From Haliotis asinina (taxonomy: Eukaryota; Mollusca; Gastropoda; Lepetellida; Haliotidae), in the NCBI RefSeq assembly GCF_037392515.1, contig NC_090290.1, forward strand, positions 38,012,753 through 38,076,752: a stretch of 64,000 bases of DNA. The letters run 5' to 3'. A program made the position numbers and the translations under genes. Below, piece after piece: positions 1-64,000 of this stretch. Position 1 is the first letter of the stretch; every line of letters starts with the position of its first letter. The notes under the pieces are model-generated. The model saw nothing but the letters and a program-made list of their open reading frames with translations. It was not told the origin of the DNA and made no database searches.

Positions 1-407
1 GACAAAGTGACCTTTTGTCCTATGGCATCGAAAAAAAAATACAAACCCTGATATTTTAGCTCCAGTAGGTAATGATATATAAAAAAACACAGAAATCCTG
101 ATATTAAAATTTCAGAATGTGGCTAGTGTTACATTTTTTTTTGTCCATCTTTCATTATCAACCTTTTAAATATCACTAGTATAACTATAAGATGACTCCT
201 AAGGCCAAATTTGACAAGAGCTGACACTATGAGTATACTTGTAATGGCAGTCAACGTGTTAAAAATTGAGTTGGCTTAGTCAAGACTCCTCCGTCTACTG
301 ATGATAAATGAACTGTCAAGCTCACACTAAATTCCTCCTGATGAACAAATTTATGTGGAACAAATCTCTTAAAATTCTAGATAATCAGGTTTTTTGCTGA
401 TACAACT
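1..407. other. Downstream flank of TEX10, no feature
   Basis: A+T-rich, with several A or T homopolymers. No open frame with family resemblance, no clear AATAAA on the minus strand. Would contain the TEX10 3' untranslated region if the stop at 510 is real. Confidence 0.5.
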
Positions 408-620
408 GTGAGTGTGTGAGTTTAGTTTTTTAGCCAAAGTAAGCAATATTCCCACTATAAAATTGGATCTGGATCAGACAATCCAGTGATCAGCAGTATG
501 GGTATCAATCTATGCAACTGGGATACAATGACGTGTCAACCAAGTCAGCAAGCCTGACCACCTGTTAAGCCACCTCTTGTGACAAGCATGGGTTACTGAA
601 GATAGTTCTAACCCAGATCT
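408..620 (-). repeat. SINE family A copy, partly exonic
   Basis: Degenerate copy of family A (defined at 54978-55249). Positions 510-620 of it are read in frame by the last TEX10 exon, on the SINE's sense strand. Confidence 0.8.
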
Positions 621-802
621 AAATGGGTGATGCGACTGTGACCTGCAGTGATATTGGTGTGGCGTAAAATGACTGACCTTGACCTTGCCCTGTACCGCCT
701 CTAGGTGGCGGTCTGCTGACTGGGGGAGGGCAGCGGCCGATAAATCTTGTAGGATGTGTACTATTGACCTTATTGCTGTCACTACCATCTCCTCACTGCA
801 GG
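510..802 (-). CDS. TEX10: TEX10 last exon, tail reads into a SINE
   Basis: After a CCTTGCAG acceptor the exon encodes CSEEMVVTAIRSIVHILQDL and then SAAALPQSADRHLEAVQ, comparable with the final helix of vertebrate TEX10. The frame stays open through the adjoining repeat and stops at 510; the last 36 residues lie within a SINE (408-620) on its sense strand. The first part is convincing; whether the SINE-coded tail is used, or an unseen splice removes it, cannot be told from sequence. Confidence 0.78.
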
Positions 803-3800
803 CTGCAAGGAAAGGTCAGTAATAATGGCAGAGTCAGGAACAAACAAAACTGGTGGCTGATAGCATGAGCACCCATAGTAAAATACCAGGTTATATGAAG
901 TGAGAGATAATGTGCAAGCTGGTAAATGAACAGGTGAGTGAGCGGATGTAGTAGACAGGTGAATGGATGCAGTGGACCGATAAGGGAACATTTTAAGTAG
1001 ACAGGGGAGTGAACAGTTGCAGTGGACAGGAGAGTCAACAGCTGCAGTAGACAGGTGAATGAATGGCTGCCATAGACCGGTGAGTGAATGGCTGCAGTAG
1101 ACAGGCGAATGAATGGTTGCCATAGACTGGCAAGTGAATGGCTGCTGTGGACAGGTGAATGAATGGTTACAGTAGACAGGTGACCAAACAGTTGCAGAAG
1201 ACAGGTGAGTGAATGGATGTTGTAGACAGGTGAGGGAACAGTTGCAGTAGACATGTGACTGAACAGTTGCAGCAGACAGGTGAGGGAACAGTTGCAGTAG
1301 ACATGTGACTGAACAGTTGCAGCAGACAGGTGAGGGAACAGTTGCAGTAGACAGGTGAGTGAATGGTTGCAATAGACAGGCGAGTCAACAGCTGCAGTAG
1401 ACAGGTGAATGAATGGATGTAGTAGACCGGTGAGGGAACAGTTGCAGTAGACAGGTGAGTAAATGGTTGCAATAGACAGGCGAGTCAACAGCTGCAGTAG
1501 ACAGGTGAGTGAATGGTTGTCGTAGACAGATGAGTGAATGGTTGCAGTAGACAGGTGACTGAACAGCTGCAGCAGACAGGTGACTAAAGAGTTGTAATCA
1601 ACGGTTGCAGTAAACAGGTGAATGAACGGACGCCACAGACAGGTGAGTGAATGGTTGCTGTAGACAGGTGGATACATGCAGGGTTTGAAAGGGGTGATTG
1701 TAGTCACACTGGCTGAAGATGGTACTCACTTTGTAGAAGATCATGGACCGAGATGAAATATTTGTTGATGATGAATGGCACACCCACCAGACACTGACTG
1801 ATACACTCCCACAGGTCTTTGTTGATCTGGCCCATATTGTCTTCAGATGTTACCATGGTTACCATCTCCATAGTCAAGGACATAAAAATCTTGACAACAA
1901 CATCAATTAGTGATTGGTGTGATTGGTTAACGGCAGCTTGGAAAACATGGAGGCACTTGAGACAGCTGAGTATTGTGGTAACACACACCTTGTGTGACAT
2001 TGTCTGAAAGCAAAGTTAGGATATTACTTCAAAGTTAGTGTTAAATTTCAGTACATTTCCATCTGACTATATGGTACATGCAGAAATCTTCAAAGTGTCA
2101 GTGTGACCTTGACAATGATGAGAATGACACCAAAACTGACTGGGCCCTGGGTGAATCTTGGTGTAGAATATGAAGGAAATCCACTGATCGGTTCTTGAGA
2201 TATCTTGCTGACAAAGGTAGAACAATAAAGTCCCTTGTGACCTTGAAATGAAGGTCAAGGTCACCAAATCTGACTGGGACCTTTCTCATACTGTGATGAA
2301 CCTAGGTAGCCTACAGAATCTGATTACAAACCGCCCACCTCTTCCCCAGAACAGTATGAGCTGTAATTTTCTAGGGTGCTTACTAAGAGGGCAATCTGAT
2401 CCCAACCCTGCTACCCTCATGGCATTATCACCTGTTCGTCCACAGAACAACATGACCTTACACGTGTCTCAGTACTTACCAGGATCGGGCACCAGAAGGA
2501 CAGGATGACGTCCCCAAGACCAGACACATCCGGCACTTGCTGAAGATGATGAAGAACTCTCTGAAACAAATCCAGGCAATGTTAGCGTAAACTACATCTT
2601 CACACAGCACTAACATGTCAGCCATATTGATATTTCTGTGGCTTGAGTGTACAAGTACATTTTGAAACTGATAATCAAAAGGTATTCCTGATGTGTTACA
2701 TCATGTGGCAATTGCATCAGAATCAGACCTTTATTCTGAAGAACATTTGAGCTTAAAGTTTGACCTTCCAGTTCTTACTACAGGAAGCATGAGCTTTTCA
2801 GCCAAACAAACTTATACTTCTAAAACAAATCTAAAACAAACTTCATTTTCATTACCACACGAATTGAAAATCATAATCGTAGCATCTGAAAACTGCCACA
2901 AAACAGAAATGTACTCACTACATGCCTTCACACTCATAAATGAGAAAAGTAAAAAATATCTGGAACAATACTGAACAGAAGGAAACTGATGTTTTCGTTT
3001 TTAGCGTGGGTGAGCGCACCCGAATACACCCGTCACTATGCCTAGATGCACATGGGTTGAAATATCCCATGCATTTCGTTGCTATAGCTGGCGACAGCGT
3101 TAATGAGTTGAAGGCTGGCAGTTGGTTAGATGACTGTTGAGGGACAAAGACGTCTGTATAGAGTACCAGCCTGGGGGTTATGTTAGTATTAAGAAATAGC
3201 TTCCATAAGACATTTATACAGAAGTCTTAGCATTCACATTATCGGTGAATGTGCAGTGTGTAGGGATTTTTCTTTGGTTTTACGGTTTCGTTTCAGTTTG
3301 GGTGTATTAAATGCTCAGATATAATTCTTTTGACTTTTTGTTTACTTTATAAATGGGGAATAATAACTGCCTCATTCCCAAATATCATGGCATTATATTT
3401 CTGCATTCAGAAGTCACAGAGCTGTTCCTGAATCCAGTAACTGTGCCAGGATGTTTCACTGACAACTTGGAAGCCTTGACTTAACTGGCTGAATAGAAAT
3501 TTCAAACACATCTTCATGAAGAGGTATTACACCAAGTACTACACTAAATATCATTGTGTGTGTGGTGCTCTCTGTCTGGTTGAACAATACTGTAACTTGG
3601 AAATAGAGGTCCTAAAATCTCCTAAAATCTTGACATTTTCATGGCATGTGAATACGATTTAGTTTTCTCAAAGTTCTTTTCAGTATCTCCAAAACTGTAA
3701 GTAGTATTCAATACTGTAACATGTATTCATTATCTCAAGTGCACTTCTGTGGCACTAGTGAGTGAGTGAGTTCAGTTTTATGCTGCATTCAGCAGTATCC

Positions 3801-6800
3801 AGCCATATGGTGGTGGTCTGTAAATAATCGAGTCTGGACTACACAATCCAGTGATCAACAACATCAGCATCGATCTGTGCGATTGGGAACTGATGACATA
3901 TGTCAACCATGTCAGTGAGCCTGACCACCCAATCCTGTTAGTCGCCTGTTACGAAAAGCATAGTCGCCTTTTATGGCAAGCATGGGTTGCTGAAGGCCTA
4001 TTCTACCCCAGAACCTTCACCGGCCCTGTGGCTCTAACATCCTGACAGAACTAACATATCCCGGATCTGCTTACATCAACAATAACTGTGTGTTTCTTCC
4101 ATTGTTCAGAGGACACATTCCAGTCGATTTCTGGAGCAGACGTCACATGGCAGCCATATTGCTTTTCTTGCTCAAAGCTCACTCTGTTTCTGTCTGGAAG
4201 GTAACAAGTCGAGTCTCTTGAGCAACACCAGGAAGCAAAATGGTGTTTAAGCTTTAGGTAAATATCATTTCTCTCACATAATAACGTACAGTCAAGTCTT
4301 GTTACTACGACCTCCACTTAGCCGATAATCAACTTTATCTAATGCTTTTGTTGGTAATGAATTGAATAAATGTAATGTAGTCTCATTTATTTAGTACGAC
4401 ATCCTTGTTAATCCGACAATTTGCTGTGCAATGGACGATGTCTGATTAACGAGAGTAGACTGTACATGTAACATGTGTGTGAGCCTATTTGTTTGGTTTG
4501 TCTGGTTGTTGTTTATCACAGCACACAGCAATATTCCAACGACAGTTTGTAAATAATCGGGTGTTGACCAGACAATCCAGTGATCACAGCATTAGTATCA
4601 ATCTACGCAACTGGGACATGATGACATGTGTCAACAAAGTCAGCGAGGCTGACAACCCGATCCCATTAGTCACCTAGTCTTACAACAAGCATGGGCTCCC
4701 AGGGATGCACCCAGGGTTTGAACCGCAGACCCTCCACTCTCCAGGCAGACCATGATCCACCAGACCACAGAGGAAGATGGCTCTAACATGGCCAGCAAAC
4801 AATCTTACCACATTGACTACAGGCAAACAAGGATAAGTTGAACACCGGCCTGACAATTTGCTCGTAGTAGCATGTATGAATACCACCTACTAATGCTTTG
4901 GGGTCCCAGGTTATCCATGATCAAGTGTAGTGCGATGGGTAAAGCATGGCCTGTAACGTGGAATCAATTTCATTGTCATGCACTTGATGTGCACTGGCCT
5001 TTATCTGCTCTCCCTTTCACAACCAAAATGGGCTTTGCTCACTGCCATGCATCACCAACTTCTCCTAAATGCATTCTCTGCACTTGTCCAACTTATCCTT
5101 GTTTGCCAGTAGGGTTATGAATGAGTGAGTGAGTTAACTTCTATTCAACTTCCAGCAGTATTTTCAGCCTATCAAAGCAGGGACACCAAAACTGGTTTTC
5201 ACACATCAAGACAAGATTTCCTACAGCTCTCTAACTTTGAAGCACTAAAGCTACTTTGACTCACTGGAATCTGAAAATGTATCACTTTTCTACAATGTCA
5301 AAAGTAACATTGAACATAACACATCTTCTAGTTATCCCATCTTCTTTTGGTACCGAGAGAAAATGCTGCTTACCAGCAAGGACAGACAACAGGAATGACA
5401 GATACTCGGTAGTCATGGTTACATCACTTTCCACGTGCTTCTCGGTGTCAATTTCCCTCTGAAATCTGTAACAAATCACTCTCCATCACAAAGGAATTCT
5501 CTATCAACAAATCACAATAAGTGAGATAATAATTTCACTTCTTTTTGTTGGTTTCCAGACTTTTGAAAGTTTTAGAAAGAATCCCTTTTCTTCAATCAAA
5601 GAGCTGCACTAACAGGTGTAAAGCATAAATATCTCATTCAGACACATTATACTGACTCAGAACTGACCAGTCCTTGTTCTACCCACGAATGCTGAACGCC
5701 AGGATGGGACCAAGAAGTGCCATATTTTAATGTGTTTCGATATGACGCAGCCTTGGATTGAACCCATGACGCTCTCATCACAACACCGGTTCATACAAAT
5801 GGATGCAATGTTATGATTTTGATTGTTTGTTGTTTACACCAATCTGAGAAATATTCCCTCTATATGGAGTCTGGGACAGATAATCCAGTGATCAACATCA
5901 TCAATCTACGCAATTGCGATACGAGTGAGTTTAGTTTTACGCCACAGTCAGCAATATTCCAGCTATATGGTGGCGGTCTGTAAATAATCAAGCCTGGACC
6001 AGGCAATCCAGTGATTAACAGCATGAACATCTCTGTACAATTGGAAAGCAATAACATGTGCCAACCAAGTCAGCGAGCCTGACCACCCATTAGTCTTGTG
6101 ACAAGCATGGGTTACTGAAGATCAATTCCTTCAGGTCCTTCACGGGTCCAGTTGGGATACAACAACGTGTCAACCTGGTCAGTGAGTCTGACCAACCGAT
6201 CATGTTAGTCATCCCTAGAGCATGAGATAATGAAGATCATTTGTAACTCGGATCTTCCTGGTTCGTCATCTGATGAAGGGGAAAGACTATATGCCAAAAC
6301 ATCGTGTTCCTCATATTAGAGGAGATCCCCTTCATGTTTTTTCCACCTTGAAATTTTAGCATTGTTGGATCCATAATACAATTTGTTAACAAATCTCACA
6401 TACAAACTCTTACAATGCATTGACCCTACAGGGTGTTTCCACTGCTTATTTTACAACAGCCGGTCACCATGTCCGACAACCTCCCAGTCACAAAATATGA
6501 TAAAAATGGCAATGAAATTTCCATAATTTACTAGGTTTTAGTTTTGAAAACTGATTGTAGACTAAACTTGAACAATTATTTTGCCCCTTACTGTTGTTTG
6601 TCTCATGATCCTCTACACCCGACACCTTACTATTAACACCCAAAACACGGTAGTGTCATCTGTTTTTCACTTGCCATTTCAACACACATATGGTACGTAA
6701 ACAACTGATTTCTTTATTAAAGGATTATCTTAACCATTTCTTAAAAACTTTGGTGACATTTCTAGGAGGACAAATAATAGTTTGGGTATTTTACACAGTG

Positions 6801-9800
6801 ACTGGTCTCCAAATCTATTGGTCCTCACCAATTTTTACAAGCTAAAATCTGGTATATTTTGGAAAACAGAAACACTGTTACATTACCTGGTGTGAACGAT
6901 ATCCAGAAGATAGAGAGATACTGCTGATGACACATTGGCATGGTGACACATGCTGACCAATCGTGTAAGGAGCTGTGCAGTGAAGTGAGGTACCCAGTAC
7001 AGTGTATCAAGCAAACCTCGCTGTTGGGCAGCCTCGGTCTGGCAGAACAAACCATCCGTCACATCTAGAATAACACGAAATATCAGTATTCATATTTAAC
7101 AAATTATGATTGAAACATGGTGAGTGTGAGTGACCTTAGTTTTATGCTTCACTCAGCAATACTCCAGCTATATGGCATATGGTGTGTAGACAATCAAATC
7201 TTTACCAGAAAATCCAGTGATCAACAGCATGACCACTGACAGGGTATGACCAAAGGGCTTGTTGGATGCAAAACTTGCCAGCCCTGACCAAAACTTACCT
7301 GCCCACAAAATATCTTCATATACATGTGTACAAATTGAAACTTTTTTCAAAAACACTTCAATACACAATAACATGTCTGGGCAATCTGTTGTTGGTTCTA
7401 CATCACAACCAAGTCCTAGTGCAGACTCATCACGTAGGTCAGATAATACTGCCTCTCACCAAGTATTGATAGGAAGCTGGTCAAGTCTAAATTTTAACCT
7501 GACTCTCGCGAAGGTGAATTTGAGAATCTGGCAGTCCGTGTTGAAACTAACAGTCAAACATGCAGGTATTACCTATACAACTGGGATACGTAATGACATG
7601 TAACCAAGTCAGCAGGTCTGACCGCCCGAACACAATAGTCACCTCTTACGACAGGAATGGGTTTCTGAAGAGTAATTTGATCTTCACGGGTCTATAAAAC
7701 ATGGAAATTCTCCACATTAATGTCACTCTAACATGTCTTGGTTTGACGCTTTCATACGTTAAATCGAAACTTTTTTCACAAACTCTTCAATACACAATAA
7801 CATGTCTGGGCAATTTGTTGCTGGTTCTACATCACAACCAAGTCCTTGTGCAGACTCATCACGTAGGTCAGATAATACTGGCTCTCACCAAGTATTGATA
7901 GGAAGCTGGTCTCCAGATTGTCCAGCAGGGGGCGACACCTCTGACATGCAGCTTGTCTCATCACCTGAACAATGAGTGCTGCCATCTGGGGACTATCAGA
8001 GTAGACATGGGGAAGTAAATCTGGCAGCGTCTGGAAGAACTGGTCCATCAGTATTCTCATGCTGTAGTGAAGAAACAAATCAGTATTGATTTTCTTTCTA
8101 ACTCAAATCCCTCTTCCATCCACAATATTTCAAATATAAGAGTTAGTGAGTCAGTGAGTTTAATTTTAAACCTCACTCAGCAATATTCCAGCTATATGGC
8201 GGTGGCCTGTAAATAATTGAGTCTAGACCAGACAATAAAGTGATCAACTGCATGAGCATCAATCTAAGCAGTTGGGATGTAATAACGTGTGAACCATGCC
8301 AGCAAACCTGACCACCTGATCCTTTTAGTTGCCTCTTATGATAAGCAACAGAAGATCAATTCTAGCCAGGATCTTCTTCAGTTTGAAACTTACGAAACAT
8401 TGTCACCAATCTGTTTCCTTTTAGAGAAAAAGTACTGTCAAATTTGTTTTGGTCAACATGAAATGATATCAGAAGGAAGTAAATTTGTATTAGTCCATAC
8501 TTTCATCAGTTTACAGCATAAGCCTACAGAGATACTCTACAAATGTTTAACTTTTATATCTTTCAATACTTGTTTTCACATAGCCTCACTTTGGAAGCTG
8601 TATTTTTGAATCCAGAAAGAGGCTGGTGAAGAGCTCCAAGTACAGACGCTTCTCGGTAGACAGTGGATGGGCCTTGTTGTACCGAGCCAAAGCATGCTCC
8701 ACAATGCTCTCAACAAGATCTGACATGAAAAGCAACATAAAAAAAGGTGAAAAATAATGACACTGATGCAGTAATGCCAAAAACAATCATCAAAATCAAA
8801 CCTGTTCAATAATGTCAAATATCAAGTCAGGCACCTTCAGAGGTAGCAGGGCCTTATAGGTAATTACTAAAACATGTTTTACAGATATCTGAATGTCAAC
8901 CTTGACCTTGGTTGAAAACCTTTCGTAACAAGAGCCTCAGGAGGGTACATAAGAATAAGAACAACCAAAGTTTGACCTTGACCTTTGACATGGTCACTGA
9001 CCTGTGATGAAAGAATCTGTGCCATCAGAAAAAGGTCAAATGATTTCCTCTCAATGATTTATGCATAGTAATTATGATAAATACAACCATGGTACTAGTT
9101 GTCAGAAACTAAAACCGTATACTACATAATGTCTCATTACATACGAAACAAGTGTCCGTCATGTGGTATCTGATACGACTTTCGTATATTTGTATGTAAT
9201 GAGACAGAGTGTGGTATTTTATGTACTACCCACGTTTCACATGCATAAAACTGACAGAATAGCATAATTTTGTTATTTTTATGGTTCAAACTGTAATCGG
9301 TTTCAGAAAGACCTTGTGGAAGCATGTTGTACTGTTGTACAATTTTGTGTGATGTCACACTGTAATGACGTCTGCACCCCTTGGTATCTGATGCATATCA
9401 GCATGTCACCTCAAACAGCCTCCTACAGTAAACTACTCTGTAGCAACCTGTTCCCTGGTTTCCAGTTGTTTCTCTCAGTTAACATCACTGCTGGAAGGAC
9501 TGCATTAATTTTTTCGACATATATATTTGGATGTAATGTAAATGTGTTCTATTACAAGTGGGCATTTTAGATTGGCACACTGATGATAATGATGATGATA
9601 AATAGAGCCATCACCTTGGATCTTTCACAAAAGTGAATCCTTATCAATAATGACTTGAAATAACCATCAGTTTAACAAGAGACTTTAACCACACTCACTG
9701 GGTATACACCTTGATTGTGTATCAAATTAAGTCCAACATTTAACTTTGTGCAGCAGAGGGCACTTGTCTTGCATACTGTGGACTGTAACACTACTCAACT

Positions 9801-12800
9801 GGGGTGAGTATGCACTATGCCAGAGCTATCTACGGTGCCAAGCCAGTGATCCAGTGTGTTTAAAGTGCCAGGATTGAGCCCATCTGTGATTGGGTGTAAA
9901 AACCTTTGAGTCCACTCCGTGTGCAGTCATCACAACCTCTAGAGTACAGTTCACAACCCAGTGCACTTTCAAGAATCCATAAACCCATTTGTAAATGGCA
10001 ATATGGTGGCCACATGATTTCCTCCAAACACCTAGTTGCGGGATCAGCAAAGTGCAACAAAACTTGGACATATTACTGTGACTGTTTCTCTGTCCACCCA
10101 GCTGTGAATGGGTACCTTGGAAGGATGGGAAAGCCAAATTAACTATGTGTGCCTAGTGGTTGCATGAGTTGTATGATCCCCAGGGAGTTGAGATTGAGCA
10201 ATATGATAAGCTGTTGAGATGATCAAGGGAAAAATACAAAGCGCTTTCAGCAAAAATAAAGTAACACATACACTAATAGCTTGTCTGAAGAAAACATACC
10301 TGTGTCACTGCAGACTATGAGAAACTGTTGCAAGATGGCGACGAGGGTCTTGCTGAGGTCAGGTCCTAGATTCTCCATGGTGAGACACGCAGACAGATAG
10401 TCACCAATACTGGAAGATAGTGTCTTGTCATGGGTCGTTTCCACAAATGTCACCATGACTTCACATACAGACAGATTCAAGGCTTCAGACGTCACCTGTA
10501 AAGTTCAAGATCAAGGTCACTGGAATGACACTTGACAGTGAGTGAGTGAGTTTAGTTTCATGCCGCACTCAGCAATATTCCAGCTATATGGCGGCGGTCT
10601 GTAAATAATCCAGTCTGGACCAGACAACCCAGTGATCAACAACATGAGCATCAATCTGCAAAACTGGGAACCGATGACATGTGTCAACCAAGTCAGTGAG
10701 CCTGACCACCCGATCCCGCTAGTCGCCTCTCATGACAAGCTTAGTCGCCTTTTATGACAAACATGGTTTGCTGAAGGCCTATTCTACCCCGGGACGTTCA
10801 CGAGTATATTGGAATGACCGCAATAATGAAGCATACACTCATATACTGCTTGACTGTAAAAACGCAAAGACTGATACATAATACTGGTGTTGGCAGTATC
10901 ACCAAACAACATGTGAACACATCATGATAGAGTGAGCATGTCCCAACTGGCTGGAGACAACACAAATGGGATGTGCACATTGTACACGTGGTGAAAAGAG
11001 AGGCTCAATTGAGAGTGAGTGAGTGAGTGAGTGAGTGAGTGAGTGAGTGAGTGAGTGAGTGAGTGAGTGAGTGAGTGAGCGAGCGAGTGAGTGAGTGAGT
11101 AGGATTCTACACCACTTTCAACAATATTCCAGCATTATCATTGCAGGGGATACCAGAAATGGGATTCACACATTGTCCCCAAGTGGGAATCGAACCCAGG
11201 TCTGTGTGTTGAGAGAATGCTTTACCCACAAGGCTACACCACTGCCCAAATAGTTCAGCGGACTATATGAATGCGAAATGTTCACTGTGGCTCTACATAC
11301 ACTCAGCACTGTGCTAGAGATAAGGTAAGCAGGGATTTGAAGCATGATCATAAACATTTGGTGTCCCTGAAAATGAAAAATGAAACATTTGACCCAACTG
11401 TTTACCTGGCTGACCTCCTTCTTGCTCTTCCTGTGGGCGGTGGTGTTACGGTGGCCGACGTTGTCTTGTATGATGTACGGGAAGTAGGCCACGAAGTGAT
11501 TCATGAACTCCTTCTCATGACTCACAAAGATTTCCTTCACCTGCAAAATCAGACTCTTTGTAGAAATTGTAACTCTGTGCTGCACCTTATAAATGATTTC
11601 GATATTCAGATGTCACTACAGACACAACAAGGTTGCCAAGTTTTGAACAGGGTAAGTGATGCGCCAATGCCAGAGAAATATTTCAGTTTTTTTATTTAGC
11701 CTAAGTTGTACTATGATTGACAGATAGGACTGAGCCTGTAAAATATTAACTCCGGACCAGATAATCAAGTGACAACCAACATTAGCATAGATATATGACT
11801 TGTGATAGTCTTAAGGGGGAAGTGTGTACTTTTTTCACATTTAGTAGCAGCAATAGTTTAATTGACTGTAGTAGCAACAGCAGCAGCCATGTAGTAGTAG
11901 AAGACGTGGCATAGTTATGAAGAGAACTGGGTTAGAACTGATCTTCAGTAACCCATGCTTGTCCAAAGACGTGACTAATGGGATTGGGTGGTCAGGCTCC
12001 CTGACTTCGGGACACATGTCATCGGTTCCCAACTGCACATATCGATTCTCTTGCTGTTGATCACTGGATTGCCTGGTCCAGATCCGATTATTTACAGATG
12101 CATTCTTATAGCTAGAATGTTACTGAGGCGGCGTAAAACTAAATTCACTCACTCACTCAGTTGCATCAGTAGCTATAAAAGCAGCAATAACAGAAGCATA
12201 AGGTATTATATATCTATATAAGTAGAAGCGTATCAATGGTAGTATTAGCAGCAACAGGAAAGATATAGTAGTATCTATAACAGTAGGATACAAGTATTTT
12301 GAAGTGGCAGGGGAGATATGAGTGAGTGAGTGAGTGAGTGAGTGAGTGAGTGAGTGAGTGAGTGAGTGAGTGAGTGAGTGAGTGAGTGAGTTTAGTTTTA
12401 CACCCCACTCAGCAATATTCCAGCTATATGGCGGCGGTCTGTAAATAATCCAGTCTGGACCAGATAATCTAGTGATCAACATCAGCACCTGTTACGACAA
12501 GCACAGTTGCCTTTTATGGCAAGCATTGGTTGCTGAAGGCCTATTCTACCTGGGACCTTATTATGAAGTGGCAGGGGAGATACAGTAGTATCCTTGACAG
12601 TACTACAAGTATTATAAAGTGTTGAGTCTGTAACATACCAAGGTGTTGTCGTCGGCAGCACTGTCTAGACATCGCCACAGAAGATGGAGGACTTGCATCA
12701 CATGGTGCATCACTGCCACAGACCCAGGGGTCACCAGGTTGTCTGACAACACCAACACTCAACTGAAGACTACAGCTGGTATCCACTGATTTCTTCTCAA

Positions 12801-15800
12801 TCACGATATACAAACCATGTTGCTGATGTTAGATATACAGATATATATCGAGATTTGCCAAACCTATCTGGGTCACTGACTGACTGCTATGGAAGCTCAC
12901 GACCCAAGAGATCTATACATATGATAAGTTGTCCAATTGGTGACTTGAGTGAGGAAGATAAGAAACTGACATTCTGTTTAGTGAGGATGGTTTTACACAG
13001 CTTTTAGTAATATTATGGCAACATCAAAGCTGAGGACATCAGAAATGGGCTTCAAACATTGTACCCACTGTGGGAAACTAAACACATATCGCTGGTGTGA
13101 TGAGCGAACACCTTAACCAGTTGGTTACCCTATCGTCCCTTAAACAAATATGATTGATACATATCAACACTAAAAAACACATAAGTATATTAAAGAACAA
13201 TGACATCTCTATTCTTCTGTGAAATTCTCAAGACATGTCTATCATGAAATTTGCATGTAATTGTAATTGAAATACATGGTACCTTTGACCTTCTGCTGTC
13301 CTTGAGCAGATCGACATTCCACCCAGCACTGTACAAGCAGTGGAATCAGGGCCGTGGCAAAGTCAGCAAAGTTATCTCCCTTAGATAATGTCACACTTGT
13401 GGTGCTAACTGACCTTTCAACACATGTAGAAACATTAGACCACAATGCCATATGATAAGCTAACTGAAAACTAAAAAGAATTCTGATCGATACAAAACAT
13501 GCACAAAAATCAAAAGAATAAAAACATGATCAACAATATGAATGAAAATCCACCATGAGCTGTTTATCACTTCAGTAACAATGTGTGACATAAATAAAAA
13601 AATTAAAAAAATAAAAATGACAACTGTAACCATGGTTACCAACTTAAATGTTTTAAGAGCTCCAGATTGACATGTGCTGCTGGTGCCAGATTCCAGCGAT
13701 TAATAACTTTGCGTCAATACATATAGATGCAACAGTAGCCTACACTCAGCAATACTGCAGCTGTGATAGCATAGTGTAAAGAGTGAGTGAGCGAGTTTAG
13801 TTTTACGCCACTTTTTGCAATATTCCAGTGATATCAGATTGGGGTATCAAACGCTGATATCAAGGATGCATATCACTGTCTCCCAACTGCATTGATCAAT
13901 ACTCATAATATCAATCACTGGATTGTCAATTACAGACCTAATTATTTACTGACTGCTATTATATAGTGTTAATATTAGTGAGAGTGGTATTAAAGAGAGT
14001 ACGGAGCAACTAATGGGATCGGATGGTCAGGCTGGCTGACTTTGTTGACACGGTATTGTTTCCCAGTTGTGTAGATCGATGCTCCTGCTGTTGATCACAG
14101 GATTGTCTGATTCATGCAGCTGGAATATTACTGAGTATGGTGTAAAACTCAACTCATTAACTGGAAAAACAACAAACACTGGTATTAAACATGGTAAAAA
14201 CAATCGAAGACTCACTTTAATTTAAATCCTGGTTGCTCCCAAGAATCAGTAACACTTGATGGAAACTGCAGAGGAATACAGGACACCTCGGCATATTTAC
14301 GTCCCTTGTTACCGAGACCTGATGTGGAAGTGTCCGTGAATCCCCATGTCAGCAATGTCAGCAACAACTTATACATTCGACTCAATATTCCGGACCGCCA
14401 TCGTTGCACAGAATATTTACTGTCAGGTTTCACAGCTAGCGATAAATTCGACTTTTGACCTTTTGTGACATTTTGTTGGCGGGAAATCTGTTCAATAAAA
14501 TTCTGAAGCAGTTGTCCAGAGTTTTTGGCGATAAGAGATGGGTATGTGTCTAGTAACAAATCGAACACTTCCAGAGAGTCGTGTTGGATGTCATCGTAAA
14601 TATGGGTCATTGCGCAACACAAATGAGCAGAGAGTACTGGGAAGAATGGCTCAATCTGCTGTGCAGGTGTGCTTGTAAATATAAGTTTGAACAATTTTAA
14701 ACACGCTTGACGAACATTTGAATCTTTGTCCATGATAAGAGGCAAGGCTTTCTCTATGATGGTCGCTAGTTGTGATGTCATCATGTGTGGATGAAGCGTC
14801 ATCAGTTCCCGTAGGCCCATCACCCCATCATGGCGGACGCTGATGCTGTAGTGTTGACACTTTGGCAGCAGGTCCTGAAACCCAAATGATAAAATAATTT
14901 TACACTGATGAATTTTCCAGTAGGAATTAGTTTTCAGTAATCCATCAGGGATGGAAATAACTTTGCTAGTGTACCCACATACAGTGATATATGTAAAACA
15001 CTTGCCCTGATAATTTTCCACTCTACTACTAATACTAGCAGACTTTCTTGTTGATTTTTCAAATGTACAATATAACTAACATTGGAAAGTCACCTTTACA
15101 CTGGTAAAACATGATGTCCAAATTTCCTTGACCAACATAAACAAGAGTCATCAGAAGATGACATATCCCCCCGGCCCCCAACATGTTTGAAAGGACAAAT
15201 AATCTGAGAGTTACTCATTACTCATTGAATTGTTTCCATGGAATTCATGAAAATTATAAATGCCACATATTTGTAACCAGCAAAGTCACAATTTCATATA
15301 TCTGCCAAGATCTGTTGAAAGATATGAAATGGTTTTCAAGTTGTGCTCTGGGAACAAAGCCCACCCCTCCATTGTGAAACTAAGTCCGAAACGTTTCCAT
15401 GGAAACCAAGAACATAATAAATCACAAAAACCCTTAAAAACCAAAAGGCACCACTTTGGGGTCTGCCACACATATCTAGAAAGTTTTACTAACAGTCATT
15501 AAGAAGTTTTTGAGTTCAGCTCTGGAAATGAAACACATGTCTCACTTTTCAGAATAGGTCCGAAACGTTTCCAAGGAAACCGAGAAAATAATAAATCACA
15601 AAAACCTGTACATACCAAAAGGCACCACTTCAAGTTCTGACTGACATATCTACCAAGTATTGCTGAAAAATATTGAACGGCTTTTGAGTTCTGCTCCAGA
15701 AACGAAACATACCTCTCAATTTTGAGACTATGTCTCAAATGTTTCCATGCAAACTGAGAAAATAATAAATCACAAAAACCTGTATCTACCAAAAGGCACC

Positions 15801-17608
15801 AGTTTAGGTGCTGATTGATATATCTACCAAGTTTTGCAGAAAAATATCGAATGGTTTTTGAGTTCTGCTTTGGAAACGAAGCCCACCCTACCATATGGCT
15901 AACACCAAAATGTTCCATGGAAAAACAAAAAAAGTATAAATGCCAAAAATCTGTAAATAGCAAAAGGCACAACCATAGGCTGAGATTACTATATCTATCA
16001 AGTTTGGTCAAAAATGTTGAACAGTTTCTGAGTTATGCTCCGGAAACAAAATGATTCGGGACGGACGGGGGACGGATGGACGGACAGACGAGGTGTCGAC
16101 TATATCCCCCCGCATTACATGCTGGGGGGATAAAAAGCACTGGACTGGGACGTCAGGCAATGGATTATTTCCACCCATGTGTAGCAAGAGGAAGGTAAAG
16201 GTTATTGTTAGAGGGTGAGTGAGTGAGTATGGTTTTACACTGCTTCTAGCACTATCACAGCAATATCATGGTGGGGACTCCAAAAATGGGTTTCACATAT
16301 TGTACCCATGTGGAAAACTGAACTTGGGACTTTGGTGTTAAGAGGAAACATGTCCAGGTGATCAGAATCACGGCTTGACTATGCGAGTCAAATGGACTAT
16401 TTGGTCCAGACTGGATTATTTACAGACAGTTATAAAACAGTTCAAATACTGCCGACTGATCAGTTACACTACAAGTAATGGTAACTACACAGACAAGGAA
16501 CAACTTTCTTTTCCCCATAAAAGTGTGAGATCAGACGATATTGCCTAGAGATATCGCTTTAACAGTAGGTTTTGCACAATGCCCTGACAATGCCATGACA
16601 TCATGAGTGAGTGAGTGAGTGAGTTTTAGTTTTACGCCGCACTCAGCAATATTACAGCTATATGGCGGCGGTCTGTAAATAATCGAGTCTGGACCATGTG
16701 ATCAACAACATGAGCATCGATCTGCGTACTTGGGAACCGATGACATGTGTCAACCAAGTCAGCTAGCCTGACCACCCGATCCCGTTAGTCGCCTCTTACG
16801 ACAAGCTGAGTCGCCTTTAATAGCAAGCATGGGTTGCTGAAGGCCTATTCTACCCCGGAACCTTCACGGGTACCATGACATCATGAACTTGATGACATCA
16901 CAATGCTATGACATCATTGCACTGAAAATCTAATGGCAGTGCTGTGTTCAGAGAAGTACATTTTTCCTTGAAAACTGATGAAGAATGATTTTGGATGATA
17001 AATAGAATTTCACCCTTGTGTCTACTGATATCAGTTATATCAACACTTGCTGAAAAAGGTAAAAATATCCTTGGCAGGCTTCACATATTTGTTACTTTAT
17101 CAACTTGTGTTGATATATTTGATATCAGTAGACACTTGGGTGAGATTCTCTATTCATGCCACATTAAGCAATATTCTAGCTATATGGTGGACCAGCAGGA
17201 TGAGCAATGATCTGCACAATTGAGAACATGTGTCAACCAAGTCAGCGACAACCTGACAACCTGTTCTAATTACTTGCCCCTGACAACAAGCCTAGTTGCC
17301 TCCTGTGCATGGGTTGCTGAAGACCTATTCTACCCTGAATCTTCACAGGTCACTAATTTAAAGACAAGTGGAGAATGAGATGTTTAACAGCAGGAACCCA
17401 AAACCTTCAAAATATAAATGTTCACCTCAATACTGAGTCTCCTGTGTGTGCTGGGTTGTGACCCATCAGTCTTGATCTGCTGTACAACTTGAATAGCATG
17501 AGTCTTGAAGCTGGTATTTGTAACATTTTGACCTTTGGGTAACCTCTTGCCGACCTTTAACTTGACCTTCTGAAAGTCCTCTTGCTTCTTCTTCTTGCTC
17601 TTGGCCAT
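510..17608 (-). CDS. TEX10: TEX10 (Ipi1-type ribosome biogenesis protein), gene span of 13 recognised exons
   Basis: TEX10 and its yeast homologue Ipi1 act with PELP1 and WDR18 (Rix1-type complex) in the nucleolus on pre-60S particles and ITS2 processing; in vertebrates it is also in the SENP3-linked 5FMC complex (family knowledge). Seen here: a Lys-rich N-terminus followed by DFQKVKLKVGK, as in vertebrate TEX10; a HEAT-type helical block in the second exon with SVRHDGVMGLREL, DKDSNVRQACLKLFKL and PFFPVLSAHLCCAMTHI; then short exons matching the rest of the family in order. Recognised exons sum to 2629 bp, about 876 residues, against roughly 930 in human; the shortfall fits one unfound exon between 5374 and 2560. 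Every adjoining intron phase agrees except across that gap. All recognised introns are GT-AG. Coordinates of exons are given separately. Confidence 0.93.
928..1683. repeat. 25-bp minisatellite in TEX10 intron
   Basis: About 30 head-to-tail units of 25 bp, consensus near GTAGACAGGTGAGTGAATGG plus five bases (GTTGCA-type linker). Variants alternate between GTGAGTGAATG and GTGAGGGAACA or GTGACTGAACA, and a block of 50 bp is repeated exactly around 1235-1345, suggesting recent higher-order amplification. Since 25 is not a multiple of 3, all three minus frames carry similar TCLLQ/HLSTATV repeats and look open; they are not genes. The plus strand carries a CAG|GTGAGT donor-like motif in many units. 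Confidence 0.95.
1730..2003 (-). CDS. TEX10: TEX10 penultimate exon
   Basis: Begins TMSHKVCVTTILSCLKCLHV; equivalent to the LWGVCVSILALLPRVLRLM region. Acceptor TTGCTTTCAG, donor GTGAGT in phase 1, which joins correctly to the last exon. Confidence 0.87.
2090..2300. repeat. AAGGTCAAGGTCA-bearing interspersed repeat
   Basis: Contains GTGACCTTGA near 2100 and AAGGTCAAGGTCACC near 2251, with CAAAACTGACTGGGCCC and CAAATCTGACTGGGACC repeated about 145 bp apart. Similar TGACCTTGACC strings recur at 8897-9000. Resembles a common invertebrate interspersed repeat; no coding capacity. Confidence 0.55.
2480..2560 (-). CDS. TEX10: TEX10 exon (follows an unfound exon)
   Basis: 27 codons, phase 0 both ends, with a strong TTTGTTTCAG acceptor and GTAAGT donor. 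Reads VLHHLQQVPDVSGLGDVILS then FWCPIL, resembling the segment of human TEX10 around SETLLPFLASCCYSLL. Confidence 0.82.
3760..4043 (-). repeat. SINE family A copy, near full length
   Basis: Starts with the (GTGA)n tail at 3760 and reaches the CAGAACCTTCACCGG head. Lies in the TEX10 intron that should contain the unfound exon. Confidence 0.9.
4292..4470. mobile_element. Short inverted-repeat element (MITE)
   Basis: Left end TACAGTCAAGTCTTGTTACT and right end TAACGAGAGTAGACTGTACA are imperfect inverted repeats; the interior repeats TTAGCCGATAATC/TTAATCCGACAAT motifs. No open frame. Confidence 0.5.
4477..4700 (-). repeat. SINE family A copy, degenerate
   Basis: Recognisable from CAGCAATATTCCA to the ACAAGCATGGGCT head; head truncated. 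Confidence 0.7.
5123..5215 (-). repeat. SINE family B fragment
   Basis: Tail and central domain only (GAGTGAGTGAGT, CCAGCAGTATT, GGGACACCAAAACTGG); tRNA-like head is missing. Confidence 0.6.
5374..5465 (-). CDS. TEX10: TEX10 exon 10
   Basis: Encodes FQREIDTEKHVESDVTM then TEYLSFLLSVLAG, equivalent to DYFSFLFSTLTG in human. Acceptor TTTGTTACAG chosen because it restores codon AG+A from exon 9. Donor GTAAGC in phase 1; the next recognised exon starts in phase 0, so a piece is missing between them. Confidence 0.9.
5655..5790 (-). repeat. tRNA-like SINE, family D
   Basis: Shares ACCAGTCCTTGTT, GCTGA.CGCCAGG and GGATTGAACCCATGACGCT with 52080-52225. GGATTGAACCC is a B-box like motif read in reverse. 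Two copies seen. Confidence 0.65.
5827..6262 (-). repeat. SINE family A copy split by a second family A copy
   Basis: Outer copy occupies 5827-5932 and 6149-6262; the inner copy is 5933-6147. The break carries a near-identical 12-bp duplication, CAATTGCGATAC (5921-5932) and CAGTTGGGATAC (6149-6160), the expected target-site duplication. Confidence 0.8.
6887..7064 (-). CDS. TEX10: TEX10 exon 9
   Basis: Begins VTDGLFCQTEAAQQRGLLDT and continues VPHFTAQLLTRLVSMC, matching FLPSLPADLLSRLSRCC of human TEX10. Acceptor TTATTCTAG, donor GTAATG, phase 1 in and 2 out. Confidence 0.92.
7122..7695 (-). repeat. SINE family A copy interrupted by duplicated TEX10 DNA
   Basis: SINE sequence at 7122-7250 resumes at about 7571-7695 at the equivalent position. 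The intervening ~320 bp contains the partial exon 8 duplication. Confidence 0.75.
7332..7492 (-). pseudogene. Duplicate of TEX10 exon 8 end and intron start
   Basis: 161 bp matching 7761-7921 at about 94 percent by eye, in direct orientation at an offset of 429 bp. It includes the last 33 bp of exon 8 and an intact GTGAGA donor, but no acceptor or rest of the exon, so it cannot be a complete alternative exon. Confidence 0.9.
7889..8061 (-). CDS. TEX10: TEX10 exon 8
   Basis: Encodes MRILMDQFFQTLPDLLPHV and later ALIVQVMRQAACQRCRPLL, aligning with the WLAGLPLQLAHL region. Acceptor TTCACTACAG, donor GTGAGA, phase 2 in and 1 out. Its last 33 bp with the donor are duplicated about 429 bp further into the intron (see 7332-7492). 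Confidence 0.92.
8145..8372 (-). repeat. SINE family A copy
   Basis: Tail GTGAGTCAGTGAG, central GCTATATGGCGGTGG, then ACCACCTGATCC and a shortened head. Confidence 0.85.
8590..8719 (-). CDS. TEX10: TEX10 exon 7
   Basis: Encodes LVESIVEHALARYNKAHPLS and LELFTSLFLDSKIQLP. Phase 1 in, phase 2 out, donor GTGAGG, acceptor TTTCATGTCAG. Corresponds to the repeat before the SRWLAGLP segment of the human protein. Confidence 0.9.
8885..9040. repeat. TGACCTTGACC-rich repeat fragment
   Basis: Several TGACCTTGA strings (8897-8990) and AAAGGTCAAA; related to 2090-2300. These match the extended half-site of ERR/SF-1 type nuclear receptors, but here they are probably just part of the repeat. Confidence 0.5.
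9131..9205. mobile_element. 75-bp foldback MITE
   Basis: Terminal inverted repeats GTCTCATTACATAC and GTATGTAATGAGAC bound a 75-bp unit, with a second inner pair ACGAAA/TTTCGT. In a TEX10 intron. Confidence 0.7.
9206..10299. other. TEX10 intron stretch, nothing recognised
   Basis: Includes short open frames on both strands at 9826-10142 that overlap and have no family resemblance. No repeat family of this window recognised. Confidence 0.4.
10300..10495 (-). CDS. TEX10: TEX10 exon 6
   Basis: Begins VTSEALNLSVCEVMVTF after a TTTACAG acceptor and ends at GTATGT in phase 1. Aligns with the LLLNLTLSDIMVSL region of the human protein; the rest is helical repeat with weak identity. Confidence 0.9.
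10541..10803 (-). repeat. SINE family A copy, near full length
   Basis: Starts 45 bp from TEX10 exon 6's acceptor; complete from GAGTGAGTGAG to CCCGGGACGTTCACGAG. Confidence 0.92.
11012..11252 (-). repeat. SINE family B with long (GAGT)n tail
   Basis: A (GAGT)n microsatellite of ~90 bp (11012-11102, two GAGC variants) adjoins the B tail, then GGGATACCAGAAATGG, GGGAATCGAACCCAGG and the tRNA-like head with CCCACAAGGCTACACCACTG. Confidence 0.9.
11406..11540 (-). CDS. TEX10: TEX10 exon 5
   Basis: 45 codons, phase 0 both ends, VKEIFVSHEKEFMNHFVAYF then PYIIQDNVG. Matches the FKHHFMSRFPYVLKE block. Acceptor GATTTTGCAG, donor GTAAAC. The tail is basic (HRKSKK). Confidence 0.93.
11928..12162 (+). 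repeat. SINE family A copy, plus orientation
   Basis: Head GATCTTCAGTAACCCATGCT through CGGCGTAAAACTAAATTCAC to ACTCACTCACTC. Opposite orientation to the copy at 12319-12565. Confidence 0.88.
12319..12565 (-). repeat. SINE family A copy with (GAGT)n tail
   Basis: A pure (GAGT)n run of ~73 bp (12319-12391) continues into the SINE tail TTTAGTTTTACACC. Internal part between ATCAGCA and CCTGTTACGAC is deleted. Confidence 0.9.
12639..12742 (-). CDS. TEX10: TEX10 exon 4
   Basis: Reads VMHHVMQVLHLLWRCLDSA, corresponding to the VMQQVLNIISLLWKL segment of human TEX10. Acceptor TGTTGTCAG, donor GTATGT, phases 1 in and 0 out. An upstream alternative acceptor would introduce an in-frame TGA. Confidence 0.9.
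12975..13140 (-). repeat. SINE family B copy
   Basis: Contains GGGCTTCAAACATTGTACCC, GAGCGAACACCTTAACCAG; located between TEX10 exons 3 and 4. Confidence 0.75.
13283..13413 (-). CDS. TEX10: TEX10 exon 3
   Basis: Contains FATALIPLLVQCWVECR, matching the IIPLLIECW block of the family. The acceptor was chosen by phase: an upstream, better-looking TTTTCAG acceptor at 13464 would put a stop across the junction with exon 2, whereas the weaker AG at 13414 keeps frame. Donor is GTACCA, phase 1. Acceptor choice is the least certain boundary in this gene. Confidence 0.8.
13786..14158. repeat. Composite of SINE family A fragments
   Basis: A minus tail fragment (13786-13835) is followed by two plus fragments (13871-13978 and 14008-14158), each carrying the ATCACTGGATTGTC or ATCACAGGATTGTC block. 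Ends 58 bp short of TEX10 exon 2's donor. Confidence 0.7.
14216..14874 (-). CDS. TEX10: TEX10 exon 2, HEAT-repeat core
   Basis: Starts DLLPKCQHYSISVRHDG after a TTTCAG acceptor and ends in phase 2 at a GTGAGT donor. Encodes about 220 residues, the most conserved part of the protein: paired helices, LPLIMDKDSNVRQACLKL, then PFFPVLSAHLCCAMTHI and DSLEVFDLLLDTYPSLI, which line up with human TEX10. The C-terminal third (after KGQKSNLS) is less conserved. Confidence 0.95.
15145..16135. mobile_element. Non-coding element carrying ~174-bp tandem repeats
   Basis: About four and a half tandem units of roughly 174-180 bp, each with GAGTTCTGCTCCGGAAACGA-like, GTTTCCATGGAAACC, AATAATAAATCACAAAAACC and CCAAAAGGCACCA. 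Bounded by ATATCCCCCCGGCCCCC at 15163 and ATATCCCCCCGCATTACATG at 16100, the latter forming a hairpin with GGGGGGAT. Near the right end lies GGACGGACGGGGGACGGA. The minus frame stays open for 170 codons because the unit is a multiple of three; I do not think it codes. A reverse fragment lies at 25660-25810. Confidence 0.8.
16214..16345 (-). repeat. SINE family B copy
   Basis: GTGAGTGAGTGAGTATGG tail, GGGTTTCACATATTGTACCC; head lost. Confidence 0.75.
16603..16872 (-). repeat. SINE family A copy, full length
   Basis: Well preserved with GCCGCACTCAGCAATATT, GGCGGCGGTCTGTAAATAA and CCCGGAACCTTCACGGGT; an internal 15-bp gap near GACCATGTGATC. Flanked by CATGACATCATGA on both sides (16597-16609 and 16873-16886), the likely target duplication. 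Confidence 0.93.
17004..17149. mobile_element. 146-bp MITE (intact reference copy)
   Basis: Inverted termini AGAATTTCACCCTTGTGTCT and GACACTTGGGTGAGATTCT, with inner ACTGATATCAGTTATATCAA and its inverse. The same element is found broken open at 30449-32228. Confidence 0.85.
17155..17352 (-). repeat. SINE family A copy
   Basis: Adjoins TEX10 exon 1's donor side; starts at ATGCCACATTAAGCAATATT and reaches CTTCACAGGTC with internal deletions. Confidence 0.8.
17426..17608 (-). CDS. TEX10: TEX10 exon 1 (start codon)
   Basis: Encodes residues 1-61, beginning MAKSKKKKQEDFQKVKLK. The ATG at 17608-17606 is chosen because it aligns with the vertebrate start; a GTG three codons upstream in the same frame is ignored. 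The exon ends LSIE before a GTGAAC donor in phase 0. The basic head is a likely nuclear/nucleolar signal (inference). Confidence 0.93.
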
Positions 17609-17658
17609 CTTGCACACAGTGAATACAGATCTGTAGCACAGAAATCTGAGAGCATATA

Positions 17659-18555
17659 CAGTGGAACCTGTCTAATCCAGCATGCTGTCAAAACCGACAT
17701 AAAATTTTTGTCCTGTCATTTTACAATGATATTATGATCTTTAAAATGTTGTCTAATCCAGCATGTGTTTCTTTCATATTCCGGCATGACTTTCCAGTCC
17801 AAACAAGCAAGTTTAACTGTAACTGTAAACCAACAGTCACTGTGTTCTGTAATCTGATTGGTTGAAAAACATGATCAAATGAGATTTGATTCACGGAAAC
17901 TGCAAGACTATTCACTGCGTATTGACACGTAGAAACATTGCCAACAATTGTTTTGCTGCGTCATCCACAGTGGTGACATTATTCAAATCATATTGTGACG
18001 TAAAGTCAGAATGACGTCACAAATGAGCAGCTCCAGATGCTACCATGTGAACCTGCTGAAACAGCCAGCTGATGACACCTCACCGCTGTACCCGTACTCG
18101 ATGTAAAGGAGTGCAGACAGTAAAAACCTTTGGTTTACTTTTTTGGTTATAATGTCGATAAACATCATGTGTTGGCCAATTTCCGGTTGTTATTGAGTAT
18201 TTGAGGCCCGGGAATATTTCATTTGAAACCTCTGGCTGACGCCATCGGCTCCATATGTATTCCCGGGCTTTGTTTATCTCCTAAGTAACACTGTCTAAAC
18301 TGGCATGGGTACAAGCAGTACAATCAAAGACCCATAATCTCTAGGCACTAGATAATCAGGAAGCAGTGACTGCGCTGTCAATCAAAATCTTTTAGGATCG
18401 ACGCAGTTATTCTTTATAAACACTTGGGGAGAGTAGACTGATGAGTGAAATGGCAGCCATGTTACAAAATTACTGTCACTGTCTAATCTGGCACCCTGTG
18501 TAAACAGACATTTTATTTTGATCTTGTGGGGTGCCGATTTAGACAGGTTTCACTG
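17659..18555. mobile_element. TA-flanked 897-bp inverted-repeat element 50 bp above TEX10 ATG
   Basis: Left end CAGTGGAACCTGTCTAATCC, right end (reverse) CAGTGAAACCTGTCTAAATC, directly flanked by TA on both sides, as for Tc1/mariner-type insertion. Subterminal GTCTAATCCAGCA-like motifs recur at about 17745, 18290 and 18480, hinting at internal rearrangement or nested relatives. No transposase frame. The CpG-containing interior (17930-18260) may now hold or displace TEX10's promoter (inference). Smaller relatives: 33771-33946 and the end at 39628. Confidence 0.8.
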
Positions 18556-18913
18556 TACAAGTTCCATGACAGCAGAAGGGATTTACTGGACACACAATGC
18601 TGCTTAATCTAAACATTAAAACTGACATCTTACAAACTTAACATGATTAATAAGTCCTGTGAATCATCAGATGTTAAACTGATGTTAAAGATTATTGAAA
18701 AACAGAGATAAAAATTATTAACAAAACTCCAAGAACAATGAGACAATAACTAGATGACATGTAGGTTGAGGGATGAATCCCAACTATCATCAGCCATAGA
18801 CAATGATGGGAGATCCCGGGCTGAAAATATGCCCTGTACCCCAACGTTGGTCGCAAGTGGTGAATGACCTGTCAAACCTATCATGCTGTTGTTTATTTCC
18901 ACTCCAATGAGAA

Positions 18914-19127
18914 TTAAGGCCACGTAAAATAAATTTCTTGTTTCTCATCCCTATATTTTTACATAAAAAGGATTTCATTTTTTCATTTTTTGTACAAGGT
19001 TATTCGAAAACTTGGAATGTCGAAAGCACGAACAGATTTTGGAAGTCTGCCTGCTTTAACCAAGCAAATTTACCAATGCCAAATATAATGAGGCAATGAG
19101 AAACAAGAAATTAATTTTTGTGGCCTA
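18914..19127. mobile_element. MITE with ~33-bp inverted repeats
   Basis: TTAAGGCCACGTAAAATAAA at the left and, reversed, TTAGGCCACAAAAATTAATT at the right, each followed by TTCTTGTTTCTCAT. 214 bp, non-coding. Confidence 0.8.
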
Positions 19128-19155
19128 AGTCAGATCGAGTACCCCAGTCACAGTA

Positions 19156-19345
19156 TGTGAGTGAGTGAGTGAGTTTAGTTTTATGCCACACTAAGCAATA
19201 TTCCAGCTATATGGTGGTGGTCTGTAAACAAATGAGTCTGGACCAGATAATCCAATGATCAACAACATGAGCATCGATCTGCACAACTGGGAACCGATGA
19301 CGTGTCAACCAGGTCAGCGAGTCTGACCACCTGATCCCGCGAGAT
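19156..19345 (-). repeat. SINE family A copy, head truncated
   Basis: Intact from the GTGAGTGAGTGAG tail to GACCACCTGATCCCGCGAG. Confidence 0.88.
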
Positions 19346-19466
19346 CAATCCCAGAGACAATGGCATTATATTTGGCATGTTCACAAATTGGAAAGGACAT
19401 GGTAGAGTGAGGTTGATATACAAGGAATGAAAACAAATCATTTAAACTATTTATGCTTCTAACTGA

Positions 19467-20508
19467 CAGGCCCCCCTAAGTAATTGAAGGAATTACAGCA
19501 AATTTGAAGGAATTGCATCTAAAATGTAAACAAACGCAGCCCACTCGCGAAACAATTGCAGCGATATCGGTAATTTAGCGGTAATAACAGAAATACATCG
19601 GCCCTATCGGAAGCAATGTCGGTAATACTGGAAACACGATCGGCCATCTTCGGAGATTTTTCGGTCGCGAGCGGAAACTCATGCAGCAAAACATGGCGTC
19701 GTTGGAAGAAGCGCCCGTCTCGGCGAGATTTGTTTTTAGTTTCTACTATTACATTTTTATACTTATCCATCTTTGACCACCCGTGTTGAATGCGTTTAGG
19801 TATGAGGTCTTGTCGGAGCAAAAGCTTATGTTTTTAGGAAAAGATAGTCACTCTAGGAGAGTGTCACAAGTCATGCCCCTGTAGTTTGTTTACATCTGAA
19901 CATCGAAGTCGTGCCGATGATTACGAACGTGCGCCAGATATAACATCATTTTGTTTGTAAAATGTGTTTAAATTTGTCAATTGCACTTCGTAGCAAGAAT
20001 AATTATGGCTCATAAACTTCTTCATGGCGCACGTTCATGATGTTCGTAATCATCGGCACGACTTCGATGTTCAGATCATATGTAAACAATCTCCAGGGGC
20101 ATGACTTGTGACACTCTTCTGCAGTGACAATCTTTTCCTAAAAACATAAGCTATTGCCCTGACAACACCTCATACCTAAACGCATTCAACGCGGGTGGTC
20201 AAAGATGGATAAGTATGAAAATGTAATAGTAGGAACTAAAAACAAATCTCACCGAGACGGGTGCTTCTTCCAACGACGCCATGTTTTGCTGCGTGAGTTT
20301 CCGCTCGCGACCGAAAAATCTCCGAAGATGGCCGATCGTGTTTCCAGTATTACCGACATTGCTTCCGATAGGGCCGATGTGTTTCTGTTATTACCGCTAA
20401 ACTACCGATATCGCTGCAATTGTTTCGCGAGTGGGCTGCGTTTGTTTACATTTGAGATGCAATTCCTTCAAATTTGCTGTAATTCCTTCAATTACTTAGG
20501 GGGGCCTG
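19467..20508. mobile_element. 1.04-kb palindromic (foldback) DNA transposon
   Basis: Two arms of about 470 bp (19467-19937 and 20028-20508) are inverted copies with only scattered differences, around a ~90-bp centre. Ends are CAGGCCCCCCTAAGTAATTG and its inverse, and ACTGA occurs directly outside both ends (19462-19466, 20509-20513), a 5-bp target duplication. The arms are CpG-rich (TATCGGTAAT, TCGGTCGCGAG), unlike the surrounding DNA. Each arm has an open frame of ~83 codons, MDKY..VIV to GLRLFTF, pointing outward from the centre; identical because the arms are inverted copies, so not evidence for a protein. Superfamily not assigned. Confidence 0.9.
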
Positions 20509-20513
20509 ACTGA

Positions 20514-21700
20514 GAGATTTTGTAATCCAGCGAAGCATTTTTGAGCCCCAACAATGCCAATTAATCTGAAAAAAGCACCGGGTTAAGTGCACGAACTCCT
20601 TTATGAAAAAAAAAAAGACCTACTAGCACCACAAACTTTAAACATACATCATAATACCCTTTTACGTAACTCTATGTGATTTTGTTCCAAAGCACATTCT
20701 CGAAACAATGCCATATGGTGCCGGCATCACAACATAGCTGTCCAGCTCATAAAGTGCATAGTATTATTATAAGCTCCGCTCACTGATGTTTCATCTCTAC
20801 TAGCTATGTCAGTGCATAAGCCCAATTATACTGAGAGTTTCCAGTAGCAGCTCGTGCAGTTTTTGCAAGCACCATTTTAAATATCTTTTTTCCTTTTACA
20901 CTCAAAGCTAATTTGTGTATCAGTGTCCAGTGCACTTTCCATTGTTAATTATGTTGTTTATTTAAATAATCAACAAGAAAATCAGCTAGCATTGTATTTA
21001 GGGTGAGGTATGCATGTCAGTTTGTAATTTTGGCTTTTGATTGGGGTGGGGGGTACGGGCGGCACCCCCGTTTTATTTTATCATTCTATAATTAAAAAAC
21101 AATGTTTATTGATAAAAAATCCATAACATTGACCACTACCCTAAACCACATCCTTACCTTAACCCTATGACCCTGAAACCTCGACATAATCCTAATATTA
21201 ATAAACTGGATACTTCTCATGTGGGGATACGGGCGGAACTCTTACCCAGGATAAAACATGTGAACGAATTTGACGTATACTCGGAATAATAGGGTGAACG
21301 AAATCTGAACAAATCATTTTGAATCGATACTTGCTTCTTTAAATACAACATGTGTGTGCCACTCTTCGAATAGAAACTAACAAAATGTATAGAAATATTT
21401 CCGTAAGGTAACTTTGAACTGACAAGTCATGATAATGGGCAAATGTGAAACTTACAGTATCAATATAACGGAATCACATGGTAAGCGTAGGCAGCCATTT
21501 TGAAAATCCACAAAAGTATAAATTGACGGGTGAATTTCTTCCGAATCACGAAAATTCATGAATAAATGAACACTTAAATTTGTACTCTTTCCTTATAGAA
21601 AATTAGTATGTATCTATGTGCTTAAAAAGCTATCCAAATTTGTTTTCTCCAATCAAATGGAAATTTTGATAAAACTCGTAATTCGCATGATGGCTAGAGT
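20514..21700. other. Intergenic, no gene; degenerate C-rich stretch
   Basis: No exon recognised. GGGTACGGGCGGCACCCC (21052) and GGGATACGGGCGGAACTC (21224) are similar and bracket ~170 bp containing repeated CCCTAA/CCTTAACCC strings; possibly a small repeat unit. Confidence 0.4.
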
Positions 21701-21714
21701 TCTACTTTTATATT

Positions 21715-21849
21715 TCTCGCGAGATTTTATGAAAGTTTGACGCGGCGCTTTCGTCTGCGGATGTAAACAACATCACTCAGCATCACTCAGTGAGATTTCG
21801 GCTGAGTTGCCTACTTTGCGTTTATTTCCTGTGGATCGAAACATTTCGC
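21715..21849 (+). promoter_or_regulatory. Possible CpG promoter with TCTCGCGAGA and untranslated exon
   Basis: TCTCGCGAGA (21715-21724) matches the palindromic element found in many animal housekeeping promoters. It sits in a locally CpG-rich stretch, and 125 bp downstream a good donor, CGC|GTGAGT, begins at 21850. No translatable start lies between. It could be a first exon of the SWEET gene 12 kb away or of nothing; purely inferential. Confidence 0.3.
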
Positions 21850-23571
21850 GTGAGTTATGCATAGAAATTCCTAAACATATGACTTATATGTCCCACGTTT
21901 TCTTTAGAAATGACGACAGTCGGATCTCCAATTTCTAAATTGATGTCAGATATTTCTGCCAGATGTTTACTCTTTCAGTCAATACTAACGTGGCGTAAGT
22001 GCCTGTCTCTATTTATAATGGGTTTAGTACGTACGGATAAGAATTAAAACAAACCTAAGGAACAGAATTACTGTTTGTAATTAAAGTAAGTATGCAGTTT
22101 ATTGTTGTAAAATAAACTTGAAAAGACCTATAACATCAATAGATCTATTTGCCATGTTCAGCCCAGAGATGCAACTAGCTCTTGTATTAGGCAAAAACCA
22201 TATGGGTAGATGGGCTCTGTATTAAGCTGGTGAATAATGCAAATCATGTAATTAATGCGAGGATTTTATTATATGATATATGATAACTTAGAATTCTTTG
22301 CAGATTTACAGTGCTCTGTTCTATGTGATTGATATATGCCTAATATTCATTATAAGTATTAATAACATTATTCAGGATACAGAAGGAATAATATTGCTGA
22401 CAATGACCCCCTATGCATCTTCAGCACCATATAGTAGTTTTGTCAGCACTTGAAAACTATTGAAAAGTTACTCATTCATAAATGTTTTTTCTAGTATAGG
22501 TCCGTCTCCTATTCTTGCGGTAAACGCCGATGCGTGATACTTAGCGGTTGTTTACATCATTGACCGGTAACTAGGAAGTGGCCCAAGTTTGTGAATTATC
22601 AAAATTTCGCAATGTAACAAATATTCGTTAGTTGTAACCAGCTTGGAAAAATCGTAACTTTTCCCCGCCCTTGCCGATAAGATTCCCCTTCCTTACAGTG
22701 TTACACCAAATAACGTTACTTTCTCGTTATGCCGCGAGAATGAGAGACGCCTCGAAAAGTCAGCGGTGGACGACCATGTTTTTCACCAAGCTCATGTGTG
22801 ATAGTACACCTGATGGATCAAGCAGTTGACACATGCAGATGAAAGAGGGAGAATCTCTTCATTTAAAAACAACAAGCATACATACGAAAAGAACTGTTTG
22901 TATTATTTTTTCAGGTGATATCTGTAAGTACCGAGAGAATAGGAGACTCCAGTATACGAGAAAATTTCATCGCGACTGTTTGTCAGTTTAAGAATATGTG
23001 ACTCACTGTGTTTTTCTGAAAGCAGCTTAAATGTGCGCTCACTCATTCACTTTATGGCTGAAATCCTCATCTGTCCTGAAAAAAGTGTGTGCTGGGGTAT
23101 AAATTGTAATTTGTAATTCTGAACATGTTTTGGGTAGTTGTTGTTAGAATGGTAAATCGTAGCAAAAGAGGTATACCTTTTATGATGACAAAAAAACACC
23201 AAACAATGAATTTTACATTTGGTGGAAATGGAAGTCATTACTTACATAATGTGATTTCTTGCAGCTTATTTATATATGACAACTGCACATTATACCATGA
23301 ACCTTTGAAGCATTGTGCAGCTTGATGGTGAAAATGTATTATCAGTATTATTTTAGGCTTTCCTTCCACATTGAGTTGACACCATGATGCAACAGAAGTA
23401 GTCTATGTAAATGTGTGATTTTTATTTCTTCCAACTCTTAACACAGCCACCCGCATTTCAATCAGGGTCCAAACTAGTGAATTCTGGGCATTTTTAGTAA
23501 GACTTGATGTTTTCTCTGTGAACTGAAAACGTATTATCAGTGTTAATCAAGGCTTTCCTTCCACATTAAGG
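21850..23571. other. Intergenic, nothing recognised
   Basis: Moderately CpG-containing around 22500-22760; two ~35-bp related phrases AACGTATTATCAGTGTTAAT / AATGTATTATCAGTATTATT with GCTTTCCTTCCACATT (23330 and 23530) show a local ~200-bp duplication. No coding family seen. Confidence 0.4.
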
Positions 23572-23812
23572 AATGAGAGAGTTTAGTTTATACCACAATC
23601 AGCAATATTCCAGCTACAAGCCAGTTGTCTGTAAATAATTAAGTCTGGACCACACCGTCCAGTGACCAACTGCATGAGCACTGATTTGGACAATTAGGAA
23701 CTGATGACATGTTAATCAAGTAAGCAAGTCTCACCACCTGGTATCATTGGTCAATTTTTACCATGGGTTGCTGAAGACCAGTTTGAACTCTGATCTTCAC
23801 GGATAGACAGTT
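23572..23812 (-). repeat. SINE family A copy, diverged
   Basis: Recognisable by CAGCAATATTCCAGCTACA, GTCTGTAAATAATT and GGGTTGCTGAAGACCAG. Confidence 0.75.
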
Positions 23813-24010
23813 TGAATGCAAAGGGCACACAATTTGGAATTGTATAGAACATCCCTGAGAAGCTGATAGGCAATATGAAGAGTGGAGTTTGAACTATTGA
23901 AATCAGTCGCTTGAAATTGAGATGGTATCCATGACCCATATCATTTTGGTAATTCTTAAATTATCAGGCTGACAACTTGCTGTAACCATGGTAACTAGGA
24001 ACCTGTGAAG

Positions 24011-24172
24011 AACTGCATTCAAATTGGTATTCAGCAACCCATGCATGTTGGGAAACAATTAACTGGATCTGATGGTCTGTGCAGGTTGTGCTCATGACAT
24101 TGATCACTGGATGTTCAGACTCAGATATTTACAGACCACCACCCTATTGGTGGGTTGTAATGTTAAACAACA
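24011..24172 (+). repeat. SINE family A copy, plus orientation, diverged
   Basis: TTCAGCAACCCATGCATG head, GATCACTGGATGTTCAGACT, ending GGGTTGTAATGTTAAAC. Confidence 0.7.
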
Positions 24173-24369
24173 ACTGAAGCACAGTACTACATGCTACAGC
24201 TGCCTGAATATCTTGTAACCCAACCCTGCATTGTGAGTCAATATGACTGAAGAACAGCTGCAGTTTATCAATACAAAAATTGTGCTTTGATATCTGTGGC
24301 AAATTCAGTGAAATTGTGTTAAGTCTTATACATATTTATGCATCAACATTAATGTTGTTCAAACAGGAT

Positions 24370-24535
24370 TCGTGCGCAACAGGGGCAGTGGGGTATCCAA
24401 ACGTTTGCCAGTCACGCCAGTGTCATGGCTTTGATTCCTCAAATGGGTACAGTGTGGAAAGCCCATTTCTGGTGTCCCTGAACGTGATATAGCTAGAATA
24501 TTGCTAAAAGCTGTGTAAAACGAAACTCCTTCTCT
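24370..24535 (+). repeat. SINE family B copy, plus orientation
   Basis: tRNA-like part GCAGTGGGGTATCCAAACG, then GGAAAGCCCATTTCTGGTGT and ATTGCTAAAAGCTGTGTAAA. Confidence 0.75.
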
Positions 24536-24649
24536 TGTGAACAACATGCCACAACAGGATTCAGACCACAACCCTCACACCACACTGTGCTATGTCACAC
24601 CACACCATACCAAGTCATGTCTCATGTCATGCCAAACCACACCATGCCA

Positions 24650-24815
24650 CTCATTTTATTTCTTGTTTTACAGATTTTTGTAGTCAGAAAATGTAAAGGC
24701 AGGAGGGAAGAAATACTTGTCAAAGTAATATTCCTTTTAAATGCTAAAAGTATTTTACTGTTGGCAATTTATGAAGTATACATGGAACAAAAAACAATGA
24801 AAACATCCTTTTGAT
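24650..24815. repeat. Unclassified repeat, also at 48098-48235
   Basis: Shares TTCTTGTTTTACAGATTTTT, TAAATGCTAAAA.TATTTTAC and TTGGCAATT.ATGAAGT with the second locus. May be two halves of a MITE related to the GGTCTGGCC-ended repeats near 43440 and 48370. Confidence 0.55.
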
Positions 24816-25080
24816 AAAAACATATCAACTGTCTTTTATTTATCAAAAATGAATGCAGTTACCATGTTTCAGAATTGGTCAACAGACTCTGTAATGTTTG
24901 TGAAACAACAAAAGAGATAAACTCCACTATACTTCCTTGTGTCAGCCATTTAAAACAGAATGATACAATTTAAGATTTATATCCCCCTTCTTGCTATCGC
25001 CAAATCTGAATGTTTCAAAAATGTTTAATGTGTTCCAGCAACCTGTTTATCTTAAGGTCTTTCCTAAACCTGTGTTCCTA

Positions 25081-25455
25081 CTGTGCAGTAACATAAAAGC
25101 AACCAAACCTGTTCTGTATGACATCATAAAGTCAAATAAAACCACACCTTTCTTTAAAGTTGATGAGTACTTTACAGAATATGGTCATTCAGTTTTGTGA
25201 TTGCCACCCTATCATTGCGATTTAAACCCAAAAGAACTCATTTGGGGTATCATGAAATCGGATGTTGGCAGGCAAAATGTAACATTCAAACTTCGGGATG
25301 TACAGATGATTGTTCAACAGTCAATAGACACCATCATGCAGGAAACATGACAAAAGCGTGTTGAGAAAGTTGAGAATGAAATAGAAAGACATTATTGGGA
25401 ACAAAGTGGACTGGACCATGCCACCATCAAGCCAGCCGTCATCAGGGTAGACTGA
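25081..25455 (+). pseudogene. Decayed DDE transposase fragment (Tc1/mariner-like)
   Basis: One frame reads LYDIIKSNKTTPFFKVDEYF, stop, LPPYHCDLNPKELIWGIMKS, DVGRQNVTFKLRDVQMIVQQ, stop, QKRVEKVENEIERHYWEQSG. The PPYHCDLNP.ELIW block is the C-terminal part of a DDE_3 type catalytic domain, with the last acidic residue in ELIW. Two in-frame TGAs are each one base from Arg or Trp codons. Only the C-terminal third is present. Confidence 0.8.
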
Positions 25456-25609
25456 CGACAGCGACACTGATTTGGACAACAGCGTCTTCTGAAAGTAGCA
25501 ACACTGACTCCCACTGAACGTCTCAAGTGGTAACCAGATAACGGCTTTTGAGATGACCCCATCTTCACAACACACGCTTGTTGATTACCTGGCTGTTCTA
25601 CCAGCAAGT

Positions 25610-25830
25610 GCTTGATGTGTCGTTTCAGTATGGATCTGTAAATGCACCGTTTCCGTGCGCCTGTCCGTCCATCCGTCTTTTCTGGAGCAGAACTCTAGAA
25701 CCGTTTAATATTTCTTCACCAAACATGACACACTGATTGGTCTAGTGGTGTACTGGTGCCTTTTGATAGTTTGGAGTTCTGAATAGAATATTTTTGGCGT
25801 TTCCATAGCAACAAGTGTGACTTACTCTGA
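25610..25830. repeat. Reverse fragment of the 174-bp tandem-repeat element
   Basis: GTCCGTCCATCCGTCTTTTC, TCTGGAGCAGAACTCTAGAA and GGTGCCTTTTGATAG are reverse complements of the unit found at 15145-16135. One unit only. Confidence 0.75.
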
Positions 25831-26245
25831 AATTGGAGGTAATGCTGGCGATAGTGATGACTGTGTCTTCTTGTTTTGTTTATGGCATATAGCCGGATAG
25901 GTATTAAGTTCAAACTGCATGTAGTCAATGATTGGTGTCAATAAACCAGACATTTAGCTTTCTCTGTGACAGATGCTGTTTACCACAATCAACAAGTTTT
26001 TTTTATGTACCGAGTAGATTATTTACTTGTTTGTGTACACAACCAAGATCAGACTACTGCTCACGACCTCATACTCCGGGCATGCATACTGTTTCAAGCT
26101 CTGTGAACCTATTCAGTGCGCATGTATTATGGGCGCAGCACAGCACAGTTGTTGAAACCACTTTTTCCCCCAGCGCTGGAGGAAATTTAATGAATCGTTT
26201 GAACTCCTATTTTATGGGCTTTTCTTTCATTGCATGTTTTTCAAC

Positions 26246-26586
26246 CAGTGTTCACGAATAGCATCTGACCCTCTGACAAATCTGGCAGATTCGCCAGTCC
26301 AACTTGCCAGCCCCAGTGAATATATATTCAGCCCACTGAATATTTCACAATGTCTTTGTGTGAAGTTGCTATTTGTTGCCATGTGACACTTATTTGCTGT
26401 TTATATATCTTATGTTTGTTATCATATAATGTTTATAATTTCAATGCCAGTTATAAGAAATGTTAAATCTGAAATGTTTGTTTAGCTTAATTCTGTGGGT
26501 CCAGTGGATTTTCAGTGGGTCAGACAGACATCCGAAACTTACAGGACCCAATGTCCTGTTACTTTGAAAAACCATCGTGAAAACTG
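26246..26586. mobile_element. 341-bp hAT-like MITE, copy 1
   Basis: Begins CAGTGTTCACGAATAGCATC, ends in the inverted GTGAAAACTG, and is flanked by TTTCAAC on both sides (26239-26245, 26587-26593). Same length as the inverted copy at 43898-44238 and the same family as the split copy at 30491-32123. Confidence 0.85.
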
Positions 26587-26857
26587 TTTCAACTTTATAG
26601 GTTAAATTGGCATTTTTGATGATATGTTTCGGTAAGTGCATACTGAAAGGTATGAGAATCTGCAAAGTTGTGCTTCACACTGCATGTGACCTTAAAGTTT
26701 GATTTGATAATTTGCGACAGGGGATTATGTCACCTTAGTGACAATGCTTGTTTCTATTGGTTTGACTTAGGTCTGCATATTTCATTGATTCAGGGACTGA
26801 AGATTTTAAAGCCTGCAGGCAGCCTTGATGGCCAACTGGCAAATTAAGGAATTGTAA

Positions 26858-26930
26858 ACACTGCACACACGTGCACACACACAACTGCACATGCATGTGC
26901 ACGGGCACACGCACACACATACACACATAT
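26858..26930. repeat. CA/TG-rich alternating tract
   Basis: Impure (CA)n with GCACATGCATGTGCAC; purine-pyrimidine alternation over ~70 bp. Confidence 0.8.
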
Positions 26931-28290
26931 TATACTACTGATATCTTCCAGAGCAGGATGAAGTAATGAAGTCAGTGTCAGGTTGCTATCATTTTGTTAA
27001 TCTAGATATATTTCTGCCAACAGCTGTAGCCTGTTTGATTTTATCATGTTTATACACTTTAACAGTATATAGTCTATCAATATTGATACACAAACTGACT
27101 TTTCAAAAAACAAGCAAGCATGGATGCTTTTTTCTCATCACTAGTAAATGAAGTGAATGCTAACTAACCATTCAAACATACCAACCTAACATCAACATTA
27201 ATCTCTAATTTCATGGTTGGAACAGTTGCTACATTTGTTAATTTATCTATTGAAATGATTGTGTAGTGATATTTCACTAGATGATTTATTCCAACATCTG
27301 TCAGCATTGTAACACATTGACAGATGTTCGTAAGTTGGCATAAGACTTGAATGCTGTTAGGGCAGGAAACAAACCCAGTTTGGGTGTGATTTGATCAAAT
27401 TTAAAGGTATAAATGAACACCTGTAGAATAAGATAATAGACATAGTGTGGAAATGATAGTGTGGACACTTTCTGATAAAGTTATATCTGGGGGGATAAAA
27501 CACTAAGAATCATAATTTTCCTGATAGCTTTTTTATTTTTCAAACTATTGACCCCATTCAAACCAGTTCACCATCACATGAAAGGTTATTCTCTGTACAA
27601 TTGAAAAGTGATTCCAATATTTAGACATTAAATTCCCATTGTATGTCTGTATCTTGCTCAAATATCAAAAACAAATGGTTTTTAAAGGAATATTATGTGT
27701 CCTGCCCTATGTCTTTTTACAGCTATGGAAAACTGTAATGTTCGTGGCATCTGCAGATTCAGGTTGTCTTTGACAGGAAATTTATATTGATGTGTCAACT
27801 TGAAATGATCTTGATTTATGTTGACATTTCAGTCAATAATGAAATTGATGAGGCTGCTTAAAAAAGTCAAACGTTTCTTGAGCACATTTTTTTCAAAAGT
27901 GGTGAGGGAGGTGGGATGTTTTTTAAGTTTAGATTGAAAAAACGTGATGAGAGAGGAGTACATTTTTATTTTTCTCTCTCACGAATACATCTTTGGAAGT
28001 TAAGCACATGTTCATGAGTTGTAGATACAGGCAGACTTGGACAGGGGATGGGTCCAAGTCAAAATTGTGCTTGTTTAATGACAATAAGAAATTAATACGT
28101 GCACAAATAAAAGTGATGTGCTGATGCCTGAGAAACATTTCACTTTTTTATTTTGCCTTATTGATATGTGTATAGAGGAACAACCTATAATCCTACAGGC
28201 TGATCCAGTAGATGTGTAGAATTGATCGCTCTTTTAATACCAGTCTTAGTAAATATGAGCATTTCTGTGGTATTGAATGATTTATATATA
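26931..28290. other. Intergenic, nothing recognised
   Basis: A+T-rich, short open frames only, no repeat family of this window identified. Confidence 0.4.
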
Positions 28291-28449
28291 CTGAGGGGAA
28301 AAAATAAGGGATCACATGAAAGGACAGTTGTTCCTTCATATTTTTTTAAGTTTCTGCACAAGCTAAGTGATACAAAGCTTGTGAAGAATGCTTGGAAGAA
28401 ACAAAGGAACAATTGTCCTTTCAAGTGATCCCTTGTTTTTTCCCTTCAG
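28291..28449. mobile_element. 159-bp mariner-like MITE
   Basis: CTGAGGGGAAAAAATAAGGG at the left and, reversed, CTGAAGGGAAAAAACAAGGG at the right; inverted repeats run ~50 bp. TA lies immediately outside both ends. Confidence 0.9.
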
Positions 28450-29870
28450 TATACGAGCCTGTGATTAATGAGAACATGGTCAATTTGCACACTCATATTG
28501 CAGGTCAGAAAATCGATAAACTATGTTTTAATTTACTATTCAACACCCCTACTATATAAGTTTTTATAACATGTATCTAGAGAAGCTAGATAGTAAACCA
28601 GGACTCAGTTTATAGATTTGGTGATCCACAGTGGGGTCCTATGGGCCAATTCATAAATTTGTATTGATAGATTATTTGCATTTGAAATGATTGATATTTG
28701 GTGCCTCAGTTATTTATTAATAATCTTGAAATAAAAATAAATTATAAATAAAGTGGACCCCACAAAATTCTGATTATATAGAAGAACATACACCAGATCA
28801 CAGTTTCTACCCTGATATAAACAATAGGAATTTATTTTTTAGTAGATAAGCTTTTAGTAATTGATTGATCGCTTTTTAGTTTCGATATACATAGTGGTTT
28901 CATCTTTGAAGATTGGTTGTTTCAATAGCTATGATGAACAAACCTGTTTGATTGTAGGTTTTACAGGTAAGATTAGCTGATGATAAAGAAAAAAACAATT
29001 AAGTAATAAGGTTTCCACTATAATCCCTCTGTAGCTGGATTGCTGGACATATTATCATGATTATACCCAAGACATTGGGGGCTCCTGTTAACATGTAATG
29101 ACAAGGAAGACTTAGAGGAATAATTTTTGTAAATTCAGCCTAACCTTCATGTCCTCCAAGCTTTTGTATATCTAAAGCCTTTCATGAAATTTTACTATCC
29201 TTGTCTCGCCAAAGATATTTGTGACTATAATCAACTTGGTTGCATATGATCGATCTCGGAAGACCTCTGTTTTTTGTATATTTACAGCTGTTACAATCAT
29301 CAATATAGTGCTTTTTCTCCATCACTGACATTTGGGATCGATGAATCTATGTTATGTACAGTGCAAAAATGATCATGTCGAATTGGTTACAATTGAATTT
29401 TTATTATTCATGTGTTTTTGCCTTGTGATCTGTCAGATATAGATGATCACATTTATTTCATGCACATCTGCTGATCACAAAGGAACATTAAACCAGAAAC
29501 ATATCTCTCACTGAGATTAGGACACTGGGTGAAAATGAGAATGTGTGATAATCTGAGGGTGCATAACTGATAAATAGTTTTATATTATCATGGTTATCGT
29601 AATTCACAAATCATGGTTTCAGAATAACCCTTTCTTGGATTGTTTGTCTCCATGAAGTCGTCAAAACAATCGACTTCCTGAAGAAAGATTATCCAAGTTG
29701 GCATATTTCTTGGCTTCTATCTGTCCATTGTCCTTACCATTTTTCTTACATGTTACATCCTTTAGTAATAGGGATGGTCGGGCAGCCTAGTACGTTTTGG
29801 TGCCTATGTTAATGAATTTGGATAACTGTGTATTTAGTATACCAGGTGTTGAAACTGATTAAACATGTAG
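28450..29870. other. Intergenic, nothing recognised
   Basis: A+T-rich; no exon or repeat supported. Confidence 0.4.
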
Positions 29871-29871
29871 G

Positions 29872-29985
29872 TTCGGTTGGGTAGTCTAGTGGTTAAAGTG
29901 TTTTTCTCATCACGTGGAAGACCAATGTCACCGTGACATTGCTGGAATACTGCCCAAAGCGATATAAAACTACACTCATGCATTC
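29872..29985 (+). repeat. SINE family B copy with internal deletion
   Basis: TTGGGTAGTCTAGTGGTTAA (tRNA-like A-box side), then GTGACATTGCTGGAATACTG and the tail; the middle domain is absent. Confidence 0.75.
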
Positions 29986-30689
29986 GTCAGCTTTTACGAA
30001 CCAGTGCCAAATAACTATTGGCTTCACTGTTGTTGTTTCCCAATTTCTTTATTTATCTGATATATAGTAAGAGTAAATTATGAAATGTCGTGTTCTTCAA
30101 AATAAAGAAGTTGACGCCCAAAAAATCTTGCTTTGATATGTATCACTTCTATCTAAGTTCTGTTCAAAGGTAATTTGCTCTTTCTCTTGTGGCCATGCCA
30201 AAAAGCCAGGATTGGAATGAAATCCATTTTCACGCTGATCATGTTTTAAGGATAGTTAGTACTGGAGATGTTTCAATGGGCTTGTGTGTGGATATGGCCT
30301 CTAGGTCCATTAGTTCTAGACAAGTGAAAAAGTACACAGAGTTGTTTTCTCCCATGCTTGACAAGTCTGAAATGAGCTGCAGACCTGTAGGTTTGGGCCA
30401 GTGGTGTTGACTTCATGAAGCAGAGCCAATGATGTAGCTGAAATATGAAGAATCTCACCCATGTGTCCACTGATATCAGTTATATCAACACAGTGTTCAC
30501 GAATATTGTCTGACCCTCTGACAAATCCGGCAGATTTGCCATGGTCAGACAGACGTCCCCAACCTGCTGACCCCAGTGTCTGACTGAATATGTCACAATA
30601 ATTTGTTTGATTGGCATTATTAGTAGCTGGTAAGTGATAACAGGGTAAGATTCTTTATGGATAACAACTTCTTTATTGCATATTAATTT

Positions 30690-31066
30690 TGTAGACGACA
30701 CCTTTCGGTGGCTGTTGTTGTTTAGAGGTGTTCCTGCCATTCGCTTTGAGCATGGTTTACAGTGTTGTAGAACTGGTAAAGTAGGTTTCAATGCCTGCTT
30801 GTTGCTTTAGGAGACAGCTGATGTGGTAGGAGGTTTTTCCAATGAAGGGTAAAGCGATGCGGATAGGTGCTGGTTCAGGTTTGTTGGTGGGCTCTTTTCT
30901 TGTCGGGTGGAGTGTGGATCTGATGATTTTATCAACTAACTTTGGTGGGTAGTGGTTGAACTTGGTGAAAACATGGCGGAGGTGTTGTATTTCTGCACTT
31001 GGACTGTTTGAGGAGAGGTTTATGGCCCGTCTGGTGAGGGTAGAGATGATCCCAGTTTTGGTTTTC
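30690..31066 (-). pseudogene. Inverted piece of the same Penelope-like polyprotein
   Basis: Minus frame reads LTRRAINLSSNSPSAEIQHL, RHVFTKFNHYPPKLVDKIIR, then PAPIRIALPFIGKTSYHIS and ends at GVVYKIN, where it jumps to the element's tail; the endonuclease is deleted. Overlaps in content with the plus copy at IGKTSYHIS. Confidence 0.8.
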
Positions 31067-31573
31067 AGGGGACCTGAACCAGCACCTATCCGCATCACTT
31101 TACCCTTCATTGGAAAAACCTCCTACCACATCAGCCGTCTCCTAAAGCAACAAGCAGGCATTGAAACCTACTTTACCAGTTCTACAACGCTGAAAACCAT
31201 GCTCAAAGCGAATGGCAGGAACACCTCTAAACAACAACAGCCACCGAAAGGTGTCGTCTACAAAATCAACTACGACTGTGGCGAGGCATATGTAGGTGAA
31301 ACCTCCTGGCCCATAAACATCAGAATCAAAGAACACTTATCATCTACAACCAAATCAGATCGGAAATCTGCTATATCCGACCACATCATCAAATGTCCCA
31401 ATCACAGCATAATTTGGGACAGTGTAGAGATATTATCCAAAAACCAGAAGGACTTCACCCAAAGAAAACTGGCAGAAGCAGTTCAAATCAGGAGACACAA
31501 GCCCTCAATCAACAGAGATCAGGGATATCTCACCCCAACTGCATACAATGAACTCATAAAAATAACAGATTAG
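31067..31573 (+). pseudogene. GIY-YIG endonuclease end of a Penelope-like polyprotein
   Basis: Reads IGKTSYHISRLLKQQAGIET, then VVYKINYDCGEAYVGETSWP, INIRIKEHLS, SAISDHIIKC, KLAEAVQIRRHKPSINRDQG to a TAG stop. The VY...YVGET pair is the GIY-YIG signature of Penelope-like retroelements, with the downstream Arg (INIRIKEH) and Glu (LAEAVQI) of the active site. Intact to the stop, but the reverse transcriptase is missing, so it is a dead 3' fragment. The open frame continues upstream of 31067 only into antisense of the inverted piece. Confidence 0.85.
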
Positions 31574-32475
31574 AGCTCACCAGCCACCATTACTAATTAC
31601 CCTATCAGCCATGTATACTTTGTCACAGCTACAGCCACTATTGGCTTCCTCTTATTGTCTCATCATTACTACCACCCATTGTTGTTGTTGTTAATCCCCC
31701 GCTGTTGATTCATACCTACATGTTGTTATTACTTAATCCCTGTCCATGTATATGAGTCTGTTCTGTGATGTATTACTCCACTCTTGTTTGACAACGGTAT
31801 AAGGATCCATACCGAAACGTCGCATCATATGCAATAAAGAAGTTGTTATCCATAAAGAATCTTACCCTCTATATCACAATAACTTTGTCTGAAGTTGTTA
31901 TTTGTGGCATGTGACACTTGTTCACTCTTTATAAATTAATGTTTATAATGTTTGTCATTATATAATGTTAATAATTTCAGTGCCAATTATGAGAAATGTT
32001 AAATCTGAAATGTGTGTTTAATTTCATTCTAGGGATCCTGTGAATTTTCAATGGGTCAGACAGACATCTGCAACATACAGGACCCAGTGTCCTGCTACTT
32101 TGACACACCATTCGTTAACACTGTCAGCATGAGTTAAAGTTACAAATATCCCAGGCTGGCTTAGGATATTTTTACTTCTATCAATGAGTGTTGATATAAT
32201 ATATATATAGACACGAAGGTGAGATTCTATCTATCCTAAAAAAAATACCCTTCCTTAGTGTTTAATGAAAAACTAAAAACTGAAATCTCTGAACACTGTA
32301 CTACTGTTAGTCATGCAGTGCAGGAATGTTATAGCATTGTGATGTCGTAGGCTTGTCAGGGCATTGTACAAAATCTGCTGTCAAAACAATATCGTATGAT
32401 GTCAAACAAGTATTATCTCCTGTGGAACACAATTTTGGATGATAAACAAATCTAGTCTAGTCCTAACTATATTTT

Positions 32476-32645
32476 GTCAAAGCTGTGGTGGCTGAGTGGG
32501 TTAGATGACTTACTTTGTGTACTGGTGATTAGGCACCTGATTTGGAGGGTATGAGCTCCAATCCCAGATGGAACTCAACCCAACAAGAATACTAGAATTT
32601 GTACTTCACTGAGAAAGTGTAATCCCATTTATAACATAGGTTACA
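32476..32645 (+). repeat. tRNA-like SINE, family C
   Basis: GTGGCTGAGTGGGTTAGATG resembles the A-box half of a type II tRNA (Ser/Leu) and GAGCTCCAATCCC the B box; followed by GAGAAAGTGTAATCCCA. A second partial copy is at 41890-42005 (GGTTTGAATCCTGGATGGGA). Not a functional tRNA because arms do not pair well. Confidence 0.6.
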
Positions 32646-33029
32646 GCTGAAATTATTTATATCATGTAAAGCATGAGTATCAAAATGCAGGATATACTTA
32701 GTGATGTTCCAGATATTTGACCGTGGAATGTAAACAATAGAGCCAGGACTGCTGGTTACAGTGACTCACAGTAAACCAGGTCACATACTGATATGCATGT
32801 TCCGTTCAGGTGCCTGTTATGAAAGGCAAGGTTTTCATGGGATCAGCTCAAACATAGCCTCCATGGTCTAGTAGGTGGAGGCCCTGCATAGTTATATGTG
32901 TTATAACATAGTTATATTCTGTAGCTTGGTATAACATGGTACTTCACGTCATATGATGTATCATGGATGTAGAAAGTTCATATTAAATGTCTGTATGGCA
33001 TCCCAGCATATTCAGTGAACTAGGACTGT

Positions 33030-33140
33030 AGAACCAGTGTTAGTATAGCGTGACTGACTGACTGAAGTACGGACTGACTCACCCACTGACTCACATTCCC
33101 ACTCACATACCCTCTCACCCATTCACTCATATTCCTGTGT
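33030..33140. repeat. ACTC/ACTG-rich low-complexity tract
   Basis: Imperfect GACTGACTGACTGA, CACCCACTGACTCAC and CACCCATTCACTCA; looks like a decayed SINE tail or simple repeat. Confidence 0.6.
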
Positions 33141-33417
33141 GACTGGTAAAATCTTCAACAAGTAGACAATTGTGTTAAACTCACCTCCTTTACATGTTGC
33201 TACCTTAAGCTGGAATTCATTGATGGAGTGATGTTTCAATGAGTTGTCTTGTTCCTGCAGGTGGTGGGTGAGTTCATGGTATGGACTGGGAGCTGGTGCT
33301 GGCATGGGCAGCAATGTTATCATCCACAGCTTGTCAGCTGGTTGGGATGTAAGTATATTACATGATTATGGACACACGTACATACTTGTGCCGCAGCTTA
33401 GATTATCTCAGCGGATA

Positions 33418-33530
33418 TGTAAACTGACATGAGCATCAACCTATCCAAGTTTAGATACGATGACATGCGTCAAACTAGTCAGCAAGCCTGATCACCCTCT
33501 TTCCAATCTCAGATCTTCAGGGGACTAAAT
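33418..33530 (-). repeat. SINE family A fragment
   Basis: Head half only, from ACATGAGCATCAACCTATC to GATCTTCAGGGG. Confidence 0.65.
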
Positions 33531-33685
33531 TCTTTAGAGTTTAATTGCCTGTTTGATTGCAACCATTTTTGCTTAACAGTGTATTAGTTGATGAATGAAT
33601 ATACTTTGAGATAGACAAGTTTTTATCTTTCATGTACAATGTACTTGTAGGAAAGCATTGTAGGTTAAGTATAGTTTTATGATTG

Positions 33686-33985
33686 GGTGAGTGAGTGAGC
33701 TTAGTTTTACGCTGCTTTTAGCAGTATCACAACAGGGGACACAAGAATTGGGCTTCATCTATTGTACCTGCAGTGGAAGCTGTCTAAACCGGCACTCAAC
33801 GGGACTGATGAAACAGTCCGGTCTAGACATTGTGCTGGATTGTAGAGTTGGTGATAAATGTACAAGCCACGAGTGGAACTGAGACTTCATGCTGGTGTTG
33901 ACATCTTGCCGGTTTGGACAGATGCTGTTTTTTACAGATTCCACTGTATGTGGGAATCAAACCTGGTGTGGTTACCAAATGCCTT
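33686..33985 (-). repeat. SINE family B copy split by a MITE
   Basis: GTGAGTGAGTGAGCTTAGTT to TATTGTACCTG, then resumes TGTGGGAATCAAACCTGG after 33946. Confidence 0.8.
33771..33946. mobile_element. 176-bp MITE inside the SINE
   Basis: CAGTGGAAGCTGTCTAAACC at the left; reversed right end CAGTGGAATCTGTAAAAAAC followed by CTGTCCAAACCGGCA. Same family as 17659-18555. Confidence 0.8.
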
Positions 33986-34098
33986 TAGCCACTTGTTGGG
34001 AACTCAGTATGTACTCTAGGACTAGGTTGATAGATTGTTCAGGATATTTCTGAGATATGTTGTTGTTTGTTTGAACATGTTGATATATTTGTTTACAG

Positions 34099-34176
34099 AG
34101 AAATATGTCTACGGATCGTGAGGAAGGGCGGAACAGGTGACACGTCTCCTGTTCCTTTCTTTGCCTTCTTTGTTAG
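34099..34176 (+). CDS. SLC50A1: SWEET exon: end of TM1 and loop to TM2
   Basis: Acceptor TTTGTTTACAG, donor GTGAGT in phase 2. Encodes EICLRIVRKGGTGDTSPVPF then FAFFV. An acceptor two bases further in is also possible. The preceding exon must end in phase 2 with this choice. Confidence 0.9.
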
Positions 34177-37100
34177 GTGAGTGTTGTTATCTAGGCGACT
34201 TGGACACAAGTTTGTCATCAGAGATTCAAAATACCCAGTGTGGCTTACCTCTGTGGTGTAGTTGTTAGAGTGTCCGGCTGAAGAGCGGAAGGTTCTGGGT
34301 TCAACCCCGACTGCATCATACCAAAACATATTGAAATATGGTACTTGTTGGTCCCTGCCGGGTTCTTGCCATTAATAGATACAACGACTTGTCAGCTAGG
34401 AGTCAGTGTAATGTGTCTGAGTGGGGTATTTATGCTTAACTGTGACATGGTATCTCAGTGGGCTAGCATTTATAAACCAGCTTAAATCTCGGCTAGGACA
34501 AGCAGCCACACATACACATGTAAGTCATCAAATGAGCAAAATATTCTTAAGTACAACATTAATTTCAGTGTTTGCAAGACTTTAACTTACCAGTTAGCCA
34601 TCAGGGCCTGTTGCTATCTGCAGGCTGTAAACTCTACAGGCCCTGAATGAAGTCTGCAGGCACATTTGGTGAAAGTCAAACCAATAAAAACAAAATAGAC
34701 TAAACTGTTTCACACTGTTTCTGCAAAATTAAGCAAAGCCTGTAGCACACAGAGGAGTTTTTATTTGTTAGACTGGTGTTGACATTCCTACGTCCAAGTA
34801 TAAGTTATCGTAACATGATAGATTGTGAATGATTTCCAGATGTTAATAAAGGAAAAAGGGGAAACATTCCAGTTGAAAAATAATTGACAGATAATTTACT
34901 GAAGGCCATAAGGGCCTGCACAAATTTGGAACTACTGGCCTGATACAATAACAACCGGCACTGGGTCTCTGGGCTGGTGGTTATTTCTAACGCGGGTTAA
35001 ATTCCACTTCACCTCACCTCTTTCAGTATTTGGGGCAAGTAATCCACATTGTCTAGAATACTGAGATAATGTCACATAACTTGTAATTCATGTTTGGTTG
35101 AGAATGAGAACTGACAGTTTCTGTTTTGATGGGTATTGTGTTCTTAAACCTATCCACTTTCAGACAGCCTTATTGGGCAATGTTGATATCTTCTGTGATG
35201 TTTCAGTGCGTGTATCTGGCTCAAGTACAGCATCATGCGCAGCATCTACTCCATGATAATGTCTAACACACTTGGGGCTATACTGCAGTTCCTCTACATT
35301 TGCATCTTCTATATCTACACCGTCAAGAGGGTAGGTGACGTCGACAGTAGACGCCATATATTCCAACAGACTCTATAGATTAAATACATTTTTGCCAACA
35401 AGAGATGACAAGGAGAAATGTAATGCCGATAATTTTGAAATCTGTTGTTGGAGGAATATGAAATTAAAGCTTTACTCTGGATTACTATTATTTTTCTTTC
35501 TCAGAATCCGTGATTTTATGTATTTCGTTGACAACTAAATTTATGATCAAACTACCCATTTTGAAACTACTATTTGCAGCACTTAGACAACACCTAGTTA
35601 TCATCTTGTAATTAGGCACTAGTTAGAAGGGCACTTTTGGGAAAATTTGGGAGCTCCATTGAAGCTGCCACACCATAACTGGATTATTGTTGAAAGTGGT
35701 GTTGCCCTCAGTTCATGCTCTGTCACTTTTACTGAGAGACCCACATGATCCCAGAATCTGTGGCCTCTCATCATTAATTTCTCCATGGTATACGTTCTGA
35801 TAAATCTCCACTTGAATATATATGCATCTATAAGTCGGCCCAGTAATTTTATTACCTCCCTTTACTGTCTGCACATTGTCACAGTGGCCAGTCAGCTAAG
35901 CTGCCATTGGAGCTGAGCTTGCCAGTGTTGAAAAAGATCACAGCTGCAAATTTCTTTGTACAATGCGACTCTTATTTTCTGATTTTGCGGCAGTCATACA
36001 GACAAACTGACAGGTCCAAAACTTGAAAAAAAAGTGTATGCAAGAACTCGTACATCTTTCAGAGTATCTCTGCATCATTTGTGTTGCCAAGTTTAAGCGA
36101 TTTAAAAAGTGAAAGTTAGTTGTGATTGGTACGCACAACGTCCCAGCATACACACCTGATTGGATGAAAAGCCAGCCAAGGGAGGTAATGAATTCATCGG
36201 GCTGAGCCGTAGATGCTTCCAGGGTATAGTGGAGATATATCGGAACTTATACCATGGAGATATCAAGGATGGTTGCCTCTATAATTGCTGAATAAAAGAA
36301 ATGACCTATCCTAGCATTAGCCATGTATATGTTTATTACCTCAGAACCAAATGCACAGACTCATCAGCTTTAGTGTCCTCCTGCTTTTTGGACCACTCAT
36401 CTACATCCGATACTACCAACCCGATGATGTCATCGCCGCAGGGCAACTTGGACTTTATGGATGCTTTTTAACAGTTGTATGTTATGCTTCACCCCTGGCA
36501 ACAGTGGTGAGTATATCTACATAACAGAGGCAGCTACAATTTTCTTTGTCTGGAATTTATTATCTGTACAGAGACTCATATTTGCTGTCTGAAGCAGATG
36601 TCACTTACAGTTCAAAAACTGAAATGACATTTTTCCAATTATTGTTGTTGTAGGTATGTTTTGGTTTTGTACTGGTGAAGTGGGGAAGCTTTAATGCTTA
36701 TTCTGTGCTAAAATAGCAATGCCAGATTACAGCTAGAGTCTGAGAATTTTTATCCAAAATGACAAGTTTCAATCATAATCTTTTGATGGTCATGATTTCA
36801 TTCATCTGCTGTACTGTATGTGTTTTCTGCCTTAAACTTCTCAAAGAGCATGAAATCAATGAAGTGGGAATTTTCACACGTTTGTGGATACCAGTGATAC
36901 GTTGAGTACACAGCCAGTAGTTCTAGTTCCATCTGTGACTGAGTCTGCTTTTGTAGTGGACACTGCCAGGGATAAACCTAGCAATTGTTTTTGATGTGCC
37001 AATACCTAACTCGGTTACTTAAATATGTGTAAGCCCCAATGCTTAGTAGGCGAGTCCAAGTGTCTCACCGGGTTAATTTTAGGTGGGCCCTTTTTTTATT

Positions 37101-39271
37101 TGGGTGTTTGAAGTTTTCATCCTAATGTGTTTAAGTTGTATGTTATATAAACTGTTTTAATGAATTGGTGATTTTTTTTCTGAGATATGATCATTTATGA
37201 TCATGAATGAAAACCAAAACCGAAAGTTACCAAATGAAAGTTTTTTGGAAACATGCTGTCATTGGCTGAACCGATCAAAACAACAAATGAGGCATCATTA
37301 TTGCATGATTGAATAGTGTTTTGTGTGATTGCGACAAATGATAACAAAATCTATTGTTTAATATTTGCTAAGACTGCACTTGTATTTGTGTCCACAGGAT
37401 GTGACCCAAATTTCTATCAATTGCAATTCATATTTTGATGGGGAAATGCTGCAGAAACACATCCTTGGTTTATCCTTGCACAGCTGTACCTGTTATCCCA
37501 GAAATATGTGATAGGGTTTGTGTTTGCAGGTCAATAGGGCAGGGCAGACGTGCATAATGGTTGTGACGTGGGACTACAAAGCCTCATCACTGTTGAGTCC
37601 CAGTTTAGTTGAGTGAATCAGGTTTGTTTTGTCCAAAATCAAACCACCTTTGTGGAACTTTTGGATAGATGGATTAAGTACAGGCACAACGACCTTTGTT
37701 GTCTACATGAAAATTAAATGTGTGTTTCAAGCAGACTGAAAGATAGGACTGAGAAAATGTTTTCTTTGCAGGCACAAGTTGTAAGAAGCAAAAGTTGTGA
37801 TTCTATATCTGCGCCGCTGTGTGTGCTGAACTTTGTTGCAGCAGTGGGCTGGTATTCGTACGGCCGGATCATCAGTGACCTCTATGTCTCAGTGAGTGTT
37901 CCAGTAGATCCTTAAACTTGCAGATACGGGTTAGAATTGATCTTCGCCAACCTATGCTTGTCATAAGCAGCAAGGGTTTGGTCAGGTTCACTGACAAAAA
38001 GATTGTATGCCTAGTGCTAGATTGTAACCAGACGACTATGAGATGTACCTTAGTGAGCCATTATGAGTGGCAAATAGCCTCCATGAAGATCTGGGTTAGA
38101 ATTGATCTTCGCCAACCTATACTTGTCTTAAGCAGCAAGGGTTTGGTCAAGTTCACTGACAAAAAGATTGCATGCCTAGTGCTAAATGAATACACACAGT
38201 CAAAGTCAGGCATCCATGTAACCAGACGACTACGACACGTACCTTAGTGGGCCATTATGAGTGGCAAATAGCCTCCATGAAGATCTGGGTTAGAATTGAT
38301 CTTCGCCAACCTATACTTATCGTAAGCAGCAAGGGTTTGGTCAGGTTCACTGACAAAAAGATTGCATGCCTAGTGCTAAATGAATACACACAGTCAAAGT
38401 CAGGCGTCCATGTAACCAGATGACTATGAGATGCACCTTAGTGGGCCATTATGAGTGGCAAATAGCCTCCATGAAGATCTGGGTTAGAATTGGCCTTCAG
38501 CAACCCATACTTGTTGTAAAAGGCTGATTTGATCAGGTGGCCAGGATTGCTGGCTTGGTAGACACTGTCACCGTATCCCAGTTGCATAAGTCAGTGCTCA
38601 TGCTGTTGATCGCAGGATTGTCTGGCCAAGAGTCTGTTAATTACAGACCGTTGCCATATAGCTAGAATGTTGCTGAGTGCTGCGTTAAGCTAGCAAATTT
38701 AGTAGATACAGTAATGTTCACATTAAGCATGATCTTATATCACATTGTTTGAAAGTTAAACTACATCTTGTTTTCAGGGCAAGGCGTAAGTGACTAAAAA
38801 TTTTTATCAAGCTCAAATTGTAAACTTATTTTTCAGTTTCACATTGACTGTATATTTGAAAGTGACTTCTATTACTTGTATTAGGAACTCTTGCCTTATC
38901 AACAAGCTACCTCAGTTCAGTTCAGTTTTAACAATACTTTTTGCATTATTACAAGAACTTACGGTTTGCACTTGAAAGATCCAATGAATCCGTTGGTAAA
39001 TGACCAGATGCGCCGTTGAGATTGATGTCCTGTGATTCAGGGAAAAACAAAGCAGCTGTGAGCAACCGAGCTGGAACTCAGCGCTATATAAACAAATTTT
39101 GATTATTAAGCATGTGATAAAGTGGTTTAACTTGTTAAGTGAGTTTTTTGTGTATTTCTTTTTCAGTACCCAAACGTGATGGGGATTGTTCTTGGATGCT
39201 TGCAGTTCGCACTGTTCTGTGCCTACCCATCTAGATCCAGTAGTTCAAAGACCAGTTCTCTTGATGTGTGA
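34099..39271 (+). CDS. SLC50A1: SWEET sugar transporter (SLC50A1 type), gene span, N-terminal exon not found
   Basis: SWEETs are seven-helix uniporters (two triple-helix bundles, MtN3/saliva repeats) that move glucose or other sugars across plasma and internal membranes down a gradient (family knowledge). Five exons join in agreeing phases to give 195 residues of the usual ~220: EICLRIVRKGGTGDTSPVPF in the first repeat, a loop after TM2 with ACIWLKYS, TM3 with NTLGAILQFLYICIFYIY, the second repeat with CYASPLATVAQVVRSKS, GWYSYGRIISDLYV and the closing PNVMGIVLGCLQFALF. The conserved P of each repeat (SPVPF; SPLAT) and the PN of the last helix are present. Missing are roughly 25 N-terminal residues including most of TM1, on an exon upstream that I could not identify. 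The second copy reads SISAPL where many SWEETs have a Y/MPxPL motif. Confidence 0.92.
34228..34560 (+). repeat. tRNA-derived SINE in SWEET intron
   Basis: TGGTGTAGTTGTTAGAGTGT and GGTTCTGGGTTCAACCCC give A- and B-box-like segments; the 3' part ends ATGAGCAAAATATTCTTAAG. Single copy in the window. Confidence 0.6.
35207..35330 (+). CDS. SLC50A1: SWEET exon: TM2-TM3
   Basis: Completes a split Ser codon and reads ACIWLKYSIMRSIYSMIMSN followed by a hydrophobic helix to YTVKR. Acceptor GATGTTTCAG, donor GTAGGT, phase 0 out. Confidence 0.94.
35780..36260. mobile_element. Foldback MITE, copy 1 (SWEET intron)
   Basis: TCTCCATGGTATACGTTCTG and its inverse ending TATACCATGGAGA; inner inverted TTACCTCCCTTT / AAGGGAGGTAATG. 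Same family at 57999-58424 and 62470-62935; contains GACTCTTATTTTCTGATTTT-like centre. Confidence 0.8.
36345..36506 (+). CDS. SLC50A1: SWEET exon: TM4 and start of second repeat
   Basis: 54 codons, phase 0 both ends: a hydrophobic stretch LISFSVLLLFGPLIYIRYY, then GQLGLYGCFLTVVCYASPLA, the conserved start of the second triple-helix bundle. Acceptor TTACCTCAG, donor GTGAGT. Confidence 0.94.
37772..37891 (+). CDS. SLC50A1: SWEET exon: TM5-TM6
   Basis: 40 codons: AQVVRSKSCDSISAPLCVLN then a helix to GWYSYGRIISDLYVS. The VVRSKS segment matches the V(I/V)RTKS signature. Acceptor TTTGCAG, donor GTGAGT. Confidence 0.93.
37922..38473 (+). repeat. ~193-bp tandem array built on a SINE head (SWEET intron)
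   Basis: Units start at 37922, 38088 and 38281, each with GGGTTAGAATTGATCTTCGC, AGCAGCAAGGGTTTGGTCA and GCAAATAGCCTCCATGA; unit 1 lacks 27 bp. The first ~80 bp of each unit matches the 5' head of SINE family A, and the array runs into a complete family A copy at 38474. Confidence 0.92.
38474..38700 (+). repeat. SINE family A copy ending the array
   Basis: Head GATCTGGGTTAGAATTGGCC to tail ATGTTGCTGAGTGCTGCG. Confidence 0.82.
39167..39271 (+). CDS. SLC50A1: SWEET last exon: TM7 and stop
   Basis: YPNVMGIVLGCLQFALF is the family's last helix, with the conserved PN; a 15-residue Ser-rich tail ends at TGA. Polypyrimidine-rich acceptor TTCTTTTTCAG. No clear AATAAA follows within 1 kb. Confidence 0.92.
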   Translation, partial: YPNVMGIVLGCLQFALFCAYPSRSSSSKTSSLDV

Positions 39272-40358
39272 CAGCAGTCTGGTGATACTCTAGACAACTC
39301 ACAGATAACATTGGTGCTGATGTACATCACAATCTTTGTGCTAAAGCAATTTAACTTAATATATACTTACAACACTCTTAGCGCTAAGGTCATTTTGAAC
39401 AACAGCACCCTGTACTTCCCAGAGCCCCTTTCCACATGGCAATCTTAGCACTAAGACTATTGGTATGCTAATTTTAAAGTTCTAGCTGAACAGCCAGATA
39501 GTCAGCTATTCCTTGAGATTGCTAAGTTCTGGTGTGGACTAGCAGAAATCCAGTGATGGTAATCTATGATCATTAGCATTTCCAGGCAATAGTTCTGGCC
39601 TAGTTCTCTCAGCTTTAAATATGGTACAGTGAAATCTGTCTAAACTGCCACCCTGGGGACCGATATAAAATGCATGTTAGGGCAGGTTGCCTGACTAGTC
39701 AGTGACGACCTTGTCCAACTTGACTGAGATTTACTCTCAGTCTCTTAGTCTCTGTAATGCCTTTGATCTCCAGTAATTTTGCAACAAATTAAAACATTGT
39801 TGTTGACAGATATTCTTTATTAGGCACTATACATTGTTCAGATAACAAGTATTGAGTTAAGGGACTTGATTGGACTCCTCATACCAGTGCTAATTTATAT
39901 AGTGTTAATTACAACTAAAATTGCTTGTTGGCACTGCATAAACAAGTGCCATATTAGACAGTGTTTTAATAATCATAATATCATCATAAATTGGCAAGAA
40001 CAAATTTTATGTCGGTATTGACAGTGAGTCGGATATGACAGGTACATGCTTTGGCAAGTTTTACAGTACAAATTTCAGTCCCTAAAACTGACCAAAAATG
40101 TATACATAGTCAGAATTTCTGAAGCGTTCAAGCATGATACTGAGGACAGTGAATAAGGTTTTCAAAGTCCTGGGTTAATCTAGAGATAGATTAGTAAGGT
40201 TGCAGTACGAGGATTGTTTTGTGGAATGGGGTCCTGGAATACATTAGAAATGATATCAATGAAATGTTTCTGTTATAAGCACAAATATGTTGGACATATT
40301 GTCCTGACCAATTCATGGAGTGCTAGTAATGATTGTCATATTGTGGGGATCAGCTTTA
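39272..40358. other. Downstream of SWEET; probable 3' UTR then repeats
   Basis: No second gene. CAGTGAAATCTGTCTAAACT at 39629 (after TA) is an end of the 17659-type element; a degenerate opposite end may be GCCATATTAGACAGTG near 39970. TCTTAGCGCTAAGG (39375) and ATCTTAGCACTAAGA (39445) recall the 54795 palindrome. Confidence 0.45.
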
Positions 40359-40635
40359 CAGGGTTCGATTTGAGAAATGTTAGCCTACTTGCACCAGGTG
40401 CACCTAATATAAAAACCTAGCTGCACCAGCTAAATCCCATTAGCCATATGTATGAAAGAGATATGTTTTGGAATTAACCAAAAAATATGCTATTGAATTA
40501 TTTTGATGTTTTATTCAGAAGTTTACCCACTCAAAAGTTGACTTGCACCTGGTGCAAGTTTGTCTAATAACAAGGTTCCACCTTGTAATACTGGGTTTCA
40601 CCAATGGAAGCAACAAAGCACTAAATCGAACCCTG
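40359..40635. mobile_element. 277-bp hAT-like MITE
   Basis: CAGGGTTCGATTTGAG at the left and, reversed, CAGGGTTCGATTTAGTGC at the right; inner CTTGCACCAGGTGCA / GCACCTGGTGCAAG also inverted. No clear 8-bp duplication. Confidence 0.8.
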
Positions 40636-41411
40636 GATTTAGGAAACTGCAGCAATTCCATTCCTTTGTATCCTTCTACTAGTGGTGCAATATCGTAAGT
40701 CCTGACATTGTGTACTTTTTTAATTTGTTCAGTATTGGCAGCATGTGGTCATCACCAAGATGTATACTCCATGAGACACCTCAAAATATTGCACAAGTAT
40801 GTTTTACCAGCAGTGTTTGAAGCATGACATTTGCCAAATTGATTTGATGAATCTTTGTAAGAGTTTTGTTTTGAAAATACTATCTCTAACAGATGTAAGC
40901 TGTACACAGAACATTATGTATGAAATAGAATTTAGATAGATTCTTTTGAGTGTTGCAGGAATGTCCCGTTTAGTGAAGACTCTTTTGCATCGTTGACTTA
41001 GTCCTTTTGTCTTGTTAGTTTAATTGTTAATATGAAACATTTCCAGATCTTGTCAATACTCAGTATGGATCATGTTGAGAGATACTGAAGAACCAGTCGA
41101 GATTTGTGCCATATTTATTGATAATATTGTGTAATTTTATCAGTTGCTGATATTAGTGGTGTTTCACAAATACTCTGTATAGAGAGGCTATTTATCTGTT
41201 GTCTAGATCGAGATATGTAACATGTTATATTTTTGGGATTACACTTTCTTTGTAAAGTATAGATTCTAGTGCTTGGGGAGCTGAGTTTCATCTGAGATTC
41301 AAACCTGATTGCCAGCATGCAGAATTGGTCACCTTATCTTCTCAGCCACCAAAGTTTCCACAAGACAGAAATTCAGACAGCTGGTAGTCCAGATCAGAAA
41401 CTTTGTGCAAC
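40636..41411. other. Intergenic, nothing recognised
   Basis: Short open frames on the minus strand at 41115-41318 lack family resemblance. Confidence 0.4.
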
Positions 41412-41875
41412 CAGGGCTCCAGATAATTTTTCAACATCGGGAGTAAGAAGAAAAACTTAAGAGTACACTTAGAATACTGTATGGGATTTAATGGAATGTG
41501 ACTGTGACAAGACGAAGTGACACTAGTAGCAGTTCATTCATCATTCATACAGCAGTTTCATAACTTGACCCTCCACAGAAAGAAGCTTGTAATTTGTTTC
41601 TGTGCCATCATGTTTATATACACATGCCCAATTTTGACCAATCACATTTAACCGAGATGATTCGCTGCTGGACGATTCCCCATAAATGGCAAGGAAAACC
41701 ACAGTGTGTCGGTATCACATGAATTAAAATGTGGTACTTAGATATATTGGATATAAATACGTCTGCAGACTATTCTAAGACCATACCCGATTGCTACATT
41801 TTGTAAATTATTTCCTACCGTATCTTGCACGTTTTATCCTTTCATACGTCAATTTGGTCTTTGTATGGAGCCCTG
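41412..41875. mobile_element. 464-bp hAT-like MITE
   Basis: Inverted ends CAGGGCTCCA / TGGAGCCCTG; outside bases TGTGCAAC and TGTAAGCC agree at five of eight positions, compatible with a decayed 8-bp duplication. Non-coding. Confidence 0.7.
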
Positions 41876-41889
41876 TGTAAGCCTCTGAA

Positions 41890-42005
41890 TGGTTTAAATG
41901 TTAATTTGGTGAAAGACAGACAGTATGGGTTTGAATCCTGGATGGGACAACCCAAGTAAGTGCTAGAAAGTGTAATCCCAAATATAGCATATATATTAAC
42001 CATTC
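41890..42005 (+). repeat. SINE family C, partial
   Basis: GGTTTGAATCCTGGATGGGA then TGCTAGAAAGTGTAATCCCA, matching the second half of 32476-32645. Confidence 0.55.
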
Positions 42006-42431
42006 TCTAAACGGCTCTGTGTATTCATAAACAACAGGAAGCTTGTTGAATAGACACATGCTTTGTCTATATTATAAGTTGTTCACTGGTCATGAAGCCC
42101 CAGTGAACAACGTATTTATCTTACCAAACACCTGAATGTTAATTCTGAACTGTTTGAAGCATTGGTATCGGATCATACACTTCAGCCAACCTGTGTCAAT
42201 CAAATGATTCAAATCTTGCAAGTGTTGTCGTAGTAAAATAACCCCAGTGTAATTCCCCTTCTTAATAATCACAGGAACTACATTTGAATGTTTTGTCAAA
42301 ATTTATTTATTGAAATGTGAGGCAAATCTTTTTGTGGTTAATCCTAGATTTTACAGACGGCACAAGTAAAACAGATTTGGTGTTATCTCCCTCCCATCGA
42401 TTTGCCTTTGCACAAGTAATTTCTGCGCGTC

Positions 42432-42528
42432 ATGTGTGATCCAGTGTTATTCAAGATAAAGAAGCACTACCACGCAGTACTGAATGAGTTGCCATTAGCA
42501 GCGGGGTACATTGCAGTGTACCTCGCTT
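42432..42528 (+). other. Possible orphan first exon, unassigned
   Basis: ATG opens 32 codons (MCDPVLFKIKKHYHAVLNEL then PLAAGYIAVYLA) up to a GTAAGT donor at 42529. Codon content is plausible but I do not recognise the protein and cannot chain it to a second exon. Low confidence. Confidence 0.2.
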
Positions 42529-42687
42529 GTAAGTGAGATACATTGAAAATAATAGAAGAGTGCTCAGCCAATCAGAAAGCAACATTTATGTGCGAGGTAA
42601 GATAAATAAAGATCTTGTTGTCTTGCCTCATCACAGATTGCCGGAGCTGCTTTTGTATCTCTTCAGCAACTCATACTTAAAATATCT

Positions 42688-42748
42688 ACGACTACGACTA
42701 CGACTACGACTACGACTACGACTACGACTACTACTACTACTACTACTG
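42688..42748. repeat. (TACGAC)n then (TAC)n microsatellite
   Basis: About seven hexamer units of ACTACG/TACGAC followed by six ACT trimers; likely hexamer arose from the trimer by a C-G variant. Confidence 0.95.
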
Positions 42749-43261
42749 GTAGTTCGGCATTTTGTTTCATATCATATATTTGCTCCTAATACTTACAAGC
42801 TTGATTTGGTTTCAGATGACCTCAGAAAATGTGCATTACGTCACAAAGTTTACCCTGATGATACCTCAAATCATTCACTATTGGGAGGCTCCAGTTTTAA
42901 GCTTTCAGTGGATATCTGCAATATTTCAGACTTCATGTCCCATATGCCTTTGTATATTGTTAGTCAAATTTAAGTTTTTTTAGTTTCTCGCACTTTATAT
43001 ATTTTCTATTTGGGGAGATGCTTCACAAAGGAAAGAAAGCTAAAAAACATATTGAGTGATTTAGATTAGCCTTAGTGAGGAGAATGTCTTAAGTTAATTT
43101 ATATGAAAACTTTGACATAAAATGCAATATGAAAGTGACAGAAGTTCAAACTTAATTTAGATCAAAATGAATCAGCATAGATACTTTAGGCCAGACTTAG
43201 TTTATGTCTTGTTTTAGGGATCTGGCGGTCGTATTAATTAATTTTCCCAGCTGAAACAATA

Positions 43262-43470
43262 AAATTCTAATGACTGTATTGGCCAAAATGTAAACTTAAA
43301 AGAAATTTATTTTAGATTGTTTTTTCTTGCCCCAAAAATACTTTTCGGAATATTAGTTTGACTGGTGAGTTTTAAGAAAACAAAAACAAAAAACCTCCTT
43401 CCTGCTGTTAGGTTTTGAAGACAAAACTCTGTAGAACAAGAAATAAAATTGGTCTGGCCTTATTGGAACA
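43262..43470. repeat. GGTCTGGCC-ended repeat
   Basis: Ends ACAAGAAATAAAATTGGTCT-GGCC, shared with 48352-48392 and, less well, 57056-57085. Probably a MITE family whose other end is TTGGCCAAAATGTAAAC at 43270. Confidence 0.55.
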
Positions 43471-43897
43471 CATTATTAACAATTTTGGTATCTGTGAATT
43501 GTATTTGTGAAGATGAGGACTACAGCTGGTGGTTCTTACAACATTCTTAGTAAACTTAGTCTCAGTGTTATTTGTTACACTCCTAGAGTGAGTCTAACAA
43601 ACCATACTAGGAGGTTGCGTCAGGTAACCTTTGAGCGACCAATGAAACTCCAATCAAAAGCGAGACATCTAAATGGATTTAACCAATCAGACAACGGATA
43701 CTATTTAGGGTCCATCACTGACACTGATCCCACAACGAATGAAAATCGGCATAAAACACACAGATATTTGACCTGCAGTTTATACGTATTTGAGTTTCTT
43801 ATGAGATGGTTACCATCAGCCTATATTTCCACAAGACGACATTCTTGAATATTGCAAAACACGCTATTTTCAGTGTTTTTGATGTGCTCCATGTGCA
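43471..43897. other. Intergenic, nothing recognised
   Basis: A 113-codon open frame at 43507-43848 has no family resemblance and no splice or neighbour support. Confidence 0.35.
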
Positions 43898-44238
43898 CAG
43901 TGTTCACAATGGCGTTTCAAAGTAACAGGACATTGGGTCCCGTAAGTTTCAGATGTCTGTCTTACCCACTGAAAATTCACAGGACCCACAGAATAAAGTT
44001 TAACAAACATTTCAGATTTAACATTTCTTATAACTGGCACTGAAATTATTAACATTATATGATAACAAACATAGGATTTATAAACAGCAAACAAGTGTCA
44101 CATGCCGCAGATAACAACAAACAAAGACATTGTGAAATATTCAGTCAGACACTGGGGCTGGCAGGTTGGTGATTTCTATCTGACCACTAGCGAATCTGCC
44201 AGATTTGTCAAAGGGTCACAGGCTATTCGTGAACACTG
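43898..44238. mobile_element. 341-bp hAT-like MITE, copy 3, inverted
   Basis: CAGTGTTCAC...GTGAACACTG ends, flanked by TGTGCA on both sides (43892-43897, 44239-44244). Reverse complement of 26246-26586 with ~85 percent identity by eye. Confidence 0.88.
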
Positions 44239-44845
44239 TGTGCATCACCTGGAAGAGAGTGTTGGGGAAAATATCATTCGGAAGTTTTGTGTACTAACCT
44301 TTTCAAGGGTAAAAGTTTTGAAAGGTATGTATGAATGTCAATTTTCGCAATTTGGTAAGCTGTGTGATTGGTCAATCTCAAAGGTTATGTAACATGACCT
44401 CCTACTAGGTTTTTTAGACTGTAAATGGTAAAGAATAACGATGACACTGTTAGATTGTTCTTTATGCGTCCCTATTTTCTGATCGATTGGAGCATGCTTG
44501 CATGCAACTAGTCCCATTGTGACTTTGTTGGTTGACCAAAGTTTGAAAATTGTTACCGGTATGTTTTTTAATAATGTTTCTTGATTTAAGATATTTTATG
44601 ATTGAACTACATTAATGTGTGTTATTTGTTTCATGTACTTTTTTGTTAGATGAAATAGTAGTTTTAGATAAGAATATAGATGATATATATATATATTTAT
44701 GTGGTGTTTGTGTTGGTTAGGGTGTATCACGAATAATACGTGACTGAATGTTGATTCCAGTCAACCATGATTGAATGTTGATTCCTGTCAACCATACGAT
44801 TTCTTCCTGATTATCATGTTTACCAAGTGAGACATCCTTTTTAAG

Positions 44846-44975
44846 GTTGGTTGGGTGGCCCAGTGGTTAGTATGTTCACTCATGCTGAAGGTCTTAGTTT
44901 GAATCTGCACTGGTACAATGTAGGAAGCCAGTTTTTGACATCCTCTGCCATGACAATCTGCAATATTTCTACAAA
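44846..44975 (+). repeat. SINE family B copy, plus orientation
   Basis: TGGGTGGCCCAGTGGTTAG, AGTTTGAATCTGCACTGG, GGTACAATGTAGGAAGCC; tail lost. Confidence 0.7.
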
Positions 44976-46166
44976 TGGGGTAATATCTGTTTACTACTTA
45001 CTCATTCACACACATTTTCAGGTCATGTTTAGGGTATTGTGTGAAGCACAAAAGTGTTGTCTTGGGATGACCATGTGTGTCTTCCAGAGGGTTGGGTACC
45101 ACGAAAATGTCAGTACCACGGTATACCAAGGTTTTTGTTTAAGTACTGCGGTATTCATCACAGTATATGTTGCTGCAGAAACAACTAACTTATGACCATC
45201 TATTTCTTCCATTAGATATCATTTTGAGCCCAAACTTCTGCCATATATTGGTTTTCGCGTTTTTTATTTGGTGCATGTTCGTAGTCAGTGTCCAATAGCA
45301 AATCGTAGCAATGCGCTTCATTAAACCATTCTCTTATTAAAAATCATTGTCTGGATAATTGGGCTTTTGACCATGAATGCGCATTTACCACATTGCCAGT
45401 TTCATTTCATTCGAGTATTTTCTTCATTCAATCTACATTTGAAAGAAACCAGGTTATGAAAACTAGTGAGATCACTAATTTTGCTAAAAAATAAATTTGC
45501 TTGTAAAAAGAAAATCTTTGATTGAAAAAAAAAAATTTCCTGAGACACAGTACGTACTGGCTCATGCAAACAACCACAGATTCCCGGTTAACAGTAAAAT
45601 GGCCCATCTCTAGTCTTCCTAGTTCTCAGACCATATGTTACACAAGCAGCTTTCATTGCTTGCCAAAATTTCATTTAAGAGAGCCCACCATTTCTGTATC
45701 CTATCATTCATTGTAATATGCTCATTGTTCCATTAGATATCAACTGACAAGTTTCTAGACTGATCTGTAAACATTTTTAAAAAATATCCCTTCTGAAACT
45801 TATTGCATGTATTTACAAGTCAGAGTTTTCAGTGATATGTCACAGATATATTTTTAGTAAGGTTGTATTATTGCCAATTAATCTTAATAGAACTGGGTAT
45901 CATTTCATTGGTGCTTGAATATTTGGTTGCTCCTGCTAGATCCCCGAGTATGGTATTTACTCCTTGTATGTTTTTCATAAGTGCTCTCATTATGACCACT
46001 AAGATAATGCATTGTCACATTCATTATGAAAACTTATGTATTTGTTCTAAGAGGTTGTTTTAGATGCAAACTGAATACTTAAAGATTTTTATTTATTACA
46101 TCTAATGAGACTATACTGCTATGAAATATTTAATTATTTAAATCAAAATTATATTAGTGTAGTTAA
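44976..46166. other. Intergenic, nothing recognised
   Basis: A+T-rich, short open frames without resemblance to known families. Confidence 0.4.
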
Positions 46167-46300
46167 TGAGTGTTGGGATGCAATGATAAATGTCAGCCAA
46201 GTCAGCGAGTCTGACCACCCGATCACATTAGTCGCTTTTTATGACATGCATGGATTACTGAAGACCATCTCTAACCCAGATCTTCCTGGATTGTTGAAAC
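46167..46300 (-). repeat. SINE family A head fragment
   Basis: GTTGGGATGCAATGATAAAT through CTGACCACCCGATCACATTA to CCAGATCTTCCTGG. Confidence 0.75.
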
Positions 46301-48097
46301 AACAAGGTCAGCAAGTATCAATCCTTGACATGTCAATGAAGCATGAGCATCGTCATCAGCGTGACAATATAATTGTTCACTTGTCTCAGATTGTAGAAAT
46401 CTACTTAAGTCCTCTAGAGTGAGAACATATTAACCCAGAAATGCCTTCTAATAGTCTGTCTCATAAACATAAACCATATTATTTCGTCTTCTGCCCACCC
46501 CTTACTGTACACCAATTCTATGTCCATAGATGAAGCAAATCTAGATTGCTAGTGAATAATCTCACATCCCACTGGATTCCTTTTTGCCTTAAATGTTTTT
46601 GCTTGTCTACATCACATTTATATGTTTTCGGAGACTAGGTGTTTGTCCACTGAATCATGAAACATTTCCTGCAATACAATTCCTGCAAATTTAGTACCTG
46701 TAATATCCTGAACAGCAAAAGAAATTCAATTTTTGAAAAAAATAAAATCTCATTAAAGTAGGTGTTCATGTTTGTTTCTTTTGTTGTTCAGTGTATGTAG
46801 TATTTACTATGTTCAGGATTAATGAATCAAGGAAAACAGTAATAAAAGTGATGTTGATTTTTAGAACTGTGTTATGCTGTTGTGTAGTACGAATAATATG
46901 TCAGTTCTTTCGGATGTATTTAGGTGATTACTGATGCTATTTAAATTTGTGGAATTTCAGATCATGAAATTATCGCATCATTGCGTTTTTACAAAAACAA
47001 GAGACAATCTTTGCATTAATCAGAGCACCATCATTTCATACATACAAAGGGGCAAGACGAGTTAGGTCTAGTTTCTGTGAATATGTACATCTCTCTCATT
47101 CATGCTGCTGGACTTTGTTGTTTTCAAGTTTTTGTTTGTCTTGGTGTGCTTCCAGCAATGTTGGGTGAATGGTATTTACCTAACAACTGATCTTTATCCA
47201 TGGACAAATTGTGAAGCTTAGAAATATGATTAATACTCACCGGTAAACGGTCATGTCTGTCATGTCCTCAATAACCTGCTGGTCAGGTCCTAGGTTGTTA
47301 CCAAACCTTGTATTTCTTCCCATTGGTGTAGTTCCTTTCAAACATACTATTCAAAAAAAAGATTCTTTTATATTACTGAGGATGCCAACCCCTATGACCT
47401 TATTATAGTCACTATGAAGTTTAGCCATGCCAAACTACGCCAATATGATTGCACTAGAATTTCTAAAATTCACCCAAATTTGGACTTGACTTACCTTCCA
47501 TTCATCAAATTTAATGACATATTTGAAATTTAAAAGCATAATTTTAGTGAAAGTGCCTATGAGATATCTATAGCTGATTTTGTGACTTGACCACTTATTG
47601 TGTAGTGCCGGAAAATGATGATCCTATATGAATGATGCAACCATGTGATTGTTCCTTAGTGTCATATTATCTTTCTCAACATCCATAAGTTTTTAGTTTA
47701 CTGCTAAGTTTATGATTAAACAACTAATTAGGCATCTGTGTATTACCCGGGTACTATAGTTTTTCTGATGTGCCATGTGCTATAGTTATATCCTTAACAT
47801 TTGTGAGTAGTGTGCAGACTGTTTTAAAGAAATTGTCTATTTTATGTGTAGAGGGAAAATTCAAGACCACCATGTTTTTGGAGCTGTAGATATGTTGTGG
47901 TTGCTTGTGTGCAAATATGTCATTAAGACTCATGTATATATTCGGGTGAAAGGTTGCACAGGCAACATGTAAGATAGAATGTCTGAAATTTCCTTGAAGA
48001 TAATGGGTAGGGTATATTTTTCTAATTTTGAAAACAACTTCATGCTGAATTCTTAATGGTACTAAATAGAAATGCATAAAGTTAGACCAATCGTATT
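46301..48097. other. Intergenic, nothing recognised
   Basis: Low-complexity A+T-rich DNA; no exon or repeat family supported. Confidence 0.4.
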
Positions 48098-48395
48098 TCT
48101 TGTTTTACAGATTTTTGTTACCAGGAAACCTTAAAGCATGGGGTAAGAAGGAAAACCACCTGTCAATATAAATGCTAAAACTATTTTACCTTTGGCAATT
48201 CATGAAGTGTATATGGGCAAAAAAAGAAATTTAATCAGTTTTTCGTGTAAGTTTACATTTTTGGCCAATAAAAAACAATAAAAATTTAATTTCTTGAGTG
48301 GGGTAACTTGACATATATTTTTTTCTTATTCTGGAAAAAATACAACATTCAGATCCGTAAAACAAGAAATAAAATTGGTCTGGCCTAAAGAAATA
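48098..48395. repeat. Second copy of the 24650 repeat plus GGTCTGGCC end
   Basis: 48098-48235 matches 24650-24815; 48235-48392 ends ACAAGAAATAAAATTGGTCT-GGCC. The left TTTCTTGTTTTACAG is the inverse of the right end, so the whole is probably a single ~290-bp MITE. Confidence 0.6.
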
Positions 48396-48759
48396 TTTTC
48401 TGGATAACAACACGGTGTGTTTGACATTTTATTTAAAATTCATCACACACAGCTTTACTGGTTACCATAAAAGTGATGTTTTTATTTGCAAATTGTGGAA
48501 ATATGTCAGATTTAAGATGGATAAAACCATATATATCATAGGATCTGTTTTTATGTTTTAAGGATGTTTGGATGGGGAAACCTAGTGATTGTAGTAGGTG
48601 CTCTCCTTCGAGGGTCCAGTGTCAGCTGAGTTACTGTTTTAACCGGTATGGGAAGATGACAAAAAACTGCTCTGGACTTTGCATTGTGTGATTTTGTTTG
48701 AGTGTATAAATTTTGTTGTGCGTCCCCATCGTCGACTATAAACACATGGAAAACGACAC

Positions 48760-49020
48760 CAAAATCTTGACGAGTTTATTGAAACAAAAGAGAAATGTAT
48801 CAAAATAACCTTCGTACTCAGTCACACCTAACCTACTTCTGTGTTCATCCTCCCGACCAAACCCCTTGTAATTCCTAATCCTAATCTGCCCCTTTTAATC
48901 CCTAACACCTGTCCTATTTAGTCCTACATTAATTGTCTCCGTTCCCAACCTAACAAGAAATCGTCATAAATGCTGTACATATTCCCCCAACCTACTCTCT
49001 ACAAGTAACCTTAACCTACA
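48760..49020. other. Strongly G-poor, C/T-rich stretch
   Basis: CCTAACCTACTTCTGTG, CCTAATCCTAATCTGCCCC and CCCAACCTAACAAG: long run with very few G on the plus strand, bordered by TTTATTGAAAC at 48774. Could be the tail of a retroelement or a decayed repeat; unassigned. Confidence 0.35.
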
Positions 49021-49189
49021 GGGAGGGAGTCTTGATAACAAGACCTCAGGACCCAAGAATGGTACCTGTTTGGATAACTGCAACAAGACAACTGACACTG
49101 AAAGTCAGGTCACTTATATAGTCGTGCGGGAATCGACCTCTATCCGTGGAACGATGGAAAACATCATGAAAAGCATTCAACACACTTCC

Positions 49190-49690
49190 TAGGGCCTCCT
49201 TTCACAAAGTGATCGTAGTGCTATGACAGTCATAAGTCTATGTTTAAGTGTGGGAGTTGGGATCACCTTTGTACTTAAGTCACTATGTGAAGTGGGGCCT
49301 AGGGCCTAGGGCCTGCTTTCAGAAAGTGCTAAGGTGATTGTAAGTCACTAAGGAAACCTTAGTGCAATGTTAAAGAATGGGAGTTAAGATTAACCTTTGT
49401 AAAGGTTACTTACTAACAAAGATCCCTCTGTCTTGTTGAAATAATGAGTATTTTAACATTTCTCAGGGAGTGTTTGATTACTGAATAACTTTGTTTTTTC
49501 CAAGTTACCTAAGTTCAAGGATGTCCTATTTAGGATGTCATATGTGCAGTCACATTACAATTAGGATACTTTAGTACAAGACAGCCTTAAGACTGATGAA
49601 AGTCTCTATTAAGGTTTTAGAATGAGGATCATCTTTGTGATAAGATTAATTTGTACAATGGCACCTAGGTCTATACTGGTCAAAAACAAT
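49190..49690. repeat. Repeat with CTTAGTGCTAAG-like motifs
   Basis: GGGCCTCCTTTCACAAAGTG (49193) and GGGCCTGCTTTCAGAAAGTG (49310) are ~117 bp apart, each followed by CTAAG/ATGACAG...CATAAG motifs; GGGCCTAGGGCCTAGGGCCT at 49296 is a triplicated 8-mer. Confidence 0.55.
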
Positions 49691-49965
49691 TAGGGATATA
49701 CATAGATTTTGAAATGATTAACAATGATATATTTATGTATTTAGTGACACACACTGATAAAATATCAATCATAGTAATACCAGTATCCCTAACTAACATG
49801 ATAACAGCATAGAACATTGGACTCCTCTAAATTGAGGATGCATGAGTTGTTTAGCCAATCAGAAGACAGCTTCTTAAATTGTATGGCCTCATTTTACCTC
49901 CTTGATTTGGATTGGGTTAAGCAAGATTGATATTAGGTGGTAATTTCATGACTTCCTATCATCAT

Positions 49966-50090
49966 CAGTGGCTGGATAGCCTAGTGGCTAAGGTGTTCAC
50001 TCATCATGCAGAAAACAAGGGTTCAAATCCCAACATTTAAGCATTTCTGATGTCCCTGAACTTACCCAAATCATTGTCAATGTTTCATAA
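49966..50090 (+). repeat. SINE family B copy, plus orientation
   Basis: GGATAGCCTAGTGGCTAAGG and GGGTTCAAATCCC are A- and B-box-like; ATTTCTGATGTCCCTGAAC follows; tail missing. Confidence 0.75.
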
Positions 50091-51547
50091 CTTCTGCTGC
50101 TGAGCATGTGCCAGATGCCTTATGTTGAGGGCAGCTCATGCTTAGTTGACTAAACATCCAACATATTAGGAATTATTTGTAAAATGGTAGTTTGTCAAAA
50201 TTGTTAAATAATTCTGCCATTGATCTGCTTAGACCTGCTTTTTTTAACTGATGAGATATAGAGCTGTAGGATATTGATTTTATTCCCCATAGTGAGAAAT
50301 AATAGAGTATGAACTAGTATTAATATCATCTTGACAACAATAGTGTAGCATGTACTTAGTCTAGACAATATTGTTTTTTGTCTTTTGAATTGTGTATATA
50401 AGAACATAATTTCATAAAACCCATGGTTTTCTGAGGTCATAGTCATGAATACTGTAGTTTTTTTTATATGGGGAGATCAAGAGGATTACCCGATAGTGGG
50501 TAATATGGAAGTAGTTACACTTGCATGTTTGTCATACGGATTTTGTAAATGACATGTACGAAATCATGTATTAGCCTTGCCCTTGACAAGGAATAATAAC
50601 GATAGTCTCTATATATTTCTGTATGTTGAGCATCTCTTTGCAGAAGCTGATATGAAGCATGAGGACTGTTTATGGATATACATCTTCACTTGCTTGACGA
50701 CATTGTAATATATGTTGAAACGTCGCCTACACAGAATAACGAAGTTGAATATCCCTGAAAATAGTCCTCGTTCTTGTTGAGCATCTGTCAACACTTATAT
50801 CACCATTCTGCCTACGTATCTCCTTGTGCCAGGTCATGTGACTGATATTGCCTTTTGTGTATGTAATATACTATTGAAATAAATTACCATATCGTATGTT
50901 GTGTTGGTATGGTATGGTATCTTGGTACTTGGAGAGTATGTGTGTCTGTGTACCAGTGTGTGAAATAGTGACTTCCTGCTAGCCAGAGCCTAGTAAAAAT
51001 CCAGTCAGGACAGTAAATCTCCAATTTCCATAGGGCCATTTCTTTAATATATCACTTTCTCTGACTTGTTAAGTTATACTGCCATATACCTGGAATGTTG
51101 CTGGGTGTGGTGTAAACCTAAACTCATTTATTAAGTTATAAATCATGCAAGATTATAGCCTGTAGATGATAGTGTTTTAATATTTGTAACCTTTTGCTTA
51201 GTGTCTACATTCAAATTTTTGACTAATTATTTTGTGGGCTAGTAACTTTCAGACATAGTCTGCCTGACTGGCAAGCAAAATTTGAAATCTATTCCACACA
51301 CTGGGCAGTATCAATATTGCTGAAAGGTATCTTAAATTATACCTCACTTTCCAAGTAACACATCCCATGTCTGACATTTGTGTGTTCAGTTATTGTATCA
51401 GTAACTGTCATGGCATCGCACAACAGCCGTTGATGTTAAAATCTAATAAAGTTTGATGAAACAATTCTGTACCGATGTGTTGGTGTTTGGGTGATAGTAT
51501 ATTTTTCAACCTAGATTTCTTTAAAAAATGTCTTTAAAAAGCCCAAG
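50091..51547. other. Intergenic, nothing recognised
   Basis: A+T-rich. ATACCTGGAATGTTGCTGGG at 51075 is a stray SINE tail. Confidence 0.4.
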
Positions 51548-51705
51548 GGGATGGTTTTACATGGCTTTTAGCAATATTCCATGAATGTCACAGTGAGGGA
51601 CATCAGAAATAGGCTTCACACATTGTATTTAGGTGGGGAAATGAACCCAAGTCTCCATTGTGATGAGTACTTTAACTGTCAGGCTACCCAACTTCCTCCA
51701 TAAAA
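51548..51705 (-). repeat. SINE family B copy
   Basis: GGCTTCACACATTGTATTTA, GGGGAAATGAACCCAAG and GTCAGGCTACCCAACT. Confidence 0.8.
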
Positions 51706-52079
51706 AGTCTGAAACACCAGGGAGGTGCTATGACAGCCAAATTAGAACACCCAGATATGCCTATTACATATTAATTATTGATGTTTGTACTTGTTCTGTT
51801 CAATATGCCACAAAAGGGCCATGATCAAAGTGTGCTCAAACATCTCAACATTACAACCCCAGATGACTCCCAGATGAACAAACGAAGGTGAGACAACGTG
51901 TGTTTTGTCAGTCAGACATGTATGGTTACCAGGAAACCTATTCAGAGAGAGTTTTGGAGGTGAGGTGAAATTGCTCATATGACAAGCATGCATGTGTATG
52001 TGCTAGTCCAGACCCTTATTATGCTAGCTGAGATACCATGCTACAGTTGAGCCCTTAGAAGCATGCTGACTCTGAGTGG

Positions 52080-52225
52080 ACCAGTCCTTGTTATACTCAT
52101 TAATGCTGAGCACCAGGCAAGGAGCAACAAGTATTTTAAAGTCCTTCAGTATGACCTGACTGGGGATTGAACCTGTGACTGCTCTACAGGGAGACGTTCT
52201 AACCACCTCATCACTAAGAGGGCTG
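52080..52225 (-). repeat. tRNA-like SINE, family D, copy 2
   Basis: GACCAGTCCTTGTTATACTC, GGGGATTGAACCTGTGACTG, TTCTAACCACCTCATCAC; partner of 5655-5790. Confidence 0.65.
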
Positions 52226-52335
52226 AAAAATTATGGAACATGATCACTTCTAACACACCTCCCATTCTAAAAGTCCATAAGAAGCTGTTCTCCAAGTGAG
52301 AAATGTTAAAACATGCATTCACATAGTGGAAGAAA

Positions 52336-52568
52336 GTGAGTGACTGAGTTTAGTTTTACGCGGCAGCAGTCTGTAAATAATCGAGTCTGGACCAGACAAT
52401 CCAGTGATCAACAACATGATCTGCACATTTGGGAACTGATAACGTGTCAACCAAGGCAGCGTGTTGGACTACCCGATCCCATTAGTCGCCTCTTACGACA
52501 AGCATAGTTGCCTTTTGTGGCAAGCATGGGTTGCTGAGGGCCTGTTCTACCGCAGACCTTCACAGGTC
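52336..52568 (-). repeat. SINE family A copy with tail-side deletion
   Basis: GTGAGTGACTGAGTTTAGTT joins directly to GCGGCAGCAGTCTGTAAATA, missing the CTCAGCAATATTCCAGC block. Confidence 0.88.
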
Positions 52569-53074
52569 ACATAGTGCAAAGATAAACACACAGTCTAACC
52601 CCAGATATCTCAGGAGTTACATGTTTCATAACACAACACTTTCATCTCTGTGAATTGGGTTTTATTGTATATTAAATCTTTATACAATCTATTCTATAAC
52701 AGATTCCAGTTCAAATCTGACCTAACAAATGCAACATGTCATAACACTGGGGTCTGTTGGAGTTTATAAACTTCCCTCTCAAAAATCAAGTCTATACATG
52801 AAAATTTGAATTCCTAAACAAGTGATATATTACAATAAAATGCATGTTGATAAAAGAAGTAAACTTTTGATAATGTGACAAGATCTGTTCACATGTAAAA
52901 GCAGCGTTCTTTATCTTCAGCAGACCAGTGAGCTTTTCGGTGAAAAAACAATTAATGAAAATATGTATAAATATTAATTGAAAGTTTTTTTCTTCAGATT
53001 TATCATTGCAATGGATGCTTCTGTACTGCAATGATAATACGCATCATGCATTCCAAGAAAAGTGTTTAACAGTA

Positions 53075-53216
53075 CATGAGTTTATTTTTAAACCACTTTT
53101 AGCAATATTCCAGCAATATCACGGGGGGACACCACAAATGGGCCTTACACATTATACCCATGTGGGGAGTCAAATCCGGCACAAGAAGTGAACACTTTAA
53201 CCACAAGGCTACCCCT
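53075..53216 (-). repeat. SINE family B copy
   Basis: CACTTTTAGCAATATTCCAG, GGGCCTTACACATTATACCC, GAACACTTTAACCACAAGG. Confidence 0.82.
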
Positions 53217-53539
53217 ACATGTTTAACAGAGACAGGTTAATCAGTTTAAACAACTGGCATCCTAAATGAATAAAACACAAGCTTATACAAATATTCAAAT
53301 TCATTAAAGTAAAGCACCAAAATAGGTATTCATATCCTCATGTTAACATTACCACACATCCTTCGTAGTGCAATAAACATCCATCTAACAACCATTATGT
53401 TCTAAAAGTACAACACAGAATTCAATCCTGTTCTCCTCCATAATGGTACCACAGCATGAAAGTCGAACAAGCCATAGGTCTTGACAAGTGAAGTTTCTAA
53501 TTTCAGCCAATGATTGTTGTGCCTCCCATACACCTATTG

Positions 53540-53695
53540 AAGATGGTTTTATGCCCCTTTTAGCAATATTCCAGAAATATAACAGTTGGTGACACTAGAG
53601 ACGGGCTTCACACATTGTACCCATGTGGGGAATCAAACCTGGGTCTTTGTCACGACAAGCGAATGCCTTAATCTTTTGACTACCCTACTGCCGCT
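53540..53695 (-). repeat. SINE family B copy
   Basis: GGGCTTCACACATTGTACCC, GGGGAATCAAACCTGGGTC, head ACTACCCTACTGCCGC. Confidence 0.87.
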
Positions 53696-54009
53696 GAAAC
53701 ATTTAGCAAAATCTGAAAACAGATCTTATCAGCCAGTTATGAATGTAAATATAAAACGACAGGCTAGGATGATTCTGAATATTTGAAACAATCTTTTATT
53801 CCTTCATGTGAAGGTGTGAAGAACTGACAACCCCTCCTAATGATGAGGAAAGATTTTAAACCAGTAGTTCTGATTTCTGGACCACAAAAAGAAACAAAAT
53901 TTGGGAGTGCCAAAATTAATCAAGCTGTAAGAAATTAACCTCAGTCCTCTTGGGAGTTGACATCTGATTGGCTTAGGAAACAAAGAATTCTTCATTCTGT
54001 GTTTAAAAC

Positions 54010-54172
54010 AGTCAGTAAGTCTTGGTTTTACGCCGGTTTAAGCAACATTCCAGCAAGATAACGGCAAGCCACAGAAGAAATGGGTTTCACACTTTGTGCT
54101 CATGTGGGGAATCAAACCCAGTCCTTCAGGTTGACAAGCAAATGCTTTATCCACTTGGTTACCCCACCACCC
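54010..54172 (-). repeat. SINE family B copy
   Basis: Tail CAGTAAGTCTTGGTTTTACG, then GGGTTTCACACTTTGTGCTC and TACCCCACCACCC head. Confidence 0.85.
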
Positions 54173-54308
54173 TCTGAGTTTAAGAAACACTCTGGTTTCA
54201 CTTAAAGCAACCTTCCATATCATCAGTCACTTCTTCACATAGAGGGGTATTTTACTTGAGTACCAGACTTGATTTAGACCAGGTTCTCAAGTAATATCTA
54301 AGATGAGC

Positions 54309-54465
54309 GAGTGAATGACTTTGAGTTAACGCTGCTTTCAGCAACATTCCAGCAATATCACAGCGACGGACACCAGAAAGGGGCTTCACACACTGAGGGG
54401 AATGGAACCTGAGTGTTCTGTGTGATGAGCGAATGCTTTAACCTCTAGGCTACCCGACCGCCCAA
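54309..54465 (-). repeat. SINE family B, reference copy
   Basis: Family B read in sense: tRNA-like head (GGGTAGCCTAGAGGTTAAAG, anticodon-arm region, then a GGTTCCATTCCCC B box), a middle domain (GTGTGAAGCCCCTTTCTGG), then ATTGCTGGAATGTTGCTGA and an (ACTC)n tail. The last ~45 bp before the tail are the same as in family A, so both presumably use the same LINE machinery (inference). Seventeen copies or fragments are listed. Confidence 0.85.
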
Positions 54466-54682
54466 ATATCTAAGGCCTGATAAGGTGGCTGGAACACTGA
54501 TGAATAACATCGTCATATATAACAAGTTGAATATTGTGGTTATAACACCTTGACAGCATATGTTTGGTAACAAAATGACTACAATAATGAACAATTAGAA
54601 GCACTTCCCTTACCACACCAAACCAACATTGTACCAACACCGTCCCCTTGAAAGACTTCAGCATTTCTTACATAGAGTCCAG

Positions 54683-54765
54683 TAATGGAAATAATCTGTT
54701 GTTTGAATGGAAATAATCTGTTCTTTGAATGGAAATCTGTTGTTTGAATGGAAATAATCTGTTTC
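54683..54765. repeat. ~25-bp tandem repeat
   Basis: Four units of GGAAATAATCTGTTGTTTGA-AT with one shortened unit. Confidence 0.9.
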
Positions 54766-54794
54766 CTACATAAATGAAATAATATAAAAACATC

Positions 54795-54904
54795 AGGGCC
54801 AAGATTTTCGAAGATCTCTTAGTGCTAAGATAGTTGTAAGTTAATGTTGACATATGGCACTTATGACTATCTTAGTGCTAAGAGAGATTTGAAAATCAAG
54901 GTCC
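54795..54904. mobile_element. 110-bp palindromic MITE
   Basis: GGGCCAAGATTTTCGAAGAT at the left and, reversed, GGACCTTGATTTTCAAATCT at the right; arms of ~43 bp containing CTTAGTGCTAAGATAGT, which is itself palindromic. Confidence 0.85.
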
Positions 54905-54977
54905 AGTGTAAGTTCTTCTCATGACTGTTCTCTGGACATTAAAAGCTTCTGCTCATATCATTAATGACGATATCTAT

Positions 54978-55249
54978 GAGTGAGTGAGTGAGTTTAGTTT
55001 TACGCCGCACTCAGCAATATTCCAGCTATATGGCGGCGGTCTGTAAATAATCAAATCTGGACCAGACAATCCAGTGACCAACAACATGTGCATCGATCTG
55101 CGCAATTGGGAACCGATGACATGTGTCAGCCATGTCAGCGAGTCTGACCACCCGATCCCGTTAGTCGCCTCTTACGACAAGCTGAGTCGCCTTTTATGGA
55201 AAGCATGGGTTGCTGAATGCCTATTCTACCCCGGGACCTTCACGGGTCG
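54978..55249 (-). repeat. SINE family A, best-preserved reference copy
   Basis: Family A in sense runs from a head ACCCGTGAAGGTCCCGGGGT, through a partial internal duplication around AAAAGGCGACTCAGCTTGTC and GTAAGAGGCGACTAACGGGA, then ATCGATGCACATGTTGTTGG, a TTTACAGACCGCCGCCATAT segment, AGCTGGAATATTGCTGAGTG, CGGCGTAAAACTAAACTCAC and an (ACTC)n tail. About 270 bp, no open frame, head not obviously tRNA-like. More than twenty copies or fragments occur here in both orientations, at very different divergence. The family looks like the commonest abalone repeat (recollection). Confidence 0.92.
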
Positions 55250-55858
55250 GATATCTATGAAAAATGTCAGTTTGGAATGAACTACACGAATATATATACA
55301 ACTGATGAAGGTGCGCAAAAGTTGCAACCAACTTCTAAATGCCTATCAAAGATGTAATGAAAGTTGAGTTGGTTGTAAGATTTTAGCATTCTCCATTCCA
55401 GATGGTAGACAATGAAATTACAAGGTGAAGGTCACTATCATAGAGGCATCTAGTAACTCAGCAACAGAATCAATGACAATAAATAAATAAATCATTTCAT
55501 TTACATAAATATTAAAATACACATCATAAAGCTCTTAAATATCTTAGTAGTTTGTGATAATCAGACTTTGAACGTAAATGGCAGTATACAAGCCCTACTT
55601 CATTGAACTAACTACAGTTGTTGGCTGTACACAACAACCATGACAAACAAGGAACATATACTTTCACATGTTTCAATGAGTAATGTATTCTATATTCCTG
55701 CTTGCAGAAGGCTCCATAATTGTAATAAATTAGTCATATGGGAGAGGCAATTTGTATGTCATGGTAGAGTATTCTCAAAACAGTCTGTGCAGGTCTTCCT
55801 GACTGATGTCTTACAGCGATGTTTGTACAAATCCAAGTCAGTGATATCTGTGTGAATG
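55250..55858. other. Intergenic, nothing recognised
   Basis: Short open frames only; no exon supported. Confidence 0.4.
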
Positions 55859-55940
55859 CCTTGTCGGACCCATGTACAAATACATGGCCTTGTCGGACCC
55901 ATGTACAAATACATGGCCTTGTCGGATCCATGTACAATCA
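55859..55940. repeat. 29-bp tandem repeat, three copies
   Basis: Unit CCTTGTCGGACCCATGTACA plus AATACATGG; copies begin at 55859, 55888 and 55917. Contains the self-complementary CATGTAC...TACATG. Frames on both strands stay open but are artefacts. Confidence 0.93.
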
Positions 55941-56276
55941 AAATACATTACACGTAAATGTCAGTGCTCACAACCTGGGAGAGTTGTCAAAATCATCATG
56001 AACGTTTCAATGTTAATACACAACTACATCTGTATATTTTCTATGATACAGTAATGTATATCACATAAATAGACATAACTGGAAAAATGGCAAGAAGACA
56101 CACAAATCTACAAGATATTCTGACATTTAGTCAGGCAGAAACAAGCTATCCTTTAACCAGTGAACTGATCTGTCCTTTAACCAGTGGACCGATCCGAAAA
56201 AACTCACTTTTTCTGCACATTCACCAAATTCTAACCACTTGATATCAAAAATGATATCTTGTTGCTGATAAGGGAG

Positions 56277-56279
56277 TAT

Positions 56280-56366
<87 letters not shown>
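56277..56366. repeat. (TATT)n microsatellite
   Basis: About 22 perfect tetranucleotide units. Confidence 0.98.
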
Positions 56367-56411
56367 GAAAAAGTAAAGTCCTGATACGTACAAGGGATAT
56401 CTTCCTCCAAC

Positions 56412-56578
56412 AGTGAGTATGATTTTATATAGCTTTTTGCAATATTCCAGCAGTGTCAGGGCATCAGATACTACGTACCAGAAACAGGCTTCCATAGTTG
56501 TACTCAAGTGGAGAACTGAACCCTGGTCTTCAGTGAGACAAGCAAGGTTTTAACCACTAGGCTACCCCACCATCCCTC
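56412..56578 (-). repeat. SINE family B copy
   Basis: Tail side CAGTGAGTATGATTTTATAT, ACCAGAAACAGGCTTCCA, head TTTTAACCACTAGGCTACCC. Confidence 0.82.
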
Positions 56579-56654
56579 AAACAATGATACCAATGTTCTA
56601 TTAACACAAACAGAACCTGACGAGCATGTGATTCACAAAAATGTGCAAACTGGT

Positions 56655-56780
56655 ATGTGAGTGAGTATGGTTTTATGCCCCTTTCAGCAAAATTCCAGGA
56701 ACATCATGGTGAGGGACACCAGACCAAGTCTTTGGTGTGACGAGTGAACGCTTTAACCACTAGGCCACCCTAGCGCCCCC
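56655..56780 (-). repeat. SINE family B copy, internal deletion
   Basis: GTGAGTGAGTATGGTTTTAT and GACGAGTGAACGCTTTAACC; the GAAGCCC block is deleted between CCAGA and CCAAGTC. Confidence 0.85.
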
Positions 56781-57370
56781 AATGAGGAACGCGCAAAGGA
56801 GACCAACTGTTTCCTTCTGTTCAGGAACAAAGTCTGAATGATATTAAAACTAGTTCCCTAACAGCATGGTTTAATAATCACATAAAATGAAATATTTCAT
56901 TGGGAGGGTGTGATTTTGTTTTTATGCAGTGCCTGCACCACCTGCATCTGGCGTGAATTTGAAAAACAATGCCTTTGAAAAACTCTTGTGAGGGTTTTGC
57001 TTTGACTGGTGTTTTTTTCCCCTGCTGCCTTTAGGTTTTCGGAGGACAGAAACATGCAAAACAAAAAATACGATTGGTCTGACCATAGCTGCATGTAAAA
57101 TGAAACCTTTTCAATGCTGATTAAGGTCCAGGTAAGATCTTTGGACCTTTGATTGGTTATGAACATTAGGAATAACAAAACTATTTCACAACACAGTGAG
57201 CGAGTTAACAATAACACAAATAAGGATAATCATACACAAGCTAGAGATAAAACACTACAGGTCGACTTTGTTCTCTGTAGATGTTCCATGTCAAAATATG
57301 GATGGATTTTACTCTCCTTTAATCACTATTCCTACTACATCACAGAAAATCTCCCAAAACCCAGTGAAAC

Positions 57371-57567
57371 CAGTTGCACTCAGCAATATTCCTGCTATAT
57401 AATAAGATCTGGACCTAACAGTGATCAACAGAATGAACATCAACCTACACAACTGGGATGTGATGACATGTGCCTACCCAGTCAGTGAGCCTGACTGCAC
57501 AATTGCGTTAGTCACCTCTTACGACAAGCATAAATTACTGAAGAGCAATTCTAACCCGGATCTTCAC
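57371..57567 (-). repeat. SINE family A copy
   Basis: TGCACTCAGCAATATTCCTG, CAACCTACACAACTGGGATG, TCTAACCCGGATCTTCAC; tail truncated. Confidence 0.8.
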
Positions 57568-57998
57568 AGTTCAGAGAAACTCCAGAAACTCCAGAGATTC
57601 AAGCCAAAGTTCATAAGTTTGTGGTATTCACCAAGGATACTGCTTTGTACAGCCAAATGTGGCACCTGAGTCACCATGATACATAACGTATGTGGAGTTA
57701 GTGAGCATATTAGAATTTTAAATTTAATGTTGCTTCAGCATTCTTTCAACCATATAGCTATGTGTTGTATGTGAGTACACTGGGTCCAGTGGGTATAAAT
57801 GAAGCCTATAATTGTTTGGTTTTGACACATGTAAACTGAAACAGTTTTAAATTGTGTAATGTAGAACTGGTTCAAAATGTCATCATATTGTGTGGTCTTT
57901 GTACAACTTGTCATCACTTCATGTGAGTCATGTAAAACTTGTAAAACATGTCATCACATTGTGGGCTTTTTGTACACCTTGTCTTCCATGCCATTTAT

Positions 57999-58424
57999 TC
58001 TCAATATCTCCAGGGTATATGTTCCGTTAAATCTCCACTATACCCTGGATGTATCTACGGCTCAAGCTGATGAAAAGTTTATCACATCCCATTGCTTGCC
58101 ACCGAAGGTCTGTTTGCAGAGCGACTCATATTTTGGGGTAATCATACAGACACATTGATAGGTCCAAAATTTGTAAAAATACCTGCAAGAACTTCTTCTG
58201 TCTCTTTCAGAGAACCTGTGCATGATTTGTGTTGCCAAGTTTAATCAGTTGGATAATTAAAAAAGCGAAAGTGATTTGTGATTGGTTCGCTCAACTTCCC
58301 AGCATATACACTTGACTGGATGAAAAGCCAGCCAAGGGAGGTAATACACTTATCAGGCTTAGCCATAGATGCATCAAGGGTATAGTGGAGATTCATTGGA
58401 ATGTATACCCTGGAGATATCGAGG
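57999..58424. mobile_element. Foldback MITE, copy 2
   Basis: TATCTCCAGGGTATATGTTC and inverse ending TATACCCTGGAGATA; inner GCATCAAGGGTATAGTGGAG inverse of CTCCACTATACCCTGGATG. 145 bp beyond the MINDY4 stop, so part of it may lie in the 3' UTR, where its minus strand offers AATAAA near 57992-57997. Confidence 0.85.
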
Positions 58425-58568
58425 ATGCATGCCATTATGAGTTAAGTAGAATTAGTCAGATCAATTACAGTATCACAGTCTATGGGCAGGGTATAAACTA
58501 CCCTGCAGGTGCTTGTTGCCTGCAGTAGAAATATGTCTAAATTCAGCAGTAGTTTCATTGTTGGACGG

Positions 58569-58617
58569 CTAGAGAATAGGCTCGTAGCCATTCCAGTCAA
58601 CTTCAGCATCGGCCCAT
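58569..58617 (-). CDS. MINDY4: MINDY4 last exon
   Basis: 49 bp: finishes a Lys codon and encodes [15 protein letters not shown] with a TAG stop, matching the family terminus (W..ASVNWNG.DPIL). Acceptor TGTTTCAG. Confidence 0.94.
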
Positions 58618-61600
58618 CTGAAACACCAAACACAATAGATTTGACAAGAGCTTTTCCAGCACAGATATATATCTTGTATGAGAGATATGGGTATAGGATT
58701 TTCAGGGAACAATTCAGCTTGTTTCTATTTCATATAAACTATACATTCATCTCAGAAATGATTTCAAATGAGACAATTCAAGAAGATCAAAACTATTGCA
58801 GTTGGTTGACAGACTATCGCTATCACAATCCTCAATAGTGACCCTTTGAAGTCAGACTGGGGTACTTACTTTGTGCGTATACAGTGGTCCAGTGGTGGAA
58901 CAAGCTCCTCATCAGAAGGTGGCTTGAAGAATCTACTTGACGTATCTAAACAAACGAAAACCAAAGTTCACTACCTATTTGAGATACCACTCACCCTTCC
59001 ATAAAACTTACCACACTTGTGGTGCTACATTCTCTTTGTGGAATCAGAGCACAATAGTTTAGCGCTATTTCTCTGCATAAAACACCACTCAATGTGTATC
59101 TGTAAGAGGTGAGGCTAGTTTAGACAGAGTTCATTTTAATTATTTTTGCTATGACTTACCAACAGTTAGTTTAATCTGTTCCTGTTGTCTAGCAAGGCCG
59201 TCGTAGTAGTAGAGGTCAAACCTACGCTCGGCCTTCCAGTCACTGATCAGTTCCCTTCGGATACTGAACATCACACTGAAGTGACTCTCACTGCATACAA
59301 CCCAGATTGGGAACTTGGGGGTCTTGTAGTATGTCCCCACCTGCAACATGGTCACAGGTGAGTTACAGAATTTAGTTTTATGTCACTCTCAGCAATATTC
59401 CAGCAATATCTTGGTGGGGGACATCAGACAACATTGCACCCATGGGAATTGAACCCAGATGTTTGGCTTGATGAGCAAATGTTTTAACCACCAGGCTTCT
59501 CCTTGTCAAAGGAGTAATGAACAAGTTGATATAGTGACTCTCGCTTTAAAGGGGTATTTAAGTTTTATCGAGTTCATGAAGGATTTTTGAGATCTCAATG
59601 TTTTGTAGAAGTTGATGAGCATGGTGCAACCACACACAAAATAACAATTACCTTGAATATGAAAGTGATGATCAGCAGGTTCTAGGAATAAAGCACCTAC
59701 AACTTGGGCTGCAATTTGTTAAATTCATCGAATATCAAATCTGACACCTTTTTGATAACCATTATCACCATTTCGATTCAATTTTTGAATATCCATTTAA
59801 ATTATTTTGAACAGAGTGAGAACAAAATTTTGTCTCCAACTCGAGCAGTTTTGAGCACTGAAATTAGGGATTGGGATGCGTTGATGCTGGTCTAATTACT
59901 AATGAAATTTTTTATAAGTACACATCGCCAAGTTGATAATGGATTTCACGCTCAAATAGCCAACTCTGAGAGTTCAATGAAATCTGATGTTTTTACTTGT
60001 TTGAAAAACTGAATCGAGTGTCCAATATGAAAAATCAAATCATGAATAAATGCAGCCCTACCTACAACACCTCTGCCTCACACAACACAAGGAGACACTA
60101 CACAATGTCCGTACCTTGCAAGACTTGTAGTGTTCAAACAAGGACAGGAATCCAATGTCAGAGCGTGCATGAATCCCTTTGAGGACGGTGACCTGGCCAT
60201 TCCCGGAGTCCAGCTCCATGACATCATTAAACACATTGGCCACAGCTCGGCCAGTCAGCAGCAAGTTGACCATTTCCTGCAACAATGTCAGCAAATTTTA
60301 CAATTTGAAGTGAGTTTACTTTTATGCTGCACTCAGCGAAATTCCAGCTGTATGGTGGTGGTCTGTAAAAAACTGAGTCTGGACCTGACAATCCAGTGAT
60401 CAACAACATAAGCACTGATCTGTGTAATTGGGAACCAATGACATATGTTAACCAAGTCAGAGCGCCTGACTACCTGTTAGGCGCCTCGCATGACAAGCAT
60501 GAGTTGCTGAATTCCAGTGCTCTCACTCATACAAATTGATCATGGTGCCTCACTCCAATCACAACAAGCCTTCAATGGATTGATGACTTATACTATTACA
60601 AAAAAAGGCATGTGTTAATACAGTTGAGGAGTGCTCTCTTGAGTATATTTCTGTTCCTCCTCCAAACAAATGACAACTAATATGTGGTGCTCTTCGTCAG
60701 ATTTGTAACACATCTATTTGAATCATTCATGCAGGAATATGTGTCAGTCACAATAATAGTGTGTGCCATGTAATGACTAGTTAAGTTAAAAACACTGTGA
60801 CATCCTTCTAGAATATTCACCCTAAAGGCTGAATATCCTGCTAGAACGTCCACCCTCCTAACTAGAATATTCACCTTGCCAACAAGAATATACACCTACA
60901 CTGCTAGAAGATACACCCTCTCACCTAGAAAACCCACCCTCTTAACTAGAATAGCCACCCTCCCACCTAAAATATCCACCCTCTCACCTAAAATATTCAC
61001 CCTCCCACCTAAAATATTCACCCTCCCACCTACACTATTCACCCTCCCACCTAAAATATTCACCCTCCCACCTAAAATATTCACCCTCCCACCTAGAATA
61101 TCCACCTTCCCATCTAAAATATCCACCCTCTCACCTAGAATATCCACCCTCCCACCTAAAATTTCAACCCTCTCACCTAGAATATGACCTGCACTGCTTG
61201 AGGATACCCTCACAGCTAGAATACCCACCCTCACAGCTAGAATATCCACCTTCACAGCTAGTATATCCACCCTCCCACCTAGAATAACTGCCCTCCCAGA
61301 TATTCTCCCAGCTACAACAACACCCTCCAAGAAGTCATGAAGCTGTTTAATACCTGAGTGCAGTATCCGTGTGCTGCCATAAGTTTCCCTTCCGGTTCAT
61401 CAAGATCATCCCGAACTCTGCAAGCAGCCAACACCATAGTAATCAACAACAAACACAGCAGGAATGTACAGGTGATATCAGCAAAAACATACCCATCGGT
61501 ACAACAAGAGATCTTAAAAGCAGCATCGTGCTGCATGGCCAGTCAAATAGTGTTTTGGTGTCACATGATAAATATCTACATACAAGTGCAAAACACAGTT

Positions 61601-64000
61601 TTATCTCTTCAAAAGAAACCATGCCTCAATTTTTCACAGGAGGAATCATAGCGTTTCGGAGCTCATTATCTGAGTCATGAAACACGAAAGAATGGAGGCT
61701 CCAATCTTTTGTCCAACAACTTTTCTTTTCTTCACTTTGGCATTGCCGTCTTCTTCACATAGTATTGAGCAGCATATAACTACTGCTAGGTCTCCTTCAG
61801 ACATTTTGATGCCATGGAAACAAAAACAGTACATTATGAGTTTGACATTATATTGACGGATCAAATCATGTGAGAGAGAGCAAATCAGTCAATATTTGTC
61901 ACAACCACCAAACATGTACAAAGTATGACAAACGGCAGGTCATTACGACAGACTGACCCTTGTGTGTCACACTTAAAAAAGGCACATAAGGTGACTACAC
62001 CAATTTGCCAGTGCTCGACCTACTATTGCCAGCTTGACCATGATGACGTGCTACTGAGTCTATAAACACATTATCGGCTTGACATGTCCATCAGTCACGA
62101 TATAGCAATAATGATACCGACATGTGGTCAAGTCCCACAACTGACCTGTCCAGCCCTCTTGAAAGCAGGGCGGAGTATAGCACCAATATCACCCCGTTGT
62201 TGCCGTCAAGCTCAAACTGTAAAACACAACACCACACATATAAACGTACATATGTACTATAAACAAAAAGTATGGGAACATGGATTGTCATATAAAAACT
62301 TAATAGTAAATGCAACTTTTTGTGTGCTTAATGGTCATTTTCAACGATGTTTGTCTTCCACATACATTAGGCTCATGAGTTCAAAACACTGGCGTATCAA
62401 ACCAAACCTCAGAGGCTGTAAAAAACAAATCTATAATACAATTATTGAGGTCTTACTACAAACTATTCTCATTAATCTCCAAGGAATAGGTTCCGATAAA
62501 TCTCCACAATACCCTTGATGCATCTATGTCTTGAGCCGATGATTTTTTACCCTCCTTTGTTGGCATTTTATCAGGTGTTTAAACTGGGATGTTGGGTGTA
62601 CCAATCATAACTAACTTTCGCTTTTCAAATTATCTAAACGATTAAACTTGGCAACACAAAACAACTTGCACGTGTTTTTTAAAGTTTCAGACCTGTCAAT
62701 TTGTCTGTATGTCTTTCTTGTAAGTTTGACTCGCAATGCGAACAACTTTTTGTGGTTGTGACCGTTATCTTTGTTGACACTGATAAGCTGGGTCTTAATG
62801 GTGGCTTAGCTGGTTGGCTACTGTGAGAATGTGGAGCCAGCAAAGGGAGGTAATAAAATCATTAGGCTGAGCTGAAGATGCATCCAGGGAAAACTCGAGA
62901 TTTATCAGAACATATTCCCTGGAGATTATTGAGGATGACTGCAAACTTGTCAGACATGGTAACTTGTGAAGGTAGAGCCTCTTACCTGAGATACAGACTG
63001 TTTCATAAAACTCAGCAGTTCATCATATTTGTTAAAAGTATAAAGCGTCAACTGAAACAGACAGGAATACAACTGAGTACACTAGTTCACATACATCAAC
63101 AATGCTTGAAGCCATGACTTAGAATATAATTCATAATGCCATGTAGTTTTGAAAACTCTTTATTTGCATTAATTCTTTCATTAACTCTAACAATAGCTGT
63201 GTTTACTAGTGATCATGAATATTGCTGGAAATATTTTTTATAGAATTGTGTTCCCAGTTTTCAATACAAAAATGCCTCTGTACTAATACTTTTTATTGTT
63301 CAGTATATCACTTTGTCAACTCCTTCCAGACACAAGATAGATAACTGACTCTAAAAGTCTCCTCCCTTGAGAATTTGGCTGCATGCATTGCGTGAAATAG
63401 TTTGCACATTTTGCTGAACAGTGAGGCTAGCTAGGCCTGAAAGTTATTAACCCATGAAGTAAGTCACTTGCATGAAATCTGAGTGTAGAAACTGAGCAAA
63501 AACTTAGAAAAGATAAAATACCATCAAAACCAAATAAGAAAAAATGCCCGAAATATTTTGTTAATGCTAAAAAAATCATCATTATCAACATTTTAGCGAT
63601 CAACATTTCAATCAGACCACAATCTTGCGTGAGAAGTGTACCATAACTTAACAAGTCAGGGAGAGTGTTATTCTTTCAAAATGACCCCATGAAATTTCAC
63701 AAGCCATTTGGGCCAGTGACTGTGGAGAATTACTGGCCCGACTGGATTTTTACATGCCATGGGCCAGCGGGGCAGTAGCTGTTTTGCATGCTGACTGTAT
63801 GATTGGTCTATGTAGGATCCAATCCTGTACAGCCTAGGTCCACAAGAGGGGAGACTGGACTTTAATCACCTGCCTTTGGAAGAAGCAGTACAAACAACTG
63901 GTTTTCTTATGAATATACTTCTGATATTGATGGTAATTCCACTCACTGTCTCGGTCAGGTTGTCATGTTTGAATTTAGCACTGGCGAGAACATGGGGTCT
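58569..64000 (-). CDS. MINDY4: MINDY4 (FAM188B) C-terminal part, gene span, 5' end off the window
   Basis: MINDY proteins are cysteine deubiquitinases that trim Lys48-linked ubiquitin chains (family knowledge; activity of MINDY4 itself is less studied). Eight exons join in perfect phase to 240 residues and a stop. The sequence matches FAM188B closely: [70 protein letters not shown] and [20 protein letters not shown], ending [10 protein letters not shown]. The His of CSESHFS (codon 59283-59281) is the expected catalytic His. The catalytic Cys and the N-terminal half lie beyond 64000. MINDY3 was excluded because the [19 protein letters not shown] and [11 protein letters not shown] blocks are specific to MINDY4. 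Confidence 0.95.
58870..58945 (-). CDS. MINDY4: MINDY4 exon
   Basis: [25 protein letters not shown], matching DNDLVPPLELCIRTK. Acceptor TTTGTTTAG, donor GTAAGT in phase 2. Confidence 0.94.
59160..59340 (-). CDS. MINDY4: MINDY4 exon with the catalytic histidine
   Basis: [20 protein letters not shown] then [20 protein letters not shown] and [20 protein letters not shown]. The His after CSES corresponds to the catalytic His of other MINDY enzymes. Acceptor ATGTTGCAG, donor GTAAGT, phase 1 out. Confidence 0.97.
59365..59503 (-). repeat. SINE family B copy in MINDY4 intron
   Basis: TTTAGTTTTATGTCACTCTC begins 25 bp from the exon's acceptor side; CATGGGAATTGAACCCAG and TTTTAACCACCAGGCTTC follow. 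Confidence 0.82.
59506..60114. other. MINDY4 intron, nothing recognised
   Basis: A+T-rich, no repeat identified. Confidence 0.4.
60115..60276 (-). CDS. MINDY4: MINDY4 exon
   Basis: 54 codons, phase 0 both ends: [20 protein letters not shown], then [34 protein letters not shown]. Acceptor ATTGTTGCAG, donor GTACGG. Strongest match in the gene. Confidence 0.97.
60310..60510 (-). repeat. SINE family A copy in MINDY4 intron
   Basis: GAAGTGAGTTTACTTTTATG tail 33 bp from the exon boundary; CAGCTGTATGGTGGTGGTCT; head truncated after GACAAGCATGAGTTGC. Confidence 0.82.
60820..61312. repeat. 21-bp minisatellite in MINDY4 intron
   Basis: About 23 units of 21 bp, consensus near CCCTCCCACCTAAAATATTC-A, with AGAATA/CTAGAA variants. 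Because 21 is divisible by three, both strands stay open (heptads KIFTLPP on plus, ILGGRVN on minus), but there is no support for a protein. Strong strand asymmetry: G is rare on the plus strand. Confidence 0.97.
61354..61417 (-). CDS. MINDY4: MINDY4 exon
   Basis: [21 protein letters not shown]; the AHGYCTQ motif is nearly invariant in MINDY4. Acceptor GCTGCTTGCAG, donor GTATTA, phase 0 out. The 21-bp minisatellite begins about 40 bp into the following intron. Confidence 0.95.
61418..62145. other. MINDY4 intron, nothing recognised
   Basis: Open frames on both strands here overlap exon edges or each other; no repeat identified. Confidence 0.4.
62146..62216 (-). CDS. MINDY4: MINDY4 exon
   Basis: [23 protein letters not shown], equivalent to FE.G.YGCILLTLSAILSR. 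Acceptor GTTTTACAG, donor GTCAGT (uncommon C at +3), phase 2 out. Confidence 0.9.
62470..62935. mobile_element. Foldback MITE, copy 3 (MINDY4 intron)
   Basis: AATCTCCAAGGAATAGGTTC and inverse ending ATATTCCCTGGAGATTATT; inner GCAAAGGGAGGTAATAAAAT / CCTCCTTTGTTGGC. Ends about 50 bp from a MINDY4 exon. Confidence 0.82.
62986..63051 (-). CDS. MINDY4: MINDY4 exon
   Basis: 22 codons [22 protein letters not shown], phase 0 both ends; acceptor CTGTCTGTTTCAG, donor GTAAGA. Fits the LHSL...DLVTFLQQSIHQ segment of the family. Confidence 0.9.
63118..63946. other. MINDY4 intron, nothing recognised
   Basis: A+T-rich; GGGCCAGTGACTGTGGAGAA and TGGCCCGACTGG near 63711-63770 hint at a short foldback sequence, otherwise blank. 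Confidence 0.35.
63947..64000 (-). CDS. MINDY4: MINDY4 exon (partial at window edge)
   Basis: [18 protein letters not shown], followed by a GTGAGT donor in phase 0; matches the GKYKADGVLETL area of human FAM188B. Its acceptor is outside the window. Confidence 0.85.

Follow-up and report, generated by a model that had tools for sequence, protein, structure and literature searches.

A two-ended Penelope-like insertion nested in older repeats of Haliotis asinina, and a one-tail rule in its family that argues for priming from both sides of the target

The window is a 64,000 nt stretch of Haliotis asinina DNA (C11:38012753-38076752 of the 1.143 Gb genome searched). It contains a Penelope-like element (PLE) insertion with two outer ends, only one of which carries a tail. 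One tailed and one untailed end are found in each of the 23 two-ended insertions sampled from this PLE family, one of which (L055) rests on 8 nt. This one-tail rule speaks against fold-back self-priming; it favors priming that begins on either side of the cut, with two start sites on the RNA. The insertion is the innermost layer of a nest. A history in which an outer repeat took a hAT-like element and this in turn took the PLE, primed from both sides of the break at two RNA start sites, is likely. The nest itself is ordinary transposon stratigraphy and the interesting part is the paired-start rule. Two-ended insertions bear on the integration route of PLEs, as they record the start site used on each side, the point where the arms meet and, through arm divergence, age. 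With the multi-copy family described here, counts of such loci can serve to test self-priming against two-sided target priming.

The preliminary description placed a three-layer nest at 30449-32228, and the nest is real (Table 1). Halves of both the outer and the hAT-like layer are recovered by blastn within the window. Both outer-repeat halves align to positions 17004-17149 (E 3e-13 each): 30449-30490 is 93% identical over 43 bp, and 32124-32228 is 77% identical over 96 bp. For the hAT-like halves, matches are found at 26246-26586 and, in reverse complement, at 43898-44238 (E 2e-14 to 8e-70). Because the layers are nested, the order of insertion is outer repeat, hAT-like element, PLE, and divergence matches it. 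The nested outer copy is 71-76% identical to the 39 other copies scored (best 40 of 1143 candidates), the nested hAT-like copy differs by 14-15% from copies A and B in the window (8.6% divergence between A and B), and the PLE arms differ by 2.5%. The comparison of layers, outer > hAT-like > PLE, is consistent with the order that had been claimed, and the relative ages estimated in this way agree with the nesting, the outer repeat being oldest and the PLE youngest. Nesting dates single insertions, not whole families. Each layer was also said to have an intact relative in the window. This is true of the hAT-like copies but not of the PLE, for which blastn of 30643-31867 (E up to 1e-3) finds only the query itself and its own inverted arms.

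Table 1. Positions of the nested layers and related features in the window
Feature	Position	Strand	Basis or remark
Outer repeat, first part (palindromic end)	30449-30490	+	Within-window blastn, alignment
Candidate hAT-like target repeat TCAACA	30485-30490		Partner TCAGCA at 32124-32129, 5/6
hAT-like element, first part, TIR CAGTGTTCAC..., through PLE TSD copy 1	30491-30600	+	blastn, rejoined alignment
PLE target-site duplication (TSD) copy 1, ATGTCACAATA	30590-30600
Complete two-ended (head-to-head) PLE insertion	30601-31870		Arms, tail, TSD
39-nt PLE tail on left (inverted) end	30601-30639	-	Score 35 of 39
Tailed inverted arm, PLE 2199-2157 then 1598-1210, 558-nt gap between	30640-31071	-
Untailed direct arm, PLE 1401-2199, contiguous	31072-31870	+
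GIY-YIG endonuclease segment	31247-31504	+	TIGR01453, E 1.2e-4, below curated cut-off
Hammerhead-like 3' half: GGTAT...ATACC stem, GAAAC, GTC; no canonical CUGANGA box	31787-31821	+
PLE target-site duplication copy 2, ATATCACAATA	31871-31881		One mismatch
hAT-like element, second part, includes PLE TSD copy 2 (31871-31881), ends ...CGTTAACACTG	31871-32123	+	blastn, rejoined alignment
Outer repeat, second part, rest of 146-bp palindrome (earlier "MITE")	32124-32228	+	blastn, alignment
Outer repeat, non-palindromic remainder, overlooked earlier	32229-32393	+	Homology to reference and genome match ends
Outer-repeat reference copy, inverse orientation, split by SINE-like repeat at about 16607-16873	16550-17149	-
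Intact hAT-like copy A	26246-26586	+	blastn, genome match ends
Intact hAT-like copy B	43898-44238	-	blastn

What had been termed a Penelope-like fragment is, judged from its sequence, a complete two-ended PLE insertion flanked by a TSD, and its limits are 30601-31870 rather than 30643-31867. Both outer ends represent the PLE 3' terminus, and the tail is on one end only; this structure and the TSD are observed directly. The same tail sequence is also present at one end of other PLE copies. PLE coordinates are those of a relative, L018, with the 3' end at 2199. The two arms share 198 bp with 5 differences and another 41 bp with none, and neither arm contains the other. Divergence between the arms of six other loci is 0.6-6.8%, compared with 2.5% (5/198 sites) here. 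The possibility that the window structure was copied as a unit was rejected: its arm coordinates recur in no other fetched locus, and junctions are shared only by apparent segmental duplicates such as L031, L032 and L036. These three loci (C1:29.28-29.50 Mb) apparently represent one PLE insertion that is present three times within 220 kb with the same junctions, i.e., a segmental duplication.

The corrected limits are reflected in the alignment of the hAT-like halves after excision of the insert. With the earlier limits, the rejoined halves show 73 gap columns against either intact copy because positions 30601-30639 are the PLE tail and not hAT-like sequence. Once 30601-31870 and one of the 11-bp TSD copies are taken out, 37 gap columns are left relative to copy A and 13 relative to copy B. 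Around the join, the alignment to copy A runs ungapped for 18 bases leftward and 23 bases rightward; in the alignment to copy B, the closest gap measures 3 nt and is located 9 bases beyond the join. With the corrected limits the alignment is continuous at the join itself.

Features of Penelope-like elements are present in the insert, namely inverted terminal copies, a 30-40 nt tail at one end and a short TSD (11 bp, one mismatch). A longer relative, L013, has RT and C-terminal GIY-YIG similarities in one ORF (RVT_1, E 9e-5; Drt2-type RT, E 5e-8; TIGR01453, E 5e-5); all RT and GIY-YIG profile scores for L013 and the window copy are below curated cut-offs. Pfam gives no GIY-YIG match for either copy. 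A PDB sequence search provides no lead for the window protein and weak RT matches for L013, and a search of viral contigs gave no lead. The predicted structure of the GIY-YIG part has a mean pLDDT of 36 and was set aside. A hammerhead motif is found in many PLEs; it is not treated here as a condition of membership. Where a CUGANGA box would be expected, the window has TTTGACAAC; most of the PLE copies listed, which are only those with an exact GAAACGT-type core, have CTTGACAAC there. No hammerhead in Rfam matches at the gathering threshold or at a lax threshold, the lax run yielding five sub-threshold matches to other families. The hammerhead-like 3' half without a CUGANGA box, which is similar in most of the listed copies, may represent a variant or a lost ribozyme.

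Two genome samples of the PLE family were analyzed. The query for the first was PLE 1401-1902, which does not select for the tail. Scoring of the best 40 of 570 candidates gave 42 matches. Two are short and one is the window itself; the remaining 39 are long and 91-98% identical, and in some cases two of them are halves of a single locus. Thirty of the 39 were fetched, the nine omitted being mostly the lowest-scoring, and five of the thirty repeat a locus already fetched, either as a duplicate or as its other half (L010, L014, L026, L032 and L036). This leaves 25 distinct insertions plus the window. Twelve of these 26 are two-ended (L011, L013, L015, L020, L022, L023, L024, L028, L029, L031, L037 and the window) and 14 are not (L009, L012, L016, L017, L018, L019, L021, L025, L027, L030, L033, L034, L035 and L038); L016, L021 and L034 have inverted pieces without a matching pair of ends. 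The second sample was obtained with the PLE 3' end and tail as query, and the best 40 of 2193 candidates gave 30 loci, 11 known and 19 new. Among the new loci, 11 are two-ended (L041, L047, L048, L050, L051, L052, L054, L055 with its 8-nt end, L060, L061 and L068) and eight are not (L040, L045, L046, L049, L057, L059, L064 and L066). L049 is an apparent duplicate of L050, and L057 is cut by the locus end. Together there are 44 distinct PLE insertions, window included. Since 21 of them are not two-ended, the two-ended form is not universal.

The one-tail pattern is a direct observation in the sampled family, present in 12/12 two-ended insertions of the first sample and 11/11 of the second. Because the second sample was selected on the tail, the one informative result there is that no insertion has two tails. 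The tail is only partly present in L023 and L037. The single 3' ends of the 14 first-sample loci that are not two-ended comprise five tailed, seven untailed and two unreadable ends, which makes equal odds of either state at each end a reasonable null. The probability of 12/12 by chance is then 0.5^12 = 2.4e-4, if the insertions are independent. TSDs are clear in 20 of the 23 two-ended loci, weak in two (L037 and L050) and absent in one (L068). Of the 21 other insertions, 18 were tested for a TSD (all but L027, L033 and L057): 16 have none, L040 has a weak 8-bp match and L059 has a clear TSD without a second arm. Several untailed ends are followed by TAT, and the inner start site may thus sit 1-4 nt further out. 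In the parts of the literature that were searched, there is no statement that a PLE insertion always bears a single tailed end and a single untailed one. A tail optionally present at one of the inverted repeats is described in the available text of PMC3846280, and the word "tail" is absent from the portion seen of a D. virilis transposable element paper, PMC12910113.

The arrangement suggests the following steps. An old, abundant repeat would have received the 341-bp hAT-like insertion, and the PLE would have entered the hAT-like element later, using both ends of a staggered break. The cDNA primed by one target end would have begun at the outer RNA start site and so kept the 39-nt tail; the cDNA primed by the other end would have begun at a site some 39 nt further inward and so have no tail. 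Both cDNAs would have run toward the RNA 5' end, met head to head and been joined with little or no microhomology, and repair would then have made the 11-bp TSD. Two-sided priming, with each insertion using both start sites, gives the one-tail rule. The accessible part of PMC11167929 describes a PLE protein that in vitro cleaves and extends both target strands and starts reverse transcription at two adjacent internal RNA sites, the interval between them being the tail. It describes no apparent difference in start site between the strands. This counts against the paired-start reading but is compatible with the one-tail rule because, in the part consulted, junction pairs per molecule are not scored.

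The principal alternative is fold-back self-priming, where one cDNA snaps back and copies its own strand to produce head-to-head arms. Such a model was proposed for bdelloid PLEs, on an antisense template, in the section of PMC3846280 available, which also describes head-to-head PLE inverted repeats with junction palindromes. Also in its favor, a short imperfect palindrome is one possible reading of the window junction, and arms of one locus are closely related where the overlap is long. However, a folded copy should end where its template ends, and equal tail states are expected at both ends; 23 of 23 two-ended insertions do not have them. In addition, the untailed arm of L051 starts at 2199 and then holds tail sequence internally, and the lack of containment between the window arms does not fit a folded copy. 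Self-priming is thus improbable. It is far less probable still that two independent PLE insertions came to lie head to head by chance. Two 3' ends are indeed present, but in 20 of 23 loci both ends lie within one clear TSD and the arrangement recurs in 23 distinct loci; two separate insertions were rejected for the window, where the TSD brackets both arms. With priming from both sides of the break, the two arms would be two separately primed cDNAs, probably from the RNA of one source copy. The arms of one locus are mutually nearest in three of seven overlaps tested, which are the longest (L011, 7/603; L013, 9/1069; L020, 4/711), and this suggests one source copy. In the other four (L016, L021, L028 and the window) some other copy is nearer than the mate arm or tied with it.

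One arm is interrupted in 11 of the 23 two-ended loci, and two interrupted arms are found in none, as determined from blastn pieces. Ten of the interrupted arms have backward gaps of 128-1221 nt, with 558 nt in the window. In the 3'-end sample, gaps occur in both tailed and untailed arms. An earlier proposal that gaps are confined to the inverted arm was dropped, as the first query had favored contiguous direct arms. Spliced gaps were also considered and rejected, since 0/10 gaps have GT-AG ends. In eight of the ten backward-gapped arms the landing point is less than 200 nt from the 5' end of the mate arm. For this clustering the permutation p is 0.0007 for the count within 200 nt and 0.0007 to 0.0025 over four statistics, and uniform-landing nulls give 0.0001 to 0.0003 for the count and up to 0.0175 for summed distance, all for statistics chosen after the data were seen.

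Two processes may explain the gaps. One is a jump of the RT, where the second cDNA copies a short stretch from its start site and then lands on RNA close to the front end of the first cDNA; the chances of this are about even. The proximity of eight of ten landings to the mate arm is in its favor. So is the arm of L051 (L051:1117-1308), which starts untailed at 2199 and jumps forward from 2162 to 2236 into the tail. This jump suggests template switching, and as it runs forward into the tail no deletion can make it. Against a jump are the post hoc statistics, the origin of the loci in searches that scored the best 40 candidates, and the inner piece of L050, which rests on 77% identity over 53 columns. 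The other process, which falls a little short of an even chance, is a later deletion: both arms were first contiguous and a gap in one arm (558 nt in the window) was lost afterwards, owing to the instability of long inverted repeats whose loop is short. The inner ends of the arms are nearer to each other in the ten gapped loci than in 12 ungapped loci (median 150 vs 593 nt, Mann-Whitney p 0.016), as a deletion would predict, and the lack of resemblance of any gap to GT-AG introns is on the same side. Besides the L051 jump, the landings of L011 and L023, at 805 and 1468 nt from the mate's end, count against deletion. The same landing clustering is predicted by template jumping and by later deletion, and the two are not yet distinguishable. 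In a broader proposal, for and against which the balance is equal, a complete PLE insertion would be made by an obligatory pair of RT starts, one per adjacent RNA site and one per side of the break. The tail would mark one strand and not be optional, the second cDNA would often leap along the RNA being copied to the front of the first, and the arms would serve as a built-in clock like LTRs.

In twin priming of L1, an inverted 5' segment adjoins a direct segment. L015, L020 and L034 similarly have an inverted segment beside a direct one, but the inverted arms of L015 and L020, too, have the element 3' terminus as their outer end. Endonuclease-containing PLEs of Adineta vaga, as described in the portion of PMC3846280 at hand, are similar in their inverted terminal copies, head-to-head repeats and nested insertions; they have an optional 31-bp tail at one inverted copy and TSDs of 8-10 bp in the examples given, and a tail and TSD are likewise found here. 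They differ in that the PLE here is 5'-truncated with no pLTR defined, and the one-tail rule of 23 loci argues against the self-priming proposed there. PAc, a Poseidon PLE of Anolis carolinensis, resembles the present family, on the excerpts of PMC11167929 available, in an ORF with RT and GIY-YIG, a tail delimited by two adjacent internal RT start sites, and cleavage and extension of both target strands. Unlike the in vitro result, where no strand difference is apparent, each two-ended insertion here has one of each start. A hammerhead core reported for PAc in these excerpts is not intact in the family analyzed here.

The hAT-like element is 341 bp in length. Genome matches to copy A span 1-340 or 1-341 in 39 of 40 scored, its own included, and 1-331 in one (best 40 of 1256 candidates); within this set one other copy is 90% identical to copy A and 38 are 83-87% identical. 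TIRs that begin with CAG and end with CTG are present in the three window copies. Similarity to hAT-type non-autonomous elements consists of the TIR beginning CAGTG and ending CACTG or AACTG, the length, and no ORF of at least 150 aa there. A hAT TSD is 8 bp, whereas the target repeats of the window copies are 7 bp (copy A), 6 bp (copy B) and 5/6 (nested copy). The hAT identity of the element is unproven. Neither the hAT-like element nor the outer repeat is found in about 146 kb of other fetched loci; whole-genome first looks name 1256 and 1143 candidates, respectively.

The outer repeat is longer than the MITE that was initially described as ending at 32228. Homology to the reference copy continues to about 32393-32410, roughly 140-165 bp further, with the reference interrupted by a SINE-like repeat, and an extra 17 bp at 30432-30448 may belong to the first part. 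A genome search with 32124-32410 as query (best 40 of 1143 first-look candidates scored) gave matches that all cross 32228, own copy included. Thirty end at query position 269-270 (32392-32393), four at 287 (the query end), two at 262, one at 231 and three at 223. The supposed MITE is thus the palindromic end of a longer repeat that reaches about 32393, with an inverted repeat found at one end, where a MITE would have inverted repeats at both outer ends. The reference copy, which had been considered intact, is itself split by the SINE-like repeat at about 16607-16873, which has a 13-14 bp TSD. This forms a second nest (16594-16886), with the SINE-like repeat of ~267 bp and its TSD (CATGACATCATGA) inside the outer-repeat copy. 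Many related copies of the SINE-like repeat are found within the window; a literature search on the SINE motif gave no lead.

Other features of the window were noted. A tRNA scan of it gave no lead. At 19458-20517, CAGGCCCC / GGGGCCTG occur near the ends of an inverted repeat of 1.06 kb (88.6% over 1088 columns), which is probably another TIR element. Tandem arrays with 21-bp units (22 copies) and 25/50-bp units are present at 60841-61298 and 930-1670, respectively, and are overlapped by open frames of 166-310 aa. A minus-strand ORF at 14212-15075 has an Ipi1_N domain (E 2e-18) and is presumably an exon of a TEX10/IPI1-type gene.
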